From Clostridia bacterium (GTDB lineage: Bacteria; Bacillota; Clostridia; Peptostreptococcales; Acidaminobacteraceae): DNA of 64,000 nt. This document shows positions 1-64,000 of the stretch, one piece after another. Under the pieces are notes generated by a model. It searched no databases and was not told the DNA's origin. It worked only from the letters and a program-made list of their open reading frames with translations. The position numbers and the translations under genes were made by a program. Numbering within the stretch: the first letter of the stretch is position 1; the number at the start of each line of letters is the position of its first letter. Location of the stretch: the NCBI GenBank assembly GCA_018399635.1, contig JAGYOH010000003.1, positions 62,001 to 126,000 of the forward strand, given 5' to 3'.

Positions 1-3000
1 GAAGTTTCTGGTATTCGTCCTCGAGAACCCTGAGGATCTTGATGGCATTGTGGATGCTGATCCTGGAAAGCTCGTAGATCGCCGACTTTTTCGCCCCCTT
101 GATGTAACTGGCGGAGGCATAGGGCAGGATCAGGTTGATGGAGGGAATGATGAAGGATTCCAGACTCTGCCCCCGGTAGAGGGTATCCCCGCCGAGGAAG
201 GGATACATCTTGCTCTCGTTGAACCAGACATTCAGCCGGGGAATGAAGTAGGCGGAATCCACCGCCTGGTTCTGAACCTCCATCAGGGTTTTCCCTCTGC
301 CCGACATGATGCCCACGTACATTTTCTTGATCTTGACCTCCTGGGCCTTGAAGATGGGCTCCAGGGCCTTGATCCGATAACCCTTGTTGAGAAGGTCGTC
401 CACGAGAATGATGGGGCGGTTGAAGGATTTGATCATTTTCACCTGATTGTTGAGATCCAGGTAGTAGGGATAGGCTTCGATTTCATGCTCCCGGATATTG
501 GGATGCATGAATTTTTCCGTATGCATGGACTTGGTCACCGTATTGGGCAGGATCCGCTTTTTCAGGATCTCACCGAAGGGGACGCACATGGCCTCTCCCA
601 GTTGTCTCGGTTCCAGGGGCTCGGGAGGCATGTGGTTCTCCTCGGCGATTTTCTTGATGAGGTGCTCGTAGATCATGGTGCGGTCGAAACTGATGACCAG
701 ATGGCCGGGATAAAGCTCCGTCAGGGCCAGGAGGAGCTTCTTCCTGGTTTTCTCGATGACCCTGGTCACCTGGGGATTGTGGTTGAAGGGCTCCTTGATC
801 ATGGACTGCACATCGAGATTCAGGGTGCAGGGGGAGCTCATGTTGACATGGAAAATGCAGTTGCCGTCCTCCGAACAGGTTTTGATGAAGCCCTGCAGAC
901 TGAGGACCTCCTCCACTTCAACGTGGGGGGTGGATAGAATATAGTCCCGGTAGATGGCGTAGGTGTAGTCCTTGGACAGGGCGTAGGCCAGAGTCTCCGT
1001 GAGGAGGACCTGGGCCACATTGTTCATGGCCCCGTGGTCCACGGGATAAATCCCGTCGAGGAGGAGGAGTCTGCCTACGGAATTGTCACGGATCTCCTCC
1101 GCCAGAACCGGATCCATGAACTCGGAATAGATCTTGCTGGCCCTGAGCCAGTGGAAGAAGGAGAATCCCAGAATCCCCGCATGGGTGCCCCGTTTTTTCA
1201 GCACCAGGACCCTGACCATCCGCTTGCGGATATAGGCCTCGATCCTCTGGAAATCCACGGGATTGAACTGGGGAAGATGCTTGAGAAGCTCATACAGGTC
1301 GTCCTTGGAGATGTCATCCACGATATTGACGTCTATGGACTTGGTGCTCATGATTTCCTTGTACTGGGGTTCTCTCAGATACAGGCCCTTTTCGTAGATG
1401 TACTTCTGGGCCAGGGGATCGATGAGCTCCGAAATGTCCCGGTTTTCATCGATATAGGTCCTGATCTGGGTGGAACTGATCATCTGCAGCTTCTCCGGCA
1501 GGGTCAGGTAGGTCACCTCCATGTCATAGGCCGCCACCTGCTTCTGCAGGGCTTCGAACTCCACCCCCATCTCGTTGCTTTCATCCCTGGTGAAGACGAT
1601 ATGCCTGAGGGAGTGGATGCTGTGGGTTTCCCGGGGCTTCTGGTAGGCCGTGGCGTTCATGATGACATCGCTGCCCACCACCAGACTGACCTGGGCGTCC
1701 CCGAAGTACCCCTTGAGGTTTTCGATATCCGCATAGTTGGCGATGTTGATCTGCAGGTCCCGGGGGAAGACATAGAGGTTGAACTCGTCGGCGAGGCTCA
1801 TCTTGATGATGGCCCGGCGGATCAGGTTGGGCTGGGTCCTTTTGGACCAGGAAAACTCATCCACGGCGAGATAGACCTCGTAGCCCAGATCCCGGATCCT
1901 GGTGGCGATTTCCTTGTGGGACAGACTGAAGGGGTCGAAGGCCCCGGGAAAGTAGGCGATCTTTTGTTTTCGGGGCAAGGTGATTCTGCCGTACTGGAAA
2001 TTGTATTCCGAGACGAAGCGATAGATGTGCTTGATGCCGGCGGCGTTGTTGAGGAAATTGAGTTCAAGGCTTTCATCATTGTTGACCAGGAGGGAAAGGA
2101 ATTTTTTGCCCACGATCTGGAAGACAATGGCCTTCTCCTTCAAAGAGAGGATTTTTGAACCGAAAATGTCTCTTCCCAGAACGTTGATGGCCATCTGGAT
2201 GACCTGGGGTTCATAACTGACATAGCCGTTCATCACGATGTTCAGAAGCTCCTTGAGGCGTTTTCTCAAAACCTTGTCGGATTCATTGAAGGCATCCTTG
2301 TATTTGGGGTAATTGACGATGAAAACCCCCACCGTCTTCAAAATCAGGGTGCTGATCTGCCGGTTGGACTTCTTGATCTTGTCCTTGAAGTCGCGAATGA
2401 TTTCATCGAGTTCCTTGGGCGCGATATGGATCAGCATGACCCCCAGATAATCCGGAATGTATTTGGTATACTGGAAATTTTCCAGCTCGAGGGCCTTGAG
2501 AAGCTCCACGACAATCTCGGTCTTTTCCTCGATGGAGAGATGACCCGTCAGATAGATCAGTCCCTCTCCGATGGCCGTCCGCACCTCCTCGGAATTGATG
2601 ATCTTGAGCATGTTGCTGAAATGCAGGGCGGTGTAGAAACCCTTGGATTCCTTGTTGATGATGCCGTACCTCAGGAGAATCTCCACCTGGAGCTTTTTGG
2701 TGATCATCTTCGTCCCCACCTTGAGATTGCTCAGGAAGAGGTCGGAGGAGTGCTCGATTTCCGAATAGATGAAGGTGTTCTTCTCCCTGGCCAGGGGATT
2801 GTCGGGCTGGAGGGCCTCGAGGTTCTTGATGATGGCGTAGGCCTCGGTCCGGTCAATCTGGTCGATGTCCTTGAGGCGGCCGGAGAGATCGATGGTCTCC
2901 CTGGTCTCGGCATTCACATAGGGCAGGAGGGCATTGAGGGAATCCCAGGCCGTCAATCTCACCTCGTAGTCCTCGTGACGGGTCATCTTGAGGACCCTTT

Positions 3001-4720
3001 GGATGACCTGGGAGGAAAGCTGGGAGCTCATGATGTAGATGGGCAGGACCTTGACCACGTCAAGAAAGCACATCATATGCTCCCCTTTGTTGCAATGGGG
3101 CTCGATGCTGCCCAGGATCATGTTGAGTTTCTCGAGCTTCATCTCTTCATCCACGTGCTTGAAATACCCCTTGATCATGGGCTTGAGATTTCTTGAAATC
3201 AGTTCCCGGTGCTTTTCGATGATTTTCTGGGGAGGATTCAGAAAGTCGTTGATATACTTCTTGAGCAGGTCGTCGGAGTTGATGTCAAGAGAGGAAATCC
3301 TCGCCCCCTCGGGGAGTTCCTTGCGGATCACCTCATCGAAGGTGGCCACCATTTCACCGATGAGACTGGCCGATTCGATGCGGATGTCCTCCTCCGGAGT
3401 GATGAGGCGTTCATAGAGAAATTTGATCACCATGAGCTTCTGCTTCTGAGTCAGATAGGTGTAGTATTCCTGGATGATGGCGATATAGCCCCTCAGGCTG
3501 TCGATGTTGTCAAAGCCCCTGGCATTTTCGAGAATCCGGTTCAAACTGTTTTCCGTCTTGATGAGATTCATGAGACTGATATTGTGACTGATGGAGACGA
3601 ATTTGGTCCCCTCGACGATTTCCTGGCCTTGAACCAGGGAGTAGTAGCGCCTTTTGGGCATGATGACGGGACCCTTTTCAAGGTCAAAGGAGGGGTCGAG
3701 GTTGATTTCATAGCGTCTGAGGAAGTTCTCGAAGTCCCTGAGCTTCTCGTAGACCCTGCGGTAGCGCCGGGTCTTCTTCTCGTCGAGATTGTCGAGCTTG
3801 TTCAAGATCACTTCAAAGGAATCCTTGAGGGTATAGAACTGCATCTCGAATTTGGCGTTCTGCTTCACCCTGAAATCCGAATAAATCAGCAGCAGGGACT
3901 CGAGGGTCAGGTTCTCCAGCTCCAGGTCCCAGGTGGAATGATTGATGGCGATGTTCCGGATATAGACGATATCCCGCTCCCTGAACCATTCACCGGAGTA
4001 ATAATAGTGGTAATAGGCCACCTTGTGGGCCTCTTCAGGCTTGCAGCCGAATTTTCCGATATCGTGGCCGGCGGCGGCACCGGAGACCAGGCCAAGGTCG
4101 ATGTCGAGGCCTTTGAGCTTCAGCTGCCTGGCGATGCTCATGGAAATATGGTGGACCCCGCAGATGTGGTCCAGGGTATTGTAACCGATGACGTCCTGGT
4201 TGAGCTTCATCATTTCATAGACGTAGTCGTTTTCAAAACTTCGGAGGAAACGCCGGTACTCGTCCCTGGAATCAAAGGCCTTGTACTCCTCGTAGTCGAG
4301 GAGGACCAGGGGGTACCTGCTGGGCCACTTGGAGGATTCCGCCTGCTTTTCAAACCTGAAAATGACCTGGAAGAGCTTCAGGGCCAGTTCCATGGCGCCG
4401 CTGTTGTCCGGTGTGGTTTTGAACTGGACCGTCTGTGGGAAGGATTTCCCCAGGGCGTAATGGTAGACGTACTCCAGGATGTTGTCACCGGTGACGGCCG
4501 GATCCTGATTGATCTGAAGAATCAATCCCTTGAAGACCTGAAAAATCCTTTTGCTGTCATAATCCTTGCCGGACACGCAGGCGTTCATCTCTTTATAGAA
4601 TTCATTGCCGAAGATATAGGCCTCGATCTGCTCATTGTCGAGGCGGTATCTTTCCAGGAATTCTTTTGAGAGCACTTCAATCTTGATCTGCTCGAATATT
4701 TTGCTGGAAATCTTGTACAT
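1..4720 (-). CDS. Giant multidomain HD / NadD-like nucleotidyltransferase / phosphoribosyltransferase protein (3' end outside window)
   Basis: An open minus-strand frame starts at ATG 4720, behind an AGGGGATCAG-type site, and is still open at base 1, giving at least 1,573 codons. Visible parts in order: an HD metal site with H190/H191, H219-D220 (GHDIGKFG), a later INHST and IYSDFR, matching the H...HD...H...D pattern; a long Leu-rich helical region, about residues 330-900, with HEAT-like stretches; a nucleotidyltransferase domain with FPGAFDPFSLSH (D929) and ISSTQIR (about residue 1080), the hallmarks of NadD/PPAT enzymes; a GNAT-like stretch (about 1140-1260); and a PRPP-binding-type motif ILVDDLLNKG (D1440, D1441). 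HD plus NadD-like domains recall separate NadD and YqeK proteins. Role unknown; a nucleotide or NAD-related function is inference. The domain calls are by motif only. Confidence 0.8.
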   Translation of the reverse strand, partial: MYKISSKIFEQIKIEVLSKEFLERYRLDNEQIEAYIFGNEFYKEMNACVSGKDYDSKRIFQVFKGLILQINQDPAVTGDNILEYVYHYALGKSFPQTVQFKTTPDNSGAMELALKLFQVIFRFEKQAESSKWPSRYPLVLLDYEEYKAFDSRDEYRRFLRSFENDYVYEMMKLNQDVIGYNTLDHICGVHHISMSIARQLKLKGLDIDLGLVSGAAAGHDIGKFGCKPEEAHKVAYYHYYYSGEWFRERDIVYIRNIAINHSTWDLELENLTLESLLLIYSDFRVKQNAKFEMQFYTLKDSFEVILNKLDNLDEKKTRRYRRVYEKLRDFENFLRRYEINLDPSFDLEKGPVIMPKRRYYSLVQGQEIVEGTKFVSISHNISLMNLIKTENSLNRILENARGFDNIDSLRGYIAIIQEYYTYLTQKQKLMVIKFLYERLITPEEDIRIESASLIGEMVATFDEVIRKELPEGARISSLDINSDDLLKKYINDFLNPPQKIIEKHRELISRNLKPMIKGYFKHVDEEMKLEKLNMILGSIEPHCNKGEHMMCFLDVVKVLPIYIMSSQLSSQVIQRVLKMTRHEDYEVRLTAWDSLNALLPYVNAETRETIDLSGRLKDIDQIDRTEAYAIIKNLEALQPDNPLAREKNTFIYSEIEHSSDLFLSNLKVGTKMITKKLQVEILLRYGIINKESKGFYTALHFSNMLKIINSEEVRTAIGEGLIYLTGHLSIEEKTEIVVELLKALELENFQYTKYIPDYLGVMLIHIAPKELDEIIRDFKDKIKKSNRQISTLILKTVGVFIVNYPKYKDAFNESDKVLRKRLKELLNIVMNGYVSYEPQVIQMAINVLGRDIFGSKILSLKEKAIVFQIVGKKFLSLLVNNDESLELNFLNNAAGIKHIYRFVSEYNFQYGRITLPRKQKIAYFPGAFDPFSLSHKEIATRIRDLGYEVYLAVDEFSWSKRTQPNLIRRAIIKMSLADEFNLYVFPRDLQINIANYADIENLKGYFGDAQVSLVVGSDVIMNATAYQKPRETHSIHSLRHIVFTRDESNEMGVEFEALQKQVAAYDMEVTYLTLPEKLQMISSTQIRTYIDENRDISELIDPLAQKYIYEKGLYLREPQYKEIMSTKSIDVNIVDDISKDDLYELLKHLPQFNPVDFQRIEAYIRKRMVRVLVLKKRGTHAGILGFSFFHWLRASKIYSEFMDPVLAEEIRDNSVGRLLLLDGIYPVDHGAMNNVAQVLLTETLAYALSKDYTYAIYRDYILSTPHVEVEEVLSLQGFIKTCSEDGNCIFHVNMSSPCTLNLDVQSMIKEPFNHNPQVTRVIEKTRKKLLLALTELYPGHLVISFDRTMIYEHLIKKIAEENHMPPEPLEPRQLGEAMCVPFGEILKKRILPNTVTKSMHTEKFMHPNIREHEIEAYPYYLDLNNQVKMIKSFNRPIILVDDLLNKGYRIKALEPIFKAQEVKIKKMYVGIMSGRGKTLMEVQNQAVDSAYFIPRLNVWFNESKMYPFLGGDTLYRGQSLESFIIPSINLILPYASASYIKGAKKSAIYELSRISIHNAIKILRVLEDEYQKL

Positions 4721-4776
4721 CTGATCCCCTCCTTGGATTGATTTTAACATGAGTGCCGCAAATTCACGAAACCCTT

Positions 4777-4805
4777 TTGTTTTTACCCTGCAATTATTGT
4801 ATAAT
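4777..4805 (+). promoter_or_regulatory. Promoter of the 82-aa membrane protein gene
   Basis: TTGTTT (4777-4782), a 17-bp spacer and a perfect TATAAT (4800-4805) lie just upstream of the ribosome site GGGGAGGTG and the ATG at 4823. Confidence 0.6.
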
Positions 4806-4822
4806 ACAGGGGAGGTGAATGT

Positions 4823-5071
4823 ATGGCAAAGTTCGATTTGATTGAGTACAAGAAAAAAGTGGATGCCGAGAGAATCGCCCGCGGCGGGGGTCAGAAAGAG
4901 GAAGATCTCCTGGAAAAGATTCTGAAGGTCTTCGTAGTGGCCATCTCCCTGGCAATCCTATACGATTTCCTCCTGACCTACGGTTTTTCCACCGGCATCA
5001 ACCTCTCCATCGCAGCCGTGTTTGTTTTTCTGACGGCCCTGAGAGCCAAAAAAGTCTTTCGGAAAAAATGA
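4823..5071 (+). CDS. Small membrane protein of unknown function
   Basis: This 82-residue protein has a charged N-terminal half (about residues 1-30, rich in Lys/Glu) and two hydrophobic segments, about residues 35-52 and 56-74, ending in a basic tail (AKKVFRKK). Start ATG is supported by GGGGAGGTG 5 nt upstream and by a good promoter. I recognise no family. It stands alone between two divergently or convergently oriented genes and is followed by a hairpin terminator. It could be a small membrane accessory protein; no function is proposed. Confidence 0.75.
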   Translation: MAKFDLIEYKKKVDAERIARGGGQKEEDLLEKILKVFVVAISLAILYDFLLTYGFSTGINLSIAAVFVFLTALRAKKVFRKK

Positions 5072-5072
5072 G

Positions 5073-5098
5073 TCCTGCACTCAAAATGCAGGATTCTT
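5073..5098. terminator. Bidirectional terminator between convergent genes
   Basis: TCCTGCA (5073-5079) pairs with TGCAGGA (5087-5093), followed by T-rich sequence on the plus strand and by ACTCATTTTTT on the minus strand. It serves the 82-aa gene and the YihY gene; the YihY stop codon lies in the loop. Confidence 0.65.
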
Positions 5099-5890
5099 TT
5101 TGCCTTCGAAGAAAAACACCACCTCGGCACCGATGAGGATGATCAAGGCATTGATGTAAAGCCAGAGGCTCAAGAGGATGATGGCTGAAATCCCGCCGTA
5201 GATCACCGACATCCGGGTGAAGGTGTTGATGACGCCGGAATAGGCGATGGCATTGATCAGCCAGCCGGCCAGGGCCAGCAGGGCCCCCTTCGAAGCGCTT
5301 GTGAAGGCCACCCTCTGATTGGGCCCCCTCATGTAGATCAGGAGGATGAGGGCGTAGAAGACCACCACGATCACGATCCATTTCACCCTGGAAAAAAAGC
5401 TGATCACAAATCCTGAAAGGTTGAAAAAAGGACTGACGAATTCAAGAAATCTCACCCCGATTACCGGCAGAATCAGAAAAAGCACGATGACCAGGATCAG
5501 GCCGAAGGTGTAGAAAAAACCGACGAGCCTGAGATAGAGGAAATTTCTGCTTTCATCCACCTCGAAAACCACGTTGATGGACCGCATCATCCCATGAACT
5601 GCTTTAGAGGATGACCAGAGGGTAAGAATCAAAGAGGTGGAAATCACTCCGGTGGCGTTGAAGGTGATCTGATTGATGTAACCCAACAAAAAATCCTGGA
5701 TGTCCGGGGGGACAAAAACCTCGGCAAAATCGAAAAGGACCTTGGAATCCAGAGAAAACCGGCCGATCACCGTGAAAAGCACCACCAGAAAGGGAAACAG
5801 GGACATGGTGAAGAAAAAGGCCATCTGACCGCTGTAGGCCTGAATATGATGTTTTGAGTAATTGCTTTTGATTGCTTGAAAAAGTTCCAT
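5081..5890 (-). CDS. YihY/virulence factor BrkB family membrane protein
   Basis: A 269-residue integral membrane protein with about six hydrophobic segments. Family features seen are the N-terminal AYSGQMAFFFTMSLFPFL stretch (residues about 18-35), the central LWSSSKAVHGMMRSINVVF segment, and the C-terminal YGGISAIILLSLWLYI segment. These match the YihY/BrkB family, once misnamed RNase BN; the family's function is not established. A longer reading from 5965 is possible, but the GAGGTG site directly before ATG 5890 and the loss of similarity upstream favour the shorter product. It is divergent from hflK. Confidence 0.85.
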   Translation of the reverse strand: MELFQAIKSNYSKHHIQAYSGQMAFFFTMSLFPFLVVLFTVIGRFSLDSKVLFDFAEVFVPPDIQDFLLGYINQITFNATGVISTSLILTLWSSSKAVHGMMRSINVVFEVDESRNFLYLRLVGFFYTFGLILVIVLFLILPVIGVRFLEFVSPFFNLSGFVISFFSRVKWIVIVVVFYALILLIYMRGPNQRVAFTSASKGALLALAGWLINAIAYSGVINTFTRMSVIYGGISAIILLSLWLYINALIILIGAEVVFFFEGKKNPAF

Positions 5891-5967
5891 GAAAGCACCT
5901 CTACCCCCATTATATGCTATTTGAGCAGAATTGAAAAAGAAATCCATTTCAAAAAGGAGGTCCATTT

Positions 5968-6924
5968 ATGAAAAACGGCAAATTAATCCCCCTGGTGCTG
6001 ATTCTCATCCTCATCGCGTTCATCGGATTCCAAAGCTACTATTTCCTGGAAAACGCGGAAGAGGCCGTGGTCCAGCGCTTCGGCAAACTCCATTCCGTCG
6101 TCACCAGTTCGGGACTCAACTTCAAGATTCCCCTGGTGGACAAGGTGACCATCGTCCGGACCAATGAAATCCTCAGCGTCCAGTACGGCTACCGGCCCGA
6201 CGAGACCCCCACTCCCACCACCTCGGGAACCTACACCGACAACCTGGGAGAGGCCATCGTCCTGACCAAGGGCTCGTATCTTGTCAATGTCGGCGCCGTG
6301 ATCCAGTACCGGATCACCGACCCCGCCGCCTATCTCTTCAATACCGACGACCAGATCGGCACCATCCGCCTGGCCTTTGAAAGCGTCCTCAGGAGAAACA
6401 TGCAGAACAAGGACCTGGAGCAGGCCCTGATCAACAAGGAGGTCATCGCCACGGAACTCGCCCCCGAGCTCTCCAAAAAGCTCTCGGAATACGGCCTCGG
6501 ACTCACCATCACCGATGTGAAGTTCACCGACATCCTCCTGCCTGAATCCGTCCAGTTCGCCTATGACGACGTGAACAATGCGGAAAACCAGAAGACCGAG
6601 TACCTCTCCAAGGCGGCCCGTTACCAGAACGAGCAGCTGCCCGACGCCAGGGCCCAGGCCTACCAGAGGATCCAGTCCGCCGAGGCCTACAAGGCCCAGA
6701 CGGTTTCCCAGGCCATCGGGGACGTCCAGCGTTTCGTCCAGGTCTATGAGAAATACGCCGAGGCCAAGGACATCACCAGAACCCGTCTCTACCTCGACAC
6801 CATGGAAAAAATCCTGACCACGGTCAGCGCCAAGACCTTTATCGACATGGAGGGTGACGGGACCGTGAAATACCTGCCCCTCAATCCCAGCAGTCTGACG
6901 GGAGGAGGAACTGTCAATGAATAA
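5968..6924 (+). CDS. hflK: HflK-like SPFH/band 7 membrane protein
   Basis: This 318-residue protein has one N-terminal membrane segment (about residues 6-26) followed by an SPFH domain (NAEEAVVQRFGKL, then IPLVDKV) and a long Ala/Gln/Glu-rich helical region (about residues 200-270) typical of HflK. In other bacteria HflK and HflC form an annular membrane complex that modulates the FtsH protease. Start ATG follows AAAAAGGAGG. It overlaps hflC by 8 bp, so the two are surely co-translated. It lacks the Gly-rich N-terminal extension of E. coli HflK. No ftsH is nearby. Confidence 0.88.
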   Translation: MKNGKLIPLVLILILIAFIGFQSYYFLENAEEAVVQRFGKLHSVVTSSGLNFKIPLVDKVTIVRTNEILSVQYGYRPDETPTPTTSGTYTDNLGEAIVLTKGSYLVNVGAVIQYRITDPAAYLFNTDDQIGTIRLAFESVLRRNMQNKDLEQALINKEVIATELAPELSKKLSEYGLGLTITDVKFTDILLPESVQFAYDDVNNAENQKTEYLSKAARYQNEQLPDARAQAYQRIQSAEAYKAQTVSQAIGDVQRFVQVYEKYAEAKDITRTRLYLDTMEKILTTVSAKTFIDMEGDGTVKYLPLNPSSLTGGGTVNE

Positions 6925-7939
6925 AAACCAATTCGAACCCAACGACTTCAAGCGCTATTCCGACGAATTCAAGTCCAGGGCGGCCTCCGCCAAAAAAACC
7001 GCCGGACAGATGATCAAGTACGTCATACTCCTCATCCTTCTGATTCTTCTAGTGGGAGTCTTCACCAATTTCACCTACATCGTGGAGGAAGACGAGGTGG
7101 CCACCGTGAGACAATTCGGTGAAATCACCAAGATCGTCGTGGACCGGGACAACGACGTGGCCCGGCAGCAGAACGACTTGATCGACAGCTTCGCCAATAT
7201 CGAAATCATCAAAGACAAGGGTCTCTTTTTCAAGATCCCCTTCATCACCCAGGTGGACAAATACTCCAGCAAGCTGATCACCTATGTCTCCAACGTGGCC
7301 AACATCAACACCCAGGACAAGATCAAGTATGAAATCGCCATGTTCGCCCAGTGGGAAATCTCCCACCCCGGCCTCTTCAGGTCCTCCCTGGGCACCGCTA
7401 CCAAGGCCAACAGCATCATCGACGAGATCGCCTACGCCGCCGTCATCGAAAAAGTCAACAGTCTGAGTTCCGTGGACTTCCTCACCAACAAGGAAATGCT
7501 CTACGAAGTCCTTCAGACCGCCAAGGAGGAACTCAACGAGGATCTCGCCCTCAAGGGGATCGTCATCCGGGATATCGAGGTCTACCGCACCATACTGCCT
7601 CCCTCCAACATCGAATCCACCTACAATAAAATGATCGCCGAGCGGGAAGCCATCGCCGAGCAGAAACGGGCCGAGGGCATGGAACTCTACCAGAACACCG
7701 TGGCCGATACCGACCGCCAGGTCGCCACCATCATTGCGGAATCCATCGAAATTGCTGAAAAGACCATCGGTGAAGCCGATGCCGCCGCTTCGGAGATCTA
7801 CGCCGATGCCTACAGCGTGGACCCGGAATTCTATGAATTCTGGCGCAGCCTCAGTGCCTATGAAAACGCCTTCGATGAAAATACCGTGATCTACCTTGAC
7901 CGCTCCAATCCCTTCATGAAGTATTTCAATCAGAACTGA
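6917..7939 (+). CDS. hflC: HflC-like SPFH/band 7 membrane protein
   Basis: A 340-residue partner of HflK. It has a longer cytosolic N-terminus (residues 1-32), one membrane segment (about 33-52), the SPFH start (YIVEEDEVATVRQFGE), and a helical region with AEREAIAEQKRAEG, a very typical HflC motif. The C-terminus ends with a conserved-looking VIYLDRSNPFMKYF segment. The start is supported by GGGAGGAGG overlapping the end of hflK. A strong terminator follows, so the operon is two genes. The role as an FtsH modulator is inferred from family knowledge. Confidence 0.88.
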   Translation: MNKNQFEPNDFKRYSDEFKSRAASAKKTAGQMIKYVILLILLILLVGVFTNFTYIVEEDEVATVRQFGEITKIVVDRDNDVARQQNDLIDSFANIEIIKDKGLFFKIPFITQVDKYSSKLITYVSNVANINTQDKIKYEIAMFAQWEISHPGLFRSSLGTATKANSIIDEIAYAAVIEKVNSLSSVDFLTNKEMLYEVLQTAKEELNEDLALKGIVIRDIEVYRTILPPSNIESTYNKMIAEREAIAEQKRAEGMELYQNTVADTDRQVATIIAESIEIAEKTIGEADAAASEIYADAYSVDPEFYEFWRSLSAYENAFDENTVIYLDRSNPFMKYFNQN

Positions 7940-7951
7940 CCACCCATCAAA

Positions 7952-7985
7952 AAAGCTGGAGTCCGATGACTTCAGCTTTTTTTTG
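7952..7985 (+). terminator. Terminator of hflKC
   Basis: AAAGCTGGAGT (7952-7962) pairs, with one mismatch, with ACTTCAGCTTT (7969-7979) and is followed by a run of T. Confidence 0.8.
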
Positions 7986-8002
7986 CATGGATGCCGGAGG
8001 AT

Positions 8003-8485
8003 TCATGGCATCCTGGTGACGGACTGGTCCTCGAGGGCGGCGATCCAGTCATGGACGGCAATCCCCCGGATCCTGAGCCCAGGAGCGATTTCCCCCAGGG
8101 GAATCAGCACGAAGGCCCTCCGGGTCATGTAGGGATGGGGAAGGGTCAGGTCGTCTTCGCTGATTTCAGCCTCACCCATGAGCAGAATATCGATGTCGAT
8201 GAGCCTCGGCCCCCAGACTTCTTTTTTGATCCGTCCCATCCGCTTCTCAATCCCCTGGGTCGCCTCAAGCAGCTCATGGGGGGTCAGGCTGGTGAGGATT
8301 TCAAGACAGAGATTGACAAAGGGGGGCTGGTCCTCCCTGCCCCAGGGTGCGGTTTCGTAGAAGGAAGAAACCTTCACCACCTCGAGGCCCTCCAGGGCCT
8401 CGAGGTGAAGGATCCCCTCTCTCAAATGCTTCACCGGATTCCCCAGGTTGGATCCAAGACTCAAATATCCGATGGTCTTAGACAT
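8003..8485 (-). CDS. folK: 2-amino-4-hydroxy-6-hydroxymethyldihydropteridine diphosphokinase
   Basis: This 160-residue enzyme transfers pyrophosphate from ATP to 6-hydroxymethyl-7,8-dihydropterin, the step before dihydropteroate synthase. Signatures: SLGSNLGNP (residues 9-17), the family motif WGPRLIDIDILL (91-102) whose Asp pair binds magnesium, and LPHPYMTRRAFVL. Length is normal for single-domain HPPK. It is the last gene of the folate operon and overlaps folB by 25 bp, so its ribosome site GGGGTGA lies inside folB. Confidence 0.95.
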   Translation of the reverse strand: MSKTIGYLSLGSNLGNPVKHLREGILHLEALEGLEVVKVSSFYETAPWGREDQPPFVNLCLEILTSLTPHELLEATQGIEKRMGRIKKEVWGPRLIDIDILLMGEAEISEDDLTLPHPYMTRRAFVLIPLGEIAPGLRIRGIAVHDWIAALEDQSVTRMP

Positions 8486-8829
8486 AAAGTCACCCCGAAA
8501 TACTCAAACTCACCCTTGACCGGCGCTCCGGGCTTTTCCACCTTCACCTCCAGGGCCTCGACCCCGGGATGATTCGTCAACACGGCTTTTCCGATTTCAA
8601 AGGCCAGTTTCTCAATCAGATCGAAGGTGTTTTCCGCCACCACCCGCCTGACCTCCTCATAGACCTCGGCGTAGCTGACCGTATCCGCCACCCGGTCGGA
8701 CCGGCCTGCAGCCTTCAGATCCAGGGTGAGCTCTAGGGACACCACAAAGCGCTGGCCCAGGACCTTCTCCTCCGCCATGACGCCATGGTAGGCGTAAAAA
8801 CCCATGTTCTTCATGGTGATCCTGTCCAT
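8461..8829 (-). CDS. folB: Dihydroneopterin aldolase
   Basis: A 122-residue protein that converts 7,8-dihydroneopterin to 6-hydroxymethyl-7,8-dihydropterin. It begins with MDRITMKNMGFYAYHGV, the usual FolB N-terminus with the catalytic-site FYAYHG motif; E20 and E21 follow, then the YAEVYEEV stretch and the conserved ...TFDLIEKLA segment (about residues 62-70). Start ATG overlaps the folP stop codon by 1 bp (TGATG), showing translational coupling. The downstream folK start lies inside its 3' end. Confidence 0.94.
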   Translation of the reverse strand: MDRITMKNMGFYAYHGVMAEEKVLGQRFVVSLELTLDLKAAGRSDRVADTVSYAEVYEEVRRVVAENTFDLIEKLAFEIGKAVLTNHPGVEALEVKVEKPGAPVKGEFEYFGVTLCLRPSDI

Positions 8830-9659
8830 CAGAAAGTCCCCCTCATCAGGGCGTCCATCACCCGGGCCATTCGATAGTGTTCCTTGACATCGTGGACCCG
8901 GAGGATGTCACACCCCGTCATGATACCGAAGGCATTGGTGGCCAGGGTCCCCTCGAGACGGTCCGAAACCGGCAGCTTCAGAATCTCCCCGATCATGGAC
9001 TTCCTCGAAGTCCCCAGGAGCAGCGGAAAACCGAAGGCCTTGATTTCCGCCAGCCGGTGCATGACCAGAACATTCTGCCGGGGGGTTTTCCCGAAACCGA
9101 TACCCGGATCCAGAATGATGTTTTCCTCCCGCATCCCCGCCTTGAGACCCGCCTCGACGGCTTCATCGAAGAACTTCTTCATGGCTTCGATGATATCCCC
9201 GGCGTAGGCGGTGCCCTCCTGGTTGTGCATGAGGACCACCGGCACCTGGAATGCCGCCGCCACCCGGGCCATCTCCGGGTCCCGGTGGAAGCCCCAGACA
9301 TCATTGATGAGGTGGGCTCCGGCTTCCAGAGCCCTTTTTGCCATCTTTGACTTGTAGGTGTCGATGGAGATCAGGGTGTCCAGACGCCGCCCCAGGGCCT
9401 GGATGAAGGGCAGGGTCCGGGCCATTTCCTCCTCCAGGGATACCGGGGCATGCCCCGGCCGGGTGGATTCCCCCCCGACGTCGATGATATCGGCCCCCTC
9501 CAGAATCATCTGTCCCGCCCTTTCAAGTCCCGGGTCCAGCTCCTTGAAGCGACCGCCGTCGGAAAAGGAATCCGGGGTGACATTGAGTATGCCCATGATC
9601 AGGGTTCTTTCCCCTAGAACCAGGGTCCTGTCCGCGACCTTGAGAATTCTTTCTTGCAT
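8829..9659 (-). CDS. folP: Dihydropteroate synthase
   Basis: This protein condenses hydroxymethyldihydropterin pyrophosphate with p-aminobenzoate and is the sulfonamide target. Motifs: MGILNVTPDSFSDGG near residue 20, GADIIDVGGESTRPG (about 50-65), the IDTYKSKMAK loop, LINDVWGF and ILDPGIGFGK. Three in-frame ATGs compete (9680, 9668, 9659). I chose 9659 because GGGAGAGG sits about 9 nt upstream; 9680 overlaps the folE stop as ATGA but has no clear ribosome site. With start 9659 it is 276 residues, normal for DHPS. Frame extension further upstream overlaps folE and is spurious. Confidence 0.94.
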   Translation of the reverse strand: MQERILKVADRTLVLGERTLIMGILNVTPDSFSDGGRFKELDPGLERAGQMILEGADIIDVGGESTRPGHAPVSLEEEMARTLPFIQALGRRLDTLISIDTYKSKMAKRALEAGAHLINDVWGFHRDPEMARVAAAFQVPVVLMHNQEGTAYAGDIIEAMKKFFDEAVEAGLKAGMREENIILDPGIGFGKTPRQNVLVMHRLAEIKAFGFPLLLGTSRKSMIGEILKLPVSDRLEGTLATNAFGIMTGCDILRVHDVKEHYRMARVMDALMRGTF

Positions 9660-9676
9660 CCCTCTCATCCTCTCCC

Positions 9677-10249
9677 TCATCTCAGATTGATCAGACTCAG
9701 AGCCTCGGACCGGCTCTTGTCGTCGGTTTTCATGATGCCCCTTACAGCGGAGGTCACGGTCCTGGAACCCGGCTTTTTCGCCCCTCGCATGGTCATGCAC
9801 ATGTGCTCGGCTTCAATCACCACGATGACCCCGTAGGGATCGAGTTTTTCCATGATCAGGTCCGCCACATCCGAGGTGATCCGCTCCTGGAGCTGGGGTC
9901 TTTTAGCCACGGCATCCACCACCCTGGCCAACTTGCTGAGCCCCGTGAGGCGGCCGTTTTTGGGAATGTAGCCCACATGGGCCTTGCCGTAGAAGGGGAC
10001 GAAGTGATGCTCGCACATGGAGTAGATGGGGATATCCTTGACCAGTACCAGCTCGTTGTGGTTTTCATCGGCAAAGATCACGTCAAGGTGCCTGCCGGGA
10101 TCGTCATCGATTCCTGAAAAGATTTCCTCGTACATGTCGGCGATCCTTCTGGGGGTTTCAAGGAGGCCCTCCCTTTGAGGATCCTCTCCGATGGCCTCGA
10201 TGATCTCCCTCACTGCTTTTTTGATTTTTTCCTTATCCATAGTTTTCAA
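9677..10249 (-). CDS. folE: GTP cyclohydrolase I
   Basis: A 190-residue enzyme that converts GTP to 7,8-dihydroneopterin triphosphate, the entry to pterin synthesis. Hallmarks: [19 protein letters not shown] (about residues 75-95), containing the zinc ligand Cys and catalytic His residues; GLSKLARVV; the QERIT segment; and [11 protein letters not shown] with the second zinc Cys. Length is standard for type IA. The start overlaps the pabC stop by 4 bp. Confidence 0.96.
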
Positions 10250-10974
10250 CCTTCTTTGCTGTATTTTTTAACCAGGTCCTGGATCAAGGGATGGTCCTTG
10301 TCCATGGACCTCCCCTGGATACTGGCAATGGGCATGACCCCCATGAGTGAATTGGTCAGGAAACCCGCCTCGAATCGGTCAAGGTCCGCCACCGGCAGGG
10401 AAACCTCCAGACAAGTTTCCTTGAGGGTGGTGAGGACCTCCTGCCTGAGGATTCCCTCCAGGCAGCCCGAGGCAAGCCCGGGGGTATGGACCCGCCCTTC
10501 CCTGATCAAGAAGAGGTTGGACCTGGAACCCTCCACGAGCTCCCCCAGATCATTGGTGAAGACCACTTCGTCATAGCCGGCCGCTCTGGCCGCCTTGAGT
10601 TCGAGATGGGGGACCAGGTAATTGGTGGTCTTGAGGGTATACCGGCTCCTGCTAGGCACCCTGACCCGGGAAATTTCCAGGGCCATGCCCCTGTCGTAGT
10701 CTTCTTTTTTGTAGGGATTGTCACCCGAGGTGATGAAGAGACCCAGATCGTTGTAAAGCACCTTCAACCGCCCCGCGTCAAGTCCCTCGGTTTCGAGATG
10801 GCGGTCCATGGCCTTGACCAGAAGGGCTTCCTCCAGGGGCTTCAGCCCCAGGATTTCGATGGCATCCATGAGCCGCTTCAGATGGGCCTGCAAATATTCA
10901 GGCCTGCCCCCGGTGACCCTCAGGGTCTCGAAAAGGCCGATGCCGTAGTTGAGTCCCGGTGAGTTGATATCCAC
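10246..10974 (-). CDS. pabC: 4-amino-4-deoxychorismate lyase (PLP fold type IV)
   Basis: This 242-residue PLP enzyme of the branched-chain aminotransferase fold probably releases pyruvate from aminodeoxychorismate to give p-aminobenzoate. Seen: [18 protein letters not shown] near the N-terminus, the probable PLP lysine in [35 protein letters not shown], and a [16 protein letters not shown] loop. The start is GTG, two nt after the pabB stop, with AAGGAGTGG about 9 nt upstream. A D-amino-acid or branched-chain aminotransferase would look similar; placement between pabB and folE decides the call. Confidence 0.9.
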
Positions 10975-10976
10975 GC

Positions 10977-12341
10977 CTAATCCACTCCTTCAAGGGCCTT
11001 GACCAGGGCCCTTCCCTTGTGCAGGGTTTCCTGGAATTCAGCTTCTTCAAGGGAATCCCAGACAATGCCGCCCCCGACCTGGAACTGCACCTGGTCCCCC
11101 TTGACGAGGAGGGTACGGATCAGGATGTTGAAATCCATGTCCCCGTTGAAATCGATGTAGCCCAGGGACCCGGTGTAGATATTGCGCCGGGTGGGCTCGA
11201 GTTCGTCGATGACGGCCATGGCTCTGATTTTCGGCGCCCCGGTGATGCTGCCGCCGGGGAAGACACCCTGGATGATTTCCCGGATGCCCATGCCCTCCCT
11301 GAGCTCTCCCGTCACCGTGGCCACCAGGTGGTGGACCGTGGCGTAGCTTTCAATCTTGAAAAGCTCCGGCACCTTGACGGTTCCCGGCTTGCAGATTCTG
11401 CCCAGGTCGTTTCTTGCCAGATCCACGATCATCAACAGCTCCGCATGGTCCTTCTCGCTGTCCTTGAGGGTCTGGATCATGGCTTCGTCCTCCCGGGGGG
11501 TGCCCCCCCGGGGGACGGTGCCCTTGATGGGACGGGTGGTGATTCTCGAATCCCGCACCTCGATGAGCCTCTCGGGAGAACTCGACAGAATCCGGATCTC
11601 CCCCAGACGGGCATAGGCGCTGAAGGGGGCCGGATTCAGTGCCCTGAGCCTTTCATAGAGGGTCAGGGGATTGCCGGCAAACCGGCCGGCGAACCGCTGG
11701 GTCATGTTGGCCTGGTAGATGTCTCCCTGGCGGATGTATTCCTTCACCCTTGAAAGGGCCTTGAGGTAATCGGCCTTTTCGAAATTGCTCTGCAGGGCCC
11801 CGGTGAGTCTGAAGGGTTCAAAAGGGGCTTCAGGGGGACTGGCCAGACGCTCCAGCAACCGCTTGTACCGGTCCCCTCCCCGGCCGTCAAAATCATAATC
11901 CGTATAGAAGATCTCCCGGTTTTTCCGATCCTCCACCAGGGCGCCGTGGTAGAAATTGAACTGCATCTCGGGCACTTGCATGTCATCCACAGCCTTGTCC
12001 GGCAGCCGCTCGAGATGATTCTTCAAGTCATAGGAAAAATAGCCCATGGCCCCTCCGCTGAAGGGCAGGTCAGAGACCTTCCTAGCGGGAAATTCCTCCA
12101 GGAGCTGCTGCAGGACCCCGAGGGGGGATTCCCTGAGGGTACTGACAGTTCCCTCCCGATGGACCGTGACCACCTCATCGGCATAGACCAGGCGGATAAA
12201 GGGGTCGAAGCCCAGAATCCGGTAGGGACCGAGTTCATGGTCTTCACTGCTGCTGTCCAGGAAAACCACCTCCGCTGATCCTTCAAAGGCCTTGAGGAGG
12301 GTCATCATGGTGTATTGGGGAGGCAGTTTTTCTCTAATCAT
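10977..12341 (-). CDS. pabB: Aminodeoxychorismate synthase component I
   Basis: A chorismate-binding enzyme of about 454 residues that aminates chorismate using ammonia from PabA. The diagnostic RPIKGT motif is present; PIKGT with lysine marks PabB, whereas anthranilate synthase TrpE has PIAGT. Other chorismate-domain motifs are [31 protein letters not shown] and FNILIRTL. A longer reading starts at 12389, but ATG 12341 has GAAGGA upstream, begins at the conserved region and overlaps pabA by only 8 bp. Confidence 0.95.
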
Positions 12342-12921
12342 TCCTTCGCCACTCCCTTGCCATCCGGATGAAATTCTCCAGGAGTTCATGCCCCTGCTCC
12401 GTCAGGACCGCCTCCGGATGAAACTGCACCCCTTCCAAGGGGTAGGACAGATGTCTCAGTCCCATGATCTCCCCCTCCCGGGTCACGGCGGTGATTTCGT
12501 AATCCGCCGGCAGGGTGTCGGGGTCCACCACCAGGGAATGGTACCGGGTCACCCTGAGTGGCTGCCCCAGTCCCTTGAAAACCCCCCGGCCCTGATGTTG
12601 GATGGGGTGGACCTTGCCGTGGACCGGCTCGATAGCCTTGACCACCCTGGCCCCGGCCATGCTGGCGATGGTCTGGTGGCCCAGGCACACCCCCAGTATG
12701 GGAATCCGTCCGGCAAGGTGGGTGACCACCTCCCGGCACACCCCTGAGTCCTCCGGCCTGCCGGGACCCGGTGACAGAATGATTCCCTCGGGAGCCATCT
12801 TCAGAATCTCCTCCGGGGTGGTCTCATCGTTGCGAAGCACCTTGACCTCCTCCCCCAGTTCCAGAAGATACTGGTAGAGATTGTAGGTGAAGGAGTCGTA
12901 ATTGTCGATCAAAAGAATCAT
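12334..12921 (-). CDS. pabA: Aminodeoxychorismate synthase component II (glutamine amidotransferase)
   Basis: This 195-residue class I glutamine amidotransferase supplies ammonia to PabB. It starts with [19 protein letters not shown], has the oxyanion motif [11 protein letters not shown], the nucleophile Cys in GVCLGHQTI (about residues 77-85) and the catalytic His/Glu in [11 protein letters not shown]. It could equally be called TrpG by sequence; the following pabB with PIKGT and the folate genes settle the role. It is the first gene of the seven-gene operon and is divergent from the gene at 12979; the 57-bp gap must hold both promoters. Confidence 0.92.
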
Positions 12922-12978
12922 GACAGGTTCCTTTCATTCACAAGTTTACTCCCTTATAATGAAGGGAGGAGGTGCCCC

Positions 12979-13743
12979 ATGACTGGAATCACATTTGAAG
13001 AAAAACTGCTGGATGACTATGACGCTCCAGAGCTCATCTCCCGCCTGGAATCCACCCATTCAATCCGTCATCTCGAGATCTCCCTGGCGGAGGAGACCCT
13101 GCCGAAGGCCAGCCTCGATCTGATCCTGAAGAGCCCCTTCCGGTTTTCCTACCATGTCCCCTATCAATTGGAAAAGCTTCCCCTGGAGGCCGCCCTTCTC
13201 AAGACTTATCCCCGTGAACTGATGCAGTCCACCAGAAAAATCCTGGATTTCTCGTCACACTTTCAAAGACAGGGTCCCCTGACCGTAGTGATTCATCCGA
13301 GTCAGGACAAGAGCCTTGACAGCAACCTGAAATACCTGGATTTTCTCCTGGAATACCTGGCGAAAAAGGACCTCGATCTTGTCCTCAGTCTTGAAAATAT
13401 ACACAACGATTATACCACATATACCCCGGAGGATGTCCATGAGATTGTCCGTAAATTCGCCACGGACAGGCTCGGAATCTGCCTGGACGTCCCCAACGCC
13501 CTCATCGCCGGGGCCGTCGATCCACCGGCATTCACCGACGCCCTCAACCACTACCATCTTCACGGCTTCACCCGGGAAAAAAAGCACCTGGCCCTGGATC
13601 AGGAGACCTTCACCAGAAGCCGGGACTATCTGGCGGCCCTGCCGCCCCGGACCATGGTCCTGGAGCTCCTGGGCACCGACCACTACTTTGCCGCCCTGGA
13701 AAACTCCCTGAACTGGCTGCGTCAAATGAAAACAGGACCCTGA
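12979..13743 (+). CDS. Xylose isomerase-like TIM-barrel protein
   Basis: A 254-residue protein with the layout of the sugar phosphate isomerase/epimerase and endonuclease IV superfamily: FRFSYHVPY, VVIHPSQD, LSLENIHND (a metal-ligand type Glu), LGICLDVPNA, HYHLHGFTREKKHLAL and MVLELLG at the end of successive strands. These carry the His/Glu/Asp residues that usually bind a divalent metal. Substrate unknown. ATG follows GGGAGGAGGTG, and TATAAT lies at about 12954. Its TGA stop lies inside an 18-bp palindrome that is now the left target repeat of an insertion sequence. Confidence 0.8.
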   Translation: MTGITFEEKLLDDYDAPELISRLESTHSIRHLEISLAEETLPKASLDLILKSPFRFSYHVPYQLEKLPLEAALLKTYPRELMQSTRKILDFSSHFQRQGPLTVVIHPSQDKSLDSNLKYLDFLLEYLAKKDLDLVLSLENIHNDYTTYTPEDVHEIVRKFATDRLGICLDVPNALIAGAVDPPAFTDALNHYHLHGFTREKKHLALDQETFTRSRDYLAALPPRTMVLELLGTDHYFAALENSLNWLRQMKTGP

Positions 13744-13751
13744 AGGGTCCT
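13734..13751. repeat. Left copy of 18-bp target duplication (palindromic terminator)
   Basis: AGGACCCTGAAGGGTCCT is repeated exactly at 15356-15373, on the other side of the IS1182-type element. The repeat is itself a hairpin of two 8-bp arms around GA. The stop codon of the upstream gene (13741-13743) is inside it. Confidence 0.85.
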
Positions 13752-15355
13752 CAGACTGTAGATAAACCCCTGTTTGAGAAGTACTTCAAGCAGGGGTTCT
13801 CTATTTTATGATGATGAATTCGTCTCAAAAGAACCATTATTCCCTTAAAAAATAAAAAAGACTGGGAATCCCCAGACCCTTCAAGCACCTTGCCACTGCC
13901 AAGTAGCAAGTTTTTTAAGATTCATGCATGCGAAGGTGAGCATCACCTCGCTATGCACCTTCCCAAGTCCCCGATAGTGCGTATAGCGTAAACCATGCTT
14001 TTCTTTCATATCCGCAAATACTCTTTCAACCGTTTCTTTTCTCAGGCTGTAAAGCTCTCGGTTGTACCGGCTATGCCTTAAGTGCTCCGCCTCCTCGAGG
14101 GCGCTGCGCCATACATGTCGGGTGATGACCTTTTGATGATTGCTGCTTCGGGTACATTGGGACAGATGTTTGCAGTGCTCACAAACTCTGGGATCTGAAA
14201 CGTAGTATCGGTAGCCGTCCTTTCTGATCCCCGACAAATGCAGTCGCTCATTGGCAGGACACAGGTATTCGTCATAATGCTCATCATAAACATATTCGTG
14301 TCTTCGAAACAATCCTTTGCCCGTCATGGGCCTTTTATAGGGTAGCACCGGTCGTATCCCCCGATCAAAGCAAGTCTTTGCAATATGAGGGGTAATGTAA
14401 CCTGCATCAACGACAATGGCTTTGATTTCGGGAAATCTTCTGGTGACATCCCTCAGCAGGGGATCGAAGTTGACGCTGTCATGGATATTGCCACTGCTCA
14501 GGTGCATCCCAAGTACGAACCCATTACGGTCGCAGGCGGTGTTCACAGAATAACAGAACATTCGATTGAAGTTGTCCTTGTAGAACATGCCGGCGTCGGG
14601 GTCCACCGGACTTTTAGTCAAAATTTTTTCTTTAGGGGTTTTTTCTTCTTTTTTTTTAATGGGAGCCAGGCCCTCCGCTTCTCTTTGTACATTGATTTCC
14701 GCTTCCAAGGCCTCTGTGAAAACCCGGCCTTCCTGTTTCACAATAACTTTCATCCGTTTGTTTTTATTGGCACTGGCTTTGACATGGGTGCCATCGACGA
14801 AGACTTCTTCTGGATTGACATAGCCGGCATCACAGGCCTGATATAGAATCCGGTTGAAAATCTGAGTAAAGACTTCGGTTTCACCAAAGCGTTTCACATA
14901 ATTTTTGCCGAAGGTTGAAAAATGGGGCAGAGGTTCCTCTAAACCGATGTTGAGAAACCAGCGATAAGCGACATTGGTTTCAATTTCTTTGAAGGTTTGA
15001 CGAATGGACCGAATACCAAAAAGGTACTTGATTATGGCAATCTTGATGATTACCACCGGATCGATACTGGGTCGGCCATTATCCACAACATATAAACCCT
15101 CGACGAGATTGTAGATATAATCAACATCCATTACAGCATCAATTTTTCTCAACAAATGATTCTTTGGTACTAAATCATCCAAACTGATCATGGTGACTTG
15201 GTCACGATGATTGCCATTTTGTTTTCCCAACATCATAAATCACCCCTTAATACAATATTCGACATTTATCGCTGTAATCCTTTTTGGAGATATATGTAAA
15301 TATTTGGCATGAAAAAGGTCCACTCAAAAGTGAATGGACCTTTTTCTACAGTCTG
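13752..15355 (-). mobile_element. IS1182-type insertion sequence, apparently intact
   Basis: The 1,604-bp element is bounded by inverted ends CAGACTGTAGA (left, 13752-13762; right, reverse complement, 15345-15355) and flanked by exact 18-bp direct repeats. It carries one full-length DDE transposase gene. Each end also holds a terminator-like hairpin: AACCCCTG with CAGGGGTT at about 13765-13798, and AAAAAGGTCCA with TGGACCTTTTT at about 15313-15345. These would stop transcription entering from either flank. The base composition is lower in GC than its neighbours. Confidence 0.9.
13881..15236 (-). CDS. IS1182-family DDE transposase
   Basis: A 451-residue transposase. The N-terminal region (about residues 1-120) holds the helix-turn-helix-like block RPSIDPVVIIKIAIIKYLFG and a segment ending in LPHFSTFGKNYVKRF. 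The catalytic triad candidates are D in FVDGTHVKASAN, D in VVDAGYITPH and E in RKETVERVFADMKEKHGL. A Cys-rich patch (CEHCKHLSQC) lies between the last two. This layout matches the IS1182 group of IS4-like enzymes. No stop or frameshift is seen, so the element is probably active. The start has GGGGTGAT upstream. Confidence 0.93.
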   Translation of the reverse strand: MMLGKQNGNHRDQVTMISLDDLVPKNHLLRKIDAVMDVDYIYNLVEGLYVVDNGRPSIDPVVIIKIAIIKYLFGIRSIRQTFKEIETNVAYRWFLNIGLEEPLPHFSTFGKNYVKRFGETEVFTQIFNRILYQACDAGYVNPEEVFVDGTHVKASANKNKRMKVIVKQEGRVFTEALEAEINVQREAEGLAPIKKKEEKTPKEKILTKSPVDPDAGMFYKDNFNRMFCYSVNTACDRNGFVLGMHLSSGNIHDSVNFDPLLRDVTRRFPEIKAIVVDAGYITPHIAKTCFDRGIRPVLPYKRPMTGKGLFRRHEYVYDEHYDEYLCPANERLHLSGIRKDGYRYYVSDPRVCEHCKHLSQCTRSSNHQKVITRHVWRSALEEAEHLRHSRYNRELYSLRKETVERVFADMKEKHGLRYTHYRGLGKVHSEVMLTFACMNLKKLATWQWQGA

Positions 15356-15373
15356 AGGACCCTGAAGGGTCCT
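15356..15373. repeat. Right copy of 18-bp target duplication
   Basis: Exact copy of 13734-13751. Its last two bases overlap the TAG stop codon (15372-15374) of the minus-strand gene that follows. Together with the left copy it shows that the element entered the shared terminator of two convergent genes. Confidence 0.85.
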
Positions 15374-15881
15374 ATTTTCTTCTCATATTGAAGCCGCCGT
15401 AGATGGGCTTGGCCTCGGAAACGGTGATCACCGCATTGTCCTGATGCCTTTGGATGACATCGATCAATTCCTTTACCCGCTTGCGTCTCACGTACATGAA
15501 AAGGATGTTCCGGGTATAGCTTTTGCCCTCCCCTTCCACCACGGTGACGGCGAAGCCGGCATCCCGTACGAAGTTGGCCAGTTTTTTGCCGTCCTCCTTG
15601 AGGACGATGGTCTGGACCTCCGCCGTGCCAATGCCGAGTTTCTCCTCGATCCAGGAACCCAGGTAATTGCCGGCTGAAAATCCACCGGCATAGGCCAGGA
15701 CCCTCAGGGGATCCGAGGAGATATCCGTCAGGACCTTTCCCACGATGATGATCCACATGGTGACCTCGACAAAGCCGATGATGGATCCCACCAGCCGCTC
15801 TCCCTTGGTGATCAGGACCATCCTCAGGGTTCCCAGGGAAACCTCGACGATTTTTGCCAAAAAAATTATCAAATACATCAT
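15372..15881 (-). CDS. UPF0316-type membrane protein (DUF2179/DUF5698)
   Basis: This 169-residue protein has three hydrophobic helices in its first half (about residues 4-22, 33-53, 60-80) with the signature LGTLRMVLITKGERLVGSIIGFVEV, then a soluble C-terminal domain of about 80 residues (VRDAGFAVTVVEGEGKSYTR...). That matches the UPF0316 family, whose C-terminal DUF2179 domain also occurs in YitT-like proteins. Function unknown; ligand sensing or binding has been proposed for such domains. Its stop codon abuts the duplicated IS target. Confidence 0.85.
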   Translation of the reverse strand: MMYLIIFLAKIVEVSLGTLRMVLITKGERLVGSIIGFVEVTMWIIIVGKVLTDISSDPLRVLAYAGGFSAGNYLGSWIEEKLGIGTAEVQTIVLKEDGKKLANFVRDAGFAVTVVEGEGKSYTRNILFMYVRRKRVKELIDVIQRHQDNAVITVSEAKPIYGGFNMRRK

Positions 15882-16071
15882 TTTTCTTCAATTGCACCTT
15901 TCTGGTTGAAGCATCAACCAATACCATTATACGGGCAAATTCTAAAATGTCACTAGTTTTTCCATGTCATTTTGATTACAGAATAGCGCCGAAAAGCCCC
16001 TCGCTTTTGCCACGGGGATGAAAGGTGATCATATGTTTGCGTCATAAGCTTAAAGGGTGTATCATAGAGGT

Positions 16072-16480
16072 ATGGATCACACTAAATATCAATCAAACAA
16101 AAATGTAGTCTGTTCGTGCAAGTACCCTGTGGTATGGTGTCCTGAATATCGGCGCAAGGTAATCGTAGGTCCAGTTGAAAAGCGTTTGAAGGAGATAGTA
16201 GAAGAAGTTGCCTCTTAAGCTAAATGTAGAAATCATTGAAATGGAAACCATGCCAGATCACATCCACTTGCTATTAGAGGTTGCCCCCCAATTCGGCATC
16301 CATAAGGCTGTCAAAAGAATCAAGGGACAATCATCAAGAGTACCAAGAGGCGAATTCAAGCACCTGACTACAAAACTACCTACACTATGGACAAATAGCT
16401 ATTTTGTTTCAACGGTTGGTGGTGCTCCCATTGAAATTGTCAGGCAGTACATTGAAAGTCAAGGTCAAAAAGTGAGATGA
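16072..16480 (+). pseudogene. tnpA: Frameshifted IS200-type Y1 transposase (tnpA)
   Basis: Reading from ATG 16072 gives a TnpA N-terminus (KYPVVWCPEYRRKV...EKRLKEIVEEVAS) that stops at 16216-16218. The rest continues in the +1 frame from about 16208 with KLNVEIIEMETMPDHIHLLL, which holds the HUH histidine pair, then the catalytic Tyr in IVRQYIESQG, ending at 16480. Both catalytic elements survive, but in different frames, so no active protein is expected unless ribosomes slip or the base change is a sequencing error. Confidence 0.8.
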
Positions 16481-16484
16481 TTCC

Positions 16485-17558
16485 GTGAAACGTGTCTATA
16501 AATATCGTATTTACCCAAATAAAGAACAGACGACATTCTTTGCCAAGAACTTCGGCTGCGTACGGTTCATCTACAACAAGATGCTTGCCGATAAGATCGA
16601 GCATTACAAGAAAACAGGGATGATGCTCAATAATACTCCTGCGCAGTACAAAGAGGAGTACGAGTGGCTCAAAGAGGTGGATAGTTTGGCGCTGGCCAAT
16701 ACTCAGCTCAATCTACAAAAGGCATTTAGGAATTTCTTTAGAGACCTATCTGTGGGATTTCCAAAGTTCAAGTCAAAGAAAGACAACCATTTTTCCTATA
16801 CGACGAACAATCAAAATGGCACCGTGTATTTTGATGATGACCGTATTAAATTGCCTAAACGCAAAACACTTGTCAAAGTAAAAAAGCACAGAGACTTTGA
16901 AGGTAAAATCAAGTCATGCACGATTTCCAAGACCCCTTCGGGCAAGTACTTTGTCTCTGTTCTCGTAGAAACCGAGATTGAAAATCTTCCTGAGTCAGGT
17001 CATCAAGTAGGCATTGATGTCGGAATAAAGAATTTTGCAATCTGTTCTGATGGAAAAGTCTACGAAAACCCCAAGTGGCTCAGAAAATCTGAGAAGCGAC
17101 TGGCCAAGCTCCAAAAGGATCTCTCGCGAAAGACAAAGGGTAGTCGAAACAGAGCTAGAGCTCGCCTAAGGGTTGCAAAGATGCATGAGAAGATTTCCAA
17201 CCAACGTCGTGATTTTCTACAAAAGGTCAGTACTCAGATCATTCGCGAAAACCAAGCGATAGTGATCGAGGACCTAAGGGTGAAGAACATGATGAAGCAT
17301 CATAAGTCAGCCAAAGCAATATCCGAAGTCTCATGGAGTACATTCAGAGAAATGTTGGCGTACAAGTCTCAGTGGTATGGTAGAGAACTCGTGATCGCCC
17401 CTGCCAACTATGCTAGTTCCCAACTGTGTTCAGAATGTGGCTACAAGAACCCCGAGGTAAAGAACTTAGCCCTTCGGGAATGGACATGCCCTCAGTGTGG
17501 CATAGTCCACGATAGAGATATCAATGCGGCTAAAAACCTACTGAAACTAGCTATATAG
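16485..17558 (+). CDS. tnpB: TnpB RNA-guided nuclease (IS605 OrfB)
   Basis: A full-length 357-residue TnpB. RuvC residues are D178 in [10 protein letters not shown]262 in IVIEDLRV and D345 in [10 protein letters not shown]. The zinc finger is C315-x2-C318 and C335-x2-C338. The N-terminal [12 protein letters not shown] and [10 protein letters not shown] blocks are typical of the OrfB N-terminal domain. The start is GTG, 5 bp after the tnpA remnant. Family knowledge: TnpB cuts DNA guided by an RNA from the element's right end and helps keep the element in the genome. All key residues look intact. Confidence 0.93.
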
Positions 17559-17680
17559 TTTTGGTACTATCGAGGTCGGTGCGACCTTATGAGCCTGGGT
17601 AAACTTGTTCCGTTAGGGATATTGACCAGGAAGCTCCCACTTCTACAAGTGGGGGTAGTTCACTCAATCCGGGGAATATT
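17440..17680 (+). ncRNA. Predicted TnpB guide RNA (omega RNA / reRNA) with flanking guide
   Basis: By analogy with studied IS605 elements, an RNA would span the 3' end of tnpB and the right end of the element, including the hairpin at 17634-17655, and run into the flanking DNA. The guide would then start at 17664 (TCAATCCGGGGAATAT). The 5' boundary is a guess; no transcript evidence exists. Confidence 0.45.
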
Positions 17681-17745
17681 TCACCTTTCACCGTTTCATT
17701 CAAGGGCATCTTTGGTTATAATGGGGAAAAGGAGTCGAAGAAATC

Positions 17746-18363
17746 ATGCTGTCCGATATCAAGAAAATCATCAAAAGCCACGCCATCCAGCCCGAGGGCC
17801 CATATAAAATCACCGCCGTCCTCCTGCCCCTGGTCTTCCTGGAGGGGGAACTTCACCTCCTCTTCGAGGTCAGGAACCTTGAGATGAAAACCCAGCCGGG
17901 GGAGGTCTGTTTCCCGGGAGGCAAAAAGGAAGACGGGGAAATGCCCATCCTCTCCGCCCTGCGCGAAACCGTGGAGGAACTCGGCCTGCCGGAGAACAAG
18001 ATCGAAATCTTCGGGGGCATCGATACCATCGTCACCCCCTTCAACATGATCGTCCACCCCTTTGTCGGCAGCCTGCTGATCGAGGATCTCGAAGAGCTCA
18101 GAATCAACCCCGCCGAGGTGGACCACGTCTTCACCGTCCCCCTGCGTTTCTTTGAGGAGAATGAACCCCAGATCCACCACGGGGAAAACCGCTTCGCCTT
18201 CGACGAGGCCTTTCCCTATGAGAAGATTCCCTTCGGGGAAAGCTACCCCTGGAAGGTCGGAAGGTACCCGGTCCATTTCTACACCTACGGCGGCAGGGTG
18301 ATCTGGGGCATCACCGCCCGAATCACCCGCAACTTCATCAGCATTATAAAAGGACTATCTTAA
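17746..18363 (+). CDS. Nudix hydrolase, probable CoA pyrophosphatase
   Basis: This 205-residue protein has a perfect Nudix box from G59 to L81 (GKKEDGE, then REtvEELGL). The preceding QPGEVCFPGG and the length and layout of the C-terminal half resemble the NudL/YeaB-type CoA pyrophosphatases that split CoA to 4'-phosphopantetheine and adenosine 3',5'-bisphosphate. ATG has AAAGGAG about 10 nt upstream; TATAAT lies near 17716. The TAA stop is part of the terminator stem. The IS605-type element inserted just upstream of its promoter. Confidence 0.85.
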   Translation: MLSDIKKIIKSHAIQPEGPYKITAVLLPLVFLEGELHLLFEVRNLEMKTQPGEVCFPGGKKEDGEMPILSALRETVEELGLPENKIEIFGGIDTIVTPFNMIVHPFVGSLLIEDLEELRINPAEVDHVFTVPLRFFEENEPQIHHGENRFAFDEAFPYEKIPFGESYPWKVGRYPVHFYTYGGRVIWGITARITRNFISIIKGLS

Positions 18364-18386
18364 ATTTTTTCAAGATAGCCCTTTCT
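18349..18386 (+). terminator. Terminator of the Nudix gene
   Basis: AAAGGACTATCTT and AAGATAGCCCTTT form a long hairpin with one mismatch; the gene's TAA stop (18361-18363) lies at the top of the left arm. Confidence 0.65.
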
Positions 18387-18678
18387 AGTGAGTGAGAGCA
18401 CGTTTAATATCCTCATATTCAGTTGTAACCAACGGATGTTTTTTGATAAGCATACCTCCATTCGATGATTGGGTGTTGCAGGTGAAGCAGGTATTGCCTC
18501 AGCATTTCATTGGGTGCTGCCTTTTCTTGCTGTTTGTAGTTGTTGGGGTCCTGGTAAGGTCCCAAATGACGTCCTCTCTCACTATATATCAACCCCAGAT
18601 TACGGGGGATTGATCTACTTATTATGTACCCGAAACCCTGGCTTCAAAACCATCTCTTCAAAAAAAGGGGAAATATTT
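18387..18678. other. AT-richer gene-free stretch of about 290 bp
   Basis: No convincing gene. Both strands carry short open stretches without a ribosome site, for example a minus-strand reading of about 50 codons containing HLGPYQDPNNYKQQEK. The composition is clearly richer in A+T than the surrounding genes, suggesting a decayed mobile remnant, but I could not name its source. The last bases hold the ribosome site AAAGGGGAAA of the next gene. Confidence 0.5.
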
Positions 18679-19401
18679 ATGAATACCGCAGCGTTTTTCG
18701 ATATCGACGGCACGGTCTACCGGGGATCCCTGATGATCGAACATTTCAGGAAACTGATGAAATACGAGGTCATTGAACCCAATATCTGGTACGACCATAT
18801 CAGCGAGCTTTACCTGCGGTGGAAAAACCGCCAGGGGGATTACGACGACTTCATGGAGGAGCTCGCCCAGGAATACATCAAGAACCTGACGGGATTGAAT
18901 CTCAACCACATCCAGTTCATCTCGGAGCAGGTCATCAACCTCAAGGGGGACGCCGTCTACAAATACTCCCGGTCCCGGATCGACTGGCACAAGGCCCAGG
19001 GCCACCGGATCATCTTCATCTCCGGCAGCCCGGACTTCCTGGTCAGCCTCATGGCGAAAAAATACGGTGCCGACGACTATATCGGCAGCGGCTATCTCCT
19101 CGATGACCAGGGCAGATTCACCGGTGAGGTGATCAAGATGTGGGACTCCGAGAGCAAGAACAGGGCCATCGTGGACTTCATCCAGGCCCACCAAATCGAT
19201 CCGGCAAGCTCCTACTCCTACGGGGACACCAACGGCGACTACTCCATGCTCAAGCGCATGGGCCATCCCACCGCCATCAATCCCTCCCACGAGCTGATGA
19301 AGATCATCAAGGAGGACCCCGGGTTGAGGGAAACCTGCCGCATCGTGGTGGAGCGCAAGGACGTAATCTATCTGCTTGACGGCTCCGTTGAATTCATCTG
19401 A
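18679..19401 (+). CDS. HAD-IB family phosphatase (SerB-like)
   Basis: A 240-residue HAD hydrolase. Motif I is AAFFDIDGTVYRG (residues 4-16, nucleophile Asp), motif II is IIFISGSPDFLVSLMAKK, motif III/IV is YSYGDTNGDYSMLKRMG. A helical cap lies between I and II. The arrangement matches subfamily IB phosphatases such as phosphoserine phosphatase-like enzymes; the true substrate is unknown. A longer frame begins at 18469, but only ATG 18679 starts at the conserved core and has a GGGGAAA ribosome site. A strong terminator follows. Confidence 0.85.
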   Translation: MNTAAFFDIDGTVYRGSLMIEHFRKLMKYEVIEPNIWYDHISELYLRWKNRQGDYDDFMEELAQEYIKNLTGLNLNHIQFISEQVINLKGDAVYKYSRSRIDWHKAQGHRIIFISGSPDFLVSLMAKKYGADDYIGSGYLLDDQGRFTGEVIKMWDSESKNRAIVDFIQAHQIDPASSYSYGDTNGDYSMLKRMGHPTAINPSHELMKIIKEDPGLRETCRIVVERKDVIYLLDGSVEFI

Positions 19402-19408
19402 TATCAAA

Positions 19409-19436
19409 GCCCCCGCCTTTTCCGGCGGGGGCTTTT
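19409..19436. terminator. Bidirectional terminator
   Basis: GCCCCCGCC (19409-19417) and GGCGGGGGC (19424-19432) form a perfect 9-bp stem followed by TTTT. It lies between the convergent HAD and thioredoxin-like genes. Confidence 0.85.
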
Positions 19437-19437
19437 G

Positions 19438-19677
19438 CTACAAGCGCTCCTTGATCATTTCAGTGATGGTTTCCACGGACACCACCTTGCCTGTGGACAC
19501 CACTTCGTCGTCGATGACCAGAGCCGGGGTGAGAAAGACATCGTACTTTAAAATCTCATCCAGATCCTCCACCTTGCTGATTTCAAAATCCACCTCAAAT
19601 TGCCTGGTGGCCTCTGTGACGTTCTCGATCAGCTTCTTGCAGTTCTTGCAGCCCGTTCCCAAAACAGCGATTTTCAT
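19438..19677 (-). CDS. Small thioredoxin-like redox protein
   Basis: This 79-residue single-domain protein has the redox motif GTGCKNCKKL (C10-x2-C13), a VDFEISKVEDLDEILKYDVFLTPALVID segment with the cis-Pro typical of thioredoxin folds, and nothing else. It matches the small redox-active disulfide proteins often found beside DUF318 permeases and ArsR regulators. It is the last gene of the arsR-permease operon, 22 bp after the permease. It probably supplies reducing power or binds the metalloid; this is inference. Confidence 0.87.
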   Translation of the reverse strand: MKIAVLGTGCKNCKKLIENVTEATRQFEVDFEISKVEDLDEILKYDVFLTPALVIDDEVVSTGKVVSVETITEMIKERL

Positions 19678-19699
19678 AGGGTATTTCTCCTTTCAATAC

Positions 19700-20869
19700 T
19701 TAGAACAGATAACCGTAGAGCATTCCCGTCAGGGTGGAAAACAAGACCACCAGTCCCGCAAAGGTCAGGGTTTTTCTGGTGCCGAGAACCTTTCGGATCA
19801 CCAGCAGGTTGGGCAGGCTCAGGGCGGGACCCGCCAGCAGCAAGGCCAGGGCCGGTCCCTTGCCCATGCCGGCTCCCATGAGGCCCTGGACAATTGGAAT
19901 TTCCGTAAGGGTGGCAAAGTACATCAGGGCCCCCACCAGGGAGGCGAAGAAATTGGCGAAGAGACTGTTGCCTCCCACCAGGGTGGAGACATAATGATAG
20001 GGAATCAATCCCTGATCCATGCCGGGACGGCCCATGAGGAGTCCGGCGAAGAGCACCCCGAAGAAAAGGAGGGGGAGGATCTGCTGGGCGAAATCCCAGG
20101 TCTCCTCAAGCCAGTCTTTTCTTTGCCCGGGGGTCATGAATCTTTTCACGGTGAAAAGAATGATGATGAGGGAAAGCCCTGCAATGACCCATTTGATACT
20201 GAAAATCCAGTTGAAAAACCCGACAGGCTCGGAGGGTCTGCCCCAGTTGGCGAAGATGAGAAAAACCACAAGCCCGCCCAGGAGAAGGCTTTTGTAACCG
20301 AGTGAATCCTCCTGATGGCCGGCGTCCTTGACCGAGGTCCCCTTTTCCATCCGCTCCCGGTCCTCTTTTTCAAAAATTTTCGCCATGATCAGACCGATGA
20401 CGATGGAAAAGACCACGGCCCCCACCCCTCTGGCAATACCGATTTCAATGCCGAGAACCCGGGTGGTGAGAATGATGGCCAGAAGATTGATGGCCGGCCC
20501 TGAGTAGAGAAAGGTGATGGCGGGACCAAGGCCCGCCCCCTTTTTGTAGATTCCTGAAAACAGGGGCAAGACCGTGCAGGAGCAAATGGCCAGCAGGGTC
20601 CCCGATACCGATGCCACCAGGTAGGCGGTGGTCTTTTTGGCCGCAGGACCGAAATACTTGATGACATTTCCCTGGGAAATAAAAATCGCCAGGGCACCGG
20701 CGATGAAAAAAGCCGGAATCAGACACAGCAGGACATGGTGCTGGGCGTAGTCCCTCAGCAGGTAAAAGGCCTCCAGAATACTTCCGGTCACCCGCTGGTT
20801 CTCCAGGGGAAGGGTGTAGCTGATCAGAAATACCGAAAGAAATATCAGGGGCCTGGGCAGCTTATTCAT
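19700..20869 (-). CDS. arsP: ArsP-type permease (DUF318)
   Basis: A 389-residue membrane protein with about eight to ten hydrophobic segments in two halves. The hallmark AICSCTVLPLFSGIYKKGAGLGPAITFLYSGPAINL (given here only as a family landmark, about residues 95-130) contains the conserved Cys pair of the permease family; its repeat in the second half is FATLTEIPIVQGLMGAGMG. ArsP members export trivalent organoarsenicals. The arsR gene overlaps it by 8 bp upstream, and a thioredoxin-like gene follows. Exact substrate not provable here. Confidence 0.85.
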   Translation of the reverse strand: MNKLPRPLIFLSVFLISYTLPLENQRVTGSILEAFYLLRDYAQHHVLLCLIPAFFIAGALAIFISQGNVIKYFGPAAKKTTAYLVASVSGTLLAICSCTVLPLFSGIYKKGAGLGPAITFLYSGPAINLLAIILTTRVLGIEIGIARGVGAVVFSIVIGLIMAKIFEKEDRERMEKGTSVKDAGHQEDSLGYKSLLLGGLVVFLIFANWGRPSEPVGFFNWIFSIKWVIAGLSLIIILFTVKRFMTPGQRKDWLEETWDFAQQILPLLFFGVLFAGLLMGRPGMDQGLIPYHYVSTLVGGNSLFANFFASLVGALMYFATLTEIPIVQGLMGAGMGKGPALALLLAGPALSLPNLLVIRKVLGTRKTLTFAGLVVLFSTLTGMLYGYLF

Positions 20870-21185
20870 GGGCCACCTCCCTGGTCAGGGCTTCCCGTGT
20901 CCGGTCCAGCCGGTGGATGAGGATTTCTTCGCTGAGACTGATCAGCTGATAGATCATGGGATCGATCACCTCGTACATCATCTGGCTGCCCTTGCGGTAG
21001 CGCTTGAGGATTCCCGCATTCTTCAGCACTGTAAAATGCTGGGAGGCATTGGACTGTTCCGAGTCAAGCCCTGGCAGAATGTCACAGACGCAGCGGGGCC
21101 CCTCCTTGAGAATTCTGAGAATATCAAGGCGGATCGGATGCCCCAGGGCCTTGTACATTTCAATCAAAAATACATCCCTTTCCAC
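20862..21185 (-). CDS. ArsR-family metalloregulator
   Basis: A small winged-helix repressor. Core: YKALGHPIRLDILRILKEG, then RCVCDIL, whose Cys pair sits where arsenic-sensing ArsR proteins hold their ligands, then the recognition helix QSNASQHFTVLKNAGIL. I chose GTG 21185 because GAGGTGA lies 5-6 nt upstream; GTG 21194 in the same frame would add three residues but lacks a ribosome site. It overlaps the permease gene by 8 bp. Promoter and operator are visible just upstream, so self-repression relieved by metalloid is likely. Confidence 0.88.
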   Translation of the reverse strand: MERDVFLIEMYKALGHPIRLDILRILKEGPRCVCDILPGLDSEQSNASQHFTVLKNAGILKRYRKGSQMMYEVIDPMIYQLISLSEEILIHRLDRTREALTREVAHE

Positions 21186-21197
21186 TTGCTTCACCTC

Positions 21198-21256
21198 ATT
21201 AGTATATTAGTTATTACTTATATACTAATATTATTCGATTGTATTTATTTTGTCAA
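21198..21256 (-). promoter_or_regulatory. arsR promoter with overlapping operator
   Basis: On the minus strand, TTGACA (21256-21251), a 17-bp spacer and TAATAT (21233-21228) form a near-perfect promoter. A perfect 9-bp inverted repeat, ATTAGTATA (21198-21206) and TATACTAAT (21221-21229) with 14 bp between, begins in the -10 and covers the transcription start. This is the expected place for an ArsR operator. Confidence 0.75.
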
Positions 21257-21274
21257 TCCATTTCAGGCAAAAAA

Positions 21275-21298
21275 ATAATCTCTTGAAAAAGAGATTAT
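21275..21298 (-). terminator. Terminator of the NifX-ferredoxin operon
   Basis: On the minus strand ATAATCTCTT and AAGAGATTAT form a 10-bp stem followed by seven T. The ferredoxin TAA stop (21297-21295) is inside the stem. Confidence 0.8.
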
Positions 21299-21663
21299 CG
21301 GATGGCGCCGGTGGGGCATACGGCAAGGCATTTTCTGCAGTTGGTGCACCGACCCGGATCAATTAAGGCCTTGTCTCCCACCATGCTGATGGCGCCGAAG
21401 GGACAGGCCCTGACACATTTTTCGCAGCCGATGCAGGCCTTGTCAAAGACCCTGGGCTTGGCCCGGGTCTCCTCGAGACCCTCACGGCTCATGGGGGCCC
21501 CGCACTCGGGGCATTTCATTTCGTAACAGGGCGTTCCCTGGCGGTGGGCCACCTCGGCATGACAGACCGTACAAACACAAGTGCCTCCCTGGCCGAGTCC
21601 CGCATTCTGTCGGTTCCTTCCCATCCCCGATCCTTGTTTATTCCTTCCAAACAAGCCCTTCAC
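21295..21663 (-). CDS. 4Fe-4S ferredoxin-type protein with N-terminal Cys-rich domain
   Basis: A 122-residue protein. The N-terminus is Gly/Asn/Arg-rich (residues 1-27). A four-Cys block follows (CVCTVCHAEV...CYEMKCPECG), then two ferredoxin repeats, CIGCEKCVRACPFGAI and CTNCRKCLAVCPTGAI, each able to hold a 4Fe-4S cluster. Such proteins often sit beside NifX/NifB-type accessory proteins in anaerobes and may carry electrons or clusters. The start overlaps the upstream NifX-like gene by 4 bp. Confidence 0.85.
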   Translation of the reverse strand: MKGLFGRNKQGSGMGRNRQNAGLGQGGTCVCTVCHAEVAHRQGTPCYEMKCPECGAPMSREGLEETRAKPRVFDKACIGCEKCVRACPFGAISMVGDKALIDPGRCTNCRKCLAVCPTGAIR

Positions 21664-22046
21664 CTCCTGAGGTCCAGGTGGTCTCTGTCCTCTCCCAGAG
21701 CCAGCTGACCCAGGGCGGTCTCAAGATTCCCCATGACCTTTTCAAGACCCGCCTCAATGGCTTCCTCAGAAGTCAAAATGGGCAGGATCTGTTTTTTAAT
21801 CCGCTTGATGTTGGGGCCGAAAACCTTGGTCAGTCCCGCTTCAACGCCCCGTTCCTTGAGGAGATTCACGATCCCCCTGGCTTTTTTGGGGTCTGCGTGG
21901 CCCTCCTCTTCCTCGGTATTGTTGACGATCCTCTCAATGAAACGGCAGGTGTCTTCACTGATTTCGTACAGATCGTAGTACTCGGCATCACCGAAGTGCC
22001 GGTCCATGAAATGCTTTCCATCATCTGTTGCACACGCGACAATCAT
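21660..22046 (-). CDS. NifX/NifB-type dinitrogenase iron-molybdenum cofactor domain protein
   Basis: This 128-residue protein begins MIVACATDDGKHFMDRHFGDAEYY, the N-terminal pattern of the NifX/NifB C-terminal (Nitro_FeMo-Co) domain, and continues with ...RGIVNLLKERGVEAGLTKVFGPNIKRIKK. In anaerobes without nitrogenase such proteins are thought to bind iron-sulfur or metal clusters. No nif genes are present in the window. It is the first gene of a two-gene operon with the ferredoxin; a GATAATGATTATC palindrome lies about 80 bp upstream. Confidence 0.83.
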   Translation of the reverse strand: MIVACATDDGKHFMDRHFGDAEYYDLYEISEDTCRFIERIVNNTEEEEGHADPKKARGIVNLLKERGVEAGLTKVFGPNIKRIKKQILPILTSEEAIEAGLEKVMGNLETALGQLALGEDRDHLDLRR

Positions 22047-22121
22047 CCTAATCCCCCTTAGCAGTCTACTGATACCACTCTACCATTTTTTGAAAACACT
22101 GTAATCAGTCAGGAGGGAATT

Positions 22122-22134
22122 GATAATGATTATC
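22122..22134. promoter_or_regulatory. Fur-like palindrome upstream of the NifX-like gene
   Basis: GATAATGATTATC is a perfect 13-bp palindrome and matches a half-length Fur box (GATAATGATAATCATTATC). It lies between the nitroreductase terminator and the NifX-like start. By position it would control the NifX-ferredoxin pair. Confidence 0.45.
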
Positions 22135-22149
22135 CCTTGAAATAAGAAA

Positions 22150-22170
22150 AAGAGCCCTTGACGGGCTCTT
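22150..22170 (-). terminator. Terminator of the ydcZ-nitroreductase unit
   Basis: On the minus strand AAGAGCCC and GGGCTCTT form an 8-bp stem followed by TTTTTCTT; the nitroreductase stop codon touches the stem. Confidence 0.8.
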
Positions 22171-22747
22171 AGAGGTTGTCGACGATCAGTTCCTGGAGAC
22201 TGCGCTTGGGCACGTGGTGGACTCCGGCGGCGTCCCGGTAGTATTGGAGATTCGAGGGATCCTTCACCGCTTCGATCACCACCTCCTCCTTGGGCTTGCC
22301 CAGGGCGATGACCATGAGCACCTGGTAGCCCTCGCCGATGCCCAGATCCCCGGCAATCCGGGAGGCGTTGAAGGAGGCGAACATGCAGCCCCCGTAACCT
22401 TTTTCCGTGGCTCCCAGAAGGATGCTCTGGGCGGCGATGCCGTGATCCCAGTAGCACTGCTTGGCGATGTCGAGGTCCAGGACCATGATGAGGTAGCTTG
22501 AGGGTCGCTCGCCCTCTTCGGGGCCGTCCCAGTCCTTGAGATAGGCGGCCCAGTGGATATTGTCAAAAACCTTGGCCTTGCCTTCCCGGGAGGTCACCAG
22601 GAAGTATTTCAAGGCCTGTTTGTTGCTTCCCGTGGCGGAAAGCCTGGCCAGGTCGATGAAGGCCTTCAGATCCTCCATCGGAATCGCGACCTCCTCGTAA
22701 AACCTCCGATAGCTTCTGTTCTTGAGTACCAGTTCCTTCAATACCAT
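22169..22747 (-). CDS. Nitroreductase family protein
   Basis: A 192-residue FMN-binding type protein. N-terminal KNRSYRRFYEEVAIPMEDL is the usual FMN-phosphate contact region with the Arg pair; LARLSATGSNKQALKYFLVTS follows, and the C-terminal half has HGIAAQSILLGATEKGYGGCMF and an ALGKPKEEV segment. It resembles single-domain anaerobe nitroreductases; the substrate cannot be told. ATG follows AGGGGGTAAGG. It lies 4 bp after the YdcZ-like gene and is co-transcribed with it. Confidence 0.88.
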   Translation of the reverse strand: MVLKELVLKNRSYRRFYEEVAIPMEDLKAFIDLARLSATGSNKQALKYFLVTSREGKAKVFDNIHWAAYLKDWDGPEEGERPSSYLIMVLDLDIAKQCYWDHGIAAQSILLGATEKGYGGCMFASFNASRIAGDLGIGEGYQVLMVIALGKPKEEVVIEAVKDPSNLQYYRDAAGVHHVPKRSLQELIVDNL

Positions 22748-22751
22748 ATCC

Positions 22752-23186
22752 TTACCCCCTCAATTTGAAAACCACGATGCCGATGACCATGATCAGTATC
22801 CCCAAGGGCTTGGTCCAGTGGAGACTCAGCTTGTCCACGCCGAACCAGCCGTTGGCGTCCACCATCATGGCCACGGCCAGCTGGGTCACGATCAGTACCG
22901 CAATGGCCAGGGTGGGACCCACCAGAATCACGCTCCGGGTGGCGCTGTAGACGATCACCATCCCGAAGGCTCCTCCCAGAAGATAGAGCTTGTTGATCTG
23001 GGCCCATCCGCCAAGACCTGAAAACTCCCCCACCGCCAGAATCATGGCCAGGGAAAAGAAGAGGCCGATGCCGTGGACGATCACCGTGGTTCCCCACAGA
23101 CCGACGTGCTCACTGACCCGGGCATTGAATACCGATTGAACGGCGACAAATATTCCTGCTATGAACGCATAAACGATTCCCAACAT
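22752..23186 (-). CDS. YdcZ-like DMT-type membrane protein (DUF606)
   Basis: This 144-residue protein has five hydrophobic helices. It starts MLGIVYAFIAGIFVAVQSVFNARVSE, the DUF606 signature in which small residues and a Gln-Ser pair mark the first helix, and has LGGAFGMVIVYSATRSVILVGPTLAIAVLIVTQL in the middle (family landmark, about residues 70-105). DUF606 proteins are half-size members of the drug/metabolite transporter superfamily. It precedes the nitroreductase in one unit. Substrate unknown. Confidence 0.85.
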   Translation of the reverse strand: MLGIVYAFIAGIFVAVQSVFNARVSEHVGLWGTTVIVHGIGLFFSLAMILAVGEFSGLGGWAQINKLYLLGGAFGMVIVYSATRSVILVGPTLAIAVLIVTQLAVAMMVDANGWFGVDKLSLHWTKPLGILIMVIGIVVFKLRG

Positions 23187-23245
23187 GGATTCTCCTTCGT
23201 TGATTTCATTGCCATCATTTTATCACAAAAGGAGGAGGAATGGGG

Positions 23246-23647
23246 TTAGAAGAGACTTCTTATGGCGAAATAACTGATCACCGAGGTGAGGGTGCTGAGG
23301 CTCGTTCCCCAGATGAGATCGATGAGGGTGATTTTCAGCGGCCAGTCCGCCAGGGTCGCCAGATTGGTCAGGTCATAGGTGGCGTAGGTCACGAAGCCGT
23401 AGAGCATGGCGGAAATCACCAGCCGGGTGACGTCCCCGGTATCCAAGGCCGGCAGGATGACGAAGTAAAGGGCTCCCACGATGAAGATGATGTAGAAAAT
23501 CACCGCCGCCGCCCAGTTCACCTGCTTGGCCATGATGTAGCCCAGATACTCCTGATAGAGATTCTTGGCCACCACCCCCAGCCAGACCAGATCGATGGCC
23601 ATGAAAACCGCAAAGGTCACCCCAAAATAGCCGAGATATTTGAGCAT
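23246..23647 (-). CDS. DUF2177 family membrane protein
   Basis: A 133-residue membrane protein with four helices. It begins MLKYLGYFGVTFAVFMAIDLVWLG and has MLYGFVTYATYDLTNLATL and VDLIWGT-like blocks (here LIDLIWGTSLS), the DUF2177 landmarks. Function unknown. The start was set at ATG 23647 because it overlaps the upstream cupin-like gene's TGA by 1 bp (TGATG) and has GGAGGAATCG upstream. A longer frame upstream is antisense-like noise inside the cupin gene. Confidence 0.83.
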   Translation of the reverse strand: MLKYLGYFGVTFAVFMAIDLVWLGVVAKNLYQEYLGYIMAKQVNWAAAVIFYIIFIVGALYFVILPALDTGDVTRLVISAMLYGFVTYATYDLTNLATLADWPLKITLIDLIWGTSLSTLTSVISYFAIRSLF

Positions 23648-24189
23648 CACGATTCCTCCTCCCTTTCCTGATCCCGGTATCCTTCTCTGATGAGCCGGTA
23701 GATGCCGGTGGTCGGATCCAGGTCGTAAATATTGAAATTGCTTCTGAGGTCGAAGCCTTCGAAATGGGTCGCCAGATTGATGGAGGCCGAGCCCTCGGGA
23801 CCGCTGGTGATCCTGTGGAAGACCCCGACCGGCCACACCAGGACCGCCGCCCCGGTATACAGTCTCCTGCCGTTGTGATTCACATGGTCCGGGGTCACCT
23901 CGAAGGTTTCCACACGGCCGTGGGCCGGGGTGTAGACCTCCACCAGGCGTTTGCCGTAGAGGACGAAGAGATTGTCCGCCTGGTGGGTGTGCATGTACCA
24001 GGGTCTCGCCACCTCCCCCACGGGTCCGGGAGACCGGGCGCTTGACTGGTGGATCACCCGGTCGACGGCATCCACCCGGGGCACCATGGACCGGGTCATG
24101 ACATCGAAGGAAACTCCCGGGGTCTTCCGAAAGGGCTTGAGCGGGATCACTTGATACAGGTTTTCAATGCTTGCCACAATATCATTCAT
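23647..24189 (-). CDS. Cupin-like protein of unknown function
   Basis: A 180-residue protein. The core has PWYMHTHQADNLFVLYGKRLVEVYT (family-like landmark, about residues 67-92), a cupin motif 1 look-alike with two His and the usual beta pattern, then WPVGVFHRITSGPEGSASINL as motif 2. A carboxy-terminal acidic tail EREEES ends it. I recognise no specific enzyme. The start is ATG 24189, with GGAGG 6 nt upstream; the longer frame to 24333 has none. It is translationally coupled to the DUF2177 gene and divergent from the MFS gene. Confidence 0.7.
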   Translation of the reverse strand: MNDIVASIENLYQVIPLKPFRKTPGVSFDVMTRSMVPRVDAVDRVIHQSSARSPGPVGEVARPWYMHTHQADNLFVLYGKRLVEVYTPAHGRVETFEVTPDHVNHNGRRLYTGAAVLVWPVGVFHRITSGPEGSASINLATHFEGFDLRSNFNIYDLDPTTGIYRLIREGYRDQEREEES

Positions 24190-24307
24190 TTTGATCCTCC
24201 TTCTCATTCCTTTATATCCTCGGGGGGGAAATCGAAACACTTTAATAATCCTGAAATTTGCTATATAATGATTTTCAGATTCTACTAACGTCCTGGAGGT
24301 CTGATCA

Positions 24308-25540
24308 ATGACACCGCAAAGCACCAGAACCATCTACCTGGCATTTATCTGGCACGGGGTCTTCCTGGCCCTGACCATGTCCATGCTGGATTACAATACG
24401 GTATTTCCCGCCCTGGTCTCCGCCCTGACGGAATCCAAGATCATCTTCGGTCTCCTCTACTCCATCATGCTGGGGGCCCCCCTGATCTTCAATCTGGTCT
24501 TCTCCCACTATCTCAAGGCCCACACCTACAAGAAAAAATTCCTGCTGCTGGGGATTTATCTCCGGGCCCTGGCCTTTCTGGGCATGGCGGTCTTCACCTA
24601 CTATTTCGGACTCAAAAGCCCCTGGCTGGTCATCGGCAGCTTTTTTCTCTGGGTCTTCATGTTTTCCGTCAGCGGGGGCTTCGCCGGCATCGTCTACGCC
24701 GACATCATGGGCAAGGTCCTGCCCTCGAGGGAGCGCACCCGGCTTTACGCCATCAAGCAGTTTTTCTCCAGTATCGCCGCCTTCGGCGGCGGCCTCATCA
24801 TCAGCCGGATTTTTTCACTGGCCGACATGGGCTTTCCCGGCAACTACGCCCTGACCCTCCTGATCGGCTTCATCGGCCTCACCATCGCTTCCCTGGGCTT
24901 CTATTTCATCCGGGAACCGGGGGAGGCGGTGGCCAGGGAAAACCTCCTGAGTTTCACGGATTATCTCAGGAGGGTTCCGGTCTACCTTAAAAAAGACAAG
25001 ACCTTCAACCGCTTCATTCTCGTGGAGAACCTGGCCAGTTTCAGCATCATGATCCTGCCCTTCTACATGATTTTCGCCCTGGACACCCTGGGGGTGGACA
25101 GCAGCTACATCGGTAAATATCTGCTTTTCCAGATCACCGGCACGATTTTTTCCAACCTGGTCTGGACCTATCTGGCCAGCCATTACGATTCCCGTCTCAT
25201 CGTCAAGACCTGCATCTTCATCGGCAGCGCCATCCCCCTTGTCGCCCTGGTCCTCAGCCGGATGGGGCCGGATGCCTTCGCCCTGGTTTTTCTCCTCATG
25301 GGTTTCATCCAGAGCGGCCGGAGGATCGGCTTCGAACCCTACCTCCTGGACATCTCCCCCCCGGAGCATCGCACGGAGTACCTGGGCATCCGGGGCTCCT
25401 TGAATATCGGCGCCGTGATTCTTCCCGTCCTCGGCGGGACCTTCATTCACTTTTTCGGCTACCCCCTGACCTTCATCCTGGTCACGGTGGTGATGGTGGC
25501 GGCAGGCCTCCTGTTAAAAAAACCAACGCCTCTGGCTTAA
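24308..25540 (+). CDS. Major facilitator superfamily transporter
   Basis: A 410-residue protein with about twelve hydrophobic helices in two halves joined by a hydrophilic loop near residues 200-225 (REPGEAVARENLLSF). A loop after the fourth helix carries DIMGKVLPSRERTRLYAIKQ, a motif A-like charged turn. The substrate is not evident. TATAAT lies near 24262 and a CTGGAGGTC site precedes the ATG. It is a single-gene unit ending in a strong bidirectional terminator. Confidence 0.82.
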   Translation: MTPQSTRTIYLAFIWHGVFLALTMSMLDYNTVFPALVSALTESKIIFGLLYSIMLGAPLIFNLVFSHYLKAHTYKKKFLLLGIYLRALAFLGMAVFTYYFGLKSPWLVIGSFFLWVFMFSVSGGFAGIVYADIMGKVLPSRERTRLYAIKQFFSSIAAFGGGLIISRIFSLADMGFPGNYALTLLIGFIGLTIASLGFYFIREPGEAVARENLLSFTDYLRRVPVYLKKDKTFNRFILVENLASFSIMILPFYMIFALDTLGVDSSYIGKYLLFQITGTIFSNLVWTYLASHYDSRLIVKTCIFIGSAIPLVALVLSRMGPDAFALVFLLMGFIQSGRRIGFEPYLLDISPPEHRTEYLGIRGSLNIGAVILPVLGGTFIHFFGYPLTFILVTVVMVAAGLLLKKPTPLA

Positions 25541-25560
25541 TCAGAGGGTTGGTTTTTTTC
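25519..25560. terminator. Bidirectional terminator
   Basis: AACCAACGCCTCTG (25521-25534) pairs with CAGAGGGTTGGTT (25542-25554), flanked by A and T runs on both sides. It separates the convergent MFS and ABC ATPase genes; both stop codons are inside it. Confidence 0.85.
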
Positions 25561-26349
25561 TAGCCCCTTGTGGTGCATTCTCTGAAACCTTCCGGGCACC
25601 TCGGCCAGGGGGCTGCCCATGAGGACATGGTTGATCTGATGGTAGCGTCTTTCCAGGCAGTGCCTCTCAAGCCTCCGCTCTCTTCTGGGCAGGTCGATGG
25701 TGATTTCTTCAAAAATCCTGGAGGGCTTGTCCTTGAGAATCAGGATCCGGTCCGCCACCAGCAGCGCCTCTCTGACATCGTGGGTGACATAGACGCCCCC
25801 CCGATCCTGTCCTTCATAGAGTTCGGTCAAGAGTTGGATCAGATTGAGCCTGAGGGGAAAATCAAGACTCGACAGGGGCTCGTCCATCAAGATCAATTTC
25901 GGATCAACGGCCATGGCCCTGGCGATGGCCACCCGCTGCCGCATCCCCCCGCTCAGTTCATCGGGATGGGCCATGACCTTCTCTTCCAGATAGACCCTTC
26001 TCAAGGCTTCCACCACCACCCGGTTCTTTTGATCCTCAGCCATTGCCTCCCCAAGGACAAGTTTGATGTTTTCTCCCACGGTGAGCCAGGGCAGGAGGCG
26101 GGCTTCCTGGAAGACGAATCCCAGGGACTCCTCGGCGATATTGACTTCCTTGCGGCCGCTCTGAGCCTTTTCAAGACCCGCTATGATCCTGAGGAGGGTC
26201 GACTTGCCGGAACCGCTCGCCCCCAGCAGGCAGAGAATTTCACCCGGCCTGACCTCCAGGGTGATCTCCTTGAGCACGGCTTCAGCCCCGAAGGACTTGC
26301 TGATTTTTTCAAGGCGAACCAGGGGGGTGACCCCTGTATTTTCATTCAT
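25537..26349 (-). CDS. NitT/TauT-type ABC transporter ATP-binding protein
   Basis: A 270-residue ABC ATPase. Walker A is GASGSGKST, the Q-loop is in GFVFQEARLLPWLTVGEN, the signature is LSGGMRQRVAIARA, Walker B is LILMDEPLSSLD, and the switch His is in YVTHDVREAL. The FQEARLLPW segment is typical of the nitrate/sulfonate/taurine group (SsuB, TauB). ATG 26349 has GAGGAG 7 nt upstream; ATG 26364 has no ribosome site. Third gene of the operon. Confidence 0.92.
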   Translation of the reverse strand: MNENTGVTPLVRLEKISKSFGAEAVLKEITLEVRPGEILCLLGASGSGKSTLLRIIAGLEKAQSGRKEVNIAEESLGFVFQEARLLPWLTVGENIKLVLGEAMAEDQKNRVVVEALRRVYLEEKVMAHPDELSGGMRQRVAIARAMAVDPKLILMDEPLSSLDFPLRLNLIQLLTELYEGQDRGGVYVTHDVREALLVADRILILKDKPSRIFEEITIDLPRRERRLERHCLERRYHQINHVLMGSPLAEVPGRFQRMHHKGLEKNQPSD

Positions 26350-26360
26350 GTCACAGCTCC

Positions 26361-27104
26361 TCATTGAAAATGATATCTTTTGACCAGACCCTGCTTGAAC
26401 CGGTCGAGCACCCCGTATTCCACGAAGAGGCCCATGAGGGCGATCACCACCACGTAGGCGAAGACGGTCTCCATCTCACCGAAGAGATAGGTGCCCCACA
26501 GCCCCTGGCCGAGACCGGTATAGGCGCTCAGGGCCTCGGCCATGATCACCACCCGCCAGTTGAGACTGAAATTGGTGGACAGAGTGGCCACGATCACCGG
26601 GATGATGCCGGGAAGATAGATGGCTCTGAGCCTTTTTTTGAGACTCAGGCGGTAGATCCTGGCCATCTCCACATAATGGGTGTTGATGTTCTTGACCCCC
26701 TCCACGGTATTGAAGAAGGCGATGGGGGTGGCACTCGCCACCGCCGCCACCACACTGGGCACGGGGCCGATATGGAACCAGAGAATGGCCAGGACGATCC
26801 AGGCCATGGGGGGGACGCTTTCCATCATCACCATGAGGGGGTGGACCGCTTCCCTGAAGGAGCGGACCAATCCCCCCATGACCCCCAGCAGGGTCCCCAG
26901 AATCAAAGAAAGGAGGGTTCCCAGGACCACCCTGATGAAGGAATCCCTGACATTGGTCCAGAATCCCTCGCTCTTGAGAATGACTACAAGGGCCTCCACC
27001 ACCTTCAAGGGACCCGGCAGGACTCCCCCGGTGGTGAAAAGGGAGATGACCCACCAGAGGAGTATCACTGCAATGATCCCTGCATAATGACTCTTGCGGG
27101 TCAT
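26361..27104 (-). CDS. NitT/TauT-type ABC transporter permease
   Basis: A 247-residue membrane protein with about six helices. The cytoplasmic EAA-like loop is MARIYRLSLKKRLRAIYLPGIIPVI, and MESVPPMAWIVLAILWFHIGPVPSVV is the family's conserved segment in SsuC/TauC-type permeases. Its start overlaps the binding-protein stop (ATGA). It would form the channel as a homodimer with the ATPase encoded just downstream. Confidence 0.92.
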   Translation of the reverse strand: MTRKSHYAGIIAVILLWWVISLFTTGGVLPGPLKVVEALVVILKSEGFWTNVRDSFIRVVLGTLLSLILGTLLGVMGGLVRSFREAVHPLMVMMESVPPMAWIVLAILWFHIGPVPSVVAAVASATPIAFFNTVEGVKNINTHYVEMARIYRLSLKKRLRAIYLPGIIPVIVATLSTNFSLNWRVVIMAEALSAYTGLGQGLWGTYLFGEMETVFAYVVVIALMGLFVEYGVLDRFKQGLVKRYHFQ

Positions 27105-28153
27105 TGCTGCCCGGCCTTAAAAAAGAAGGCCTGGTCCTTCAACTCGAATTTGAACTTTTCCTGCCAGAATTTCATGGCGGAGTCCTTGATTTCCTGAGCC
27201 GGCTTGAATTCGGCGCCAATCCGGCCGGATTGAATCAGATTGACGAACAACTGGGGCGGCAATTCCTGGGAAAAGACATTCTGCCACTGACCGGGAAGGT
27301 CGGCTTTGATCTGGTCCATGCTCTCGGGATCGTTCATGAAGGCGATGGCCGCTTCAATTCCCTTGATGATGACCTCGATATTCCTGGAACCGACTTCCTC
27401 CAGGGCCAGCCCCTGATCGATGAGGAAGAGGGCTCCCAAGGGAACCTCCCCGGTATCCGGCGAAAGCTCCTTGGCCAGGTCCGAGAACACTTGATACTTC
27501 ACCGGCCAGTTCTCCGCTTCTTGTCGCATCAAAAGCATGGTCACCGCCGGTTCCGCCGCTGCGATGATTTCAATTTCGTTCTGGTCGCTTCCCAGAGCCG
27601 TCCAGAGGGCCAGGCCGGGTCCCATGCCGGCGAACCGGGGCTCCGCACCGTATCTGCCCAGGGCCTTCTGGGCCATGACATGGGGGGTGGTGCCGACTCC
27701 GGGAACCGCCAGGCCCTGGACGCCGTCAAAGCTCTCCCAGGAATCACTGCCCTCCCGGGCCAGCAGATAGACCCCCTTCCAGATATGGACCCCCAGCATT
27801 CTGAGATCCCGGGCCCCGTTCTGGAACTGCTTGGCCCCGCCCAGGGCATTGAAAAGGGCGAAATCCGCTTCTTTTCCGGCAATCATGGCACTCATGGCCG
27901 CCGGATCACCCGCCGGAGCCACCTTGACCTCGATCTTCACCCCCTCCCCAAGCATTTCCTCCTGATACAGATCCAGAAGCAGGAGGGGGATGGCATTGGG
28001 ATCCGGCGGCGTCAGCATCGTGTAGGTTCTCTCCGCCACCGCCTCTTCGACTTCCCGGGTACAACCCCCGAGTAAAACTCCCCCCATCAACAACAGAATC
28101 AGACCCAACGTCATTCCGCCACGCATCAGTAGCCCGTGTTTTTTCAGCGTCAT
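27101..28153 (-). CDS. NitT/TauT-type ABC transporter substrate-binding lipoprotein
   Basis: A 350-residue protein with a lipoprotein signal (MTLKKHGLLMRGG, hydrophobic core, LLGGC lipobox, Cys at about 32). The mature part has the type 2 periplasmic-binding layout of NrtA/SsuA/ThiY proteins: KVAPAGDPAAMSAMIAGKEADFALFN and GVQGLAVPGVGTTPHVMAQ. The ligand is unknown; sequence does not separate nitrate, sulfonate, thiamine precursor or other ligands. ATG 28153 follows a perfect AGGAGGT. First gene of the operon, with a long structured leader and a Fur-like box upstream. Confidence 0.9.
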   Translation of the reverse strand: MTLKKHGLLMRGGMTLGLILLLMGGVLLGGCTREVEEAVAERTYTMLTPPDPNAIPLLLLDLYQEEMLGEGVKIEVKVAPAGDPAAMSAMIAGKEADFALFNALGGAKQFQNGARDLRMLGVHIWKGVYLLAREGSDSWESFDGVQGLAVPGVGTTPHVMAQKALGRYGAEPRFAGMGPGLALWTALGSDQNEIEIIAAAEPAVTMLLMRQEAENWPVKYQVFSDLAKELSPDTGEVPLGALFLIDQGLALEEVGSRNIEVIIKGIEAAIAFMNDPESMDQIKADLPGQWQNVFSQELPPQLFVNLIQSGRIGAEFKPAQEIKDSAMKFWQEKFKFELKDQAFFFKAGQQ

Positions 28154-28400
28154 CAGACAAACCTCCTGGTATTTTTTATTATTTTTGTGTGATTTTACCT
28201 GCTCAAGGCAAAATTTTTTTCTGCCGGCTTGAGTCTCCATCCCCGAGGGATTTTTCCCTCCGACAGCTGGCCGTCAGAGAACCCATCCCCCCGGGTTCTG
28301 CAAAGTGCGAATCAGGGATATTCACATATTCTGAGCCTCCTGCATCTCATGAATCCCGAACCTCCTCATTCCAGTGTCTGTAGATTATAAAATCGGTTAT
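28154..28400 (-). other. Long structured 5' leader of the ABC operon
   Basis: The 250 bp before the binding-protein gene contain four hairpins: AGAACCC/GGGTTCT (28278-28299), GAGGGA/TCCCTC (28245-28260), CTGCCGGC/GCCGTCAG (28221-28277, one mismatch, enclosing the previous one) and GGGATATTCA/TGAATCCC (28315-28357). A further pairing, CTCAAG/CTTGAG (28202-28233), would compete with the third. This suggests a regulatory RNA. It fits no riboswitch consensus I can recall, including TPP, cobalamin, SAM, Moco and guanidine-I. Confidence 0.45.
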
Positions 28401-28413
28401 CTTCTGCATCAAT

Positions 28414-28432
28414 GATACTGATATTCATTATC
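28414..28432. promoter_or_regulatory. Fur-like box upstream of the ABC operon
   Basis: GATACTGATATTCATTATC matches the 19-bp Fur consensus at 17 of 19 positions and is embedded in an imperfect palindrome with outer arms AATGATA and TATCATT. A plausible minus-strand promoter (TTGCCA, 17 bp, TAATGT) lies immediately upstream. Confidence 0.5.
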
Positions 28433-28547
28433 ATTATAAATCTACATTATCACAAGCATTTGCCTTTGGCAAGTCCCAATGAATATTCATGCAAAAAAAA
28501 TGCCGCTTGCCATGCGGTTTCCGGTCCCGGTCTTCAAAAAATAAAAA

Positions 28548-28569
28548 ATCCGGGGATTCATCCCCGGAT
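28548..28569 (-). terminator. Terminator of the tRNA gene
   Basis: On the minus strand, ATCCGGGGA and TCCCCGGAT form a 9-bp stem followed by TTTTTTATTTTTTG, directly after the tRNA 3' end. Confidence 0.8.
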
Positions 28570-28570
28570 C

Positions 28571-28645
28571 TGGAGCTACTGGCCGGATTCGAACCGGCGA
28601 CCTGCTCATTACGAGTGAGCTGCTCTACCCCTGAGCCACAGTAGC
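28571..28645 (-). tRNA. tRNA-Thr (anticodon CGU)
   Basis: A 75-nt cloverleaf: acceptor arms GCTACTG and CAGTAGC, D-arm with GGCTCAGGGGTAGAGC, anticodon stem GCTCA/TGAGC with loop CTCGTAA (anticodon CGT), T-arm CGCCGGTTCGAATCCGGC, and an encoded 3' CCA. It stands alone rather than in a tRNA cluster and has its own terminator. Confidence 0.95.
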
Positions 28646-28704
28646 ACATCAATGATATGATAAAACTTTTTTCGACTTTGGTCAACCTGAAAATCAAAAA
28701 TAAA

Positions 28705-28728
28705 AGCCCCGGTCTTTCGACCGGGGCT
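28705..28728 (-). terminator. Terminator of the cold-shock gene
   Basis: On the minus strand AGCCCCGGTC and GACCGGGGCT form a 10-bp stem with a GAAA loop, followed by TTTTATTTTT. Confidence 0.85.
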
Positions 28729-28740
28729 CGCATTCACGAA

Positions 28741-28938
28741 TTAGAGAGCTACGATGTTCTCAGCTTGGGGACCTTTTTGTCCTTCAGTCACTTCGAACTC
28801 AACTTCTTGTCCTTCGTTCAGGGTTTTGAAACCGTCTGATTGAATTTGTGAGTAATGAGCAAATACATCTACTCCGTCTTCTCCTGTGATAAATCCGTAA
28901 CCTTTGTCTGCGTTAAACCATTTTACTGTACCTTTCAT
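28741..28938 (-). CDS. Cold-shock protein, CspA family
   Basis: A 65-residue single OB-fold protein. RNP1 is KGYGFITG (residues 12-19) and RNP2 is VDVFAHYS (23-30); the start [15 protein letters not shown] is the family signature. Such proteins bind single-stranded RNA or DNA and act as RNA chaperones. Ribosome site AGGAGGT stands 7-8 nt before ATG. A long A/T-rich leader precedes it, as is common for cold-shock genes. It is a monocistronic unit with its own terminator. Confidence 0.95.
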
Positions 28939-29117
28939 AAAAAAAGTACCTCCTAAATTTTATTCCTTAAATCTTGTGTACTGTGTTAACAGAGATACAT
29001 TTCTAAATTAAGATGATACAGCTAAATGATGAGGCACCTTTTAAAAATATTCTTGTTAATTTAATTCACTTGCAATTTAAGTACTTTAAACTTAACACTA
29101 TTATCCCCGCTTGTCAA
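28939..29117 (-). promoter_or_regulatory. Long AT-rich leader and promoter of the cold-shock gene
   Basis: On the minus strand TTGACA (29117-29112), a 16-17 bp spacer and TTAAGT/TAAGTT form a promoter about 175 nt before the start codon; a second possible promoter (TTGCAA, 17 bp, GAATAT) lies closer. The long untranslated leader resembles cspA leaders that change fold with temperature. Confidence 0.45.
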
Positions 29118-29149
29118 GTTTATCCCGCTGAAAGAAATTTTTAATTTTT

Positions 29150-30265
29150 TCAGCCACCGAGAAGCCCCTTGAAGGCCTCCACCGCCGTCTCGATGATTTC
29201 ATCATTGAAATCGTAGGGTGTGGTGTGGATTTCAGGATAGGCCCTGCCGTTGCCGATGTAGAAGATCGCTCCCCGGGTCTCCTTGAGGAAGCAGCCGAAA
29301 TCCTCCGAGGCCCTGAAGCCCTTTTGGATCTCCATGAGCTCAAAGCCCTTGTCCCTGGCCATCTTCCTGATGCCTTGGACACTCCGGGGGTGATTGGCGG
29401 TCATGGGAAAAACCTCCTGATAGGAAAAATCCACGGTGAGGCCTTCCTCTTTGCAGATGGTCCCGGCATAGTCCTCCACCGCCTGGCCAAACCCGTCGAG
29501 TTCCGTTTCAAACTCTCCGCGAATCGTCAGCAGCAGGTCTCCCTGACTCGCCGCGATGCCGAAGGCCCTTGAACCGGCACTGATGCCGACGACGGTGGCC
29601 AGGACCTGACCCTGAGAGCCCTTCCCGTCACTCAGGTGGGGCAGGGCGGTGATGATCCGGGCCATGGCATAGGCGGGGTTGATCCCGTGCTCCGGCTGGC
29701 TGGCGTGGGTGGGGGAGCCGGTGAATCTCATGATCATGCCCCGGGAAGCGAAATGGGCGGTCCCCTCGATCACCCCGATGGTGTGAAGGGGCATGCCGCT
29801 CATGTTGTGAAAGGCGAAAACCTCGTCGATGCCCTCCTCCTTCATGAGGGCCGCACAGACCCTGGCCCCCTCCCCGGTCTCCTCGGCATGCTGGAAGACC
29901 AGATAGACGTTGGCGTCGGCCCCCAGGGTGTCCAGTTCCAGGCCAAGCCCCGCCAGAACCGCGGCATGACCGTCATGGCCGCACTTGTGGGAAACCCCCG
30001 GATTGAGGGAGCCATGGGGGAGAGGGATGCCCTCCGCCATGGGCAGGGCGTCCATTTCCGCCCTGAAGGCCAGCTTTTTCTTGTCCTCCCCGGCGACATA
30101 CCGGGCATAGAACCACGGGCCCCGGTCCACGATTTCAAGACCGGTATGGTCCCGTAAGAAGGTCATCAGACGGGCCTTGGTCCACTTTTCATCCTTTGAG
30201 AGTTCAGGATGCCGATGCAGCTGATGCCTCAGCTTTTTCACCAGGGCCAGATGGGCCGCATTCAT
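29150..30265 (-). CDS. M20D family amidohydrolase
   Basis: A 371-residue metal-dependent amidohydrolase of the AbgA/HipO group, which cleave N-acyl amino acids or similar amides. Seen: LRHQLHRHPELS at the N-terminus, FRAEMDALPMAEG, SHKCGHDGHAAVLAGLG (metal-binding Cys/His), VFQHAEETGEGARV (catalytic and metal Glu), and a dimerisation domain from about residue 170 (THASQPEHGINPAYA). The last part carries FGCFLKETRGAIFYIGNG. Overlaps the upstream transporter by 4 bp, which suggests import and hydrolysis of one compound; the compound is unknown. Confidence 0.9.
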   Translation of the reverse strand: MNAAHLALVKKLRHQLHRHPELSKDEKWTKARLMTFLRDHTGLEIVDRGPWFYARYVAGEDKKKLAFRAEMDALPMAEGIPLPHGSLNPGVSHKCGHDGHAAVLAGLGLELDTLGADANVYLVFQHAEETGEGARVCAALMKEEGIDEVFAFHNMSGMPLHTIGVIEGTAHFASRGMIMRFTGSPTHASQPEHGINPAYAMARIITALPHLSDGKGSQGQVLATVVGISAGSRAFGIAASQGDLLLTIRGEFETELDGFGQAVEDYAGTICKEEGLTVDFSYQEVFPMTANHPRSVQGIRKMARDKGFELMEIQKGFRASEDFGCFLKETRGAIFYIGNGRAYPEIHTTPYDFNDEIIETAVEAFKGLLGG

Positions 30266-31473
30266 CGGACCACTTCCCTTTCAGGGTCGGGATCCCTCAA
30301 GCCCCGGGCCAGCCAGAGGCCCAGCAGGGCCAGGACCACGATCAGGGTGAATTTCTCCCCGTAGCCTCCCAGGAAGTCCACGATGGCGCCGGAGGACAGG
30401 GTCCCCAGGATGGCCCCGAGACCATAGGCGGTCATCATGATGCCGTAATTTTGAGAATAGTGGTCCGGTCCGAAAAGACGGGCCGTCGTGGCCGGAGCGA
30501 TGGCCATCCATCCCCCGAGATTGAACCAGAAGATGCTGTAGCTGACAAAGAAGACGCCCCAGGACAGGTCCCCGAAAAGCCTCATGGCCAGGCCCGAGGC
30601 GGCAATGAGGACAAAGGAGAGGGTCATGGCAAAGCGATAGCCGATCCGGTCCGTCACCCACCCGAAAAAGGGCCTGCCCAGGCCGTTGAAGACGGCAAAA
30701 GCCGAAATCATCCGACTCAACTCCAGGGCGGTGCGGTCGGTCAGAAAGAGACCTGCCCCCCCGGTGTTGCCGATGATCATCAGGCCGATGGTGGTTCCCA
30801 GAACAAAGCTCAGATAAAGTCGCTTGAAGGCCCCGGTCTTCATCATCCCCCTTGAAGTGAGGGAAGGGGGGACCTTCCCCGGCCCCTCCTCGATCTTCTC
30901 CTCCGGGAGCCGGGATTTGTCAGGATTCTTCATGGTCATGCCCAGGAGGGGAATCAAAGTCAGATAGAAAATCCCCAGAATCCGAAAGGTGGCCATGAGG
31001 CCGTAGGCCTCGATCATTTTCCCCGCCAGGGGGGCCGTGATCAGGGGAGAGACGCCGAAACCGCCGAGAATCAACCCCACCATGAGACCCTGGCGCCCCG
31101 GGTACCATCGGGCCACAAGGCGCATGGGTACCCCGTAGACCATGCCGATGCCGATGCCGATGAGGACCCCGTAGGCCACGGTCAGCATCAGGATGTTCCG
31201 GGAAAATCCCGCGAGAATCCAGCCGCTGCCGATGATGATCCCCCCCAGAACCACCATGACCCTGGGGGAATAATGATCGAGAAAGGGACCGGCGAACATC
31301 ATGGCCAGGGCGTAGAAGGCCAGGGAAACCATGTAGGGCAGGCCGCTGAGGGTGTTGGAGACTCCAAATTCTCCCTCGACGAAGATGCGAAAGACACTCC
31401 AGGAATAGACCGTGCCCAGCATCACCATGATCAAGAGGGAAAATATGACGATCTGCAATTTCTTGTAACCCAT
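30262..31473 (-). CDS. OFA-type MFS transporter
   Basis: A 403-residue, twelve-helix major facilitator of the oxalate/formate antiporter family. It opens with VIFSLLIMVMLGTVYSWSVF, has GLPYMVSLAFYALAMMFAGPFLDHYSPR and GIGMVYGVPMRLVARWYPGRQGLMVGL, both family landmarks, and a second-half ALELSRMISAFAVFNGLGRPFFGWVTDRIG. OFA members move small organic acids, but many are untested. It is coupled by a 4-bp overlap to the M20 amidohydrolase, so it may bring in that enzyme's substrate. Confidence 0.88.
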   Translation of the reverse strand: MGYKKLQIVIFSLLIMVMLGTVYSWSVFRIFVEGEFGVSNTLSGLPYMVSLAFYALAMMFAGPFLDHYSPRVMVVLGGIIIGSGWILAGFSRNILMLTVAYGVLIGIGIGMVYGVPMRLVARWYPGRQGLMVGLILGGFGVSPLITAPLAGKMIEAYGLMATFRILGIFYLTLIPLLGMTMKNPDKSRLPEEKIEEGPGKVPPSLTSRGMMKTGAFKRLYLSFVLGTTIGLMIIGNTGGAGLFLTDRTALELSRMISAFAVFNGLGRPFFGWVTDRIGYRFAMTLSFVLIAASGLAMRLFGDLSWGVFFVSYSIFWFNLGGWMAIAPATTARLFGPDHYSQNYGIMMTAYGLGAILGTLSSGAIVDFLGGYGEKFTLIVVLALLGLWLARGLRDPDPEREVVR

Positions 31474-31492
31474 GCCTCTACCTCATTTCAAC

Positions 31493-31526
31493 AAAAAGAT
31501 ATGAGTTTTCATCCCCATATCTTTTT
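31493..31526 (-). terminator. Terminator of the 53-aa gene
   Basis: AAAAAGATATG (31493-31503) and CATATCTTTTT (31516-31526) form an 11-bp stem ending in T5 on the minus strand. Confidence 0.7.
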
Positions 31527-31533
31527 CACAGTA

Positions 31534-31695
31534 TTATACTTGAATTTTCTTGGGCTTGCAAAGCAATTTTTCATCCTTGGCGGTGCGACCGCATTTTTTA
31601 CAGTAGAACCCGGCCTGGTCCACCATCTTCAGAAACTCTTTTTTCGAGGTATTGTGAAAATCCTCTTTGATCAAACGGCACAAGGGTCTGGCCAT
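31534..31695 (-). CDS. Small Cys-containing protein, 53 residues
   Basis: A small gene with a perfect GGAGGTGA site 6 nt before ATG 31695 and its own terminator. The protein starts MARPLCRLIKEDFHNTSKKE and has YCKKCGRTAKDEKLLCKPKK near its end: a CxxC pair plus a further Cys, resembling half of a zinc ribbon. It is basic overall. Strong signals and the Cys pattern make it a real gene. It follows the SHMT-like gene by 68 bp and may be co-transcribed. Role unknown; nucleic-acid or zinc binding is only a guess. Confidence 0.8.
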   Translation of the reverse strand: MARPLCRLIKEDFHNTSKKEFLKMVDQAGFYCKKCGRTAKDEKLLCKPKKIQV

Positions 31696-31763
31696 TTCAA
31701 TCACCTCCGGTCTTCAAACTGATACCCTTCAAAAACCGTCTTCAATCAGCATTTCCTTCTTTC

Positions 31764-33017
31764 TCAGTCCTCGTCGATTCCCGGGTAGAGGGGGAATTTC
31801 AGGGCGATTTCCCGGGCCCTGAGGGCGATCTGCTGCAACGCTTCGGTATCGGAAACCTTTTCAGCCACCTCGTTGATGAGACCGGCGATGAGAATCATGT
31901 CCTCTTCCCTGGCCCCCTTCATGGTCATGGCCGTCACTCCGATCCTCACGCCGCTGGTCACCATGGGCTTCTCGGGATCATTGGGAATCATGTTCTTGTT
32001 GACGGTGATTCCCACCTGCTCCAGGGCTTTTTCCAGGGCCTGCCCCGTGAGTCCCTTGGGTCTGAGGTCCACCAGCAGCAGATGATTGTCGGTCCCCCCG
32101 CTGACCAGGCGGAAGCCCTTCGCCTTGAGGGCTTCCCCAAGGACTCTGGCATTGGTCACCACCTGGGTCATGATGGCCTTGAATTCATCGGTCCCCGCCC
32201 GCAGGAAGGTGAAGGCCTTGGCTCCCATGACATGCATGTGCATGGAACCCTGGACACCGGGAAAGGTGGCCTTGTCGAGTCTGGCGGCCAGATCGGCCCT
32301 GGAGAGGATGAAGCCTCCCCTGGCCCCGCCCAGGGTCTTTGTGGTGGTGCCGGTGACCACATCGGCGTAGGGGACCGGTGAGGGATGGACTCCCGCCGCC
32401 ACCAGACCGGCGATGTGGGCCATGTCCACCAGGAAATAAGCCTCCACTGCTTTGGCAATGGCGGCGATTCGCTCATAATCGATGAATCTGGGATAGGCGC
32501 TGGCTCCGGCGATGATGATCTTCGGCCGGTATTCCCGGGCCTTGGCCTCAAGTTCCTCATAGTCGATGGTCTCGGTCCGGGGATCAAGGCCGTAGAAAAC
32601 GCTGTTGTAGATCTTGCCTGACAGATTCACCTTGGAACCGTGGGACAAATGACCGCCGTGGTCGAGACGCATGCCGAGAATCGTATCCCCCGGCTGGATC
32701 AGAGCGGCATAGACGCTGAAATTGGCCTGGGAACCGGAATGGGGCTGGACCACGGCATGCTCCGCCTGATAGAGGACCTTGGCCCTTTCAATGGCCAGGC
32801 TCTCAATCTTGTCAATGACCTGATGGCCGGCGTGGTACCGCTTCCCGGGAAACCCTTCCATGGTCTTGTTGGTGAGAATGCTTCCCTGAAGCTCCATGAT
32901 TTCATAGGGCACGAAACTTTCAGAGGCGATCATTTCAATCCCCTGCCGCTGTCTCGCGAGCTCCTCGTGGACCATTTCGTAGAGGGCACGGTCGGATTCC
33001 TTCAAATGCTTCAACAT
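31764..33017 (-). CDS. Serine hydroxymethyltransferase-like PLP enzyme with altered active site
   Basis: A 417-residue fold type I PLP protein that aligns end to end with GlyA. Conserved: GIEMIASESF, HSGSQANF, GGHLSHGSKVN, FLVDMAHIAGLVAAG, GGTDNHLLLVDL, TVNKNMIPND. Key positions differ from E. coli SHMT: Y55 is T52, Y65 is H62 and H228, next to the PLP lysine (K227 here), is T226 (TTTKTLGGARGG). GGQGGPLMH becomes GVQGSMHMH. It may act on a different beta-hydroxy or alpha-methyl amino acid; this is inference. AGGAGGTTC precedes the ATG. It lies 107 bp after the two-component genes. Confidence 0.85.
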   Translation of the reverse strand: MLKHLKESDRALYEMVHEELARQRQGIEMIASESFVPYEIMELQGSILTNKTMEGFPGKRYHAGHQVIDKIESLAIERAKVLYQAEHAVVQPHSGSQANFSVYAALIQPGDTILGMRLDHGGHLSHGSKVNLSGKIYNSVFYGLDPRTETIDYEELEAKAREYRPKIIIAGASAYPRFIDYERIAAIAKAVEAYFLVDMAHIAGLVAAGVHPSPVPYADVVTGTTTKTLGGARGGFILSRADLAARLDKATFPGVQGSMHMHVMGAKAFTFLRAGTDEFKAIMTQVVTNARVLGEALKAKGFRLVSGGTDNHLLLVDLRPKGLTGQALEKALEQVGITVNKNMIPNDPEKPMVTSGVRIGVTAMTMKGAREEDMILIAGLINEVAEKVSDTEALQQIALRAREIALKFPLYPGIDED

Positions 33018-33124
33018 GTTTTTTGAACCTCCTAAGGGCTGTTTTTCTCATTATGTCATTTTTCCAAGGGGCAGAATAGTAACTACATGGACACGGGATT
33101 GAACAAAAAGATACTTGAAAAATC

Positions 33125-33829
33125 CTAGGGGGTCCTGTGGATGGATAGATACTCCTTGGGGGTCATTCCCGTGGATTCCTTGAAGTTCTTGTAGAAATAA
33201 TTCAGATTGTTGTAACCCACGCTGAAGGCCACCTCCTTGATGGAGAGGGAGCTTTCGACAAGTTGAAGCCTGGCCTTGTTGATTCTCAGCTCATTGACAT
33301 ATTTGATGAAGCTCCTGTTGAAATACCGTCTGAAGAGACGGGCGATGTGCTGGGGGCTGGTGTGGAATTTCTCGGCATAATTCTTGAGGGAGATCTCCTC
33401 CCCGAAATTCCGGTTGATTTCCTCCACGATCTGGTTGAAGAGGATGTTCTCCGTCAGGTTGAAGCCCATCACCTTTTCCAGGGACTTCACCAGTTCATCC
33501 CGCTCCACGGGCTTGAGGAGAATGTCTTTGGCCCCGTACCTCAGGGCCGCCTGGGCGTACTCGAAGTAGTCATAGGCCGTGACCACGATGATCCTGGGGT
33601 CGAGGTCCCTCTCGGAGGCCAGCTCCCGCATGATTTCAATCCCGTTGGTTCCCGGCATTTGAATGTCCAGAAAGACGATGTCCGGCCTGAGTCTTCTGAT
33701 GGCCTCGTAACCGGAGTCCCCGGTGGTATAGAAGCCCTCGAGTCTGACCGGAATGCTGAGGGACTTGATGATGTAATCGATGATTCCGAAGGTGGCCTTT
33801 TCATCATCCACCACGATGGCCCTAAGCAT
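33125..33829 (-). CDS. YesN/AraC-type response regulator
   Basis: A 234-residue regulator. Receiver domain (residues 1-120): acidic pocket VVDDEKA, phosphoacceptor Asp in VFLDIQMPGTNG (D55), Thr in IVVTAYD and Lys in LLKPV. C-terminal AraC domain (about 135-232) with two helix-turn-helix units: LKNYAEKFHTSPQHIARLFRR and IKEVAFSVGYNNLNYFYKNFK. It overlaps the kinase gene by 8 bp, so they form one two-component system. Its targets are unknown; the SHMT-like gene directly downstream is a candidate. Confidence 0.92.
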   Translation of the reverse strand: MLRAIVVDDEKATFGIIDYIIKSLSIPVRLEGFYTTGDSGYEAIRRLRPDIVFLDIQMPGTNGIEIMRELASERDLDPRIIVVTAYDYFEYAQAALRYGAKDILLKPVERDELVKSLEKVMGFNLTENILFNQIVEEINRNFGEEISLKNYAEKFHTSPQHIARLFRRYFNRSFIKYVNELRINKARLQLVESSLSIKEVAFSVGYNNLNYFYKNFKESTGMTPKEYLSIHRTP

Positions 33830-35348
33830 TTTTTCCTCCCCCCGGCAGGCTGATCCTCACCCTGGTGCCCCCGCCGGCTTCACTCTCAATCTCAAGAAGG
33901 ACCCTTTCGGCATAAAAACGTCTCAACTTGGCCAGAACCATCTGGGTCCCCCCCCACCTGCCCTCCTGGTTTTCCAGGTCTCTTTTAAGTCTCTTCAACC
34001 TTTCCGGGGTCATTCCCGCCCCGTTGTCGGCCACCTCGACGAGGATTCCCTCATCTCCTGACCGGGCCGAAATCGACAGATTCATCCTTTCATCCCGGTC
34101 CAGAAAACCATGCTTGAAGGCGTTTTCCACGATGGGCTGCAGAAAATTGAAGGGAACCTCCCGGTTTCTCAGACCTGCCTCGATGTCAAAATCAAAGGTG
34201 ATCCGGTCCTCGAATCTCAAGAGCTGCAGATTGAGATACTGGCTCAGGTAATTGAGTTCCTCCCCCAGGGTCACCACCCGGTCCTCCGTCGAGACGTTGT
34301 ACCTGAGCATTTTCGACAGGTGGATGACGGCGTCGTAGGTCTTGATGGACCCGTCCCCCAGGGCCAGGTTGGCGATGGCGCCCAGGGTATTGAAGAGAAA
34401 GTGGTTGTTGATCTGGATGTTGAGAATCCTGCTCTGGGTGGTCCTGAGATTTTCTTTCAAGACCTGCTCCCGGTCATCCTTCCTGGCCATCTGCTGGTCA
34501 GTTTCCTCGGATTCAATCAGGGTGACGATCTGCTGCTGCAGCTTGATCATCAGGTCGAGCAGGGAGTACATGCTGCTCCTGGGGCGCTCGTAGGGGAGTT
34601 CATAGGGGGTCTTGACCTCCACCAGCCGATGGGCCTCTCTCACGTGGCCCCCCCGGATGTAGCCCACGATCCGGTTCTCCCAGATCACCGGAATCAGGAT
34701 CACCGTGATCCCGTAGCGGCAGACGAAGGAGGTATGTTCAAAGTAATAGGGTGGCTTGTATTCGTCGGTGATGTTGTAGAGTTCACACCTGAAGAGGTCT
34801 TCCCCGATGCCGCAGACCTTCTGGCAGAATTCCGGGAAATGCCGCCCCGCCACGAGGACCTCCCTGCGGTCGTTGAATATGGAGATGGGCACGTTGAGGG
34901 GGGTGATCAGATTCTGGTAGATTTCCTCGATGCCCTTGTGATAAGTCCTGAGATCCAGACTTTTCTTCGTCTGCCCGGAATACCGGCTTCTCAACCGGGG
35001 CTTGGCCATGGGGTCCTTCTTCAGGTTGACGGGAATGGAAATCAGCAGTTCCACCAGGTCCTCCTCACCGGTATTGATGGTTTCATGCATGTCCCCGGGA
35101 TTCATGTGGAAGATCATGCCGGACCCTAATGCCTGTTTCTCGTCGTTCATGACCTGCTGCCCCCTGCCGGAGAGGACGTAGAGGAGCTGCTCGTCGCTGT
35201 AATGGACGTGCTTGTTCTGACGCATCCCCGGCGCCATCCGGATGATGCCGATATGCATCACGTTGTAGGGATTATTCTGAGGTTCATAAATCCATTCGAT
35301 GGTGCCCCATTCAAAGCGCTGGATACGGTCCGTCATGGTTTTTCTCAT
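33822..35348 (-). CDS. Soluble cupin-PocR-LytS-type sensor histidine kinase
   Basis: About 508 residues from ATG 35348 (GGGGAGG nearby; ATG 35336 also possible). Order: a cupin domain (about 10-105; MRQNKHVHYSDEQLLYVLSG, MNPGDMHETIN), a PocR sensory domain (about 125-275; C-x3-C-x7-C in FCQKVCGIGEDLFRC), a coiled linker, then a LytS-type kinase. The phosphoacceptor is H316 in NNHFLFNTLGA, where Asn replaces the usual Pro of NPHFLFN. The ATP site has ENAFKHG and EVADNGAGM. No membrane segment is seen, so it senses a cytosolic ligand. PocR domains are linked to small alcohol or glycol-type ligands. Confidence 0.88.
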   Translation of the reverse strand: MRKTMTDRIQRFEWGTIEWIYEPQNNPYNVMHIGIIRMAPGMRQNKHVHYSDEQLLYVLSGRGQQVMNDEKQALGSGMIFHMNPGDMHETINTGEEDLVELLISIPVNLKKDPMAKPRLRSRYSGQTKKSLDLRTYHKGIEEIYQNLITPLNVPISIFNDRREVLVAGRHFPEFCQKVCGIGEDLFRCELYNITDEYKPPYYFEHTSFVCRYGITVILIPVIWENRIVGYIRGGHVREAHRLVEVKTPYELPYERPRSSMYSLLDLMIKLQQQIVTLIESEETDQQMARKDDREQVLKENLRTTQSRILNIQINNHFLFNTLGAIANLALGDGSIKTYDAVIHLSKMLRYNVSTEDRVVTLGEELNYLSQYLNLQLLRFEDRITFDFDIEAGLRNREVPFNFLQPIVENAFKHGFLDRDERMNLSISARSGDEGILVEVADNGAGMTPERLKRLKRDLENQEGRWGGTQMVLAKLRRFYAERVLLEIESEAGGGTRVRISLPGGGKNA

Positions 35349-35428
35349 GCCTCCCCGGTCAATGCCTGTTCTAGGTCCATTATTCCTTAAATACGGGGGC
35401 AAATCAAGGGCAAAGCCACAAGAAAAAA

Positions 35429-35456
35429 GCCTCTTCGTGGTCTGAAGAGGCCAAAG
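35429..35456 (-). terminator. Terminator of the PAS-GGDEF-HD gene
   Basis: On the minus strand GGCCTCTTC and GAAGAGGC (35451-35429) form a stem followed by TTTTTTCT. Confidence 0.75.
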
Positions 35457-35461
35457 CTGAT

Positions 35462-36997
35462 TCATGCCTTTGAAAGGACTTCCTTGAAAAAGAGGTCAAC
35501 CAGATCGGGGTCGAAGCGCCTGCCCGCAGTCTCTTCCCGGGCCAGCTTCTCCTTGATTTCCGAATCCGACAGACCCTTCAACCGCTTCATGCGGTCGTAG
35601 TAATCCGCCAGGGCGATGATCCGGGCCTCGATGGAAATCTCCTCCCCCCGCTTGCCGAAGGGGGTGCCGCCGCCGTCGAAGCGCTCCCGGTGTTCGTAGA
35701 TGATTTCCGCCACGTCGTGGTACTCGGTGATGGCCTTGAGGATCCTGTAACCCGTCTCCGCCTCCCGCTCCGTCATGCACCATTCCGTGTCCGTCAGCAC
35801 GTAAAGGTTGTCCTCGTGGATCTTGGTGATTTTTCCGATATCGTGAATGAGCACGGCCTTTTCAAGCCGCTCCAGGACGGCCTGGTCGAGGCCCCGGTGC
35901 CGGGCCAGTTGAAGACTGTACTTCAAAAGTTTCTCATTGTGCTTCTGCCGGTTGTCAATCCCCTCGTTGAGGGTCGCGACCACGTGGCCCATGATCTTTG
36001 CCCGGTAGTTCCTGCCGTGCTGCAGCTTTTCCCGGTACATCCTCTCCTCGGCCTGGTTGAAAACACGCTTCATGTCAAGAAAAGCCTCTTCCTTGACCCC
36101 GATGCCGAAGGAAATGGACAGTTCCATGGCGTGGATCCTGATGCCCTCCGCCCTCTTCTTGATGCGGCGGACCAGCTGCAGGGCCTCCTCCTCCGAGGTG
36201 GCCGGCAGCAGGATGACGAATTCATCCCCCCCGATGCGGCAGATGATTTCATCCCTGCGGCAGGAGGTCTCGATGACCCGGGCCGCCTCAAGGATCAGTT
36301 CATCCCCCAGGTCGTGGCCGAAGGAGTCGTTGATGATCTTGAGTCCGTTGAGGTCCGCCATGACCAGGGCCAGGGGGTGGTGCTCCGGCCGGTCAAGTCT
36401 TGACAGTTCCATCTCGTAGGCCCGGCGGTTCCGAAGTCCCGTCATGGGATCCCGGTAACCCAGGTCCATGATCCGGCGTTTTTCCTCGTTTTTCCGGGTC
36501 ATGTCCCGAAAAACCACCACGATGCCGGAGAGGGCCTCCCGGGTGAAGATGGGGGAGACCGTGGCTTCGATGGGAAGCAGCCTCCCGGTGGCATGCCTCA
36601 GATGGGTGTCTTCCTCGAAGGTCACCCCGGTCTGCTCCTTGAGCGCCGTCACCAGGTCCAGCCAGGGGCGGCTGGTATCGATGTATTCACTGGTGAAGAA
36701 TTTCAAGACCTTCCGGTTCAGCAGCTGGTCCCCCCGCCAGCCGGACAAGGCCTCGGCCGCCGGGTTGGCAAAGGTGATCCTGCCCGTCTCATCCACGATG
36801 AGGACCCCGTCTCCTACGGATTTCAGGGTCTCTTCAAAGAAGAGCCGCTCCCTGGCCAGGTCTTCCCGGGCCCTATTCTCCTCGGTGACGTCCTTGCTGG
36901 AACCCACGATGTAGGCGCCTTTTTCTTCATCCAGAATAGGGGTCAGGGTGGTGAGCCAGGTCTTCTTCTGTCCCCCCCAGGTCAAGGTTCTCCTCAT
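35462..36997 (-). CDS. PAS-GGDEF-HD signalling protein, C-terminal part (split by frameshift)
   Basis: This 511-residue reading begins with out-of-place residues and joins the reading at 36927-38711 across a run of seven C at 36972-36978. Domains after the junction: end of one PAS, a full PAS (about residues 53-165), GGDEF (about 175-335, with RIGGDEFVILLP intact) and an HD-GYP-like domain (about 345-505) with VLIHDIGKI and HRERFDGGGTPFG in place of the usual GYP motif. Diguanylate cyclase and c-di-GMP hydrolysis activities are inferred from the motifs. As read it has no good ribosome site and would need a corrected or slipped frame. Confidence 0.8.
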   Translation of the reverse strand: MRRTLTWGGQKKTWLTTLTPILDEEKGAYIVGSSKDVTEENRAREDLARERLFFEETLKSVGDGVLIVDETGRITFANPAAEALSGWRGDQLLNRKVLKFFTSEYIDTSRPWLDLVTALKEQTGVTFEEDTHLRHATGRLLPIEATVSPIFTREALSGIVVVFRDMTRKNEEKRRIMDLGYRDPMTGLRNRRAYEMELSRLDRPEHHPLALVMADLNGLKIINDSFGHDLGDELILEAARVIETSCRRDEIICRIGGDEFVILLPATSEEEALQLVRRIKKRAEGIRIHAMELSISFGIGVKEEAFLDMKRVFNQAEERMYREKLQHGRNYRAKIMGHVVATLNEGIDNRQKHNEKLLKYSLQLARHRGLDQAVLERLEKAVLIHDIGKITKIHEDNLYVLTDTEWCMTEREAETGYRILKAITEYHDVAEIIYEHRERFDGGGTPFGKRGEEISIEARIIALADYYDRMKRLKGLSDSEIKEKLAREETAGRRFDPDLVDLFFKEVLSKA

Positions 36998-38711
36998 ACC
37001 TCAAGGGCCTCTTCTCCTCAAGGCACCTCCGGTAGTTGCCTTCGATCCGACTCCCCAGTTCCTCCCCGGCCAGCTCCCGGGGGGTCTTCCCCCGGATCAT
37101 TTCAAGGCTCAGACCGGTGCTCTGCTGGTGGGCCCGGTTGTTGCGGATATAGCGCAGCTCTCCTTCACCGGTCCGCTCCACCAGGAACATGCTGTCCTGG
37201 GTGCCGTTGAAGACCTGCTCGTATTCATCGAAAATCGCCGCCTTCTCCGCCTCGACCCGGTGCAGGGGGGTGACGTCCCTGGCGATTCCCACATGGCGGA
37301 TGACCTTCCCGGCTTCATCATGGACGGGACGGCTCTTGGCATGGATATGGCGGACCTCCCCCCCGGGGGTCCTGACCCGGTAGGTCATGTCGAAATCCTC
37401 CCCCTCGAGGTAACGGCGGTAGTGATCCGTGACCCCGGGCAGGTCCTCGTCGACGATGGCCTCGATGAAGCTCTGTTCCCGTTTGTAGAGCCTGTCCACC
37501 GGCTGACCCCAGATTTTCTCATAGGCCGGGTTGACGTAAAGCATCCTGCCGGTTCGGGCATCGGTGAGCCAGAAGACGTCGTCGATGCTCTCCGCCATCT
37601 GTCTGAGTCTTTCCTCGCTCGCCTCAAGGGCCTCCACGGTCCTTCGCTGGTCCGTGATATCGGTGTGGGATCCCGCCATGCGGTAGGGAACCCCCTTTTC
37701 ATCCCTGAGGGCCTCTCCCCGGGCCAGAATCCACCGGACCTCACCCGACTTGTGGGCCATTCTGAACTCAAGCTTGTAGCTTTGAATCCTTCCTTCCAGG
37801 TAGTCGGCCACCCGCCGTGAAACCCTTTCCCGGTCCTCCAGGACGATGAGGGAATAAAAGGTCTTGAAACTGTTGGTCAGTTCATGGTCCTCATAGCCCA
37901 GCTGCCGCTTCCAGTGAGGCGACAGGTAGAGGTCATCGGTCTTCAAATTCCAGTCCCAGATGCCGTCGTTGCTCCCCTGGATGGCCAGGGCGTACTGCTC
38001 GTTCCTGGCCAGCAGGGCCATTTCCAGCTTCTTCTGCCGGGTGATGTCCCGGATGCTGAGGACGAAGCCCCTTTTCTCCCGGGTGGCCATGGCGAAGATC
38101 TCCGCCAGAAACCACCTGGATCGATCCGCCGAAGCGTATTCGTAGCGGAACTTGTCCTCGTGGGTCCCGGCGTAGGCCACCCCCTCGCGCAGGGCCGCCA
38201 GATTCCCGCCCTCGAGGACTTCTTCAAGGGACCTGCCCACCAGGCGGTCCCTGGGGACAAAGAGGTCGGCCTCCTTTTCAGTGATGACGTTTTCAACCAC
38301 CAGGTCCTCACTGAGGAAAAAAACGATATCCTGGGCCCCCTCGACCAGGGTCCTCATCCAGGCCACGGAGGCCCTTTCCTCGGTGACGTCGCTGAGGTAG
38401 AGGCTGAGCAGCCTCCCCTCGGAAGCCCCGGCGAGGATTCTGAACCACTTCTTCTGCCTGGGACAATAGCGGGTCACCTCGGCCCCCCGGTCCTGCGCCA
38501 GGGCCTGGGCCATGAGCTCCCGGCACCAGTCGGCGTCGACATCGAAATAGTCCTTCAGGTCCTCGATGGTCCTGCCCTCAAGGGTTTCATCATTCAGTCC
38601 CAGGCAGGCTCTCACCCGGGCGTTGGTCTTCACGATGCGGCAGTGGTCCCTGACATCCAGGACCAGGTAGCCCGCCGGCAGATTTTCAACAGCTATGTAA
38701 TTCAAATCCAT
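36927..38711 (-). CDS. Multi-PAS sensor, N-terminal part of the split PAS-GGDEF-HD protein
   Basis: About 594 residues from ATG 38711, chosen because GGAG sits 9 nt upstream and the first PAS starts there; ATG 38777 is in frame but weaker. At least four PAS domains follow one another: LPAGYLVLDVRDHCRIV, AQDIVFFLSEDLVVENV, AIQGSNDGIWDWNLKTDDLY with its PAC segment, and SIDDVFWLTDARTGRMLYVN, then the start of a fifth (NGTQDSMFLVERTG). No membrane segment is obvious. The frame ends shortly after LRYEENLDLGG; removing one G from the G7 run joins it smoothly to the GGDEF part, making a protein of about 1,080 residues. Confidence 0.8.
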   Translation of the reverse strand: MDLNYIAVENLPAGYLVLDVRDHCRIVKTNARVRACLGLNDETLEGRTIEDLKDYFDVDADWCRELMAQALAQDRGAEVTRYCPRQKKWFRILAGASEGRLLSLYLSDVTEERASVAWMRTLVEGAQDIVFFLSEDLVVENVITEKEADLFVPRDRLVGRSLEEVLEGGNLAALREGVAYAGTHEDKFRYEYASADRSRWFLAEIFAMATREKRGFVLSIRDITRQKKLEMALLARNEQYALAIQGSNDGIWDWNLKTDDLYLSPHWKRQLGYEDHELTNSFKTFYSLIVLEDRERVSRRVADYLEGRIQSYKLEFRMAHKSGEVRWILARGEALRDEKGVPYRMAGSHTDITDQRRTVEALEASEERLRQMAESIDDVFWLTDARTGRMLYVNPAYEKIWGQPVDRLYKREQSFIEAIVDEDLPGVTDHYRRYLEGEDFDMTYRVRTPGGEVRHIHAKSRPVHDEAGKVIRHVGIARDVTPLHRVEAEKAAIFDEYEQVFNGTQDSMFLVERTGEGELRYIRNNRAHQQSTGLSLEMIRGKTPRELAGEELGSRIEGNYRRCLEEKRPLRYEENLDLGGTEEDLAHHPDPYSG

Positions 38712-38826
38712 GGTCACACACTCCATCTGTGTCGTCATATCAGACTTCTTCGTTGAAATTCTATCATATTTTGACATTTTTTGAATAAATTTTACTGAAT
38801 TTTAAAAAATATTCATTCCAATGACA

Positions 38827-38871
38827 AAACCCCCGCCACAGGAGAATCGCTCCGGTCCTGGCGGGGGTTGG
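38827..38871 (-). terminator. Terminator of the aminotransferase gene
   Basis: AACCCCCGCCA (38829-38839) and TGGCGGGGGTT (38861-38871), extended by an inner AGGA/TCCT pairing, followed by TTTGTCATT on the minus strand. Confidence 0.8.
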
Positions 38872-38889
38872 CAGAATGCTGCAAGTCCC

Positions 38890-40140
38890 TTACTTTTTAA
38901 CGGGATAGACCTTCAGAGTTTCCAGCATGGCTTCTCTTATGATTTCAAGAGAGTGCTTGAGGTCCTCGTCGGTGTGCCGATGGGCGATGTACCAGTGGTG
39001 GTAGGGCTGGATGAAGAGCCCTCTTCGGATGACCTCGGTGAAGAAGAGGGTGCGACGCTGCTTGTAGACGTCATCCACCTTGTCAAAGGTGACATAGGGC
39101 ATGGGAGGAATGCCGGATACCGTCACCGGGGCGCCGGTTTCAGCCTTGATCTTCTCGAGCTCCTCAAGATACCAGGTCCCTCTTTCCCACATCAGATCCG
39201 TGACCTTTTCCCTTTCCAGGATGTCCAGGGTCTTCATGGCAGCCACCATTTCCAGACTGTTGGGGAAGAAGGTGGAGGAGACGAAAACCTCGCTTTCCAT
39301 GATCTTCATGTACTCTCTTCTGCCCACACAGGCGCTGATGGGGTAGCCGTTGGCCATGGCCTTGCCGAAGAGGGAAATGTCCGGCGTCACGCCGTAGCGT
39401 TCCTGGGCTCCCCCCATGGCGACTCTGAATCCCGTCCTGATTTCATCGAAGATGAGGATGATCTTGTACTTGTCCGCCAGGGCCCTGACGCCTTCGAGAT
39501 AACCCTCTGGCGGCGGGATGACGGGCAGGGCCGTGGGATGTCCCACCGGGGTGACGATGATGCAGGCGACATCGTCGAGGTTTGCCTTGATCTTCTTTTC
39601 CAGGTCCTCGAGATCCCCGTATTCGAACTCCTTGGTGAGGTCTTGAATCACCTGGGGAACGCCGCCGGGATTTTCCACGCACCAGTCATGCCATCCGTGG
39701 TAGCCGCACCGCAGGATGGTGTTCTTTTTCGAATAGCCCCGGGCGATTCTCACGGCGATGCTGGTGACATCGGAGCCGGTCTTGGCCAGGACCACCATTT
39801 CAGCACTGGGGATGAGGTCCACCAGGCGCTGTTCCAGCTGGTTCTGGACCTCCTGGACCAGACTGAAGCAGAAGCCCTTGTCCATCTGCTCCTTGACGGC
39901 CTCGTTGATTTCCTTCTCCTCGTAGCCCAGGATCACCGGTCCGTAGGCACAGAGCATGTCGATGTAGTCGTTGCCGTCCACATCGACGATATGACCGCCG
40001 TATCCCTTGTCAAGGAAGATGGGATATTCCCCCTGAACGAAATTATAGGGTCTTCTGATTCCCAGGACACCGCCGGGGGATAATTCTTTGGCCTTTTCAA
40101 AAAGGGCCAGGGATTTTTCCAGATTCAAAGCTTTGCTCAT
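38890..40140 (-). CDS. Class III aminotransferase, glutamate-1-semialdehyde aminomutase-like
   Basis: A 416-residue PLP enzyme. Motifs of the GSAM-like group: the AYGPVILGYEEKEINEAV N-terminal block, KTGSDVTSIAVRIAR, the CGYHGWHDWCV loop, IIFDEIRTGFR-like LIFDEIRTGFR with the PLP-binding Asp, and the PLP lysine in SLFGKAMANGYP. A true HemL role is doubtful because no haem genes are near and many relatives are generic omega-aminotransferases or aminomutases. A ribosome site AGGAGGC precedes the ATG. It is a single-gene unit between the sensor and the sugar operon. Confidence 0.85.
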   Translation of the reverse strand: MSKALNLEKSLALFEKAKELSPGGVLGIRRPYNFVQGEYPIFLDKGYGGHIVDVDGNDYIDMLCAYGPVILGYEEKEINEAVKEQMDKGFCFSLVQEVQNQLEQRLVDLIPSAEMVVLAKTGSDVTSIAVRIARGYSKKNTILRCGYHGWHDWCVENPGGVPQVIQDLTKEFEYGDLEDLEKKIKANLDDVACIIVTPVGHPTALPVIPPPEGYLEGVRALADKYKIILIFDEIRTGFRVAMGGAQERYGVTPDISLFGKAMANGYPISACVGRREYMKIMESEVFVSSTFFPNSLEMVAAMKTLDILEREKVTDLMWERGTWYLEELEKIKAETGAPVTVSGIPPMPYVTFDKVDDVYKQRRTLFFTEVIRRGLFIQPYHHWYIAHRHTDEDLKHSLEIIREAMLETLKVYPVKK

Positions 40141-40259
40141 ATTTTTGCCTCCTCAATTCTCATACTTTGCCATCACCTATGAAACACGCAAATCCTGTGC
40201 CAAACTCAACCCCCCGGAATCACAGGGTCTCACGGCGACACCCCTGCAGGAGCCGCCCA

Positions 40260-42116
40260 TTATCGGGCGCTTGATGCCCAATTACGATCATCCCGGAGCC
40301 AGAAGAAGCCGTAGGAGGGGACCCGGAAGAGCTCTTCGTCGAAGCTCACCAGCTCGTCGGTGAGCATGTCCCGGGTGTCTCCTTCAAGGCCCTGGGCCTT
40401 GAAGGGCTCCGTGGGAAGAACAATCTCCTCAGGGGAAAAATTGTAGATGAAAAGAATCCGCCGGTCCTGGTCCTCCTTGAGGAAGCTGTAGACGGACACC
40501 GCCCCGGTGTCCAGGATCCGGTCCCCCACCCTGCCGTTGAAGAGGGGCTCCTCCTTTCTCAGGGCGATGATTTTCTTCACGAAGTGAAAGACCATTCCCT
40601 CGTCCGTGGTGAGATCGTGGCGCCTTTCACTGCGGTCCCAGTCGAAGAAGGGCCGGTGCATCCACCGGCTGTCCGCCGCCTTGTGGGGGTCTTCGAGATA
40701 GGCGGGGTCATTGAGGGTGGCGATTTCATCCCCGCTGTAAAGGAGGGGGATCCCGCGATTGGTGACGATGAGGCTCAGGGCCATCCTGATCCGCTGCAGG
40801 GCCATGAAATGGTCCCTGGGGTCCCCGGTCTCACGGGCCTTTTCAAGCCCCATCAGGGAGGCCAGGGTCCCGTTGGTCCTGGCGTCCCCGTCCACGGGAT
40901 TGAACTGGTAGACCCCTCCCCTGGCAAAGGAATCCTCCCGGTCCCTGGAGTAGAAGTCGATGAGAAACATCTTGTGGTCATAGGGGTTGAGGCCGAAGGA
41001 GGCGATGGCCTCCTCGTTGAAGCCCCAGCCGATATCGTCATGACACCTGACGTAATTCATGAAGGCTCCCCGCTTGGGCGGTGCGAAGCGCCGGTTGTCG
41101 ATCCCCAGGAGCCGGCCGTCGGCGGTGGCCATGGCGTTGAAAATATTCACCATGTAGTTGGCGTTGTACAGGAGACCGCACTCCTCCCGGTCCTCCTGGC
41201 CGAAGTACTTGAAAATCTCCTCGGCCTGGACGATGGCCTCCCCCAGGATGGCCACCCCCGGGGCCACCATTTCCTTGATGAGATGAAAAAGATGCATCAG
41301 GTCATGGGCCTGGGCCAGGTTGCGGCAGCTGGTCCCCTCCTCCTTCCAGACGAAAACGATGGCGTCGAGGCGGATCATGGTCACCCCCAGATTGGCCAGG
41401 TAGAGGAAGATGTCCACCATTTCCAGAAACACCCGGGGATTCTTGAAATTCAGGTCCCACTGAAAATCCGCAAAGGAGGTGTAGACCCACTTGCCCAGGG
41501 CCTCCTTGTAGGTGAAGTTGCCGGGATAGCGGTCCGGCAGCACCTGGGGGACGTGGGCGTCGTAGAGGTCCGGGATGCGGCGGTCCCCGTACATCAGGTA
41601 ATAGTCCTGGTAGGTCTCATCCCCGGCCAGGGCCTTTTGCGCCCACTCATGGGTGTCCGCCGTGTGGTTGAGGACGAAATCGATGCACAGGTCGATGCCG
41701 GCGTCCCTGAGGACCCCCGCCAGAATCTCGAAATCCTCCAGGGTGCCCAGCTCGGGATCGATGTCCCGGTAGTCCTCCACGGCATAGCCGCCGTCACTGT
41801 CCCCCGCCCTGGGCCTGAGCAGGGGCATGAGATGCAGGTAGGTGATGCCCAGTTCCTTGAAATAGTCCACCCTCTGGATGAGTCCCTTGAGATCGGTTGA
41901 AAAAAGCCGGGTGTAGAGCATCATCCCCACCTTTTTTTCATCGAGATACCAGTCGGGATCCCTGAGGTCCAGGGCTCTGAGACTCGTGGGCCGCGCTTCG
42001 TAGGCCACCTTCAGGTGGTGGATCAGGTCCTCGAAGTCCTCATGGGCCCCGGGATACAGCTTCAGGTACTCCCGCCTCAGTCCTTCGAGGGCGAGGGGAT
42101 CAGTGATTTTTGCCAT
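40260..42116 (-). CDS. Amylosucrase-like GH13 enzyme
   Basis: A 618-residue alpha-amylase family protein closest in pattern to amylosucrase (GH13_4): YLHLMPLLRPRAGDSDGGYAVEDYRD, DFVLNHTADTHEWAQ, WDLNFKNPRVF, nucleophile D251 in MIRLDAIVFVWK, acid/base E293 in ILGEAIV, HDDIGW at 359-364 and SGDEIATLNDP. Amylosucrases split sucrose and build alpha-glucan or simply hydrolyse it. The start is ATG 42116, overlapping pgmB by 17 bp; a longer frame to 42257 is noise. No signal peptide, so it is cytosolic. It is the last gene of the sugar operon. Confidence 0.9.
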   Translation of the reverse strand: MAKITDPLALEGLRREYLKLYPGAHEDFEDLIHHLKVAYEARPTSLRALDLRDPDWYLDEKKVGMMLYTRLFSTDLKGLIQRVDYFKELGITYLHLMPLLRPRAGDSDGGYAVEDYRDIDPELGTLEDFEILAGVLRDAGIDLCIDFVLNHTADTHEWAQKALAGDETYQDYYLMYGDRRIPDLYDAHVPQVLPDRYPGNFTYKEALGKWVYTSFADFQWDLNFKNPRVFLEMVDIFLYLANLGVTMIRLDAIVFVWKEEGTSCRNLAQAHDLMHLFHLIKEMVAPGVAILGEAIVQAEEIFKYFGQEDREECGLLYNANYMVNIFNAMATADGRLLGIDNRRFAPPKRGAFMNYVRCHDDIGWGFNEEAIASFGLNPYDHKMFLIDFYSRDREDSFARGGVYQFNPVDGDARTNGTLASLMGLEKARETGDPRDHFMALQRIRMALSLIVTNRGIPLLYSGDEIATLNDPAYLEDPHKAADSRWMHRPFFDWDRSERRHDLTTDEGMVFHFVKKIIALRKEEPLFNGRVGDRILDTGAVSVYSFLKEDQDRRILFIYNFSPEEIVLPTEPFKAQGLEGDTRDMLTDELVSFDEELFRVPSYGFFWLRDDRNWASSAR

Positions 42117-42771
42117 GAGCGACCTCCAGCAGCCCCTTGAGGGTGATTGATTCAAAGTTTTCAATGACCAGGTCCGCCCGGGTGAGGACGGTCCGGTCCC
42201 CGATGCCCAGGGCGAACATGCCGGCGGCCTTGATGGCGGCGATTCCTGCCACGGCATCCTCGACCCCCAGGCATTCCTCCGGGGTCAGGCCAAAATGGTC
42301 CATGGCGGACAAAAAAATCGCGGGATCCGGTTTTCCCGGCAGTCCGGCGGGATCCACGATGTGGTCCACCCAGGCCTCTATCCCCAGTTTTTGGACCAGA
42401 AGCGGGGCGCTTTGTGACGCGGAGGCGATGGCGACCTTCATCCCCTCCCCCTTGATTTCACCCAGGAAGGCGGCCACACCGGGAAGAAGATTTTCCCTGG
42501 TGAAGCCCTGGATCGAAGCCAGGTAGAGGGCGTTCTTTTCATCCATCAGCCTTTTTTTTTCCGCCTCGGAGTAGGCCGTGGCCTTCCCGGCGGCTTGAAG
42601 GATCAATTCCAGGGAATCCCGCCTCGAAACCCCCTTGAGCTTTTCGTTGAAGGCCCTTTCGAAGTCGAAGCCCAGGGTTCCGGCCAGGCTCTTCCAGGCC
42701 AGATAATGGTTTTCCGAAGTTTCGGTGATCACCCCGTCCATGTCGAATATCAAGGCTTTAACAGTTTTCAT
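42100..42771 (-). CDS. pgmB: Beta-phosphoglucomutase
   Basis: About 223 residues. HAD motifs: ALIFDMDGVITET (nucleophile Asp and acid/base Asp), the cap with KLKGVSRRDSLELIL, motif II ASASQSAPLL, GKPDPAIFL, and motif IV CLGVEDAVAGI. This matches beta-phosphoglucomutases, which convert beta-glucose-1-phosphate to glucose-6-phosphate. ATG 42771 begins at the conserved core and overlaps the GH65 gene by 14 bp; longer readings are noise. It completes the route from the GH65 product to glycolysis. Confidence 0.94.
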   Translation of the reverse strand: MKTVKALIFDMDGVITETSENHYLAWKSLAGTLGFDFERAFNEKLKGVSRRDSLELILQAAGKATAYSEAEKKRLMDEKNALYLASIQGFTRENLLPGVAAFLGEIKGEGMKVAIASASQSAPLLVQKLGIEAWVDHIVDPAGLPGKPDPAIFLSAMDHFGLTPEECLGVEDAVAGIAAIKAAGMFALGIGDRTVLTRADLVIENFESITLKGLLEVAHGKNH

Positions 42772-45007
42772 AGTCGGCCACCTCCAGCACATCCTCAATG
42801 GTGTATTTTCTGTTGCAGATGAAGATTTCCACCGGCTTGTCGGTTTCAACCCTGAGGCTTTCCCCCAGGGTGATTCTCAACCGGGCCCCCCGGTAAAGCA
42901 GGGAGAAGCCGAGGCTCTCCCAGACCCCGGGCTTGACGGGCCGCAGGTGGAGCCCGTCGGACTTGATTCTCAGTCCTCCGAAGCCGTAGACGATGCCCAT
43001 GTAGACGCCGCCGGAATTGGCGATGTGCAGACCGTCCCTGGTGTTGCCGTGGGTGTTTTTCAGATCAAGATAGAGACTTTCCTTGAAGTAGGCATAGGCC
43101 TTTTCGGGATCCCGGATCCTGGAGGCCATGATGCCGTGGACGCAGGCGGAGAGACTGGAATCGTGGGTGGTGAGGGCTTCATAGTAGCGGTAGGAGTTCT
43201 CGATGACCTCGTCAGTCTCGTTGTCCAGCAGAAAATGGGCCAGGATGGTGTCCGCCTGTTTGAGCACCTTGTGGCGGTAGATGATCATGGGATGGAAATT
43301 CAGGACCAGGGGGTACTTGTCTCTAGGGGTCCCTGCAAAATCCCAGGGCTTCTTGTAGATGAAGTGGTCGTCCTGGAGACTGATCTTGAGGGCGTCGCTG
43401 TAGGGGAGAAACATGCTCTCGCTCGCCCGCTGCATTTCCCTCAGTTCCCCATCGAAAACCCCCAGCCGGTGACTCAGGACCTCCCAGACATCCGGAGAGT
43501 TCCGGGTGATCAGCCGGGAAAAATGGTAGGTATGGTGAAGGTGGTACTGGGCCATGGCATTGGTGTAGTAGTTGTTGTTGACCAGGGCGGTGTATTCATC
43601 CGGCCCGGTGACGGTGTCGATCATGAACCGGTCCTCGGGATCGAAGTGACCGATGAGGATCCACAGCCTGGCGGTCTCAAGGAGGACCTCGAAGCCGTAG
43701 TCCATGATGAACTGCAGGTCTCCGGTGTAGAGGTAATACTGGATGAAGGTGTAGGCCACGTCGGCATTGATGTGGTACTGGGCGGCTCCCGCCGGAAAAT
43801 ATCCGGAGCATTCCTTGCCGATGATGGTGCGCCAGGGGATCTTGGCCCCCACGGGATGCCCCATGGCCCGGGCGTCCTCCTTGGCGTATTCCAGGGTTTC
43901 GTGGCGGAATTTCATCAGATTTTTGGCAATCCGGGGCCGGGTCAGGGTGAAAAAGGGGATCATGTAGATTTCCGTGTCCCAGAAATAGTGACCCTCGTAG
44001 CCCTCGCCGCTGAGTCCCTTGGCCGAGACGTTGCTGTAGACGTCCTTGCCCGCCGAGGCCAGGAGCTGGTAGGTGGCGTAGTTCACCGCCTCCTCCACCC
44101 CCGCCTCTCCCCGGACCTGGATTCTGGCGATGTCCCAGAAATCCTCGAGGTAGTCCCGCTGCGCCTGGTACCAGTGGTCGCTTCCCAGAGCCAGGGCCCG
44201 TCTCAGGATTTCCTCCGCGGTTTTTTCAAGATCCTGATGCCTCAGACTGTCGGTGAAGGCGACGTATTTTCTGAAGGCCAGGGTCTCCCCGGGACTCAGA
44301 CGGCTCTCATAGACCCCCCCGATGGACTGGCCCTCCATGACATAGTAGAAGTCGATGTCATGGGTGACGTGGACCGCCATTTTCAGCTTCGAGGCCTCCG
44401 TCACCGCCTGCATGCTCATGATATTGCCAGAAACCTTGGATTTCAGGGGATACAGCAGCTTGGCGTGCCTGGCCCCCACCCTGGGATCGTGGACATTGGT
44501 GTAGTTGACCACGTCCCCCTCGATGGTGGAGCGGATTTCGATTTCTCCGGCGAAGTCCACCGAGGTGACCCGGTAGTCGATGATGAAAAGCTCGAGGGTA
44601 TCGAAGGAGGCCATGCGCCTGATTTCGAACTTCAAATGATGGCCCCCGGGAGAGATCCAGTCCACCTTCCTCAGGGCGTAGCCGGCCTCCACGTCGAGGC
44701 GGCGTTCCAGGCTGATGAGTTCTCCCTCGAAGAGGCTGAAGACCTCCCCGTCGATGACGATCCTGATGGTCTGGGGGTCGAGGACATTGAGCATCTTCTG
44801 GGCCTCCTCCACGAAGCCGTGGGCGGTCTCCCCGTATTCCATGGTGACAGTCTCGTAGAAGCCGTTGATATAGGCCCCTCGGATGGAGGGGTAGTCCTGC
44901 GGGTAGCCCTCTTCGAAATTGGCCCGAAGCCCGATGTAGCCGTTGCCGGTGAAGAGCAGGCTTTCATCCTCCAGCAATTCCTGATTGTTGATTCGCCACT
45001 TGTTCAT
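42758..45007 (-). CDS. Glycoside hydrolase family 65 disaccharide phosphorylase
   Basis: A 749-residue GH65 enzyme. It starts with NNQELLEDESLLFTGNGYIGLRA (family N-terminal pattern), has the barrel segments FWDTEIYMIPFF and AGAAQYHINADVAY, and the catalytic acid Glu in VTGPDEYTALVNNNYYTN. The phosphate-binding loop region THDSSLSACVHG is present. GH65 phosphorylases act on maltose, trehalose, kojibiose or nigerose with inversion, giving beta-glucose-1-phosphate; the exact sugar cannot be told. pgmB directly downstream fits that product. An internal terminator lies just upstream. Confidence 0.93.
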   Translation of the reverse strand: MNKWRINNQELLEDESLLFTGNGYIGLRANFEEGYPQDYPSIRGAYINGFYETVTMEYGETAHGFVEEAQKMLNVLDPQTIRIVIDGEVFSLFEGELISLERRLDVEAGYALRKVDWISPGGHHLKFEIRRMASFDTLELFIIDYRVTSVDFAGEIEIRSTIEGDVVNYTNVHDPRVGARHAKLLYPLKSKVSGNIMSMQAVTEASKLKMAVHVTHDIDFYYVMEGQSIGGVYESRLSPGETLAFRKYVAFTDSLRHQDLEKTAEEILRRALALGSDHWYQAQRDYLEDFWDIARIQVRGEAGVEEAVNYATYQLLASAGKDVYSNVSAKGLSGEGYEGHYFWDTEIYMIPFFTLTRPRIAKNLMKFRHETLEYAKEDARAMGHPVGAKIPWRTIIGKECSGYFPAGAAQYHINADVAYTFIQYYLYTGDLQFIMDYGFEVLLETARLWILIGHFDPEDRFMIDTVTGPDEYTALVNNNYYTNAMAQYHLHHTYHFSRLITRNSPDVWEVLSHRLGVFDGELREMQRASESMFLPYSDALKISLQDDHFIYKKPWDFAGTPRDKYPLVLNFHPMIIYRHKVLKQADTILAHFLLDNETDEVIENSYRYYEALTTHDSSLSACVHGIMASRIRDPEKAYAYFKESLYLDLKNTHGNTRDGLHIANSGGVYMGIVYGFGGLRIKSDGLHLRPVKPGVWESLGFSLLYRGARLRITLGESLRVETDKPVEIFICNRKYTIEDVLEVADYENC

Positions 45008-45029
45008 TTGACCTCATCTCCATGAAAAA

Positions 45030-45058
45030 AAGGTTGCATAGCGGGTACACAACCTTTT
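45030..45058 (-). terminator. Intra-operon terminator or attenuator before the GH65 gene
   Basis: On the minus strand AAAGGTTG and CAACCTTT form an 8-bp stem followed by TTTTTC, between the second permease and GH65 genes, 22 bp before the GH65 start. It should lower expression of the enzymes relative to the transporter. Confidence 0.7.
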
Positions 45059-45066
45059 ATTAAAAA

Positions 45067-45927
45067 TTATTTGATGGAACCTGAAACCATGCCCTTGATG
45101 ATGTGTTTCTGCAGAAAGAGGAAGACGATGATGATGGGAGCCGCCGCCATGAGAACCGCCGTCATGATCAGATCCCATTTCTTCACGAAGCTGCCGGCAA
45201 AGGCCTGGATGGCCAGTGGAATGGTCTGGATGTCCTGGCCGATTCCCAGCACCAGGGAGGGCAGGAGAAAGTCGTTCCAGATCCAGATGGCATTGAGAAT
45301 GATGATGGTGACGAAAATCGGCTTCAGGATCGGCATGATGATGAGGAAGAAGGTCTGGGGCTTGGAACAGCCGTCGATGGTGGCCGCCTCCTCGATTTCC
45401 AGGGGAATGGACTTGATGAAGCCGTGGAACATGAAAATGGCCAGGGGGACGCCGAAGCCGATATAGGCGATGATCATGCCGTGGTAGGTTCTGAGCATGG
45501 GGATGCCCACGGTCTCCCGGATCACCCTGAAGAGGCTGACCAGGGGGAACATGACCACCTGGAAGGGAATGATGAGGCCGCTGATGAAGAGCAGGAAGAT
45601 GATGGTGGAGGTCCTGGTCTTGGTCCTGACCAGGACCCAGGCGGCCATGGCGGCGAAAACCGAGATGGTGGCCAGGGAACTCACGGTGATGATCACCGAA
45701 GAGAGCAGACTCGAGGCATAGCGGATACTGGGCCGCGACCAGATGTCCTTGATATTCACCATGATCTGGGACCATTTTTCGGGCATGCCGATGGGATCCG
45801 TGATGATCTCAAGAGAGGCCTTGGCCGAGTTGATGACCACGATGAAGAAGGGAAACATGGTGAGGAGGAAGAGAATCACGGTGACTGCCGTAATCAACCA
45901 GAGTGCTGTTTTTTTGGAAGTCATCAC
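45067..45927 (-). CDS. Sugar ABC transporter permease, MalG type
   Basis: A 286-residue permease with about six membrane helices. The EAA loop that contacts the ATPase is LEIEEAATIDGCSKPQTFFLIIMPILKP. N-terminal helix about residues 10-32. It is typical of CUT1 carbohydrate importers (MalG/AraQ-like). Its start overlaps the MalF-like gene by 4 bp. It ends at a terminator-like hairpin. Confidence 0.92.
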   Translation of the reverse strand: MMTSKKTALWLITAVTVILFLLTMFPFFIVVINSAKASLEIITDPIGMPEKWSQIMVNIKDIWSRPSIRYASSLLSSVIITVSSLATISVFAAMAAWVLVRTKTRTSTIIFLLFISGLIIPFQVVMFPLVSLFRVIRETVGIPMLRTYHGMIIAYIGFGVPLAIFMFHGFIKSIPLEIEEAATIDGCSKPQTFFLIIMPILKPIFVTIIILNAIWIWNDFLLPSLVLGIGQDIQTIPLAIQAFAGSFVKKWDLIMTAVLMAAAPIIIVFLFLQKHIIKGMVSGSIK

Positions 45928-46829
45928 ATTTCAATCTCCTTTCGCTTGTTGTAGTAGACCTGGGCGATGGAAACCACGGAAAGGACCAGGAAAAAGATGA
46001 TGGCCCGGGCCTGACCCTCGGCCATGCGGTTGTATTTGAAAGCCACATTGTAAATATGTACGGCTAAAAGCTCGGTGGAATTGACGACTGTGTCCTGGTA
46101 GATGGTGGAGGGACCCCCAGCCGTAAGGGCGACGATGATGTCGTACTGCTTGAAGGAATTCACCAGGGTCAGAAAGGAGGTGATGGTGAAGGCCTGGGCG
46201 ATCATGGGGACGGTGATAGTCATGAAACGCTGAAAGAAGTTGGCCCCGTCGATTTCGCTGGCTTCGATCAGTTCCTGGGGCACGTTGAGCAGTGCCGCCA
46301 CATAGATCATCATGATATAACCGGCATATTGCCAGGTGAATGCAAAAATAAGTCCGAACAAGGTCAGATCGGGATCCGCCAGGAGGAGGAGCTTTTCCAT
46401 GGCCTCGAAACCCAGAAATCCGCCGATGGCGGGTACCACGCTCTTGAAGATGAACTGCCAGATATAACCGAGGACCAGGCCCCCGATCAGGTTGGGCAGA
46501 AAGAAGCCTGCCCGGAAGAATCCTTTGAATTTCAGTTCACTGGTGACGAGAAAGGCTAAAAAGAGAGCCACGAAATTGATGGAAATCACACTCAGGAGGG
46601 TGAATAAAAAGGTTCTCATGAAGGAATACTTGAAGGCGACATTGTTGAACATGTCCTGATAATTTTTAAGACCAACCCAGTTGGCCTCGATTCCGGCGAT
46701 GGCATTCCAGTCCGTCATGGAATAGTACAGGCCCATAAAGAAGGGGATGATCACTACCAGCAGGAAGGAAAATAGAGCGGGGGCCAGAAACAGCCAGAAG
46801 AATACTTTATCCTTAAGATATCTATTCAT
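45924..46829 (-). CDS. Sugar ABC transporter permease, MalF type
   Basis: A 301-residue permease with about six helices. It opens with FFWLFLAPALFSFLLVVIIPF and LYYSMTDWN, and the EAA loop is VPQELIEASEIDGANFFQRF. This is the CUT1 MalF/UgpA-like partner of the downstream MalG-like permease. It follows the binding-protein gene after a terminator hairpin; AGGAGTGACT precedes its ATG. Confidence 0.92.
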   Translation of the reverse strand: MNRYLKDKVFFWLFLAPALFSFLLVVIIPFFMGLYYSMTDWNAIAGIEANWVGLKNYQDMFNNVAFKYSFMRTFLFTLLSVISINFVALFLAFLVTSELKFKGFFRAGFFLPNLIGGLVLGYIWQFIFKSVVPAIGGFLGFEAMEKLLLLADPDLTLFGLIFAFTWQYAGYIMMIYVAALLNVPQELIEASEIDGANFFQRFMTITVPMIAQAFTITSFLTLVNSFKQYDIIVALTAGGPSTIYQDTVVNSTELLAVHIYNVAFKYNRMAEGQARAIIFFLVLSVVSIAQVYYNKRKEIEM

Positions 46830-46860
46830 AAGTCACTCCTTCTCTTTTTGGATAGTATAA

Positions 46861-46890
46861 AAGGGTGTGGACAGTTCTGCCCACACCCTT
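46861..46890 (-). terminator. Intra-operon terminator after the sugar-binding protein gene
   Basis: AAGGGTGTGG and CCACACCCTT form a 10-bp stem followed by TTTTAT on the minus strand. Such hairpins commonly let the binding protein be made in excess of the permeases. Confidence 0.75.
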
Positions 46891-46900
46891 CATTATTGGG

Positions 46901-48205
46901 CTACTTCAGAGATTCGATTTGTCGTGCGAGCTGGTCGATGAATTCCGCCTTGCTGAGGTCTCCCTTGGCAAAGGATTCGTAGATGGGACCAAGAGTCCCC
47001 ATGCCGAAACCGTCAGGCATGTCGTTCTGCAACCAGGTGTAGGCCCCGGCTTCCTTGGCCATCCATACGGGAACGTTGGAAGAAAGCGGTGATGCCGGCA
47101 GCATGGTGACATTGGTGAAGGCCGGTACCATGTTGGCCTGGTTGACCATGTAGTCGTGGCCGGCTTCCGTCATGGCCATGTAGTTGAGGAAGTCCATGGC
47201 GGCTTCCTTGTTCTCGCTCTCGTTGTTGATCACGTAGAAGGAAGGGGCGCCGATGAAGATGGCATCATGCTCGCCGTAGACGGAGGCATGAGGGGCGAAG
47301 CCCATTTCAAAGCTTACGCCATTGTCCACCAGCCATGGGTCGATCCAGTTGCCTTGATGGATGAAGGCCGCCTGGCCCACGCCGAACTGACCTACCTGGG
47401 CATCGTAGTTGCCGGTGATGAGGACGGCTTCGTCAGCGTATTCAAACAAAAGTTCCACCCAGTCGGCGTACTCGGCCAGACGGTCCATGTCGGCCTCGCC
47501 GGCAAGCATTTTGTCAAGCACCGTGGTGTCACCGTATTCGAGACCTGCCGTCAGGTATCCGTTCCAGTTGTGCAGTCCGGTGACCCATCTCATGTCGGGA
47601 CCGGCGGCCATGGCCACAACGGATTTGAGTCCCAGTTCATCCTTCATCCCGTCGATTTTTTCAAAGGCGGTCCGATAGGCTTCCTGAGAAGTCAGGCTTG
47701 CAGGATCCACGCCGGCAGCTTCAAGAATTTCAGCATTGTAGGCCATGCCCCAGGCTTCTACAGCCACGGGGAATCCCCATACCTGGCCGTCGGCTTTGAA
47801 AGCCAGAGCCGTGTGGTCCATCCACTCTTGTCCCTCGAAGGGAGTGAGTTTGGACTGCCAGGTCTTGTAGCCGCCCATACCCTCGATGACGAAGATGTCG
47901 GGTTGACGGTCGGACTGGAATTCAGCCTTGAGATTCTCGGCATAGGGCGTGTCGCCGCCGGCGGTCTTGACCTGTACCTCGACGCCGGTTTCGGCTTCAT
48001 AGGCTGCCGCGAAGTTGGACATCACTTCACCGATTTCCACCTTGTTCTGGTAGATGACCACGGATTGCGGTTCGCCGGCTGGTTCTTCAGCCGCGGGTGC
48101 TTCGGCTGCGGGTTCCTCTGCTGCGGGTGCCTCGGCTGCGGGTGCGCTGCAGCCTGCAATCACAAGAACTGTCAACAGCATGAACACGATTAGAAATTTT
48201 TTCAT
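46901..48205 (-). CDS. Extracellular sugar-binding lipoprotein
   Basis: A 434-residue CUT1-type solute-binding protein. Signal MKKFLIVFMLLTVLVIAGC ends in a lipobox (Cys 19). A low-complexity linker of repeated Ala-Pro-Ala-Glu-Glu units follows (about residues 20-46), which would hold the domain off the membrane. Mature domain landmarks are VQVKTAGGDTPYAENLKAEFQSDRQPDIFVIEG and AAFIHQGNWIDPWL. The sugar is unknown; the GH65 and GH13 genes point to an alpha-glucoside such as trehalose, kojibiose or sucrose. It is the first gene, divergent from the AraC regulator. Confidence 0.92.
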   Translation of the reverse strand: MKKFLIVFMLLTVLVIAGCSAPAAEAPAAEEPAAEAPAAEEPAGEPQSVVIYQNKVEIGEVMSNFAAAYEAETGVEVQVKTAGGDTPYAENLKAEFQSDRQPDIFVIEGMGGYKTWQSKLTPFEGQEWMDHTALAFKADGQVWGFPVAVEAWGMAYNAEILEAAGVDPASLTSQEAYRTAFEKIDGMKDELGLKSVVAMAAGPDMRWVTGLHNWNGYLTAGLEYGDTTVLDKMLAGEADMDRLAEYADWVELLFEYADEAVLITGNYDAQVGQFGVGQAAFIHQGNWIDPWLVDNGVSFEMGFAPHASVYGEHDAIFIGAPSFYVINNESENKEAAMDFLNYMAMTEAGHDYMVNQANMVPAFTNVTMLPASPLSSNVPVWMAKEAGAYTWLQNDMPDGFGMGTLGPIYESFAKGDLSKAEFIDQLARQIESLK

Positions 48206-48400
48206 TTAGTTTCCCCCTTTATTTTCAATAGTGCATTTCTTTATTACCCTTCAACCAAAAAAATTAACCATAGAATTATTTTGAAATTAACCGAACCATA
48301 AAGAAAGCCACCATTTGTTAACAGTATATAAAAAACTCAGTATAAGTTCTTATATTTTTCTGGTATAATTTGTATAAAACCGATATTATTTGGAGGACCC
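48206..48400. promoter_or_regulatory. Divergent promoter region of the sugar operon and its regulator
   Basis: A 195-bp AT-rich gap. For the regulator, TATAAT near 48362 is followed by GGAGG and ATG 48401. For the binding protein, AAAGGGGG precedes ATG 48205. No clear CcpA-type site or long dyad was seen. Confidence 0.5.
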
Positions 48401-49126
48401 ATGAAAAAATCTCTGATCAAGGAACGCATCAAAAATCTGAATCACCATTACATACATCCCTCCTATCTGATGGAACGCAAACTGATCAGCGAACTGAAAA
48501 TGGGCCTCAGGGCCCAGGGACTCGAGACCCTCAGGGTCATCAATGAAAACGACCGGGCGATTCTTGCCAAGGATCCGAAACGGTCTCTTAAAAATTCCAT
48601 CATCGTCTCCTGCACCCTCTTCACCCGGGCCATCATCGAAGCCGGCGTGGACTCCGAGGACGCCTTCGCCCTGAGCGACCTCTTCATTCAGCACATCGAA
48701 GAAATCCAGCCCCAGGAGGAACTTGAAGCCTTTGAATATGAAATGTTCGAAGACTTCATCGAGGTGATCCTGACGGCCAAGATCCAGAACTACCCCAATC
48801 CCATCTCCAAGGTCATCCGCCACATCAACAACCACATCACCACGAAGCTTTCGGTTTCCGAACTGGCCAGGGTCGTGGACAAAACCCCGGACTACCTGAC
48901 CAGGATCTTCAAGAAGGAGGTGGGCATGACCGTCATCGACTACATCCACCAGCAGAAGATCGAGGTTGCCAAGTACTTCCTCGAACACACCCCCATGGCG
49001 GTGACGGAGATCTCCAACCTGCTGGAGTACAGCAACCCCGCTCATTTTTCCACCGTCTTCACCAAGATCGCCGGCACCTCCCCCATCAAATACCGGCGGG
49101 CGGCGGACCAGAAGCAGTCCTCCTGA
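48401..49126 (+). CDS. AraC-family transcriptional regulator
   Basis: A 241-residue protein. The N-terminal 140 residues show no recognised sensor fold. The C-terminal AraC domain (about 142-238) has both helix-turn-helix units: LSVSELARVVDKTPDYLTRIFKK and VTEISNLLEYSNPAHFSTVFTK, ending GTSPIKYRR. ATG has GGAGGACCC upstream. Divergent from the sugar-transport operon, it is the likely regulator of that operon. A sugar or sugar-phosphate effector is inferred. Confidence 0.88.
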   Translation: MKKSLIKERIKNLNHHYIHPSYLMERKLISELKMGLRAQGLETLRVINENDRAILAKDPKRSLKNSIIVSCTLFTRAIIEAGVDSEDAFALSDLFIQHIEEIQPQEELEAFEYEMFEDFIEVILTAKIQNYPNPISKVIRHINNHITTKLSVSELARVVDKTPDYLTRIFKKEVGMTVIDYIHQQKIEVAKYFLEHTPMAVTEISNLLEYSNPAHFSTVFTKIAGTSPIKYRRAADQKQSS

Positions 49127-49135
49127 ACCCCTTTC

Positions 49136-49164
49136 TTGAGAATTTTCGACAATGATGATAAAAT
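49136..49164 (+). promoter_or_regulatory. Promoter of proBA
   Basis: TTGAGA (49136-49141), a 17-bp spacer and TAAAAT (49159-49164), about 30 bp before the proB start codon, which is preceded by GAAGGAGGC. Confidence 0.6.
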
Positions 49165-49194
49165 CTCTGTATCACCGATTGAAGGAGGCCTCAC

Positions 49195-49995
49195 ATGCTG
49201 GCTCAAGCCCCTAGAGATTCCATAAAGAATGCAAAAAAAATCGTCGTCAAGGTAGGAACCAGTTCCCTGACCCACGCCTCAGGCAAGCTCAATCTCAATC
49301 AGATTGATTCCCTGGCCAGAGAAATCGCCGATATCCACCACAGCGGCATCGAGATCATTCTGGTGAGCTCCGGCGCCATCGCGGCGGGACTTGGCAAACT
49401 GGGTCTGAGAAAAAGCGACATCTCCCTTTCCGACAAGCAGGCCATGGCGGCCATCGGACAGAATATCCTCATGCACATGTACCGGAAAATGTTTTCTGAA
49501 TACGGCATTGAAATCGGACAGATTCTCCTCACCAAGGAGGACTTCGACTCCCCCGAGAGAAGCGCCCTGTGCAAGGGCACCCTCGACGCCCTCTTTCGCT
49601 ATGAAGTCCTTCCCATCATCAATGAGAACGACGCCGTGGCGGTGGCGGAAATCAAGGTGGGGGACAATGACACCCTCTCCGCCCTGGTCTGCAATATCAT
49701 CGGGGCGGACCTGCTCATCATCCTCTCCGACATCGACGGTCTCTACGAGGATGATCCGAAGGAGAACCCCCAGGCCCGGCTCATCCACCAGGTGACGACC
49801 CTCGACGAGGCCGTCAGGGCCCTGGCCAAGGACACGGACAATGACATGGCCACCGGGGGAATGGGCACCAAGATCTCCGCCATTGAAATCGCCATGAAGA
49901 CCCGTACCAAGACCGTCATTGCCAACGGCAGGGAGAAGCATATCCTCAGGGATATCCTCTCCGGAAAAATCGTCGGCACCTACTTTGATCTATAA
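49195..49995 (+). CDS. proB: Glutamate 5-kinase
   Basis: A 266-residue amino acid kinase making gamma-glutamyl phosphate, the first step to proline. Motifs: VVKVGTSSLTH, LVSSGAIAAGLGKLG, INENDAVAV, GDNDTLSALVC, LSDIDGLYEDDP and TGGMGTKISAI. It lacks the C-terminal PUA domain found in E. coli ProB, as in many Gram-positive enzymes. ATG follows GAAGGAGGCCTC. proA starts 17 bp after its stop. Confidence 0.96.
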   Translation: MLAQAPRDSIKNAKKIVVKVGTSSLTHASGKLNLNQIDSLAREIADIHHSGIEIILVSSGAIAAGLGKLGLRKSDISLSDKQAMAAIGQNILMHMYRKMFSEYGIEIGQILLTKEDFDSPERSALCKGTLDALFRYEVLPIINENDAVAVAEIKVGDNDTLSALVCNIIGADLLIILSDIDGLYEDDPKENPQARLIHQVTTLDEAVRALAKDTDNDMATGGMGTKISAIEIAMKTRTKTVIANGREKHILRDILSGKIVGTYFDL

Positions 49996-50011
49996 CAAGG
50001 AGGCTACCTAC

Positions 50012-51253
50012 ATGGATGTTACCACCATCTGCCAGCAGGCCAAAGCGGCTTCTTACAGCCTGCAGACCCTTACGACAGAAGAAAAAAACACGATTCTCCT
50101 CGCCTTCGGCGAGGCCTTGAAGGCCCGGATGGCTGAAATCCTCAAGGCCAACGAGAGAGATCTGGCGGAAGCCCGGAAGAACCAGATGAGGGATTCCCTG
50201 AAGGACCGCCTTGTCCTTGACGAGGAAAGAATCCTGGACATGGCCGACAGTCTCAAGGACCTGGTGGCCCTCAAGGATCCCGTGGGTCAGGTGGATGAAA
50301 CCTGGACCACGGCGGAGGGCCTGGTCATCAGCAAGGTCCGAGTCCCCATCGGAGTGCTGGGGATGATTTATGAAGCCCGTCCCAACGTCACCCTCGACGC
50401 CGGGGCCATCGCCCTCAAGACCGGCAACACCGTGGTCCTCAAGGGGGGCAAGGAGGCCATCCACACCAACATCGCCATCGTGGAAATTCTTCAGGACACC
50501 CTCAGAGCCCTGGGATACAACAAGGACTTCATCCAGCTCATCGAATCCACAGACCGGGCGGCCACCATGGCGTTCATGACCATGAAGGACTATGTGGACG
50601 TCCTGATTCCCAGGGGTTCGGAACGGCTCATCAAGTCCGTCATGGAGCATTCCAAAATTCCCGTGCTTGAGACCGGGGCCGGCAACTGCCATATTTTCGT
50701 GGACGAGGAGTCCCGGGACACCATGTCCATTCCCATCATCGACAACGCCAAGACCCAGCGGCCCTCGGTCTGCAATGCCCTGGAAAAAGTGCTGGTTCAT
50801 GAGGCCATCGCCGGGGACTTCATCCCCAGACTTCATGAAGCCCTCAAGGACCGGGTGACCTTCAAGGGCTGCCCCCGGACCCTTGAAATCCTCCCCGGCA
50901 TCGAAGCCCTCACCGAGGAGGAACTCTACAAGGAATTTCTGGATTACGTTCTCGGGGTCATCGTGGTCAAGGACTACCGGGCCGCCGTGGACCACATCAA
51001 CCGCTATTCCAGCTCCCATTCCGAATCCATCATCACCGACAACCTCGAACATGCCCGGTATTTCCTCGACCGGGTCATGTCCTCCACGGTCTACCACAAC
51101 GCCTCCACCCGCTTTACCGACGGGGGGATGTTCGGCTACGGGGCGGAGATCGGCATCTCCACCTCCAAGCTCCACGCCAGGGGTCCCATGGGCCTCAAGG
51201 AGATGACCACCATCAAGAACGTGGTCAGGGGCACGGGCCAGGTCAGAAAATAA
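50012..51253 (+). CDS. proA: Gamma-glutamyl phosphate reductase
   Basis: A 413-residue NADPH-dependent reductase that makes glutamate-5-semialdehyde. Motifs: VPIGVLGMIYEARPNVTLDAGAIALKTGN (family landmark), GGKEAIHTN, IPRGSERLI, VLETGAGNCHIFVD, the catalytic Cys in TQRPSVCNALE, and FTDGGMFGYGAEIGISTSKLHARGPMG. ATG 50012 has AAGGAGG at the right distance; a longer frame to 49919 lies inside proB. Ends with a strong terminator. Confidence 0.96.
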   Translation: MDVTTICQQAKAASYSLQTLTTEEKNTILLAFGEALKARMAEILKANERDLAEARKNQMRDSLKDRLVLDEERILDMADSLKDLVALKDPVGQVDETWTTAEGLVISKVRVPIGVLGMIYEARPNVTLDAGAIALKTGNTVVLKGGKEAIHTNIAIVEILQDTLRALGYNKDFIQLIESTDRAATMAFMTMKDYVDVLIPRGSERLIKSVMEHSKIPVLETGAGNCHIFVDEESRDTMSIPIIDNAKTQRPSVCNALEKVLVHEAIAGDFIPRLHEALKDRVTFKGCPRTLEILPGIEALTEEELYKEFLDYVLGVIVVKDYRAAVDHINRYSSSHSESIITDNLEHARYFLDRVMSSTVYHNASTRFTDGGMFGYGAEIGISTSKLHARGPMGLKEMTTIKNVVRGTGQVRK

Positions 51254-51265
51254 ACCCATGAAGCA

Positions 51266-51300
51266 GACTCCGACAGAACAACCGTCGGAGTCTTTTTTTT
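51266..51300 (+). terminator. Terminator of proBA
   Basis: GACTCCGAC (51266-51274) and GTCGGAGTC (51284-51292) form a perfect 9-bp stem followed by eight T. Confidence 0.88.
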
Positions 51301-51374
51301 AACCTGATTTTCATCTTGATTTAATCCAGGAATCATCTTCGTGCGCTATAAAAGAATCAGAAAGGAGATGAACC

Positions 51375-51968
51375 ATGGATATTTTCGGCCATCTGATCCT
51401 GGGCGGTCTGATCAAGACCGGGATTGAAAAAGCCTCCCGCACCCCCCTCGACACCCCGCGCTTTCTTCTGGGCAGCGTACTTCCGGACCTCCGCCCCGAC
51501 GTCACGTTCAATATCGTCAAGGGACGCACTGAAAAAGTCATGCACTACCGGGAGGCCTCCTTCGAACTGATTCTCAGTGAAATCAAAGCCGGTCAGCGTC
51601 TGAAAAACCCACAGGACCCCGCTCTCGACCTCGGCCGCTACACCCATTATTTTTCGGATTACTTTTGTCATCCCCACACCCGGGCCTTCAAGGGCAACCC
51701 CCTCACCCATCTCCTCTATGAACTCGGACTGACCCTGTATCTCATCCGAAACTACAGGTCGGTCAAGGAGGCCTTGCTGAAGGCAACTCCACCCCCCCTG
51801 GGCAGCATCGAAGCAATCAAGATCCACTTCGAACTGGAGCAGCTGGCCTATTTCAAGGAGCCCCCCTCCTACCGGCGGGATATCGCCTTCGCCCTCGGTT
51901 TCGGGCTGACCCTGGGCAATTCCCTGATCCACCAGAAAAAATCCGCAACCCTTCACCGGGCTGCTTGA
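51375..51968 (+). CDS. Zinc-dependent phospholipase C-like protein
   Basis: A 197-residue protein with the pattern of the small Zn-dependent phospholipase C/S1-P1 nuclease-like family found in Firmicutes: FLLGSVLPDLRPD with a metal-type Asp, MHYREASFE, and RYTHYFSDYFCHPHTRAF with clustered His/Asp. No signal peptide is visible, so it would be cytosolic. Enzymatic activity is not proven for this subgroup. GAAAGGAGATG precedes the ATG. It converges on the phn operon, sharing a terminator. Confidence 0.8.
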   Translation: MDIFGHLILGGLIKTGIEKASRTPLDTPRFLLGSVLPDLRPDVTFNIVKGRTEKVMHYREASFELILSEIKAGQRLKNPQDPALDLGRYTHYFSDYFCHPHTRAFKGNPLTHLLYELGLTLYLIRNYRSVKEALLKATPPPLGSIEAIKIHFELEQLAYFKEPPSYRRDIAFALGFGLTLGNSLIHQKKSATLHRAA

Positions 51969-51971
51969 AAA

Positions 51972-52006
51972 ACAACCCCCCTTTTGATTTTGAAAAGGGG
52001 GGTTGT
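51972..52006. terminator. Bidirectional terminator at the end of the phn operon
   Basis: ACAACCCCCCTTTT (51972-51985) and AAAAGGGGGGTTGT (51993-52006) form a perfect 14-bp stem. The PHP gene's stop (52009-52007) directly adjoins it. Confidence 0.85.
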
Positions 52007-52816
52007 CTATCTGAGAAGCTCGAATGCTTCGACGTAGCAGCTGCCCAGGGCCGCGTTGCTTTCCTTGGCGTAGTCGCCGTGGAAATCAGAACCGCCGGAA
52101 AGGACCAGACCGTGGGCTCCGGCCAGATTCCGGATTCTTGGCAGATCCTTTTCATCCAGGGAGGGATAACTGGCTTCAATCCCCATGAGACCCGCCTCCA
52201 CCAGCTCAGGCACACTGTCGAGGTTGCCGTAGAGGGTGGGATGGGCCAGGATGGGGATGGCCCCCATGGCCCTGAGCACCCTCACGGCTTCAATATGGGA
52301 GGGATATTCGATGGCCAGGTCCAGGGGACCCTTGTTCTTGAACATTTTCTGATAAAAGTCACCGTAATACTCCCGGGCATGGCCCTTTTGAATCAGGACG
52401 TCCATGATGTGCTGCTTGTAGATGCCGTGGATGCCCTTTTTTTCCTTGAAATCCTCAAAACTGAGATCGTAGCCCAGGGCGATGAGTCTTTGAATCTGCC
52501 TGCGGCTGTTTTCATGGCGCTGAGCCGTGGTTTTCTCAATCATCCGGTTGAGGGCTTCATCCTGGTCGTGGACATAAAGGCCCACGATATGGCAGGGGGT
52601 CTCCCTCTCATAATCATAGGCGCTGATTTCGATTCCCGGTACATAGTGGATGCCGAGGCTCTTAGCCAGCCGGTCATGGGACTCGATGCCGTAGACCGTG
52701 TCATGGTCCGTGATGGCCATGTGGGTGATGCCCCGGTCTCTGGCCAGGGTGAAAACCGCCTCAGGACTCAGACTGCAGTCGGAATTTGATGTGTGGACGT
52801 GAAAATCCGCTTTCAT
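52007..52816 (-). CDS. PHP-domain phosphoesterase, probable PhnPP-type cyclic phosphodiesterase
   Basis: A 269-residue PHP protein. Metal ligands appear in FHVHTSNSD (H6, H8), MAITDHDT, VPGIEIS, IPILAHPTLYG and GGSDFHGD. By itself this could be an RNase AM-type or generic PHP enzyme. Its place, 13 bp after phnE as last gene of a C-P lyase operon that has no phnP or phnN, points to the PhnPP type. A PHP enzyme of that type from Eggerthella lenta is known to hydrolyse 5-phosphoribosyl 1,2-cyclic phosphate at both ester bonds. The function is inferred from context. Confidence 0.85.
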   Translation of the reverse strand: MKADFHVHTSNSDCSLSPEAVFTLARDRGITHMAITDHDTVYGIESHDRLAKSLGIHYVPGIEISAYDYERETPCHIVGLYVHDQDEALNRMIEKTTAQRHENSRRQIQRLIALGYDLSFEDFKEKKGIHGIYKQHIMDVLIQKGHAREYYGDFYQKMFKNKGPLDLAIEYPSHIEAVRVLRAMGAIPILAHPTLYGNLDSVPELVEAGLMGIEASYPSLDEKDLPRIRNLAGAHGLVLSGGSDFHGDYAKESNAALGSCYVEAFELLR

Positions 52817-52829
52817 GGTTAACCCTCCT

Positions 52830-53657
52830 TCAATCCAGGATACTGCGCTGCCTGAAATCGTTGATGGTGATTTCCATCAACCAGGCCGTGAGAAAAATCA
52901 TGAAGACCCCGAAGCCCTGGGTGGCGTAATCCCCTCCCCGTGCGGCATTGTTGATGGCGCTGCCGATGGTCCCCGGGACTCCGGCTGCCGGCCCGATGAC
53001 CACCGCCACCCCGAAATTGATTTCATTCCTGATGGCGATCCAGGAAATCATCTTGGTCATGGAGGAGGGCAGGACGGCTCCGAAGACGATCTGCAGCCAG
53101 TTGGAGCCCGTGGCCTTCAAGGCCTCGATGGTTCCCGTATCCACCTCCTCGAAGGACTCGGCAAAGGCCTTGGTGAAGAAGGCGAAGGTGTGGAAGAACA
53201 TGCCCACCACCGCCGTGGTGGCGCTGAGGCCGTAGCCGGCGACAAAAATCAGGACCCAGATGATGGTGGGGACGGCTCTCACAAAGGAGGAAATCCCCCG
53301 GATCAGATCAGTCAGCCACCCTGAGGAGAGGTTTCTGGCGGCCAGGAGACCGAAAACCAGGCCGAAGACCACCCCCAGAATGGTGGTGACGAAGCCCAGG
53401 GCCAGGGTGTTGAGCAGACTCATGAACATCTCGAGTCTTTTCTCCCCGGGGACGAGATCGAATCTGAAGAAGTTGCTGGCGATCCGACTGGCGACCTCGA
53501 AACTGAACTGGTCCCACTTGTATTCCAGCCGGAAAAAAAGGGCATAGAAGGTCACCAGCAGAAAGAGAGTGACCAGGAGGCCGATGGCCCGGTCCGTGGC
53601 ATTGTAGACCCTCAGCCGGGGACGGCCGAGGATGGTGCGCTTGATGGTTTCAATCAT
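52830..53657 (-). CDS. phnE: Phosphonate ABC transporter permease (second)
   Basis: A 275-residue permease with about six helices. Landmarks: VTTILGVVFGLVFGLLAARN, SFVRAVPTIIWVLIFVAGYGL, and the EAA-type loop STIEALKATGSNWLQIVFGAVLPS (here VDTGTIEALKATG). It overlaps the first permease by 4 bp. Two PhnE-type subunits together form the channel in many Gram-positive phosphonate importers. AGGCTATT precedes the ATG. Confidence 0.92.
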   Translation of the reverse strand: MIETIKRTILGRPRLRVYNATDRAIGLLVTLFLLVTFYALFFRLEYKWDQFSFEVASRIASNFFRFDLVPGEKRLEMFMSLLNTLALGFVTTILGVVFGLVFGLLAARNLSSGWLTDLIRGISSFVRAVPTIIWVLIFVAGYGLSATTAVVGMFFHTFAFFTKAFAESFEEVDTGTIEALKATGSNWLQIVFGAVLPSSMTKMISWIAIRNEINFGVAVVIGPAAGVPGTIGSAINNAARGGDYATQGFGVFMIFLTAWLMEITINDFRQRSILD

Positions 53658-54469
53658 AATAGCCTCTTTCTGATCTGAATCGACAGCTGGTCGAAGGCGG
53701 TGATGGTGATCACCACCAGGATGACCGCCGCCGTCAATTCATCGAATCTTCTGAAGTGCTTGTAGATGCCGATGAGGTGTCCGATGCCGCCGCCGGCCAG
53801 GATACCGATGATGGTGGCGCTGCGGATGTTGGTTTCGATGGCATACAGGGTCCAGGAAATGGCCACGGGCAGGGTTTCGGGAAACACCGACTGGAAGATG
53901 ATCTGCCAGTAGGTCGCCCCGGTGGCTTCCAGGGCTTCGATGCTGCCGTGGTTGGTCTCGTCGATCATGTCGGAAAAGAGACGGGCGTTGAAGCCGAAGG
54001 TCCCGATGCTCATGACCAGGAGGGCCAGAAATTCACCGAACCAGAAGGCCATGAGGAGGACGATGGCCCAGATGGCCGCCGGAACATTCCTCAGAAAGGT
54101 GGCGACGACCCTCAAAAGGACCTTGACCAGGGGGATGCGGCCGGTCCGCTTGGACATGCCGATGGCCGTGGCATAGGCCAGGGCGGACCCGATGGTCCCC
54201 GCCGCCACCGACAATGCGATGGTGACCCAGATGCCTTCAAAAAGATCCTGATAGTTGGCAAAGTTGGGTGGGAAGTATAGCCCGACAAAGCGGTCCAAGG
54301 CACTGAAAAGTCTAATGAAAATCAGCCAGAAATCGAATTCGATCAGTCGGCTGCTCAGCAGATAGAGGACTCCGAAGGCTCCCAGGACCAGGGCGTTGCG
54401 GCCTCGTTTTTCATTGAAAATCCCCTGGGGGTTGTCCCGGGGCAGGGTGTTGTCATGCCAGAATTTCAT
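53654..54469 (-). CDS. phnE: Phosphonate ABC transporter permease (first)
   Basis: A 271-residue permease of the PhnE family, different from its neighbour in the N-terminal half. Landmarks: TIALSVAAGTIGSALAYATAIGMS, FLRNVPAAIWAIVLLMAFWFG, and the ATPase-contact loop HGSIEALEATGATYWQIIFQS. ATG 54469 has GGAG 9 nt upstream and is preferred over ATG 54484. It overlaps phnC by 17 bp. Confidence 0.92.
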   Translation of the reverse strand: MKFWHDNTLPRDNPQGIFNEKRGRNALVLGAFGVLYLLSSRLIEFDFWLIFIRLFSALDRFVGLYFPPNFANYQDLFEGIWVTIALSVAAGTIGSALAYATAIGMSKRTGRIPLVKVLLRVVATFLRNVPAAIWAIVLLMAFWFGEFLALLVMSIGTFGFNARLFSDMIDETNHGSIEALEATGATYWQIIFQSVFPETLPVAISWTLYAIETNIRSATIIGILAGGGIGHLIGIYKHFRRFDELTAAVILVVITITAFDQLSIQIRKRLL

Positions 54470-55223
54470 CGATTTTCGCTCCATAGATCAATTCGATCAC
54501 TTCATTGGTGAGGGCCTCCGGGGGTCCGTTGAAGACGATTTCCCCCTGACTCATTCCGATGATCCGGTCCGAGTATTTGATGGCCACATCCACCTGGTGC
54601 AGGTTCACCAGACAGGGAATCTGCATGGACCGGCTGATGTCCTTGAGGTATTCCATGATCACCTTGGACGCCTGGGGATCCAGGGAGGCGATGGGTTCAT
54701 CCGAGAGAATCATCTTGGGGTCCTGGATCAGGGCCCTGGCGATTCCCACCCGCTGCTTCTGTCCCCCGGAAAGATTGTTGCACCTGAAAAACTTGCGGTC
54801 CTCAAGACCCAGAAGATCCAGAATCTCCATGGCCCTCAGGATATCTTCCTTGGAGTAGAGGGAAAGGGCTCCTTTGAGGGTGGAGTAGTAGCCCAGTCTC
54901 CCGTGGAGCACGTTTTCCAGGGCCGTGAGCCGGTAGACCAGATTGTAGTGCTGGAAGACCATGCCGATCTGTTTTCGAACCTGTCTGAGGTCTTTTTTTC
55001 CCATCCCGACGATTTCTTTTTCATCGAAGACGATGCTGCTCCCTTGATCCGGCAATATCATCTGATTGATGCATCGGAAAAGAGTTGATTTCCCGGCCCC
55101 GCTCGGACCGATGACGGAAACCAACTCACCTTCTGATACATCAAAGGAAACCTTCTCAAGAGCCTTCGTTTTGCCTTCATAGGTTTTGGATAGATTCTGA
55201 ATACTGAGTATCACCTTTGACAT
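54453..55223 (-). CDS. phnC: Phosphonate ABC transporter ATP-binding protein
   Basis: A 256-residue ABC ATPase. Walker A is GPSGAGKST, Q-loop in GMVFQHYNLVYRLTALENVL, signature LSGGQKQRVGIARAL, Walker B MILSDEPIASLD, switch His in LVNLHQVDVAIKYSDR. The FQHYNLV and NLHQVD segments are typical of PhnC. ATG 55223 follows GGAGG; a longer frame to 55361 overlaps phnD and is noise. Confidence 0.95.
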   Translation of the reverse strand: MSKVILSIQNLSKTYEGKTKALEKVSFDVSEGELVSVIGPSGAGKSTLFRCINQMILPDQGSSIVFDEKEIVGMGKKDLRQVRKQIGMVFQHYNLVYRLTALENVLHGRLGYYSTLKGALSLYSKEDILRAMEILDLLGLEDRKFFRCNNLSGGQKQRVGIARALIQDPKMILSDEPIASLDPQASKVIMEYLKDISRSMQIPCLVNLHQVDVAIKYSDRIIGMSQGEIVFNGPPEALTNEVIELIYGAKIDEILA

Positions 55224-55257
55224 ACGAAACCTCCATGATTTCTCTGCTGCCGGAGAA

Positions 55258-56214
55258 TTACTCTCCGGCGTACATGACTTCCAAAAACTCGTAGTAGGAG
55301 GGATCCACGGCCACGAAGCGGTCGGTGAGATCCAGGACTGAAGCGTCGGAATCCGAACCACCCTCCATAAAGAGTCCTTCCACGGCGTTTTCAGGGGTAA
55401 GGTTCACGAAATGGTTCACGATGGCGTCGATGTGCTCCTGGGGCATGAATTCCTTGTTGACCCAGAAGGGACCGTTGGGCACCAGGGTCTGGGCGATGAT
55501 GAAGAGCTCGTCCCACCGCTCGTCTCCGTAGGCGCAGCAGAAGGCGCCGGCATAGACCTTCTTGTTGGCGATGAGCTCCACGGATCCGGGATGGTTGCCG
55601 CCGAACTGGATTTCCTCAAAGAGGCCTCCCTCGGCCTTGGTGAGTTCGAAGACCTGGTTGCGGTCCTGGATGAGTCCCGATCCATCGGGTCCGAAGGCGT
55701 TGTAGAGGGTGGTGGTGGGGACCAGTCGGCCCGAAGTCGAAGTCGCAGAAACGAAGGAGAAGGATCTACCCTCCAGAGACAGGATCATCTCCTCGGGAGT
55801 CATGCCGTCAAAATCGGATTTGTTGTCGACATGGGTGGCGATGTAGGCGGGATAGCCCGCAATGGACTTGTCTCCCAGAGGTGCCTGGATGAATAGGGGG
55901 ATGACATTGGGGTTCTCGAGATGCGCCTTGGTATAGGTGGCGCCTGAGGGGGTTCCGATATGGGCGGTTCCTGAGAGAATGGACTCTGAAACCACGGAGT
56001 AGTCGTCCGCCGCCACGTATTTCACTGTGGCATTGAAGGGCTCAAGGGCCTTGTTCATCTCCTCGATCACATAGCCCGAATAGTCCGTCATTTCTCCACC
56101 GTCATTGGGGAGAGAGGCGAAGATGTATTCGACGCTTTCCTCTTTGGCCTGACAACCTGTAACAATCACCAGCAGAAGCAACAACAATACCGAAAGTCCC
56201 AGATACTTTTTCAT
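55258..56214 (-). CDS. phnD: Phosphonate-binding lipoprotein
   Basis: About 318 residues. Signal MKKYLGLSVLLLLLLVIVTGC with lipobox Cys 21. The mature domain has the PhnD pattern: MNKALEPFNATVKYVAADDYSVV, GTAHIGTPSGATYTKAH, FSFVSATSTSGRLVPTTTLYN (with the Ser/Thr-rich loop that binds the phosphonate group), and VPNGPFWVNKEF. GGAGGAA stands 5 nt before ATG 56214. It lies between phnL and phnC, so uptake and cleavage genes are in one transcript. Confidence 0.92.
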   Translation of the reverse strand: MKKYLGLSVLLLLLLVIVTGCQAKEESVEYIFASLPNDGGEMTDYSGYVIEEMNKALEPFNATVKYVAADDYSVVSESILSGTAHIGTPSGATYTKAHLENPNVIPLFIQAPLGDKSIAGYPAYIATHVDNKSDFDGMTPEEMILSLEGRSFSFVSATSTSGRLVPTTTLYNAFGPDGSGLIQDRNQVFELTKAEGGLFEEIQFGGNHPGSVELIANKKVYAGAFCCAYGDERWDELFIIAQTLVPNGPFWVNKEFMPQEHIDAIVNHFVNLTPENAVEGLFMEGGSDSDASVLDLTDRFVAVDPSYYEFLEVMYAGE

Positions 56215-56241
56215 GATTCTTCCTCCTTGATTTTTCAAAGT

Positions 56242-56952
56242 TTAGATAAATCCGCCTTGATCCATGTTGAACTGCTTATCGACAAGCCCCTCCATGAACT
56301 CCAGATCATGGAAGATGCCCAGCATGGTAGTGCCATCGGCCTTGAGCTTCTCGATCAGTTCCCGGACCTTCTCCTTGTTGTGCTCGTCAAGGGAAGCCGT
56401 GGGCTCGTCGAGGAGCAGGAGCCTGGGTTTTTTGATCATGGCCGCCGCCACATTGAGTCTGAGCTTCTCTCCGCCGGAAAAATTCTGGGGATAGACGTCC
56501 CAGAGGGCTTCATCGAGTTCAAAATGACTGAGCATGGCGGCGGTTTCCCCTTCGGCGACCGCTCTGGAATGACCCATTTCAAGAACCGCCTTCTCCACGA
56601 TTTCCTTGGCCGTGGTCCTGGGCATGGTCCTCAGGAACTGGGAGACATAACCGATTTCATACTGTCTGAGATAGATGATCTCCTGCTCGCCGGCCTTGAA
56701 AAGATCGATCTCTCCAAAGGCTTCCGAGTCGTAGAGAATTTCTCCTTTTTGGGGCAGGTAGGTGCGGTAGATGCTTTTGAGGATCGTCGATTTGCCGGAA
56801 CCGCTTTTTCCGGTAATCCCCACGAATTCACCATGGTCGACGGTGAAACTGATGTCCTCGCATCCCCTGATTTTCCGGTCCAGGTGGTGCAGGGTGAATT
56901 CCTTCGACAGGTTGCGAATCACCAGCAGACTCTTCTCCGTGGTCATGGTCAT
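56242..56952 (-). CDS. phnL: C-P lyase system ATPase PhnL
   Basis: A 236-residue ABC-type ATPase. Walker A GKSGSGKST, Q-loop region IGYVSQFLRTMPRTTAKEIVE, signature FSGGEKLRLNVAAAM, Walker B LLLLDEPTASLD, His in GIFHDLEFM. VSQFLRxxPR is a PhnL hallmark. PhnL is required for the formation of ribosyl triphosphonates with PhnGHI. It overlaps the hexapeptide transferase gene by 4 bp. Confidence 0.94.
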   Translation of the reverse strand: MTMTTEKSLLVIRNLSKEFTLHHLDRKIRGCEDISFTVDHGEFVGITGKSGSGKSTILKSIYRTYLPQKGEILYDSEAFGEIDLFKAGEQEIIYLRQYEIGYVSQFLRTMPRTTAKEIVEKAVLEMGHSRAVAEGETAAMLSHFELDEALWDVYPQNFSGGEKLRLNVAAAMIKKPRLLLLDEPTASLDEHNKEKVRELIEKLKADGTTMLGIFHDLEFMEGLVDKQFNMDQGGFI

Positions 56953-57575
56953 TCGACCACCTCCCCTTTTGAGTGTCTCTTGATGAAGACCTCGACCTCC
57001 TCTCTGAAATCCAGGAGATGGGCTTTGATTTTATCGTCCGGCCAATCCCACCAGGCGATGGCTTCAAGACTCCGGACGGTGTCTTCAGGGAAGCGGTAGC
57101 GCAGGATCTTTGCGGGATTGCCCGCCACAATGGCATAGGGAGGCACATCCTTGGTCACCACGGCGCCCTGGCCCACCACGGCTCCGTTGCCCACGGCGAT
57201 TCCCGGCTTGATCATGGCCCCGTGGCCGATCCAGGTATCGTGACCGATGGTGGTGATCCGGGATTCCCGGTGATTGAAAAATTCCTGGTCGTCCTCTCCG
57301 AAGCCGTACATGGCACTGCGATAGGTAAAATGATGCAGGGTGGCCCGGTCCATGGGATGGTCCGTGGCCCCTACCCTGACTGAGGCGGCTATGTTGGAAA
57401 ATTTGCCGATGGTGGCATTCTGAAAGGTACAATAGCCGCCGCAGTAGGAATAGTGATCGAAGGTGGTGTTTTGAAGGGTGCTGTACCCTCCGATTTCACA
57501 CCAGTTTCCGTAGCTTGAGTTGTTGAGTCTGGCGCCTTCATGGACGAGGCCCTCCAGGGTCAGTGATTTTTTCAT
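56949..57575 (-). CDS. Phn-linked hexapeptide-repeat transferase
   Basis: A 208-residue left-handed beta-helix protein with many hexapeptide repeats (IGGYSTLQNTTFDHYSYCGG, IGKFSNIAASVRVGA, IGHDTWIGHGAMIKPGI, VGNGAVVGQGAVVTKDV) and the usual end PPYAIVAGNPAKILRYRF. Length and the HPMDRATLHHFTYRSAMYGFG loop match the phosphonate-metabolism transferase family found in C-P lyase operons. The acceptor is unknown; a role like the aminoalkylphosphonate acetyltransferase PhnO is possible. It lies between phnM and phnL. Confidence 0.88.
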   Translation of the reverse strand: MKKSLTLEGLVHEGARLNNSSYGNWCEIGGYSTLQNTTFDHYSYCGGYCTFQNATIGKFSNIAASVRVGATDHPMDRATLHHFTYRSAMYGFGEDDQEFFNHRESRITTIGHDTWIGHGAMIKPGIAVGNGAVVGQGAVVTKDVPPYAIVAGNPAKILRYRFPEDTVRSLEAIAWWDWPDDKIKAHLLDFREEVEVFIKRHSKGEVVE

Positions 57576-57587
57576 CCGGCTTTCCTC

Positions 57588-58772
57588 CTAAACCCGGTAA
57601 TGGGTTTGAAATACTTCCTCGCCGTCCACGAGGCAGGTGGTGATGACGGGGAAATCCCCGTCGATCATTTCGATGATGTTCAAGTCCGCCAGCTTGCCCT
57701 TTTCAATGGAGCCGATTTCTTCATCCACCTTGACCGCCCTGGCGGGATTGAGGGTGACCAGCTTGAACATTTCTGCAAGATCGTGGCCGTAATCCCGATG
57801 GAGCTTGAAGACCGAGTGGAGAATCGCGGCAGGATAGTAGTCGCTGCACAGAATATCCACCACTCCGGCGGCCACGGCCTCGTGGGCGGAAAGATTGCCG
57901 GAATGGGATCCTCCCAGAAGGACATTGGGGGCCCCCGCCACGGTGTGAAGATTCATCTCCTTGGCTTTTTTCGCCACGGCCATGGTGATGGGAAATTCGG
58001 AGATGGTGGCTCCGATTTCCTTGATCCGGTGGAGCTTTTCAATGGAATCGTCGTCATGGGAGGCGATGGCGATGCCCTTCTCCATGGCATAGGCGGCGAT
58101 CCGCTGGCACTCCTCGGGCCTGAGTTTGGGAGTGGACAGGCGCTTTTCAATATGGGCGTCGAGTTCCTCGTCGCTCATCTTGAGCCCGTACTGCCGGGTC
58201 ATTTTCCTGTAGCCCTCGAGGTCCGAGAACTGACCCTGACCCGGGGTGTGGTCCATGAAGCTCAGCAGATCCACCCGGTCCTCCTGGATGAAGCCGATGA
58301 GTTCCTCCACGCTGTCGACATTATCGATCTCAAACCGGGCGTGGAAGCGGTGGCGGATCAGGTGTTTCTTGTGGTGGGTCCCGGCGATGAGGTCGATGAA
58401 CTTTCTCACGTTTTCCTGACGACGGATGGGCTTGTCATCGGTCTGCTTGATCTTGTAAAGACTCAGGGAATGATACATGGTGGTGACTCCGTGGGTGAGC
58501 AGCTCCCTCTCCGCCTCTCTCAGGGCCAGTTTGAAGTCCATGAGACTCGAGGGTCGGGGGGCGGCGATATGCTCGATGTAATCGGCGTGGATATCGATGA
58601 AACCCGGGGACACATAGCCCCCTCTGGCATCGATGATTCTCAGGTCCAGGCCCAGGGCCTCCCCTTCTCCAGCCTTGACGATATCCTTGATCCGGCTGCC
58701 GTCGATGATGAGATCATAACCCTCCACGATCCCCTCCGGCAGCACCAGTTTTCCGTTGATGATGGCTTTCAT
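57588..58772 (-). CDS. phnM: Alpha-D-ribose 1-methylphosphonate 5-triphosphate diphosphatase
   Basis: A 394-residue amidohydrolase-fold enzyme that removes pyrophosphate from ribosyl triphosphonate. Seen: the N-terminal strand domain IINGKLVLPEGIVEGYDLIIDG, the metal site GYVSPGFIDIHADYIEHIAAPRP, HGVTTMYHSLSL, IASHDDDSIEKL, and the C-terminal VTLNPARAVKVDEEIGSIEKGKLADLNI. The PhnM-specific HADYIEH motif replaces the HxH of common amidohydrolases. It begins 14 bp after phnK. Confidence 0.95.
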   Translation of the reverse strand: MKAIINGKLVLPEGIVEGYDLIIDGSRIKDIVKAGEGEALGLDLRIIDARGGYVSPGFIDIHADYIEHIAAPRPSSLMDFKLALREAERELLTHGVTTMYHSLSLYKIKQTDDKPIRRQENVRKFIDLIAGTHHKKHLIRHRFHARFEIDNVDSVEELIGFIQEDRVDLLSFMDHTPGQGQFSDLEGYRKMTRQYGLKMSDEELDAHIEKRLSTPKLRPEECQRIAAYAMEKGIAIASHDDDSIEKLHRIKEIGATISEFPITMAVAKKAKEMNLHTVAGAPNVLLGGSHSGNLSAHEAVAAGVVDILCSDYYPAAILHSVFKLHRDYGHDLAEMFKLVTLNPARAVKVDEEIGSIEKGKLADLNIIEMIDGDFPVITTCLVDGEEVFQTHYRV

Positions 58773-58786
58773 GGCAAGCTCCTTCT

Positions 58787-59632
58787 TTAAAGTAATGACT
58801 GCACGAGTTTCTGGGTGTAGGGGTGCTGGGGATCCTCGAGAATCTGATCCGTAAGACCGGTTTCAATGACGCGGCCGTCCAGCATCACCAGGGTGCGGTC
58901 CGCCAGCATCCGGATGACGCCGAGATCGTGGGAGACGATGACCATGCTGATGCCGAGGTCCCGCTGGATCTCCTTGATGAGGTCCAGGACATTGGCCTGG
59001 ACTGAAAGATCCAGGCCCGTGGTGACCTCGTCCAGAAAGAGGACCGGGGGATTGTTGGAGAGGGCCTTGGCGATCTGGACCCGTTGCTGCATCCCTCCGG
59101 AAAAATTCTCCGGTGCGTCCTTTCTCCGGTAGTCCTCGATGGTGACCACGTCGAGGAGGTCATGGGCCCTTTGGGTCATGGTCCCCACATGGCGACCTCC
59201 GGCGGCGATGAGCTTTTCCGCGACATTGGAGAGGGCCGAAAATTTCATTTTGAGACCAAGAAAGGGATTCTGATACACCATGCCCAGGAGATAATCCCTG
59301 AGGTAGCGCTTTTGCTGGGAGGAAACCTTCAGAATATCCGCCCTTCCCTCCCCGTAATCGTTGAGAAAGGCCTCTCCCGCACTGGCTTCCTGATCGAAAT
59401 AGAGGGTTCTTACCAGGGTGGATTTGCCGCTGCCGCTCTCACCCACGATGCCGAGAATCTCCCCCCGGTAGAGGTCGAAGGACACCTCCCGGGTGGCATA
59501 GATGGTCTGGCAGTGGGGACAGTAGTTTCGAATCAGAACCTCGGGATTTTTTCGGCATTTTTCACAGCCTTCCCCGAACTGTTTGGTCAGATTTTTGACC
59601 ACCAGGACCTTTTCCTGAGTCACTTCAGGCAT
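58787..59632 (-). CDS. phnK: C-P lyase system ATPase PhnK with extra Cys cluster
   Basis: About 281 residues. ABC motifs: GESGSGKST, MVYQNPFLGLKMKFSALSNVAE, FSGGMQQRVQIAKAL, LFLDEVTTGLD, VSHDLGVIRML. The C-terminal DPQHPYTQKLVQSLL is typical of PhnK. Between the first strand and the Walker A there is an insertion with GCEKCRKNPE and YCPHCQT, four Cys spaced like a zinc ribbon, absent from E. coli PhnK. ATG 59632 has GGGAGG 8 nt upstream and is preferred over GTG 59641. It overlaps phnJ by 8 bp. Confidence 0.94.
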   Translation of the reverse strand: MPEVTQEKVLVVKNLTKQFGEGCEKCRKNPEVLIRNYCPHCQTIYATREVSFDLYRGEILGIVGESGSGKSTLVRTLYFDQEASAGEAFLNDYGEGRADILKVSSQQKRYLRDYLLGMVYQNPFLGLKMKFSALSNVAEKLIAAGGRHVGTMTQRAHDLLDVVTIEDYRRKDAPENFSGGMQQRVQIAKALSNNPPVLFLDEVTTGLDLSVQANVLDLIKEIQRDLGISMVIVSHDLGVIRMLADRTLVMLDGRVIETGLTDQILEDPQHPYTQKLVQSLL

Positions 59633-60476
59633 TGTCCCCACCTCCCTGATTCAGACGCTTCAGACAGTAACTGCTGTCATTGCACTGATAATAGACCTCA
59701 TGGGTCAGCTCGTCTTCAAGTTCATCAAAGAAAACATCCGTCGCCCCGCAGAGGTGACACACCCTTCCCTCCTGGTTTTCCACTTCAAAGGGATAGTCGT
59801 CAAAGGCCAGGGAAACCACCTTGGTGTAGGGGGGAATGGCGTAGATTTTCTTCTCCCGGCCGGCTCCGAAGAGTTGGATTCCTTCGGAATGGTCCAGTCT
59901 GGGATTGTCGTATTTGGGAATGGGGCTCGGAGACATCACGTACCGGTCGTGGACGTAGACGGGATGGGCCGCCCCACCGGTCATTTTCCCGAATTTCATG
60001 ATTTTTTCAAAAAGCACCAGCCAGGCGCCGCTGTACTCCCCGTCGCCGTGGAGCCGCTTGGTCTTGTATTCACTGGATTCAACAAATCTCAGGGGCTCCG
60101 GCATGGGCACCTGCAGGACGATGATCTGCTCCTCCCTGAGGGGCTCCTCGGGAATCCGGTGCCGGGACTGGACCACTGTGGCCTTGCCGGTGTCAATGGT
60201 GCTGTCGACGCCCGTGGTCTTTTGAATCAGATTTTTGATGCTGACGGCGTTCACCGACTCATCCGTCCCCTGGTCGATGACCTTGATGACATCCCCCTGG
60301 TTGATCAGGGACAGGGTGACCTGCAGGCCCCCGGTTCCCCAACCCCGGGCGATGGGCATTTCTCTTGAAGCAAAGGGAACCTGATAGCCGGGAATCGCCA
60401 CGGCCTTCAAGGTCGCCCTTCTGATTTCTTTTTTGGATCCTTCATCGAAGAAGGCGAAATTATAGGCGTTTTTCAC
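59625..60476 (-). CDS. phnJ: C-P lyase catalytic subunit (alpha-D-ribose 1-methylphosphonate 5-phosphate C-P lyase)
   Basis: A 283-residue radical-SAM-like enzyme that breaks the carbon-phosphorus bond. The four conserved Cys are C240, C243, C265 and C271 (CHLC...CNDSSYC), one residue offset from E. coli C241, C244, C266 and C272. Other landmarks are NFAFFDEGSKKEIRRA, VAIPGYQVPFASREMP, RGWGTGGLQVTLS, RHRIPEEPL and VQVPMPEPLRFVE-like text. All essential residues look intact, so the system should be active. It overlaps phnI by 4 bp. Confidence 0.97.
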   Translation of the reverse strand: MKNAYNFAFFDEGSKKEIRRATLKAVAIPGYQVPFASREMPIARGWGTGGLQVTLSLINQGDVIKVIDQGTDESVNAVSIKNLIQKTTGVDSTIDTGKATVVQSRHRIPEEPLREEQIIVLQVPMPEPLRFVESSEYKTKRLHGDGEYSGAWLVLFEKIMKFGKMTGGAAHPVYVHDRYVMSPSPIPKYDNPRLDHSEGIQLFGAGREKKIYAIPPYTKVVSLAFDDYPFEVENQEGRVCHLCGATDVFFDELEDELTHEVYYQCNDSSYCLKRLNQGGGDNA

Positions 60477-61585
60477 TGGGTCTCTCCCCCTTTCTTCGTC
60501 TTTCTCACGCTGTCGAGTTTGGATTGGAAGGTGACGTAATGGGGCAGTTTCAGGTGGGAGATGAAGCCCGTGGCCTCTACGGAATCCACGTGGTAGAGGA
60601 CGAATTCCTCATCATGGGTGGGGGCTTCTCCGGGTTCCTCAAGACATCGGTCCAGAATGCTCATGGCGATGGCCTTGGTTTCATTCTGTCCGTAGCAGAT
60701 GCCGTAACCCAGGTCGAGTTCCTCCTCGTAGTCCCCCGAGGGGGTCTTGACCGCCCTGGGAATGATGGATTCCACTTCGGTGACCCGGATGCTGCCGATA
60801 TAGTAGGCTTCCTCTTCGCCGGTCTCCTCCGAGAAGGGCGGATCGATGGTGATGGGGAGTTCCCCCACTCTCAATTCCCCCACCGTGGGATGCACCGACC
60901 CGTAGCCCCTGAGGGAGGCATAGCCCAGAGCCGTCACGGCGCCGGTCTGTCCCCGGGTCAGGATCTGAAGGCGCTGACTCCGTTTCGAGGGGAATTTCAA
61001 GGCTTCCTTGGTCACGTCCTCGGGCTCTGTCTCATCGGCCTCGTAGGTGGCCATGAGCCCCTCTCTTCTCAGATAGTCCATGACCTTGGGGTATTTCAGA
61101 GGGGTCTCCCACACTTCATTCTCTTCAATTTCCTTCAGGTAGGCCTTGAGCCACCGCTTGGGGATGAAGGGATCCGCTTCCTCTCTTTTGAGGTCAAAGT
61201 CGATCAGTCGATGGGAATAGTCCGGAGAGGCCCCCAGGATCTGCCCTCCTGGAATGTCCTTGAAACTGGCGGAAATCCTTCGAGTGAGGGCCATTTCATG
61301 ACTTTCCACGGTTCTGGAATAATATTTCCGGGGCAGGGTGGATCTGAAGGCCCTGAGGAGAAAGACCACCTCTTCGGGATTCCCCTGGGCCTGCTTGATG
61401 GCCAGGGCGGCCAGGGCCTCATCATAGAGGGAGGCCTCGCTCATCACCTGGTCGATGAGTCCCTGCAGACCGGATTCAATGGCCCGGGTCTCGATGGTCC
61501 GACCCTTTTTCAGTCGTTCGTATTCCAGTCGCTTGAGGGATTCCCCAATGGCTTCCTGTCCTCCCTTGACGGCTACATAGGCCAT
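60473..61585 (-). CDS. phnI: C-P lyase core subunit PhnI
   Basis: A 370-residue subunit that, with PhnG, PhnH and PhnL, attaches phosphonate to the ribose of ATP. Landmarks: MAYVAVKGGQEAIGESLKRL at the N-terminus, LMATYE, TRGQTGAVTALGYASLRGYG, HPTVGELRVGELPI, DLGYGICYGQNETKAIAMSI, and VDSVEATGFISHLKLPHYVTFQSKLD. Length matches the family. It overlaps phnH by 13 bp and phnJ by 4 bp. Confidence 0.97.
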   Translation of the reverse strand: MAYVAVKGGQEAIGESLKRLEYERLKKGRTIETRAIESGLQGLIDQVMSEASLYDEALAALAIKQAQGNPEEVVFLLRAFRSTLPRKYYSRTVESHEMALTRRISASFKDIPGGQILGASPDYSHRLIDFDLKREEADPFIPKRWLKAYLKEIEENEVWETPLKYPKVMDYLRREGLMATYEADETEPEDVTKEALKFPSKRSQRLQILTRGQTGAVTALGYASLRGYGSVHPTVGELRVGELPITIDPPFSEETGEEEAYYIGSIRVTEVESIIPRAVKTPSGDYEEELDLGYGICYGQNETKAIAMSILDRCLEEPGEAPTHDEEFVLYHVDSVEATGFISHLKLPHYVTFQSKLDSVRKTKKGGETQ

Positions 61586-62178
61586 GATGAAGACCTCCTT
61601 TTGATCTGTGTCGTCCTGGGCAGGGCCAGGATTTCACCGGCGGCATCCACGAAAACCATGTCGATTCCCAGGGGATACTCCCGGTTGATTCCTTCTCTCA
61701 GACCCATGAGGTCTTCCTGGCCTTCAAGACTGACCAGGGCATTGTCCTTGATTCCCGGTCCTCTGAGCACCAGGTCATTCCCGTGTCCGAAGTGTTTGAG
61801 GGCGATGAGGAAAGTGGCCGAGTCATGGGGATCCACCAGGGTCCCCACCTTGCTCTTCTTCAAGGCCTCTTCTTTTTCCTCCGCCGTGGCCTCCTCCAGG
61901 ATGATGATGAAATCGGCGGTCTCCAGGTCCGCCGGCCTGCCGTAGGTGAGCCGGCTGATGAGCCTGGCGGCCTCCTGGGCCCCCCTTCCAACCACCTTGA
62001 AACCGACTTCCCCGTCGATCAGGGTCTGGACCAGGAGCATCATCCCCTTGCAAAAGGGCAGGTCGAAGGCGTATTCAAGGGCGTCGACGGCCAGATCATA
62101 CCTTCTGCCGGGATAGTTGCTGGCCAGGAGCAGTTTGCGGTAGGCCCTGGCGGTTGCATGAACTGAAGATTGCATCAA
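61573..62178 (-). CDS. phnH: C-P lyase core subunit PhnH
   Basis: A 201-residue subunit of the C-P lyase core. Landmarks: HATARAYRKLLLASNYPGR at the N-terminus, LIDGEVGFKVVG, ADFIIILEEATAEE, GTLVDPHDSATFLI and LRGPGIKDNALVS, then GIDMVFVDAAGEILALPRTTQI. This is the usual PhnH layout, a PLP-enzyme-like fold without cofactor. It overlaps phnG by 4 bp. Confidence 0.95.
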   Translation of the reverse strand: MMQSSVHATARAYRKLLLASNYPGRRYDLAVDALEYAFDLPFCKGMMLLVQTLIDGEVGFKVVGRGAQEAARLISRLTYGRPADLETADFIIILEEATAEEKEEALKKSKVGTLVDPHDSATFLIALKHFGHGNDLVLRGPGIKDNALVSLEGQEDLMGLREGINREYPLGIDMVFVDAAGEILALPRTTQIKRRSSSWPM

Positions 62179-62609
62179 GCCTTCACCTCCTCATCCAGGG
62201 TTTCGAAGTCGACCTTGGTTTTCAGAATCTGCTGTCTTTCCCTGCCGAGGGCCGTCTGGATCCTGACCCCCTCCTCTTTGATCCGTTCTGCCAATTCCTG
62301 GCTCTCTTCAATGACGGCGTTGAAGGCGGCGTCGATGACGGCGAGGTAGTAGGCCCGTTTCTTATGGGAACCTCTCAGGATGCCCAGACCCAGGGTATCT
62401 CCGAGGAGGACCTTGCACTCCGTCACCAGGACCTCCCCCAGGTAAAATTTGCTTTTCATGGCGGTTTCCCGCATTTTGACCATCACCAGGCCGCTGTTGG
62501 GCTCCTCGAGAACCTTGACGGCATGGTGGTTTTCCACCTGCTCGGACAGTTCTCTGAGTAGCTTCGTGGGACTTTGGGCCAGGATTTCGGTTCTGTGTCT
62601 TCGCTTCAT
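62175..62609 (-). CDS. phnG: C-P lyase core subunit PhnG
   Basis: A 144-residue subunit, first gene of the C-P lyase operon. Landmarks: RRHRTEILAQSPTKLLREL, PNSGLVMVKMRETAMKSKFYLGEVLVTEC, and GILRGSHKKRAYYLAVIDAAFN, which match PhnG. Ribosome site AAAGGGGAAATG stands close to ATG 62609. The 141-bp upstream gap has a PHO-box-like repeat, a -10 hexamer and a palindrome. Confidence 0.95.
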   Translation of the reverse strand: MKRRHRTEILAQSPTKLLRELSEQVENHHAVKVLEEPNSGLVMVKMRETAMKSKFYLGEVLVTECKVLLGDTLGLGILRGSHKKRAYYLAVIDAAFNAVIEESQELAERIKEEGVRIQTALGRERQQILKTKVDFETLDEEVKA

Positions 62610-62642
62610 GTCATTTCCCCTTTACTCCTTAGCTTCAGGGGC

Positions 62643-62685
62643 ATTGTATCTTGGCGCCAAGTGAGAATTATTAAGAACGTGTTAG
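62643..62685 (-). promoter_or_regulatory. PHO-box-like repeat and promoter of the phn operon
   Basis: On the minus strand CTAACA (62685-62680), 5 bp, TTAATA (62674-62669), 20 bp, then -10 TACAAT (62648-62643). The 11-bp repeat period and spacing fit PhoP~P-activated promoters of Bacillus type. Within the 20-bp gap lies a perfect palindrome CTTGGCGCCAAG (62650-62661 region), a possible second operator, for example for the GntR regulator. Confidence 0.6.
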
Positions 62686-62742
62686 GTTTTGGCGTATTTT
62701 TGATTAAATCCTCGTCACAAAAAGAAATTCCAAATAAAAAAA

Positions 62743-62758
62743 AGCCCCCTTCAGGGCT
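62743..62758 (-). terminator. Terminator of the GntR gene
   Basis: On the minus strand AGCCC (62758-62754) and GGGCT (62747-62743) form a short stem followed by eight T; the gene's TGA stop lies in the loop. It separates the regulator from the phn operon. Confidence 0.65.
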
Positions 62759-63452
62759 GGATCTGCTGGACGAAACGGTCGCCTCGAAAAATCACCTCGC
62801 CGTAGCCGATGGTGGTCCGGTCCGCCTCCTTGATGAAAAAGGTCTCCATCTTCATGACGGGCACCAGGCTGGGACACTTCAGGAGCGTCTGTTCTTTCAG
62901 ATTGGGCAGCCGGGTGACCATTTCAAGGGTGCTGATGGTGGCCGCGCATTGCTTGGACTCGAGGTATTCGGTGATGGACTGGATATAGGGACCTTCCTGG
63001 GCGATCAGGGGAAAATCCCGGTCCGTCAGATAGGTGATGTGGGCGGCCACCGGCTCTGACTCCACCAGGCGAAGACGGGTGATCCGGTAGACCCGGTCCT
63101 TGGGTGCCAGGTCGAGGGCCGCGGCCACCCGGCTGAAGGGGGAGACCTCCATGAAGTCGATATTCCGAGTGGCATGGTCGAGACTGAGGGCCTCCATTTC
63201 ACTTTGAAAACTCTTCCCCCACTTGGCGGGGGTCTTGATTTTCTGCTTTTGAACCTTCAGCCACCGCCCCTTGCCCTGTTCCGTCTTGATATAGCCCATC
63301 TCGCTCAGGCGCTCGTAGACCTTCCGGATACAGTGCCGGGTGACCTGATATTTCTGGGAGAGCATGTTCTCGCTGGGAAGGGGTTCCTGGGGCTTGAACC
63401 CCCCTTTTTCAATGCGCTGGACCAGTTCATCGAGAATTGTCAGATAGGTCAT
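62751..63452 (-). CDS. phnF: GntR-family regulator, PhnF-like (HutC/UTRA type)
   Basis: A 233-residue regulator. The N-terminal winged helix (about residues 5-72) has KGGFKPQEPLPSENMLSQKYQVTRHCIRKVYERL as a landmark and GYIKTEQGKGRWL as its wing. The C-terminal UTRA domain (about 90-230) has RVYRITRLRLVESEPVAAHITYL and ITEYLESKQCA. Directly upstream of the C-P lyase operon on the same strand, it matches PhnF in place and type. It has its own PHO-box-like promoter and terminator. Confidence 0.87.
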   Translation of the reverse strand: MTYLTILDELVQRIEKGGFKPQEPLPSENMLSQKYQVTRHCIRKVYERLSEMGYIKTEQGKGRWLKVQKQKIKTPAKWGKSFQSEMEALSLDHATRNIDFMEVSPFSRVAAALDLAPKDRVYRITRLRLVESEPVAAHITYLTDRDFPLIAQEGPYIQSITEYLESKQCAATISTLEMVTRLPNLKEQTLLKCPSLVPVMKMETFFIKEADRTTIGYGEVIFRGDRFVQQIQP

Positions 63453-63495
63453 GGAACCACCTTTTCAAAGATTAGAAGTTTCAGTCTTCATTCTT

Positions 63496-63549
63496 ATAAT
63501 AAGCCCTCCCGCTGCCCTTAGGGTTAAAACAAGGTTAAAGCTCTGTTAG
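63496..63549 (-). promoter_or_regulatory. PHO-box-like repeats and promoter of the phnF-like gene
   Basis: On the minus strand CTAACA (63549-63544), 5 bp, TTAACC (63538-63533), 5 bp, TTAACC (63527-63522), 20 bp, then -10 TATTAT (63501-63496). Three hexamers in exact 11-bp register match the TTAACA-type PHO box, with the same 20-bp gap to the -10 as in front of phnG. Confidence 0.65.
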
Positions 63550-63551
63550 CC

Positions 63552-64000
63552 TTACAAGAAATATCCTCCCAGAAGAACCAGGGCCACGATGACAGGGGCC
63601 GGAATCTTCCTGGAAAGGAGGAGCAGAAGGGTCAGGCCGGTGACCACAAGGTTGTCCGGACCAAAGCCGGTCTTTTCAAAGAGGACCAGGGCCGCCACGG
63701 CGATCATGCCTCCGGCGACGGCGTTGATTCCCTTGAGGGAGAGCCGGATCCCCCGGATTTTCTTCAGACCCTCCCACACGGGATAGATGAAGTAGATCAG
63801 CAGCAGTCCCGGCAGAAAGATGCCCAGACCGCTGAGGAAGGCCGCCGTGACCTGGTACGGCACCGGGGTGCCCCGGGCCGCCATGCCCCCGATATAGGCA
63901 CTGAAACTGAACATGGGTCCCGGCAGTCCCTGGACCAGGCCGTAGCCGGTGAGGAACTCCGGATGACTCACGTATTCCCTCAGGGAGACCATTTCAGTGT
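63552..64000 (-). CDS. ChrA-type chromate transporter, C-terminal part (5' end outside window)
   Basis: The frame is open to the right edge, so the true start is not in the window. The visible 149 codons hold about four hydrophobic helices. LVQGLPGPMFSFSAYIGG is the conserved ChrA block (usual form xQxLPGPxFxFxxYLGA), and the LSGLGIFLPGLLLIYFIYPVWEGLKK segment follows. Only one half is visible. Chromate or sulfate export is the family role; many relatives are untested. It is upstream of the phnF-like gene on the same strand. Confidence 0.8.
   Translation of the reverse strand, partial: TEMVSLREYVSHPEFLTGYGLVQGLPGPMFSFSAYIGGMAARGTPVPYQVTAAFLSGLGIFLPGLLLIYFIYPVWEGLKKIRGIRLSLKGINAVAGGMIAVAALVLFEKTGFGPDNLVVTGLTLLLLLSRKIPAPVIVALVLLGGYFL

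Follow-up and report, generated by a model that had tools for sequence, protein, structure and literature searches.

The window, a 64,000-nt stretch (C23:62001-126000) of a 2.36-Mb draft genome, begins inside a very large gene. A minus-strand reading frame stays open from window position 4750 to beyond base 1; extending the contig leftward (locus L002), as the earlier note had proposed, completed the gene, the frame continuing uninterrupted to a stop 166 bases outside the window. A strong Shine-Dalgarno sequence, aaggaggggatcag, lies ahead of the ATG at 4720, so the earlier note took the correct start, and the protein is 1,628 residues long. The gene fills window positions 1–4720, its last 55 codons and stop lying to the left (complete gene L002:13834-18720). 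A sigma-70-like promoter (TTGCCA-17-TATTAT, a consensus match only) is located upstream of the operon at 4801–4829 on the same strand. Farther upstream, at 5081–9800, translations alone suggest a YihY-type membrane protein, an HflK/HflC-like pair, and a folP-folB-folK folate cluster.

Left of the window, the giant gene is followed on the same strand by an LDH-like gene (gene 2, L002:12756-13868) and an Fe-S flavoprotein-like gene (gene 3, L002:11741-12784). The three genes overlap and are bounded by the promoter-like site and, just after gene 3, a terminator-like site (L002:11734-11719). A TtcA-like tRNA thiolation gene (L002:10961-11731) converges on the operon, and the same gene is found in the same place in the distant loci L036 and L088.

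The single long frame described in the earlier note is real, and the motifs quoted there lie where it put them: the HD dyad at residues 219–220 (numbering from the upstream ATG is ten higher), GAFDPFSLSH, ISSTQIR, and ILVDDLLNKG. Two AlphaFold models cover residues 1–915 (mf507ca397de5, mean pLDDT 90.3) and the C-terminal part to the window edge (mf4433cc5350d, mean pLDDT 90.7). The model and the alignment define an N-terminal helical region (residues 1–174; 4199–4720, as all domains on the minus strand) that has been given no family assignment, followed by an HD domain at 3761–4198 with its dyad at 4061–4066. The HD ligands, H195, H229-D230, H248, H271, and D292 in upstream-ATG numbering, are identical in 75–76 of 77 aligned proteins, the rest being gaps; PF01966 matches 9 of 18 members (best 1.3e-3). 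Among HD enzymes, this extended H..HD..H..H..D set of six ligands is characteristic of dinuclear members, YqeK being one (PMC8177086), and its presence supports a predicted dinuclear-type HD domain in the giant protein. When the YqeK profile, TIGR00488, was run on the same genome (G000), it matched on contigs C34 and C32 and not on C23.

The next segment, 1982–3625, is a HEAT/ARM-type helical solenoid, a fold often seen in scaffolds that bind protein or RNA. Across model residues 378–913, Foldseek and VIA show its resemblance to importins, CAND1, and SF3B1, and PF02985 matches 9 of 18 members (best 8.8e-6). The solenoid leads into a NadD/NMNAT-fold nucleotidylyltransferase at 1373–1975, with GAFDPFSLSHK at 1913–1945 and ISSTQIR at 1460–1480. 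The model superimposes on NadD (4rpi_B) with Z 20.1 and an rmsd of 2.5 over 187 residues, and PF01467 is present in 70 of 70 members. Catalytic residues are invariant or conservatively varied across the 77 aligned proteins: position 942 is S or T, position 944 is S or G, His945 is found in 77/77, and SS[TS].IR is conserved. The NadD ATP site, (T/H)xGH plus ISSTxIR, is therefore present, with a Gly-to-Ser change as a variant. Nevertheless, the NadD profile TIGR00482 gives 48.6 bits (43.2 in another search) against a curated cut-off of 112.45, and, relative to the NadD of the same genome, PPHK is replaced by an invariant SWSK and the usual Trp by Tyr. Ordinary NadD and YqeK are both encoded in 15 of the 15 genomes tested, which argues that the giant protein is not the housekeeping NAD enzyme; together with the active-site differences, this makes an acceptor other than NaMN likely on sequence grounds.

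A GNAT-like fold at 815–1342 is the least conserved part of the protein. It is suggested by the model, the conservation profile, and a viral-library Foldseek search, the only library to return N-acyltransferases (prob 1.0, target TM about 0.4–0.6); matches listed in PDB fold searches were NadD or HEAT proteins. A GNAT Pfam model matched 1 of 70 members (E 0.09), and inspection of the conservation profile of the 77 proteins revealed no conserved stretch resembling the acetyl-CoA loop R/Q-x-x-G-x-G/A.

The C-terminal segment in the window, 104–775, is assigned with moderate confidence to a type-I PRTase-like domain, with ILVDDLLNKG at 380–409. Its modeled strand order is like that of the PRTase fold, and viral-library matches include PRTases and PRPP synthase; PF00156 reaches an E of up to 0.1 in 18 of 70 members (best 2.5e-4). 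In the VDD motif the first Asp is found in 77/77 proteins and the second in 72/77. The PRPP loop DDxxTGxT is absent from the 77 aligned proteins, which carry an NKGYR-like sequence in place of TG.T (here DDLLNKGYR), and the pyrophosphate-loop region is poorly conserved; because of these two features the domain may have a sensory role or be inert. When its profile was compared with those of PyrR and Hpt of the same genomes, no match emerged at the default setting, and a relaxed setting gave scores above shuffles but weak; comparisons with PyrR, Hpt, PurR, and PRPP synthase were likewise weak, hence the moderate assignment. Of the five domains listed in the earlier note, the NMNAT fold and the solenoid are thus strong and the HD ligand set is good, the PRTase-like domain is moderate, and the GNAT-like part stands as a fold only.

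The giant protein belongs to an old single-frame family conserved across Clostridia. A search for the same architecture elsewhere, suggested by the earlier note, found a clear homologue in 67 of 99 related genomes, a count that leaves out genomes with weak NadD-like matches only. About 60 homologues are full-length or nearly so, mostly uninterrupted frames of about 1,600–1,700 codons with 35–90% identity, which rules out an artifact or a fusion of frames. A scan of named genomes added 80 loci, nearly all in Clostridia (Alkaliphilus, Geosporobacter, Clostridium, Sedimentibacter, Oscillibacter, Lachnospiraceae, and others); these were found by patterns that need the transferase motif, so this set is unusable for asking whether the HD and transferase parts separate. 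Even sampling recovered the protein in 23 of 293 genomes from the class and in 8 of 398 from the phylum, indicating that it is common in its order and scattered elsewhere. Copies L041, L080, and L085 lie on contigs labeled Candidatus Atribacteria and Flexilinea, reflecting misbinned DNA or transfer beyond Firmicutes.

Several other associations were considered and set aside. No phage match was found, and the single 'plasmid' match is a 2.6-Mb record; this record, NZ_CP154629.1 (2.63 Mb, Acetoanaerobium noterae, filed as plasmid pTPELB2), is chromosome-sized and probably mislabeled. None of the three operon proteins matched the PADLOC anti-phage defence profiles. No link to sporulation was seen, the genome studied here having the operon and no Spo0A above the cut-off. 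NAPRT is found less often in genomes with the giant protein (p 1.5e-4), an effect that does not stand out clearly inside families (P 0.07); within families NadA correlates with the giant protein (P 0.001), for which small genomes losing both may be a simple explanation. Once families are held apart, the distributions of NAPRT and NadA show no clean link to NAD supply.

The two partner genes are constant companions of the giant gene. Of the 68 loci whose sequence extends 3 kb or more downstream, 63 have the LDH-like gene next, and in 59 the LDH-like and FMN reductase-like genes follow in fixed order; the neighborhoods of giant-protein loci contain no other conserved genes. The flavoprotein gene occurs in 63 of the 67 genomes with the giant protein and in 0 of the 32 without it (Fisher p 6e-22), and 0 of 20,000 within-family permutations matched the observed value. 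The four genomes with the giant protein and no flavoprotein are drafts; in G024 a contig end cuts off the flavoprotein gene, and in G033 the contig stops inside the LDH-like gene. Gene 2 keeps the LDH catalytic His (His253), while the position of Asp168 is Met227 in 60 of 60 aligned proteins, so that the catalytic Asp168-His195 pair of L-lactate dehydrogenase is absent, and the Asn140 position holds an invariant Asp. Gene 3 has an invariant CX2CX4CX8C motif, whose four cysteines suggest an Fe-S cluster.

Some genomes carry further copies of the giant gene outside the operon. We compared 24 loci hand-picked from search tables, known second copies included, a small, non-random set counted after the first cases had been seen; it comprises 12 operon copies, 11 copies without partner genes, and one at a contig edge that was not counted. 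All 12 operon copies have intact transferase motifs, and the HD part is missing in 4 of them. Off-operon copies show the reverse: HD ligands are kept in 10/11, and transferase motifs are lost or damaged in 9/11, typically by a His to Gln change in the signature. The second copy in the genome studied here (G000:C12:80540-84781; L119:6522-10892; 1,456 aa) follows this pattern, with intact HD ligands and a broken signature, FDPFTRGQ. Four genomes with an HD-less operon copy have, outside the operon, a further copy or fragment that spans the HD region, the motifs of these second copies having been read in G020 and G024 only. Off-operon copies occupy at least three places in the tree, so the pattern does not stem from one event, a conclusion tempered by the low number of places and by the long branches of the largest group.

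An APH-fold kinase gene (PF01636) adjoins 8 of the 11 off-operon copies (L119:5588-6493, L120:6482-7432, L121:5697-6647, L189:5791-6741, L190:5725-6651, L192:538-1470, L195:11904-12839, and L197:19-945) and none of the operon loci searched; these kinases score far below aminoglycoside-resistance cut-offs. In G034 and G025, two genomes of one genus, the off-operon copy (L120, L121) directly follows purM-purN-purH-purD, names read from translations.

The paralogue pattern shows that the HD and transferase activities are separable and that the transferase goes with the redox partners. The HD domain thus has a use without the transferase, and the transferase product probably concerns the redox pair. 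Since off-operon copies keep the PRTase-like and HD domains without working transferase motifs, PRTase and transferase need not be consecutive steps. Neither the partner genes, which lie outside the window, nor this separation between paralogues is visible from the window alone.

On this basis we tentatively favor, at somewhat less than an even chance, a multifunctional nucleotide enzyme that makes, and can hydrolyze, an NAD-like or other activated nucleotide used by the redox partners. In the direction that we assume for the pathway, the NMNAT-fold domain would nucleotidylate a phosphorylated acceptor, most likely with AMP taken from ATP, yielding an NAD-like dinucleotide or a nucleotidyl-activated compound. 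The PRTase-like domain would bind or use a phosphoribosyl compound and may supply the acceptor. The dinuclear-type HD domain would hydrolyze a phosphoanhydride or phosphomonoester, recycling the product or removing wrong ones; the solenoid would hold the catalytic domains together, and the GNAT-like fold would probably be structural. The product would serve the LDH-like oxidoreductase and the four-Cys flavoprotein as substrate or cofactor. A bolder version is rather doubtful: here the three genes would serve to produce and exploit a hitherto undescribed cofactor of anaerobic Clostridia, an NAD-like dinucleotide or a nucleotide, which the giant protein would build by phosphoribosyl and nucleotidyl transfer and break with its HD domain, while the Cys-rich flavoprotein and the altered LDH-like enzyme would act as redox partners. 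Neither the profile libraries nor the mostly open-access literature searched states a product or function for the giant protein; this literature contains no biochemical data on the family and nothing matching the architecture or the operon.

Rival readings were also weighed. PurR and PyrR are PRTase-fold regulators, and the giant protein could likewise be a regulatory or signaling hub whose PRTase-like domain acts as a sensor of PRPP or a purine nucleotide and controls how far nucleotidyl transfer outweighs the HD hydrolysis of a signal nucleotide. The non-canonical PRPP loop with its invariant Asp and Arg, the retention of this domain where the transferase dies, and the off-operon copy after the pur genes in 2/3 genomes of one genus all point this way; however, a compact operon shared with two redox proteins is more in keeping with an enzyme pathway, and no signaling domain or output gene is conserved near the loci, so we place this reading on the unlikely side. 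A macromolecule modifier, with a protein or RNA bound by the solenoid, nucleotidylated by the transferase, and restored by the HD domain, would account for a scaffold-type solenoid of more than 500 residues, but the partners resemble small-molecule redox enzymes and enzymes of the NMNAT fold ordinarily have small phosphorylated compounds as substrates, making this distinctly improbable.

The earlier note had proposed that NAD making, breaking, and salvage might be joined in one chain, a view that holds in part. An additional NAD enzyme, one that synthesizes NaAD/NAD and proofreads its product, would be in keeping with the NadD fold, the ISSTxIR and GSD motifs, the YqeK-type HD ligands, and a published NadD-YqeK fusion with proofreading activity (PMC9426524). 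Against it stand the standard NadD and YqeK in every genome tested, a transferase score far below the NadD cut-off, an HD domain that the YqeK profile does not match, the SWSK and Tyr substitutions, and the absence of a clean link to NAPRT or NadA; it would also leave co-inheritance with the redox pair unexplained, and we regard it as unlikely. An active transferase may yield an unrecognized nucleotide or cofactor of gut and soil Clostridia, and the natural split between paralogues makes the HD and transferase activities separately testable. At the center of the conserved three-gene unit stands a very large enzyme whose entire architecture no profile searched describes, and, as the earlier note had supposed, no characterized family with the same domain order was found in the profile libraries or the literature searched.

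Gene 2 shares the Rossmann domain, the catalytic His, and one Arg with L-lactate/malate dehydrogenases but has the invariant Met and Asp at the positions of Asp168 and Asn140. Gene 3 has the PF03358 domain and a four-Cys motif in common with iron-sulfur flavoproteins and FMN reductases, from which its CX2CX4CX8C spacing and additional N-terminal domain set it apart. The PRTase-like domain combines a strand order resembling that of type-I PRTases (PF00156) with a VDD motif but lacks the TG.T phosphate loop, and only 18/70 members reach even E 0.1. The transferase shares with NadD (TIGR00482) the fold (Z 20), GxFDP...H, GSD, and ISSTxIR, whereas T/HxGH becomes S/T-L-S/G-H, alongside the PPHK and Trp changes. 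With YqeK, the diadenosine tetraphosphate hydrolase (TIGR00488), the HD domain has the extended ligand set in common; spacing and surroundings differ, the profile does not match, and the domain is fused to a solenoid.

Judged by analogy, the nearest precedent for the giant protein is the mycoplasma NadD-YqeK fusion (JCVISYN3A_0380; NCBIfam PRK07152), which likewise joins an NMNAT-fold transferase and an HD hydrolase in one chain. The HD domain of the JCVI-Syn3A fusion is reported to proofread NAD synthesis (PMC9426524). That protein has about 360 aa, with NadD preceding HD, and fusions of this kind are defined by the lack of stand-alone NadD and YqeK; in the giant protein, by contrast, the HD domain is N-terminal, about 600 residues, mostly HEAT solenoid, separate it from the transferase, GNAT- and PRTase-like domains are present as well, and NadD and YqeK are also encoded as individual proteins in the same genome, as in all 15 genomes tested.

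Follow-up and report, generated by a model that had tools for sequence, protein, structure and literature searches.

In Bacillus subtilis, PhoP is described as acting at PHO boxes, which are TT(A/T/C)ACA direct repeats with a spacer of 5 ± 2 bp (PMC3036859). The phn operon of Escherichia coli is described as having a single promoter, upstream of phnC, that carries a PhoB PHO box, while the phnDCE genes of Mycobacterium smegmatis are described as upregulated under phosphate limitation and as repressed by PhnF at two sites of a bidirectional promoter (PMC7866108). Bacillus-type PHO boxes, PHO control of the E. coli phn genes, and control of mycobacterial phnDCE by both phosphate limitation and PhnF are already known. 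According to a 2023 review, no transcriptional control of C-P lyase other than Pho regulation is known (PMC10574752). For regulators of the GntR/HutC type, the operator consensus is given as NyGTMTAKACNy, and exceptions are listed within the subfamily (PMC4494728).

The locus described here lies at the end of the 64-kb window, that is, of the whole stretch of DNA that was analyzed. It resembles the B. subtilis PhoP system in the box hexamer, in the N5 spacing, and in the genes predicted to be controlled (pst and phoPR), but the boxes are partly CTAACA or TTAACC, their targets would include a C-P lyase operon together with the gene for its regulator, and a palindrome is added at the operon promoter. 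As in E. coli, C-P lyase genes appear to be placed under a phosphate two-component system; unlike in E. coli, where there is one promoter and phnF lies within the operon, phnF here has a PHO promoter of its own, and it is the operon promoter that carries the palindrome. A GntR/UTRA PhnF-type protein at a phosphate-limitation promoter would be the same kind of double control as that of M. smegmatis phnDCE; phnDCE, however, is a phosphate transporter without C-P lyase. By sequence, the regulator belongs to the same family as NagR/YvoA and other GntR/HutC repressors (structures 2wv0, 4u0v, and 4wwc), which likewise have short palindromic operators, but the operator proposed here is ACTTGGCNNCAAGW and not their consensus. 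Judging from the sequence data presented below, we consider it likely that both phn promoters are activated by PhoP~P and that the palindrome at phnG is the site of a PhnF-like repressor, which would put the operon under the joint control of phosphate and an effector.

Organization of the phnF and phn genes

The window closes with a set of minus-strand genes in the order chromate-transporter-like gene, phnF-like gene, terminator-like hairpin, and phn operon. The phnF-like gene (62751..63452, minus strand) encodes a protein of 233 amino acids in which a GntR helix-turn-helix domain (PF00392) and a UTRA domain (PF07702) both score above their cut-offs, as is typical of the GntR/HutC group. Its scores fall below the NCBIfam equivalog cut-offs for PhnF (84.8 versus 156.8 bits for TIGR02325 and 48.7 versus 363 bits for PRK10079), and the protein is therefore called PhnF-like. 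Reading of the sequence at the 3' end of phnF gave a hairpin with a T-run (62736..62759, minus strand) that resembles an intrinsic terminator, so phnG probably has a promoter of its own. The phnG gene (62175..62609, minus strand; TIGR03293, 125.9 bits against a cut-off of 89) leads the C-P lyase operon, which by profile matches and gene order covers 52830..62609 on the minus strand, the downstream end being approximate. It begins with phnG, phnH, phnI, phnJ, phnK, phnM, and a gene for a hexapeptide transferase, followed by an ABC ATPase (phnL-like), a phnD-like gene, a further ABC ATPase (phnC-like), and two permeases (phnE-like); the labels phnL, phnC, and phnE are putative and come from domain content and gene order.

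PHO boxes before phnF and phnG

Upstream of phnF, three PHO boxes, CTAACA-N5-TTAACC-N5-TTAACC (63522..63549, minus strand), stand in an 11-bp register, and 20 bp separate the last of them from a predicted −10 hexamer, TATTAT (63496..63501, minus strand). Upstream of phnG, two boxes, CTAACA-N5-TTAATA (62669..62685, minus strand), stand in the same register and again end 20 bp before a predicted −10 hexamer, TACAAT (62643..62648, minus strand), which abuts the palindrome discussed below. A weak distal box, TTAATC (62702..62707, minus strand), can be read in register two 11-bp steps upstream of the CTAACA of phnG, and the step between the two holds no box match. Both promoters have direct repeats of the TT(A/T/C)ACA type with spacers within 5 ± 2 bp, the boxes being partly off-consensus. 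The coordinates confirm an earlier note on this DNA, which had described, at both genes, CTAACA and TTAA-type hexamers that keep an 11-bp register and stop 20 bp short of a −10 hexamer.

The same note had argued that a geometry shared by two promoters would be hard to obtain by chance, and the counts agree. The pattern YTAACN6TTAAY has three matches in the window, all of them within the phnF and phnG promoters. The expectation, taken from 100 dinucleotide shuffles, is 0.09, and one of the shuffles reached three matches. With YTAACMN5TTAAYM, there are three matches without a mismatch in the window, and five with at most one mismatch against 0.78 expected. By alignment, the one same-genus genome that was compared (G001; 80% identity across the region) keeps the boxes of both phn promoters. 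At its phnF, these are CTTACA-N5-TTAACC-N5-TTAACC with TATCAT as the −10 hexamer, and at its phnG, they are ATAACA-N5-TTAATA with an identical TACAAT, the distal TTAATC being kept as well.

A near-palindrome across the −10 of phnF, CTTATTATAAG, was considered as a second operator and dropped, as it is not conserved in G001. The pairing of PHO promoters at phnF and phnG is perhaps not confined to this genus. The phnF genes of Maledivibacter halophilus (L061 1726-1790) and of genome G040 (L028 ~1415-1445) also appear to have PHO boxes of their own.

The same geometry at pstS and phoP

The genome as a whole (2.36 Mb in 36 contigs) was searched with the exact pattern YTWACMN5YTAAYMN20TANNNT, which was tuned once the sites were known. 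It has five matches, before phnF, phnG, pstS, phoP, and one gene that lacks a Pfam match. Six third-order Markov genomes simulated at the same size gave no match. With one mismatch allowed, there are 9 genome matches versus 9 for the reversed-pattern control, and a similar pattern with up to two mismatches gave 17 versus 25. Because the looser patterns do not rise above their reversed controls, the genome-level claim is based on the exact matches and on the genes that they precede. A three-box pattern with one mismatch gave seven matches versus one in the control; those at phnF and pstS are phosphate related, and no phosphate link was recognized for the other five. The earlier note had proposed such a scan as a check on whether pst, phoU, and phosphatase genes are hit. 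There was a hit at pstS, and the response-regulator gene was matched as well; the genome scan gave no phosphatase gene, with the exception of one weak site before a gene without a Pfam match. Since phoU sits within the pst operon, it has no separate promoter to test.

The site before the gene without a Pfam match (G000:C12:88047-88089; L008 1501-1543) has the exact geometry and precedes a gene for a 203-amino-acid protein with no Pfam match at 1e-5; it is possibly a further regulon member and possibly a chance match. A near match before an ABC permease gene (L005) was rejected because it is located in a terminator-like hairpin.

A phoP-phoR-pstS-pstC-pstA-pstB-phoU cluster occupies one contig stretch of the same genome (L059 236-7384), which thus encodes a pst-linked pair of a PhoP/PhoB-type regulator and a PhoR-type kinase. 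The response regulator scores below the PhoB cut-off (251.3 versus 296.2 bits) and the kinase below the PnpS/PhoR cut-offs (392.6 versus 400 bits for PnpS), so the names phoP and phoR are taken from the neighborhood. The pstS promoter of this genome has four boxes, TTAACC, TTAACA, TTTACA, and CTAACA, followed by N20 and TATACT, and the same element stands before both pst and phoPR.

Among 19 pstS-type loci from 16 genomes, its own included, a scan found boxes with a −10 hexamer at N19-20 in 12. Four further loci (G017, G019, G018, and G009) gave a poor last box when fitted at N20; in alignment A1, the last box of these pstS promoters (L120, L124, L125, and L126) is N9 from the −10, so that a good last box lies exactly one 11-bp turn closer than N20. 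Of the other three loci, L132 matches in part, and L135 and L136 are paralogs. At 6 of 30 phoP-like loci, two full boxes are followed by TANNNT at a distance of 20 or 21 bp.

Ten pstS promoters with N20, all from other genomes and one of them from the same-genus G001, served to build a model, R1; it took 10 of the 14 rows of A1, and L120, L124, L125, and L126 were dropped for their 11-bp gap in that alignment. Applied to the genome studied here, R1 gave five matches at E ≤ 10, with pstS first (E = 1.9e-7) and the phnF promoter second (E = 0.198), and at this threshold it did not reach the phnG and phoP promoters. Each of these has two boxes against four at pstS, which fits the miss, although a miss it still is. 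Together with looser patterns that are no commoner than their reversed controls, it is what one would expect if the PHO-like repeats were chance matches in AT-rich DNA. We regard that explanation as extremely improbable in view of the exact matches (five versus none in six simulated genomes, with phosphate or phosphonate genes downstream of four), the conservation in G001, and a distance from box to palindrome of 6 to 7 bp at 33 of 33 sites (see below). PhoP control of the phn promoters, for regulator and operon alike, had been suggested in the earlier note and is well supported by the recurrence of the geometry at pstS and phoP and by its conservation in G001; PhoP would presumably bind the boxes directly.

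A palindrome between the PHO boxes and the −10 of phnG

Between the phnG boxes and the −10 hexamer, the first 6 of the 20 bp are followed by a 14-bp palindrome, ACTTGGCGCCAAGA (62649..62662, minus strand), which touches the −10 and is a putative operator of the PhnF-like regulator. It is present at phnG and not at phnF, and it was overlooked in the earlier reading of these promoters, which had the boxes and the spacing right. By alignment, CACTTGGCGCCAAGATACAATGCC is identical in G001, and the palindrome is also unchanged in the locus titled delta proteobacterium ML8_F1. Within its own genome, the palindrome with its next TA was found at phnG only, and it is absent from all ten aligned pstS promoters. 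The palindrome was also considered as an RNA hairpin, a reading that was dropped on account of its position upstream of the predicted start. In many Bacilli and Clostridia, a composite element made up, in this order, of PHO boxes, 6 to 7 bp, ACTTGGCNNCAAGW, and −10 stands before phnG, phnD, or a gene linked to phn.

In a sample of 28 named loci around phnJ, mostly of Bacilli and Clostridia, 27 have phnG. In 16 of the 27, ACTTGGCNNCAAGT is found before phnG at 10 or more of its 12 letters, a level that 0 to 0.3% of shuffles reach for each locus, with a −10-like hexamer directly after it and PHO-like hexamers before it. Four Sporolactobacillus loci have ACTTATCGATAAGT at the same position instead. 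Among the remaining seven, two Paenibacillus loci (L063 and L064) have the composite element before an upstream same-strand gene, and neither composite nor palindrome was found in L065, L072 (which has no PhnF match in the locus), L082, L084 (titled Akkermansia), and L085 (titled Limnohabitans). The distance from box to palindrome was counted at 33 of 34 aligned sites, L074 being left out as near-identical to L071. Of these sites, 17 have 6 bp and the other 16 have 7 bp; shuffled flanks give 6 or 7 bp in 19%, the box placement of the script being slightly biased toward 6 bp.

A composite element before a same-strand gene upstream of phnF was seen in L063 (~580-640), L064 (~499-560), L068 (~114-180), and L070 (~213-275), which belong to Paenibacillus, Peribacillus, and Bacillus. 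A PHP domain was found in L064 and L070, and L068 and L070 have a second composite element at phnG. In L029 (G053:C6:60749-61445), a phnF match in two pieces lies beside a composite phnG promoter. The ML8_F1 locus (L060) is the closest named relative by PhnJ (93%). Its title looks like a misassignment, as its promoters and its next named relatives are of Clostridia and Bacilli.

Correspondence between PhnF-like proteins and the palindrome

Of the 27 named loci with phnG, 21 have a PhnF match before it on the same strand. Arg45 of FadR and Arg63 of AraR are reported to contact G (PMC4494728, Table 1), and the recognition-helix arginine that corresponds to them, in a helix match made by hand, is present in 18 of 22 PhnF proteins. 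It is replaced by His or Pro in exactly four, all from Sporolactobacillus, whose operator has AT in place of GG. The paired change is suggestive and not proof, since it represents one evolutionary event in one genus. If PhnF does read the palindrome, the Sporolactobacillus protein would be expected to favor ACTTATCGATAAGT over ACTTGGCGCCAAGT. We infer that the palindrome serves as operator for the PhnF-like GntR repressor encoded next to it.

PhoP might also act alone, the palindrome being bound by another protein or being a feature of promoter structure unrelated to PhnF. Two loci, L073 and L081, have the palindrome and no PhnF match in the stretch examined, and ACTTGGCNNCAAGW lacks the GT-N4-AC of the HutC consensus, both of which would suit this explanation. 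It is nonetheless unlikely, as phnF adjoins phnG in most of the loci with the palindrome, operator and recognition helix are altered together in Sporolactobacillus, and the aligned pstS promoters have no palindrome.

If PhnF does bind there, it could in principle be an activator or a dual regulator, so that phnG would need both PhoP and PhnF for RNA polymerase. The PhoP-type promoters of both phnF and the operon, by which the two would be made together, are compatible with such a role. Sites placed between activator boxes and a −10 hexamer are, however, usually repressive. The mycobacterial PhnF is likewise described as a repressor (PMC7866108), and we consider activation through the palindrome quite improbable.

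Proposed control of the phn promoters

Under repression by PhnF, the favored reading, the promoters would work as follows. At low phosphate, PhoP~P bound to the boxes would bring RNA polymerase to phoPR, pst, phnF, and phnG, with the row of boxes that ends 20 bp before the −10 serving as a substitute for a −35 element, as at pstS. The constant 20 to 21 bp at pstS, phoP, phnF, and phnG fits one common activation geometry. At phnG, the palindrome would be occupied by a dimer of the PhnF-like protein, which would shield the DNA from the boxes to the −10 and block RNA polymerase, and an effector, perhaps a phosphonate or an intermediate of the C-P lyase pathway, would free the repressor from its site. 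Transcription of the phnG operon would then call for low phosphate and the effector, and that of phnF, which lacks the palindrome, for low phosphate alone, so that repressor and target would increase together.

Distribution of the composite promoter

A blind search was made with a 16-bp pattern, ACTTGGCNNCAAGWTA, that does not include the PHO boxes. Across the 398 phylum genomes searched, it gave 15 sites in 14 genomes, against 5 for the reversed control. PhnG (PF06754) is encoded in 21 of the 398, and pattern and PhnG occur together in six (hypergeometric P = 2.3e-5). In 247 genomes of the order, there were 16 rows from 13 genomes, and the control gave two matches. Pooling of the phylum and order matches and removal of duplicates (L195, L203, and L204) left 28 distinct contexts. 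Every one of the 13 contexts with a PHO-box score of at least 8.5 precedes a phn-associated gene: phnG in nine (that of G001 by alignment), phnD or a gene for a phosphonate-binding protein in three, and a HAD hydrolase gene in one. In the 15 contexts that score 7.5 or less, no phn-associated gene was recognized downstream; the score of 0 for L202 comes from an incomplete locus. The palindrome, at 10 or more of 12 letters, lies within 330 bp upstream of only 6 of the 21 phylum phnG genes; in the other 15, phnG is not necessarily the first gene of its operon.

With somewhat less confidence than for the locus itself, we favor the view that Bacilli and Clostridia share a conserved composite promoter responsive to phosphate and phosphonate. 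At this promoter, a PhnF-like repressor would use an undescribed operator, ACTTGGCNNCAAGW, inside the fixed gap of 20 to 21 bp, leaving the PhoP geometry unaltered. We found no description of ACTTGGCNNCAAGW as an operator in the open-access papers searched, and an entry in RegPrecise is possible. If the composite reading is true, C-P lyase transcription would be under double control and would not respond just to phosphate. The analysis names a specific putative operator and a precise promoter layout, and it lists genera where dual control is testable. It also supplies a signature by which phosphonate operons and PHO promoters of Clostridia can be recognized; the C-P lyase genes of this group are a proposed source of methane in serpentinizing systems (PMC9426474).

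In genome G413, a composite element (L163 1363-1378) lies before the HAD hydrolase gene, ~1 kb upstream of phnG, and a weaker palindrome is found at phnG. The phn loci L195/L203 (G040) and L160/L165 (G446) are 99.8 to 99.9% identical over 1,653 and 2,764 bp; such near-identity between genomes assigned to different families reflects either recent transfer or mis-binned contigs.
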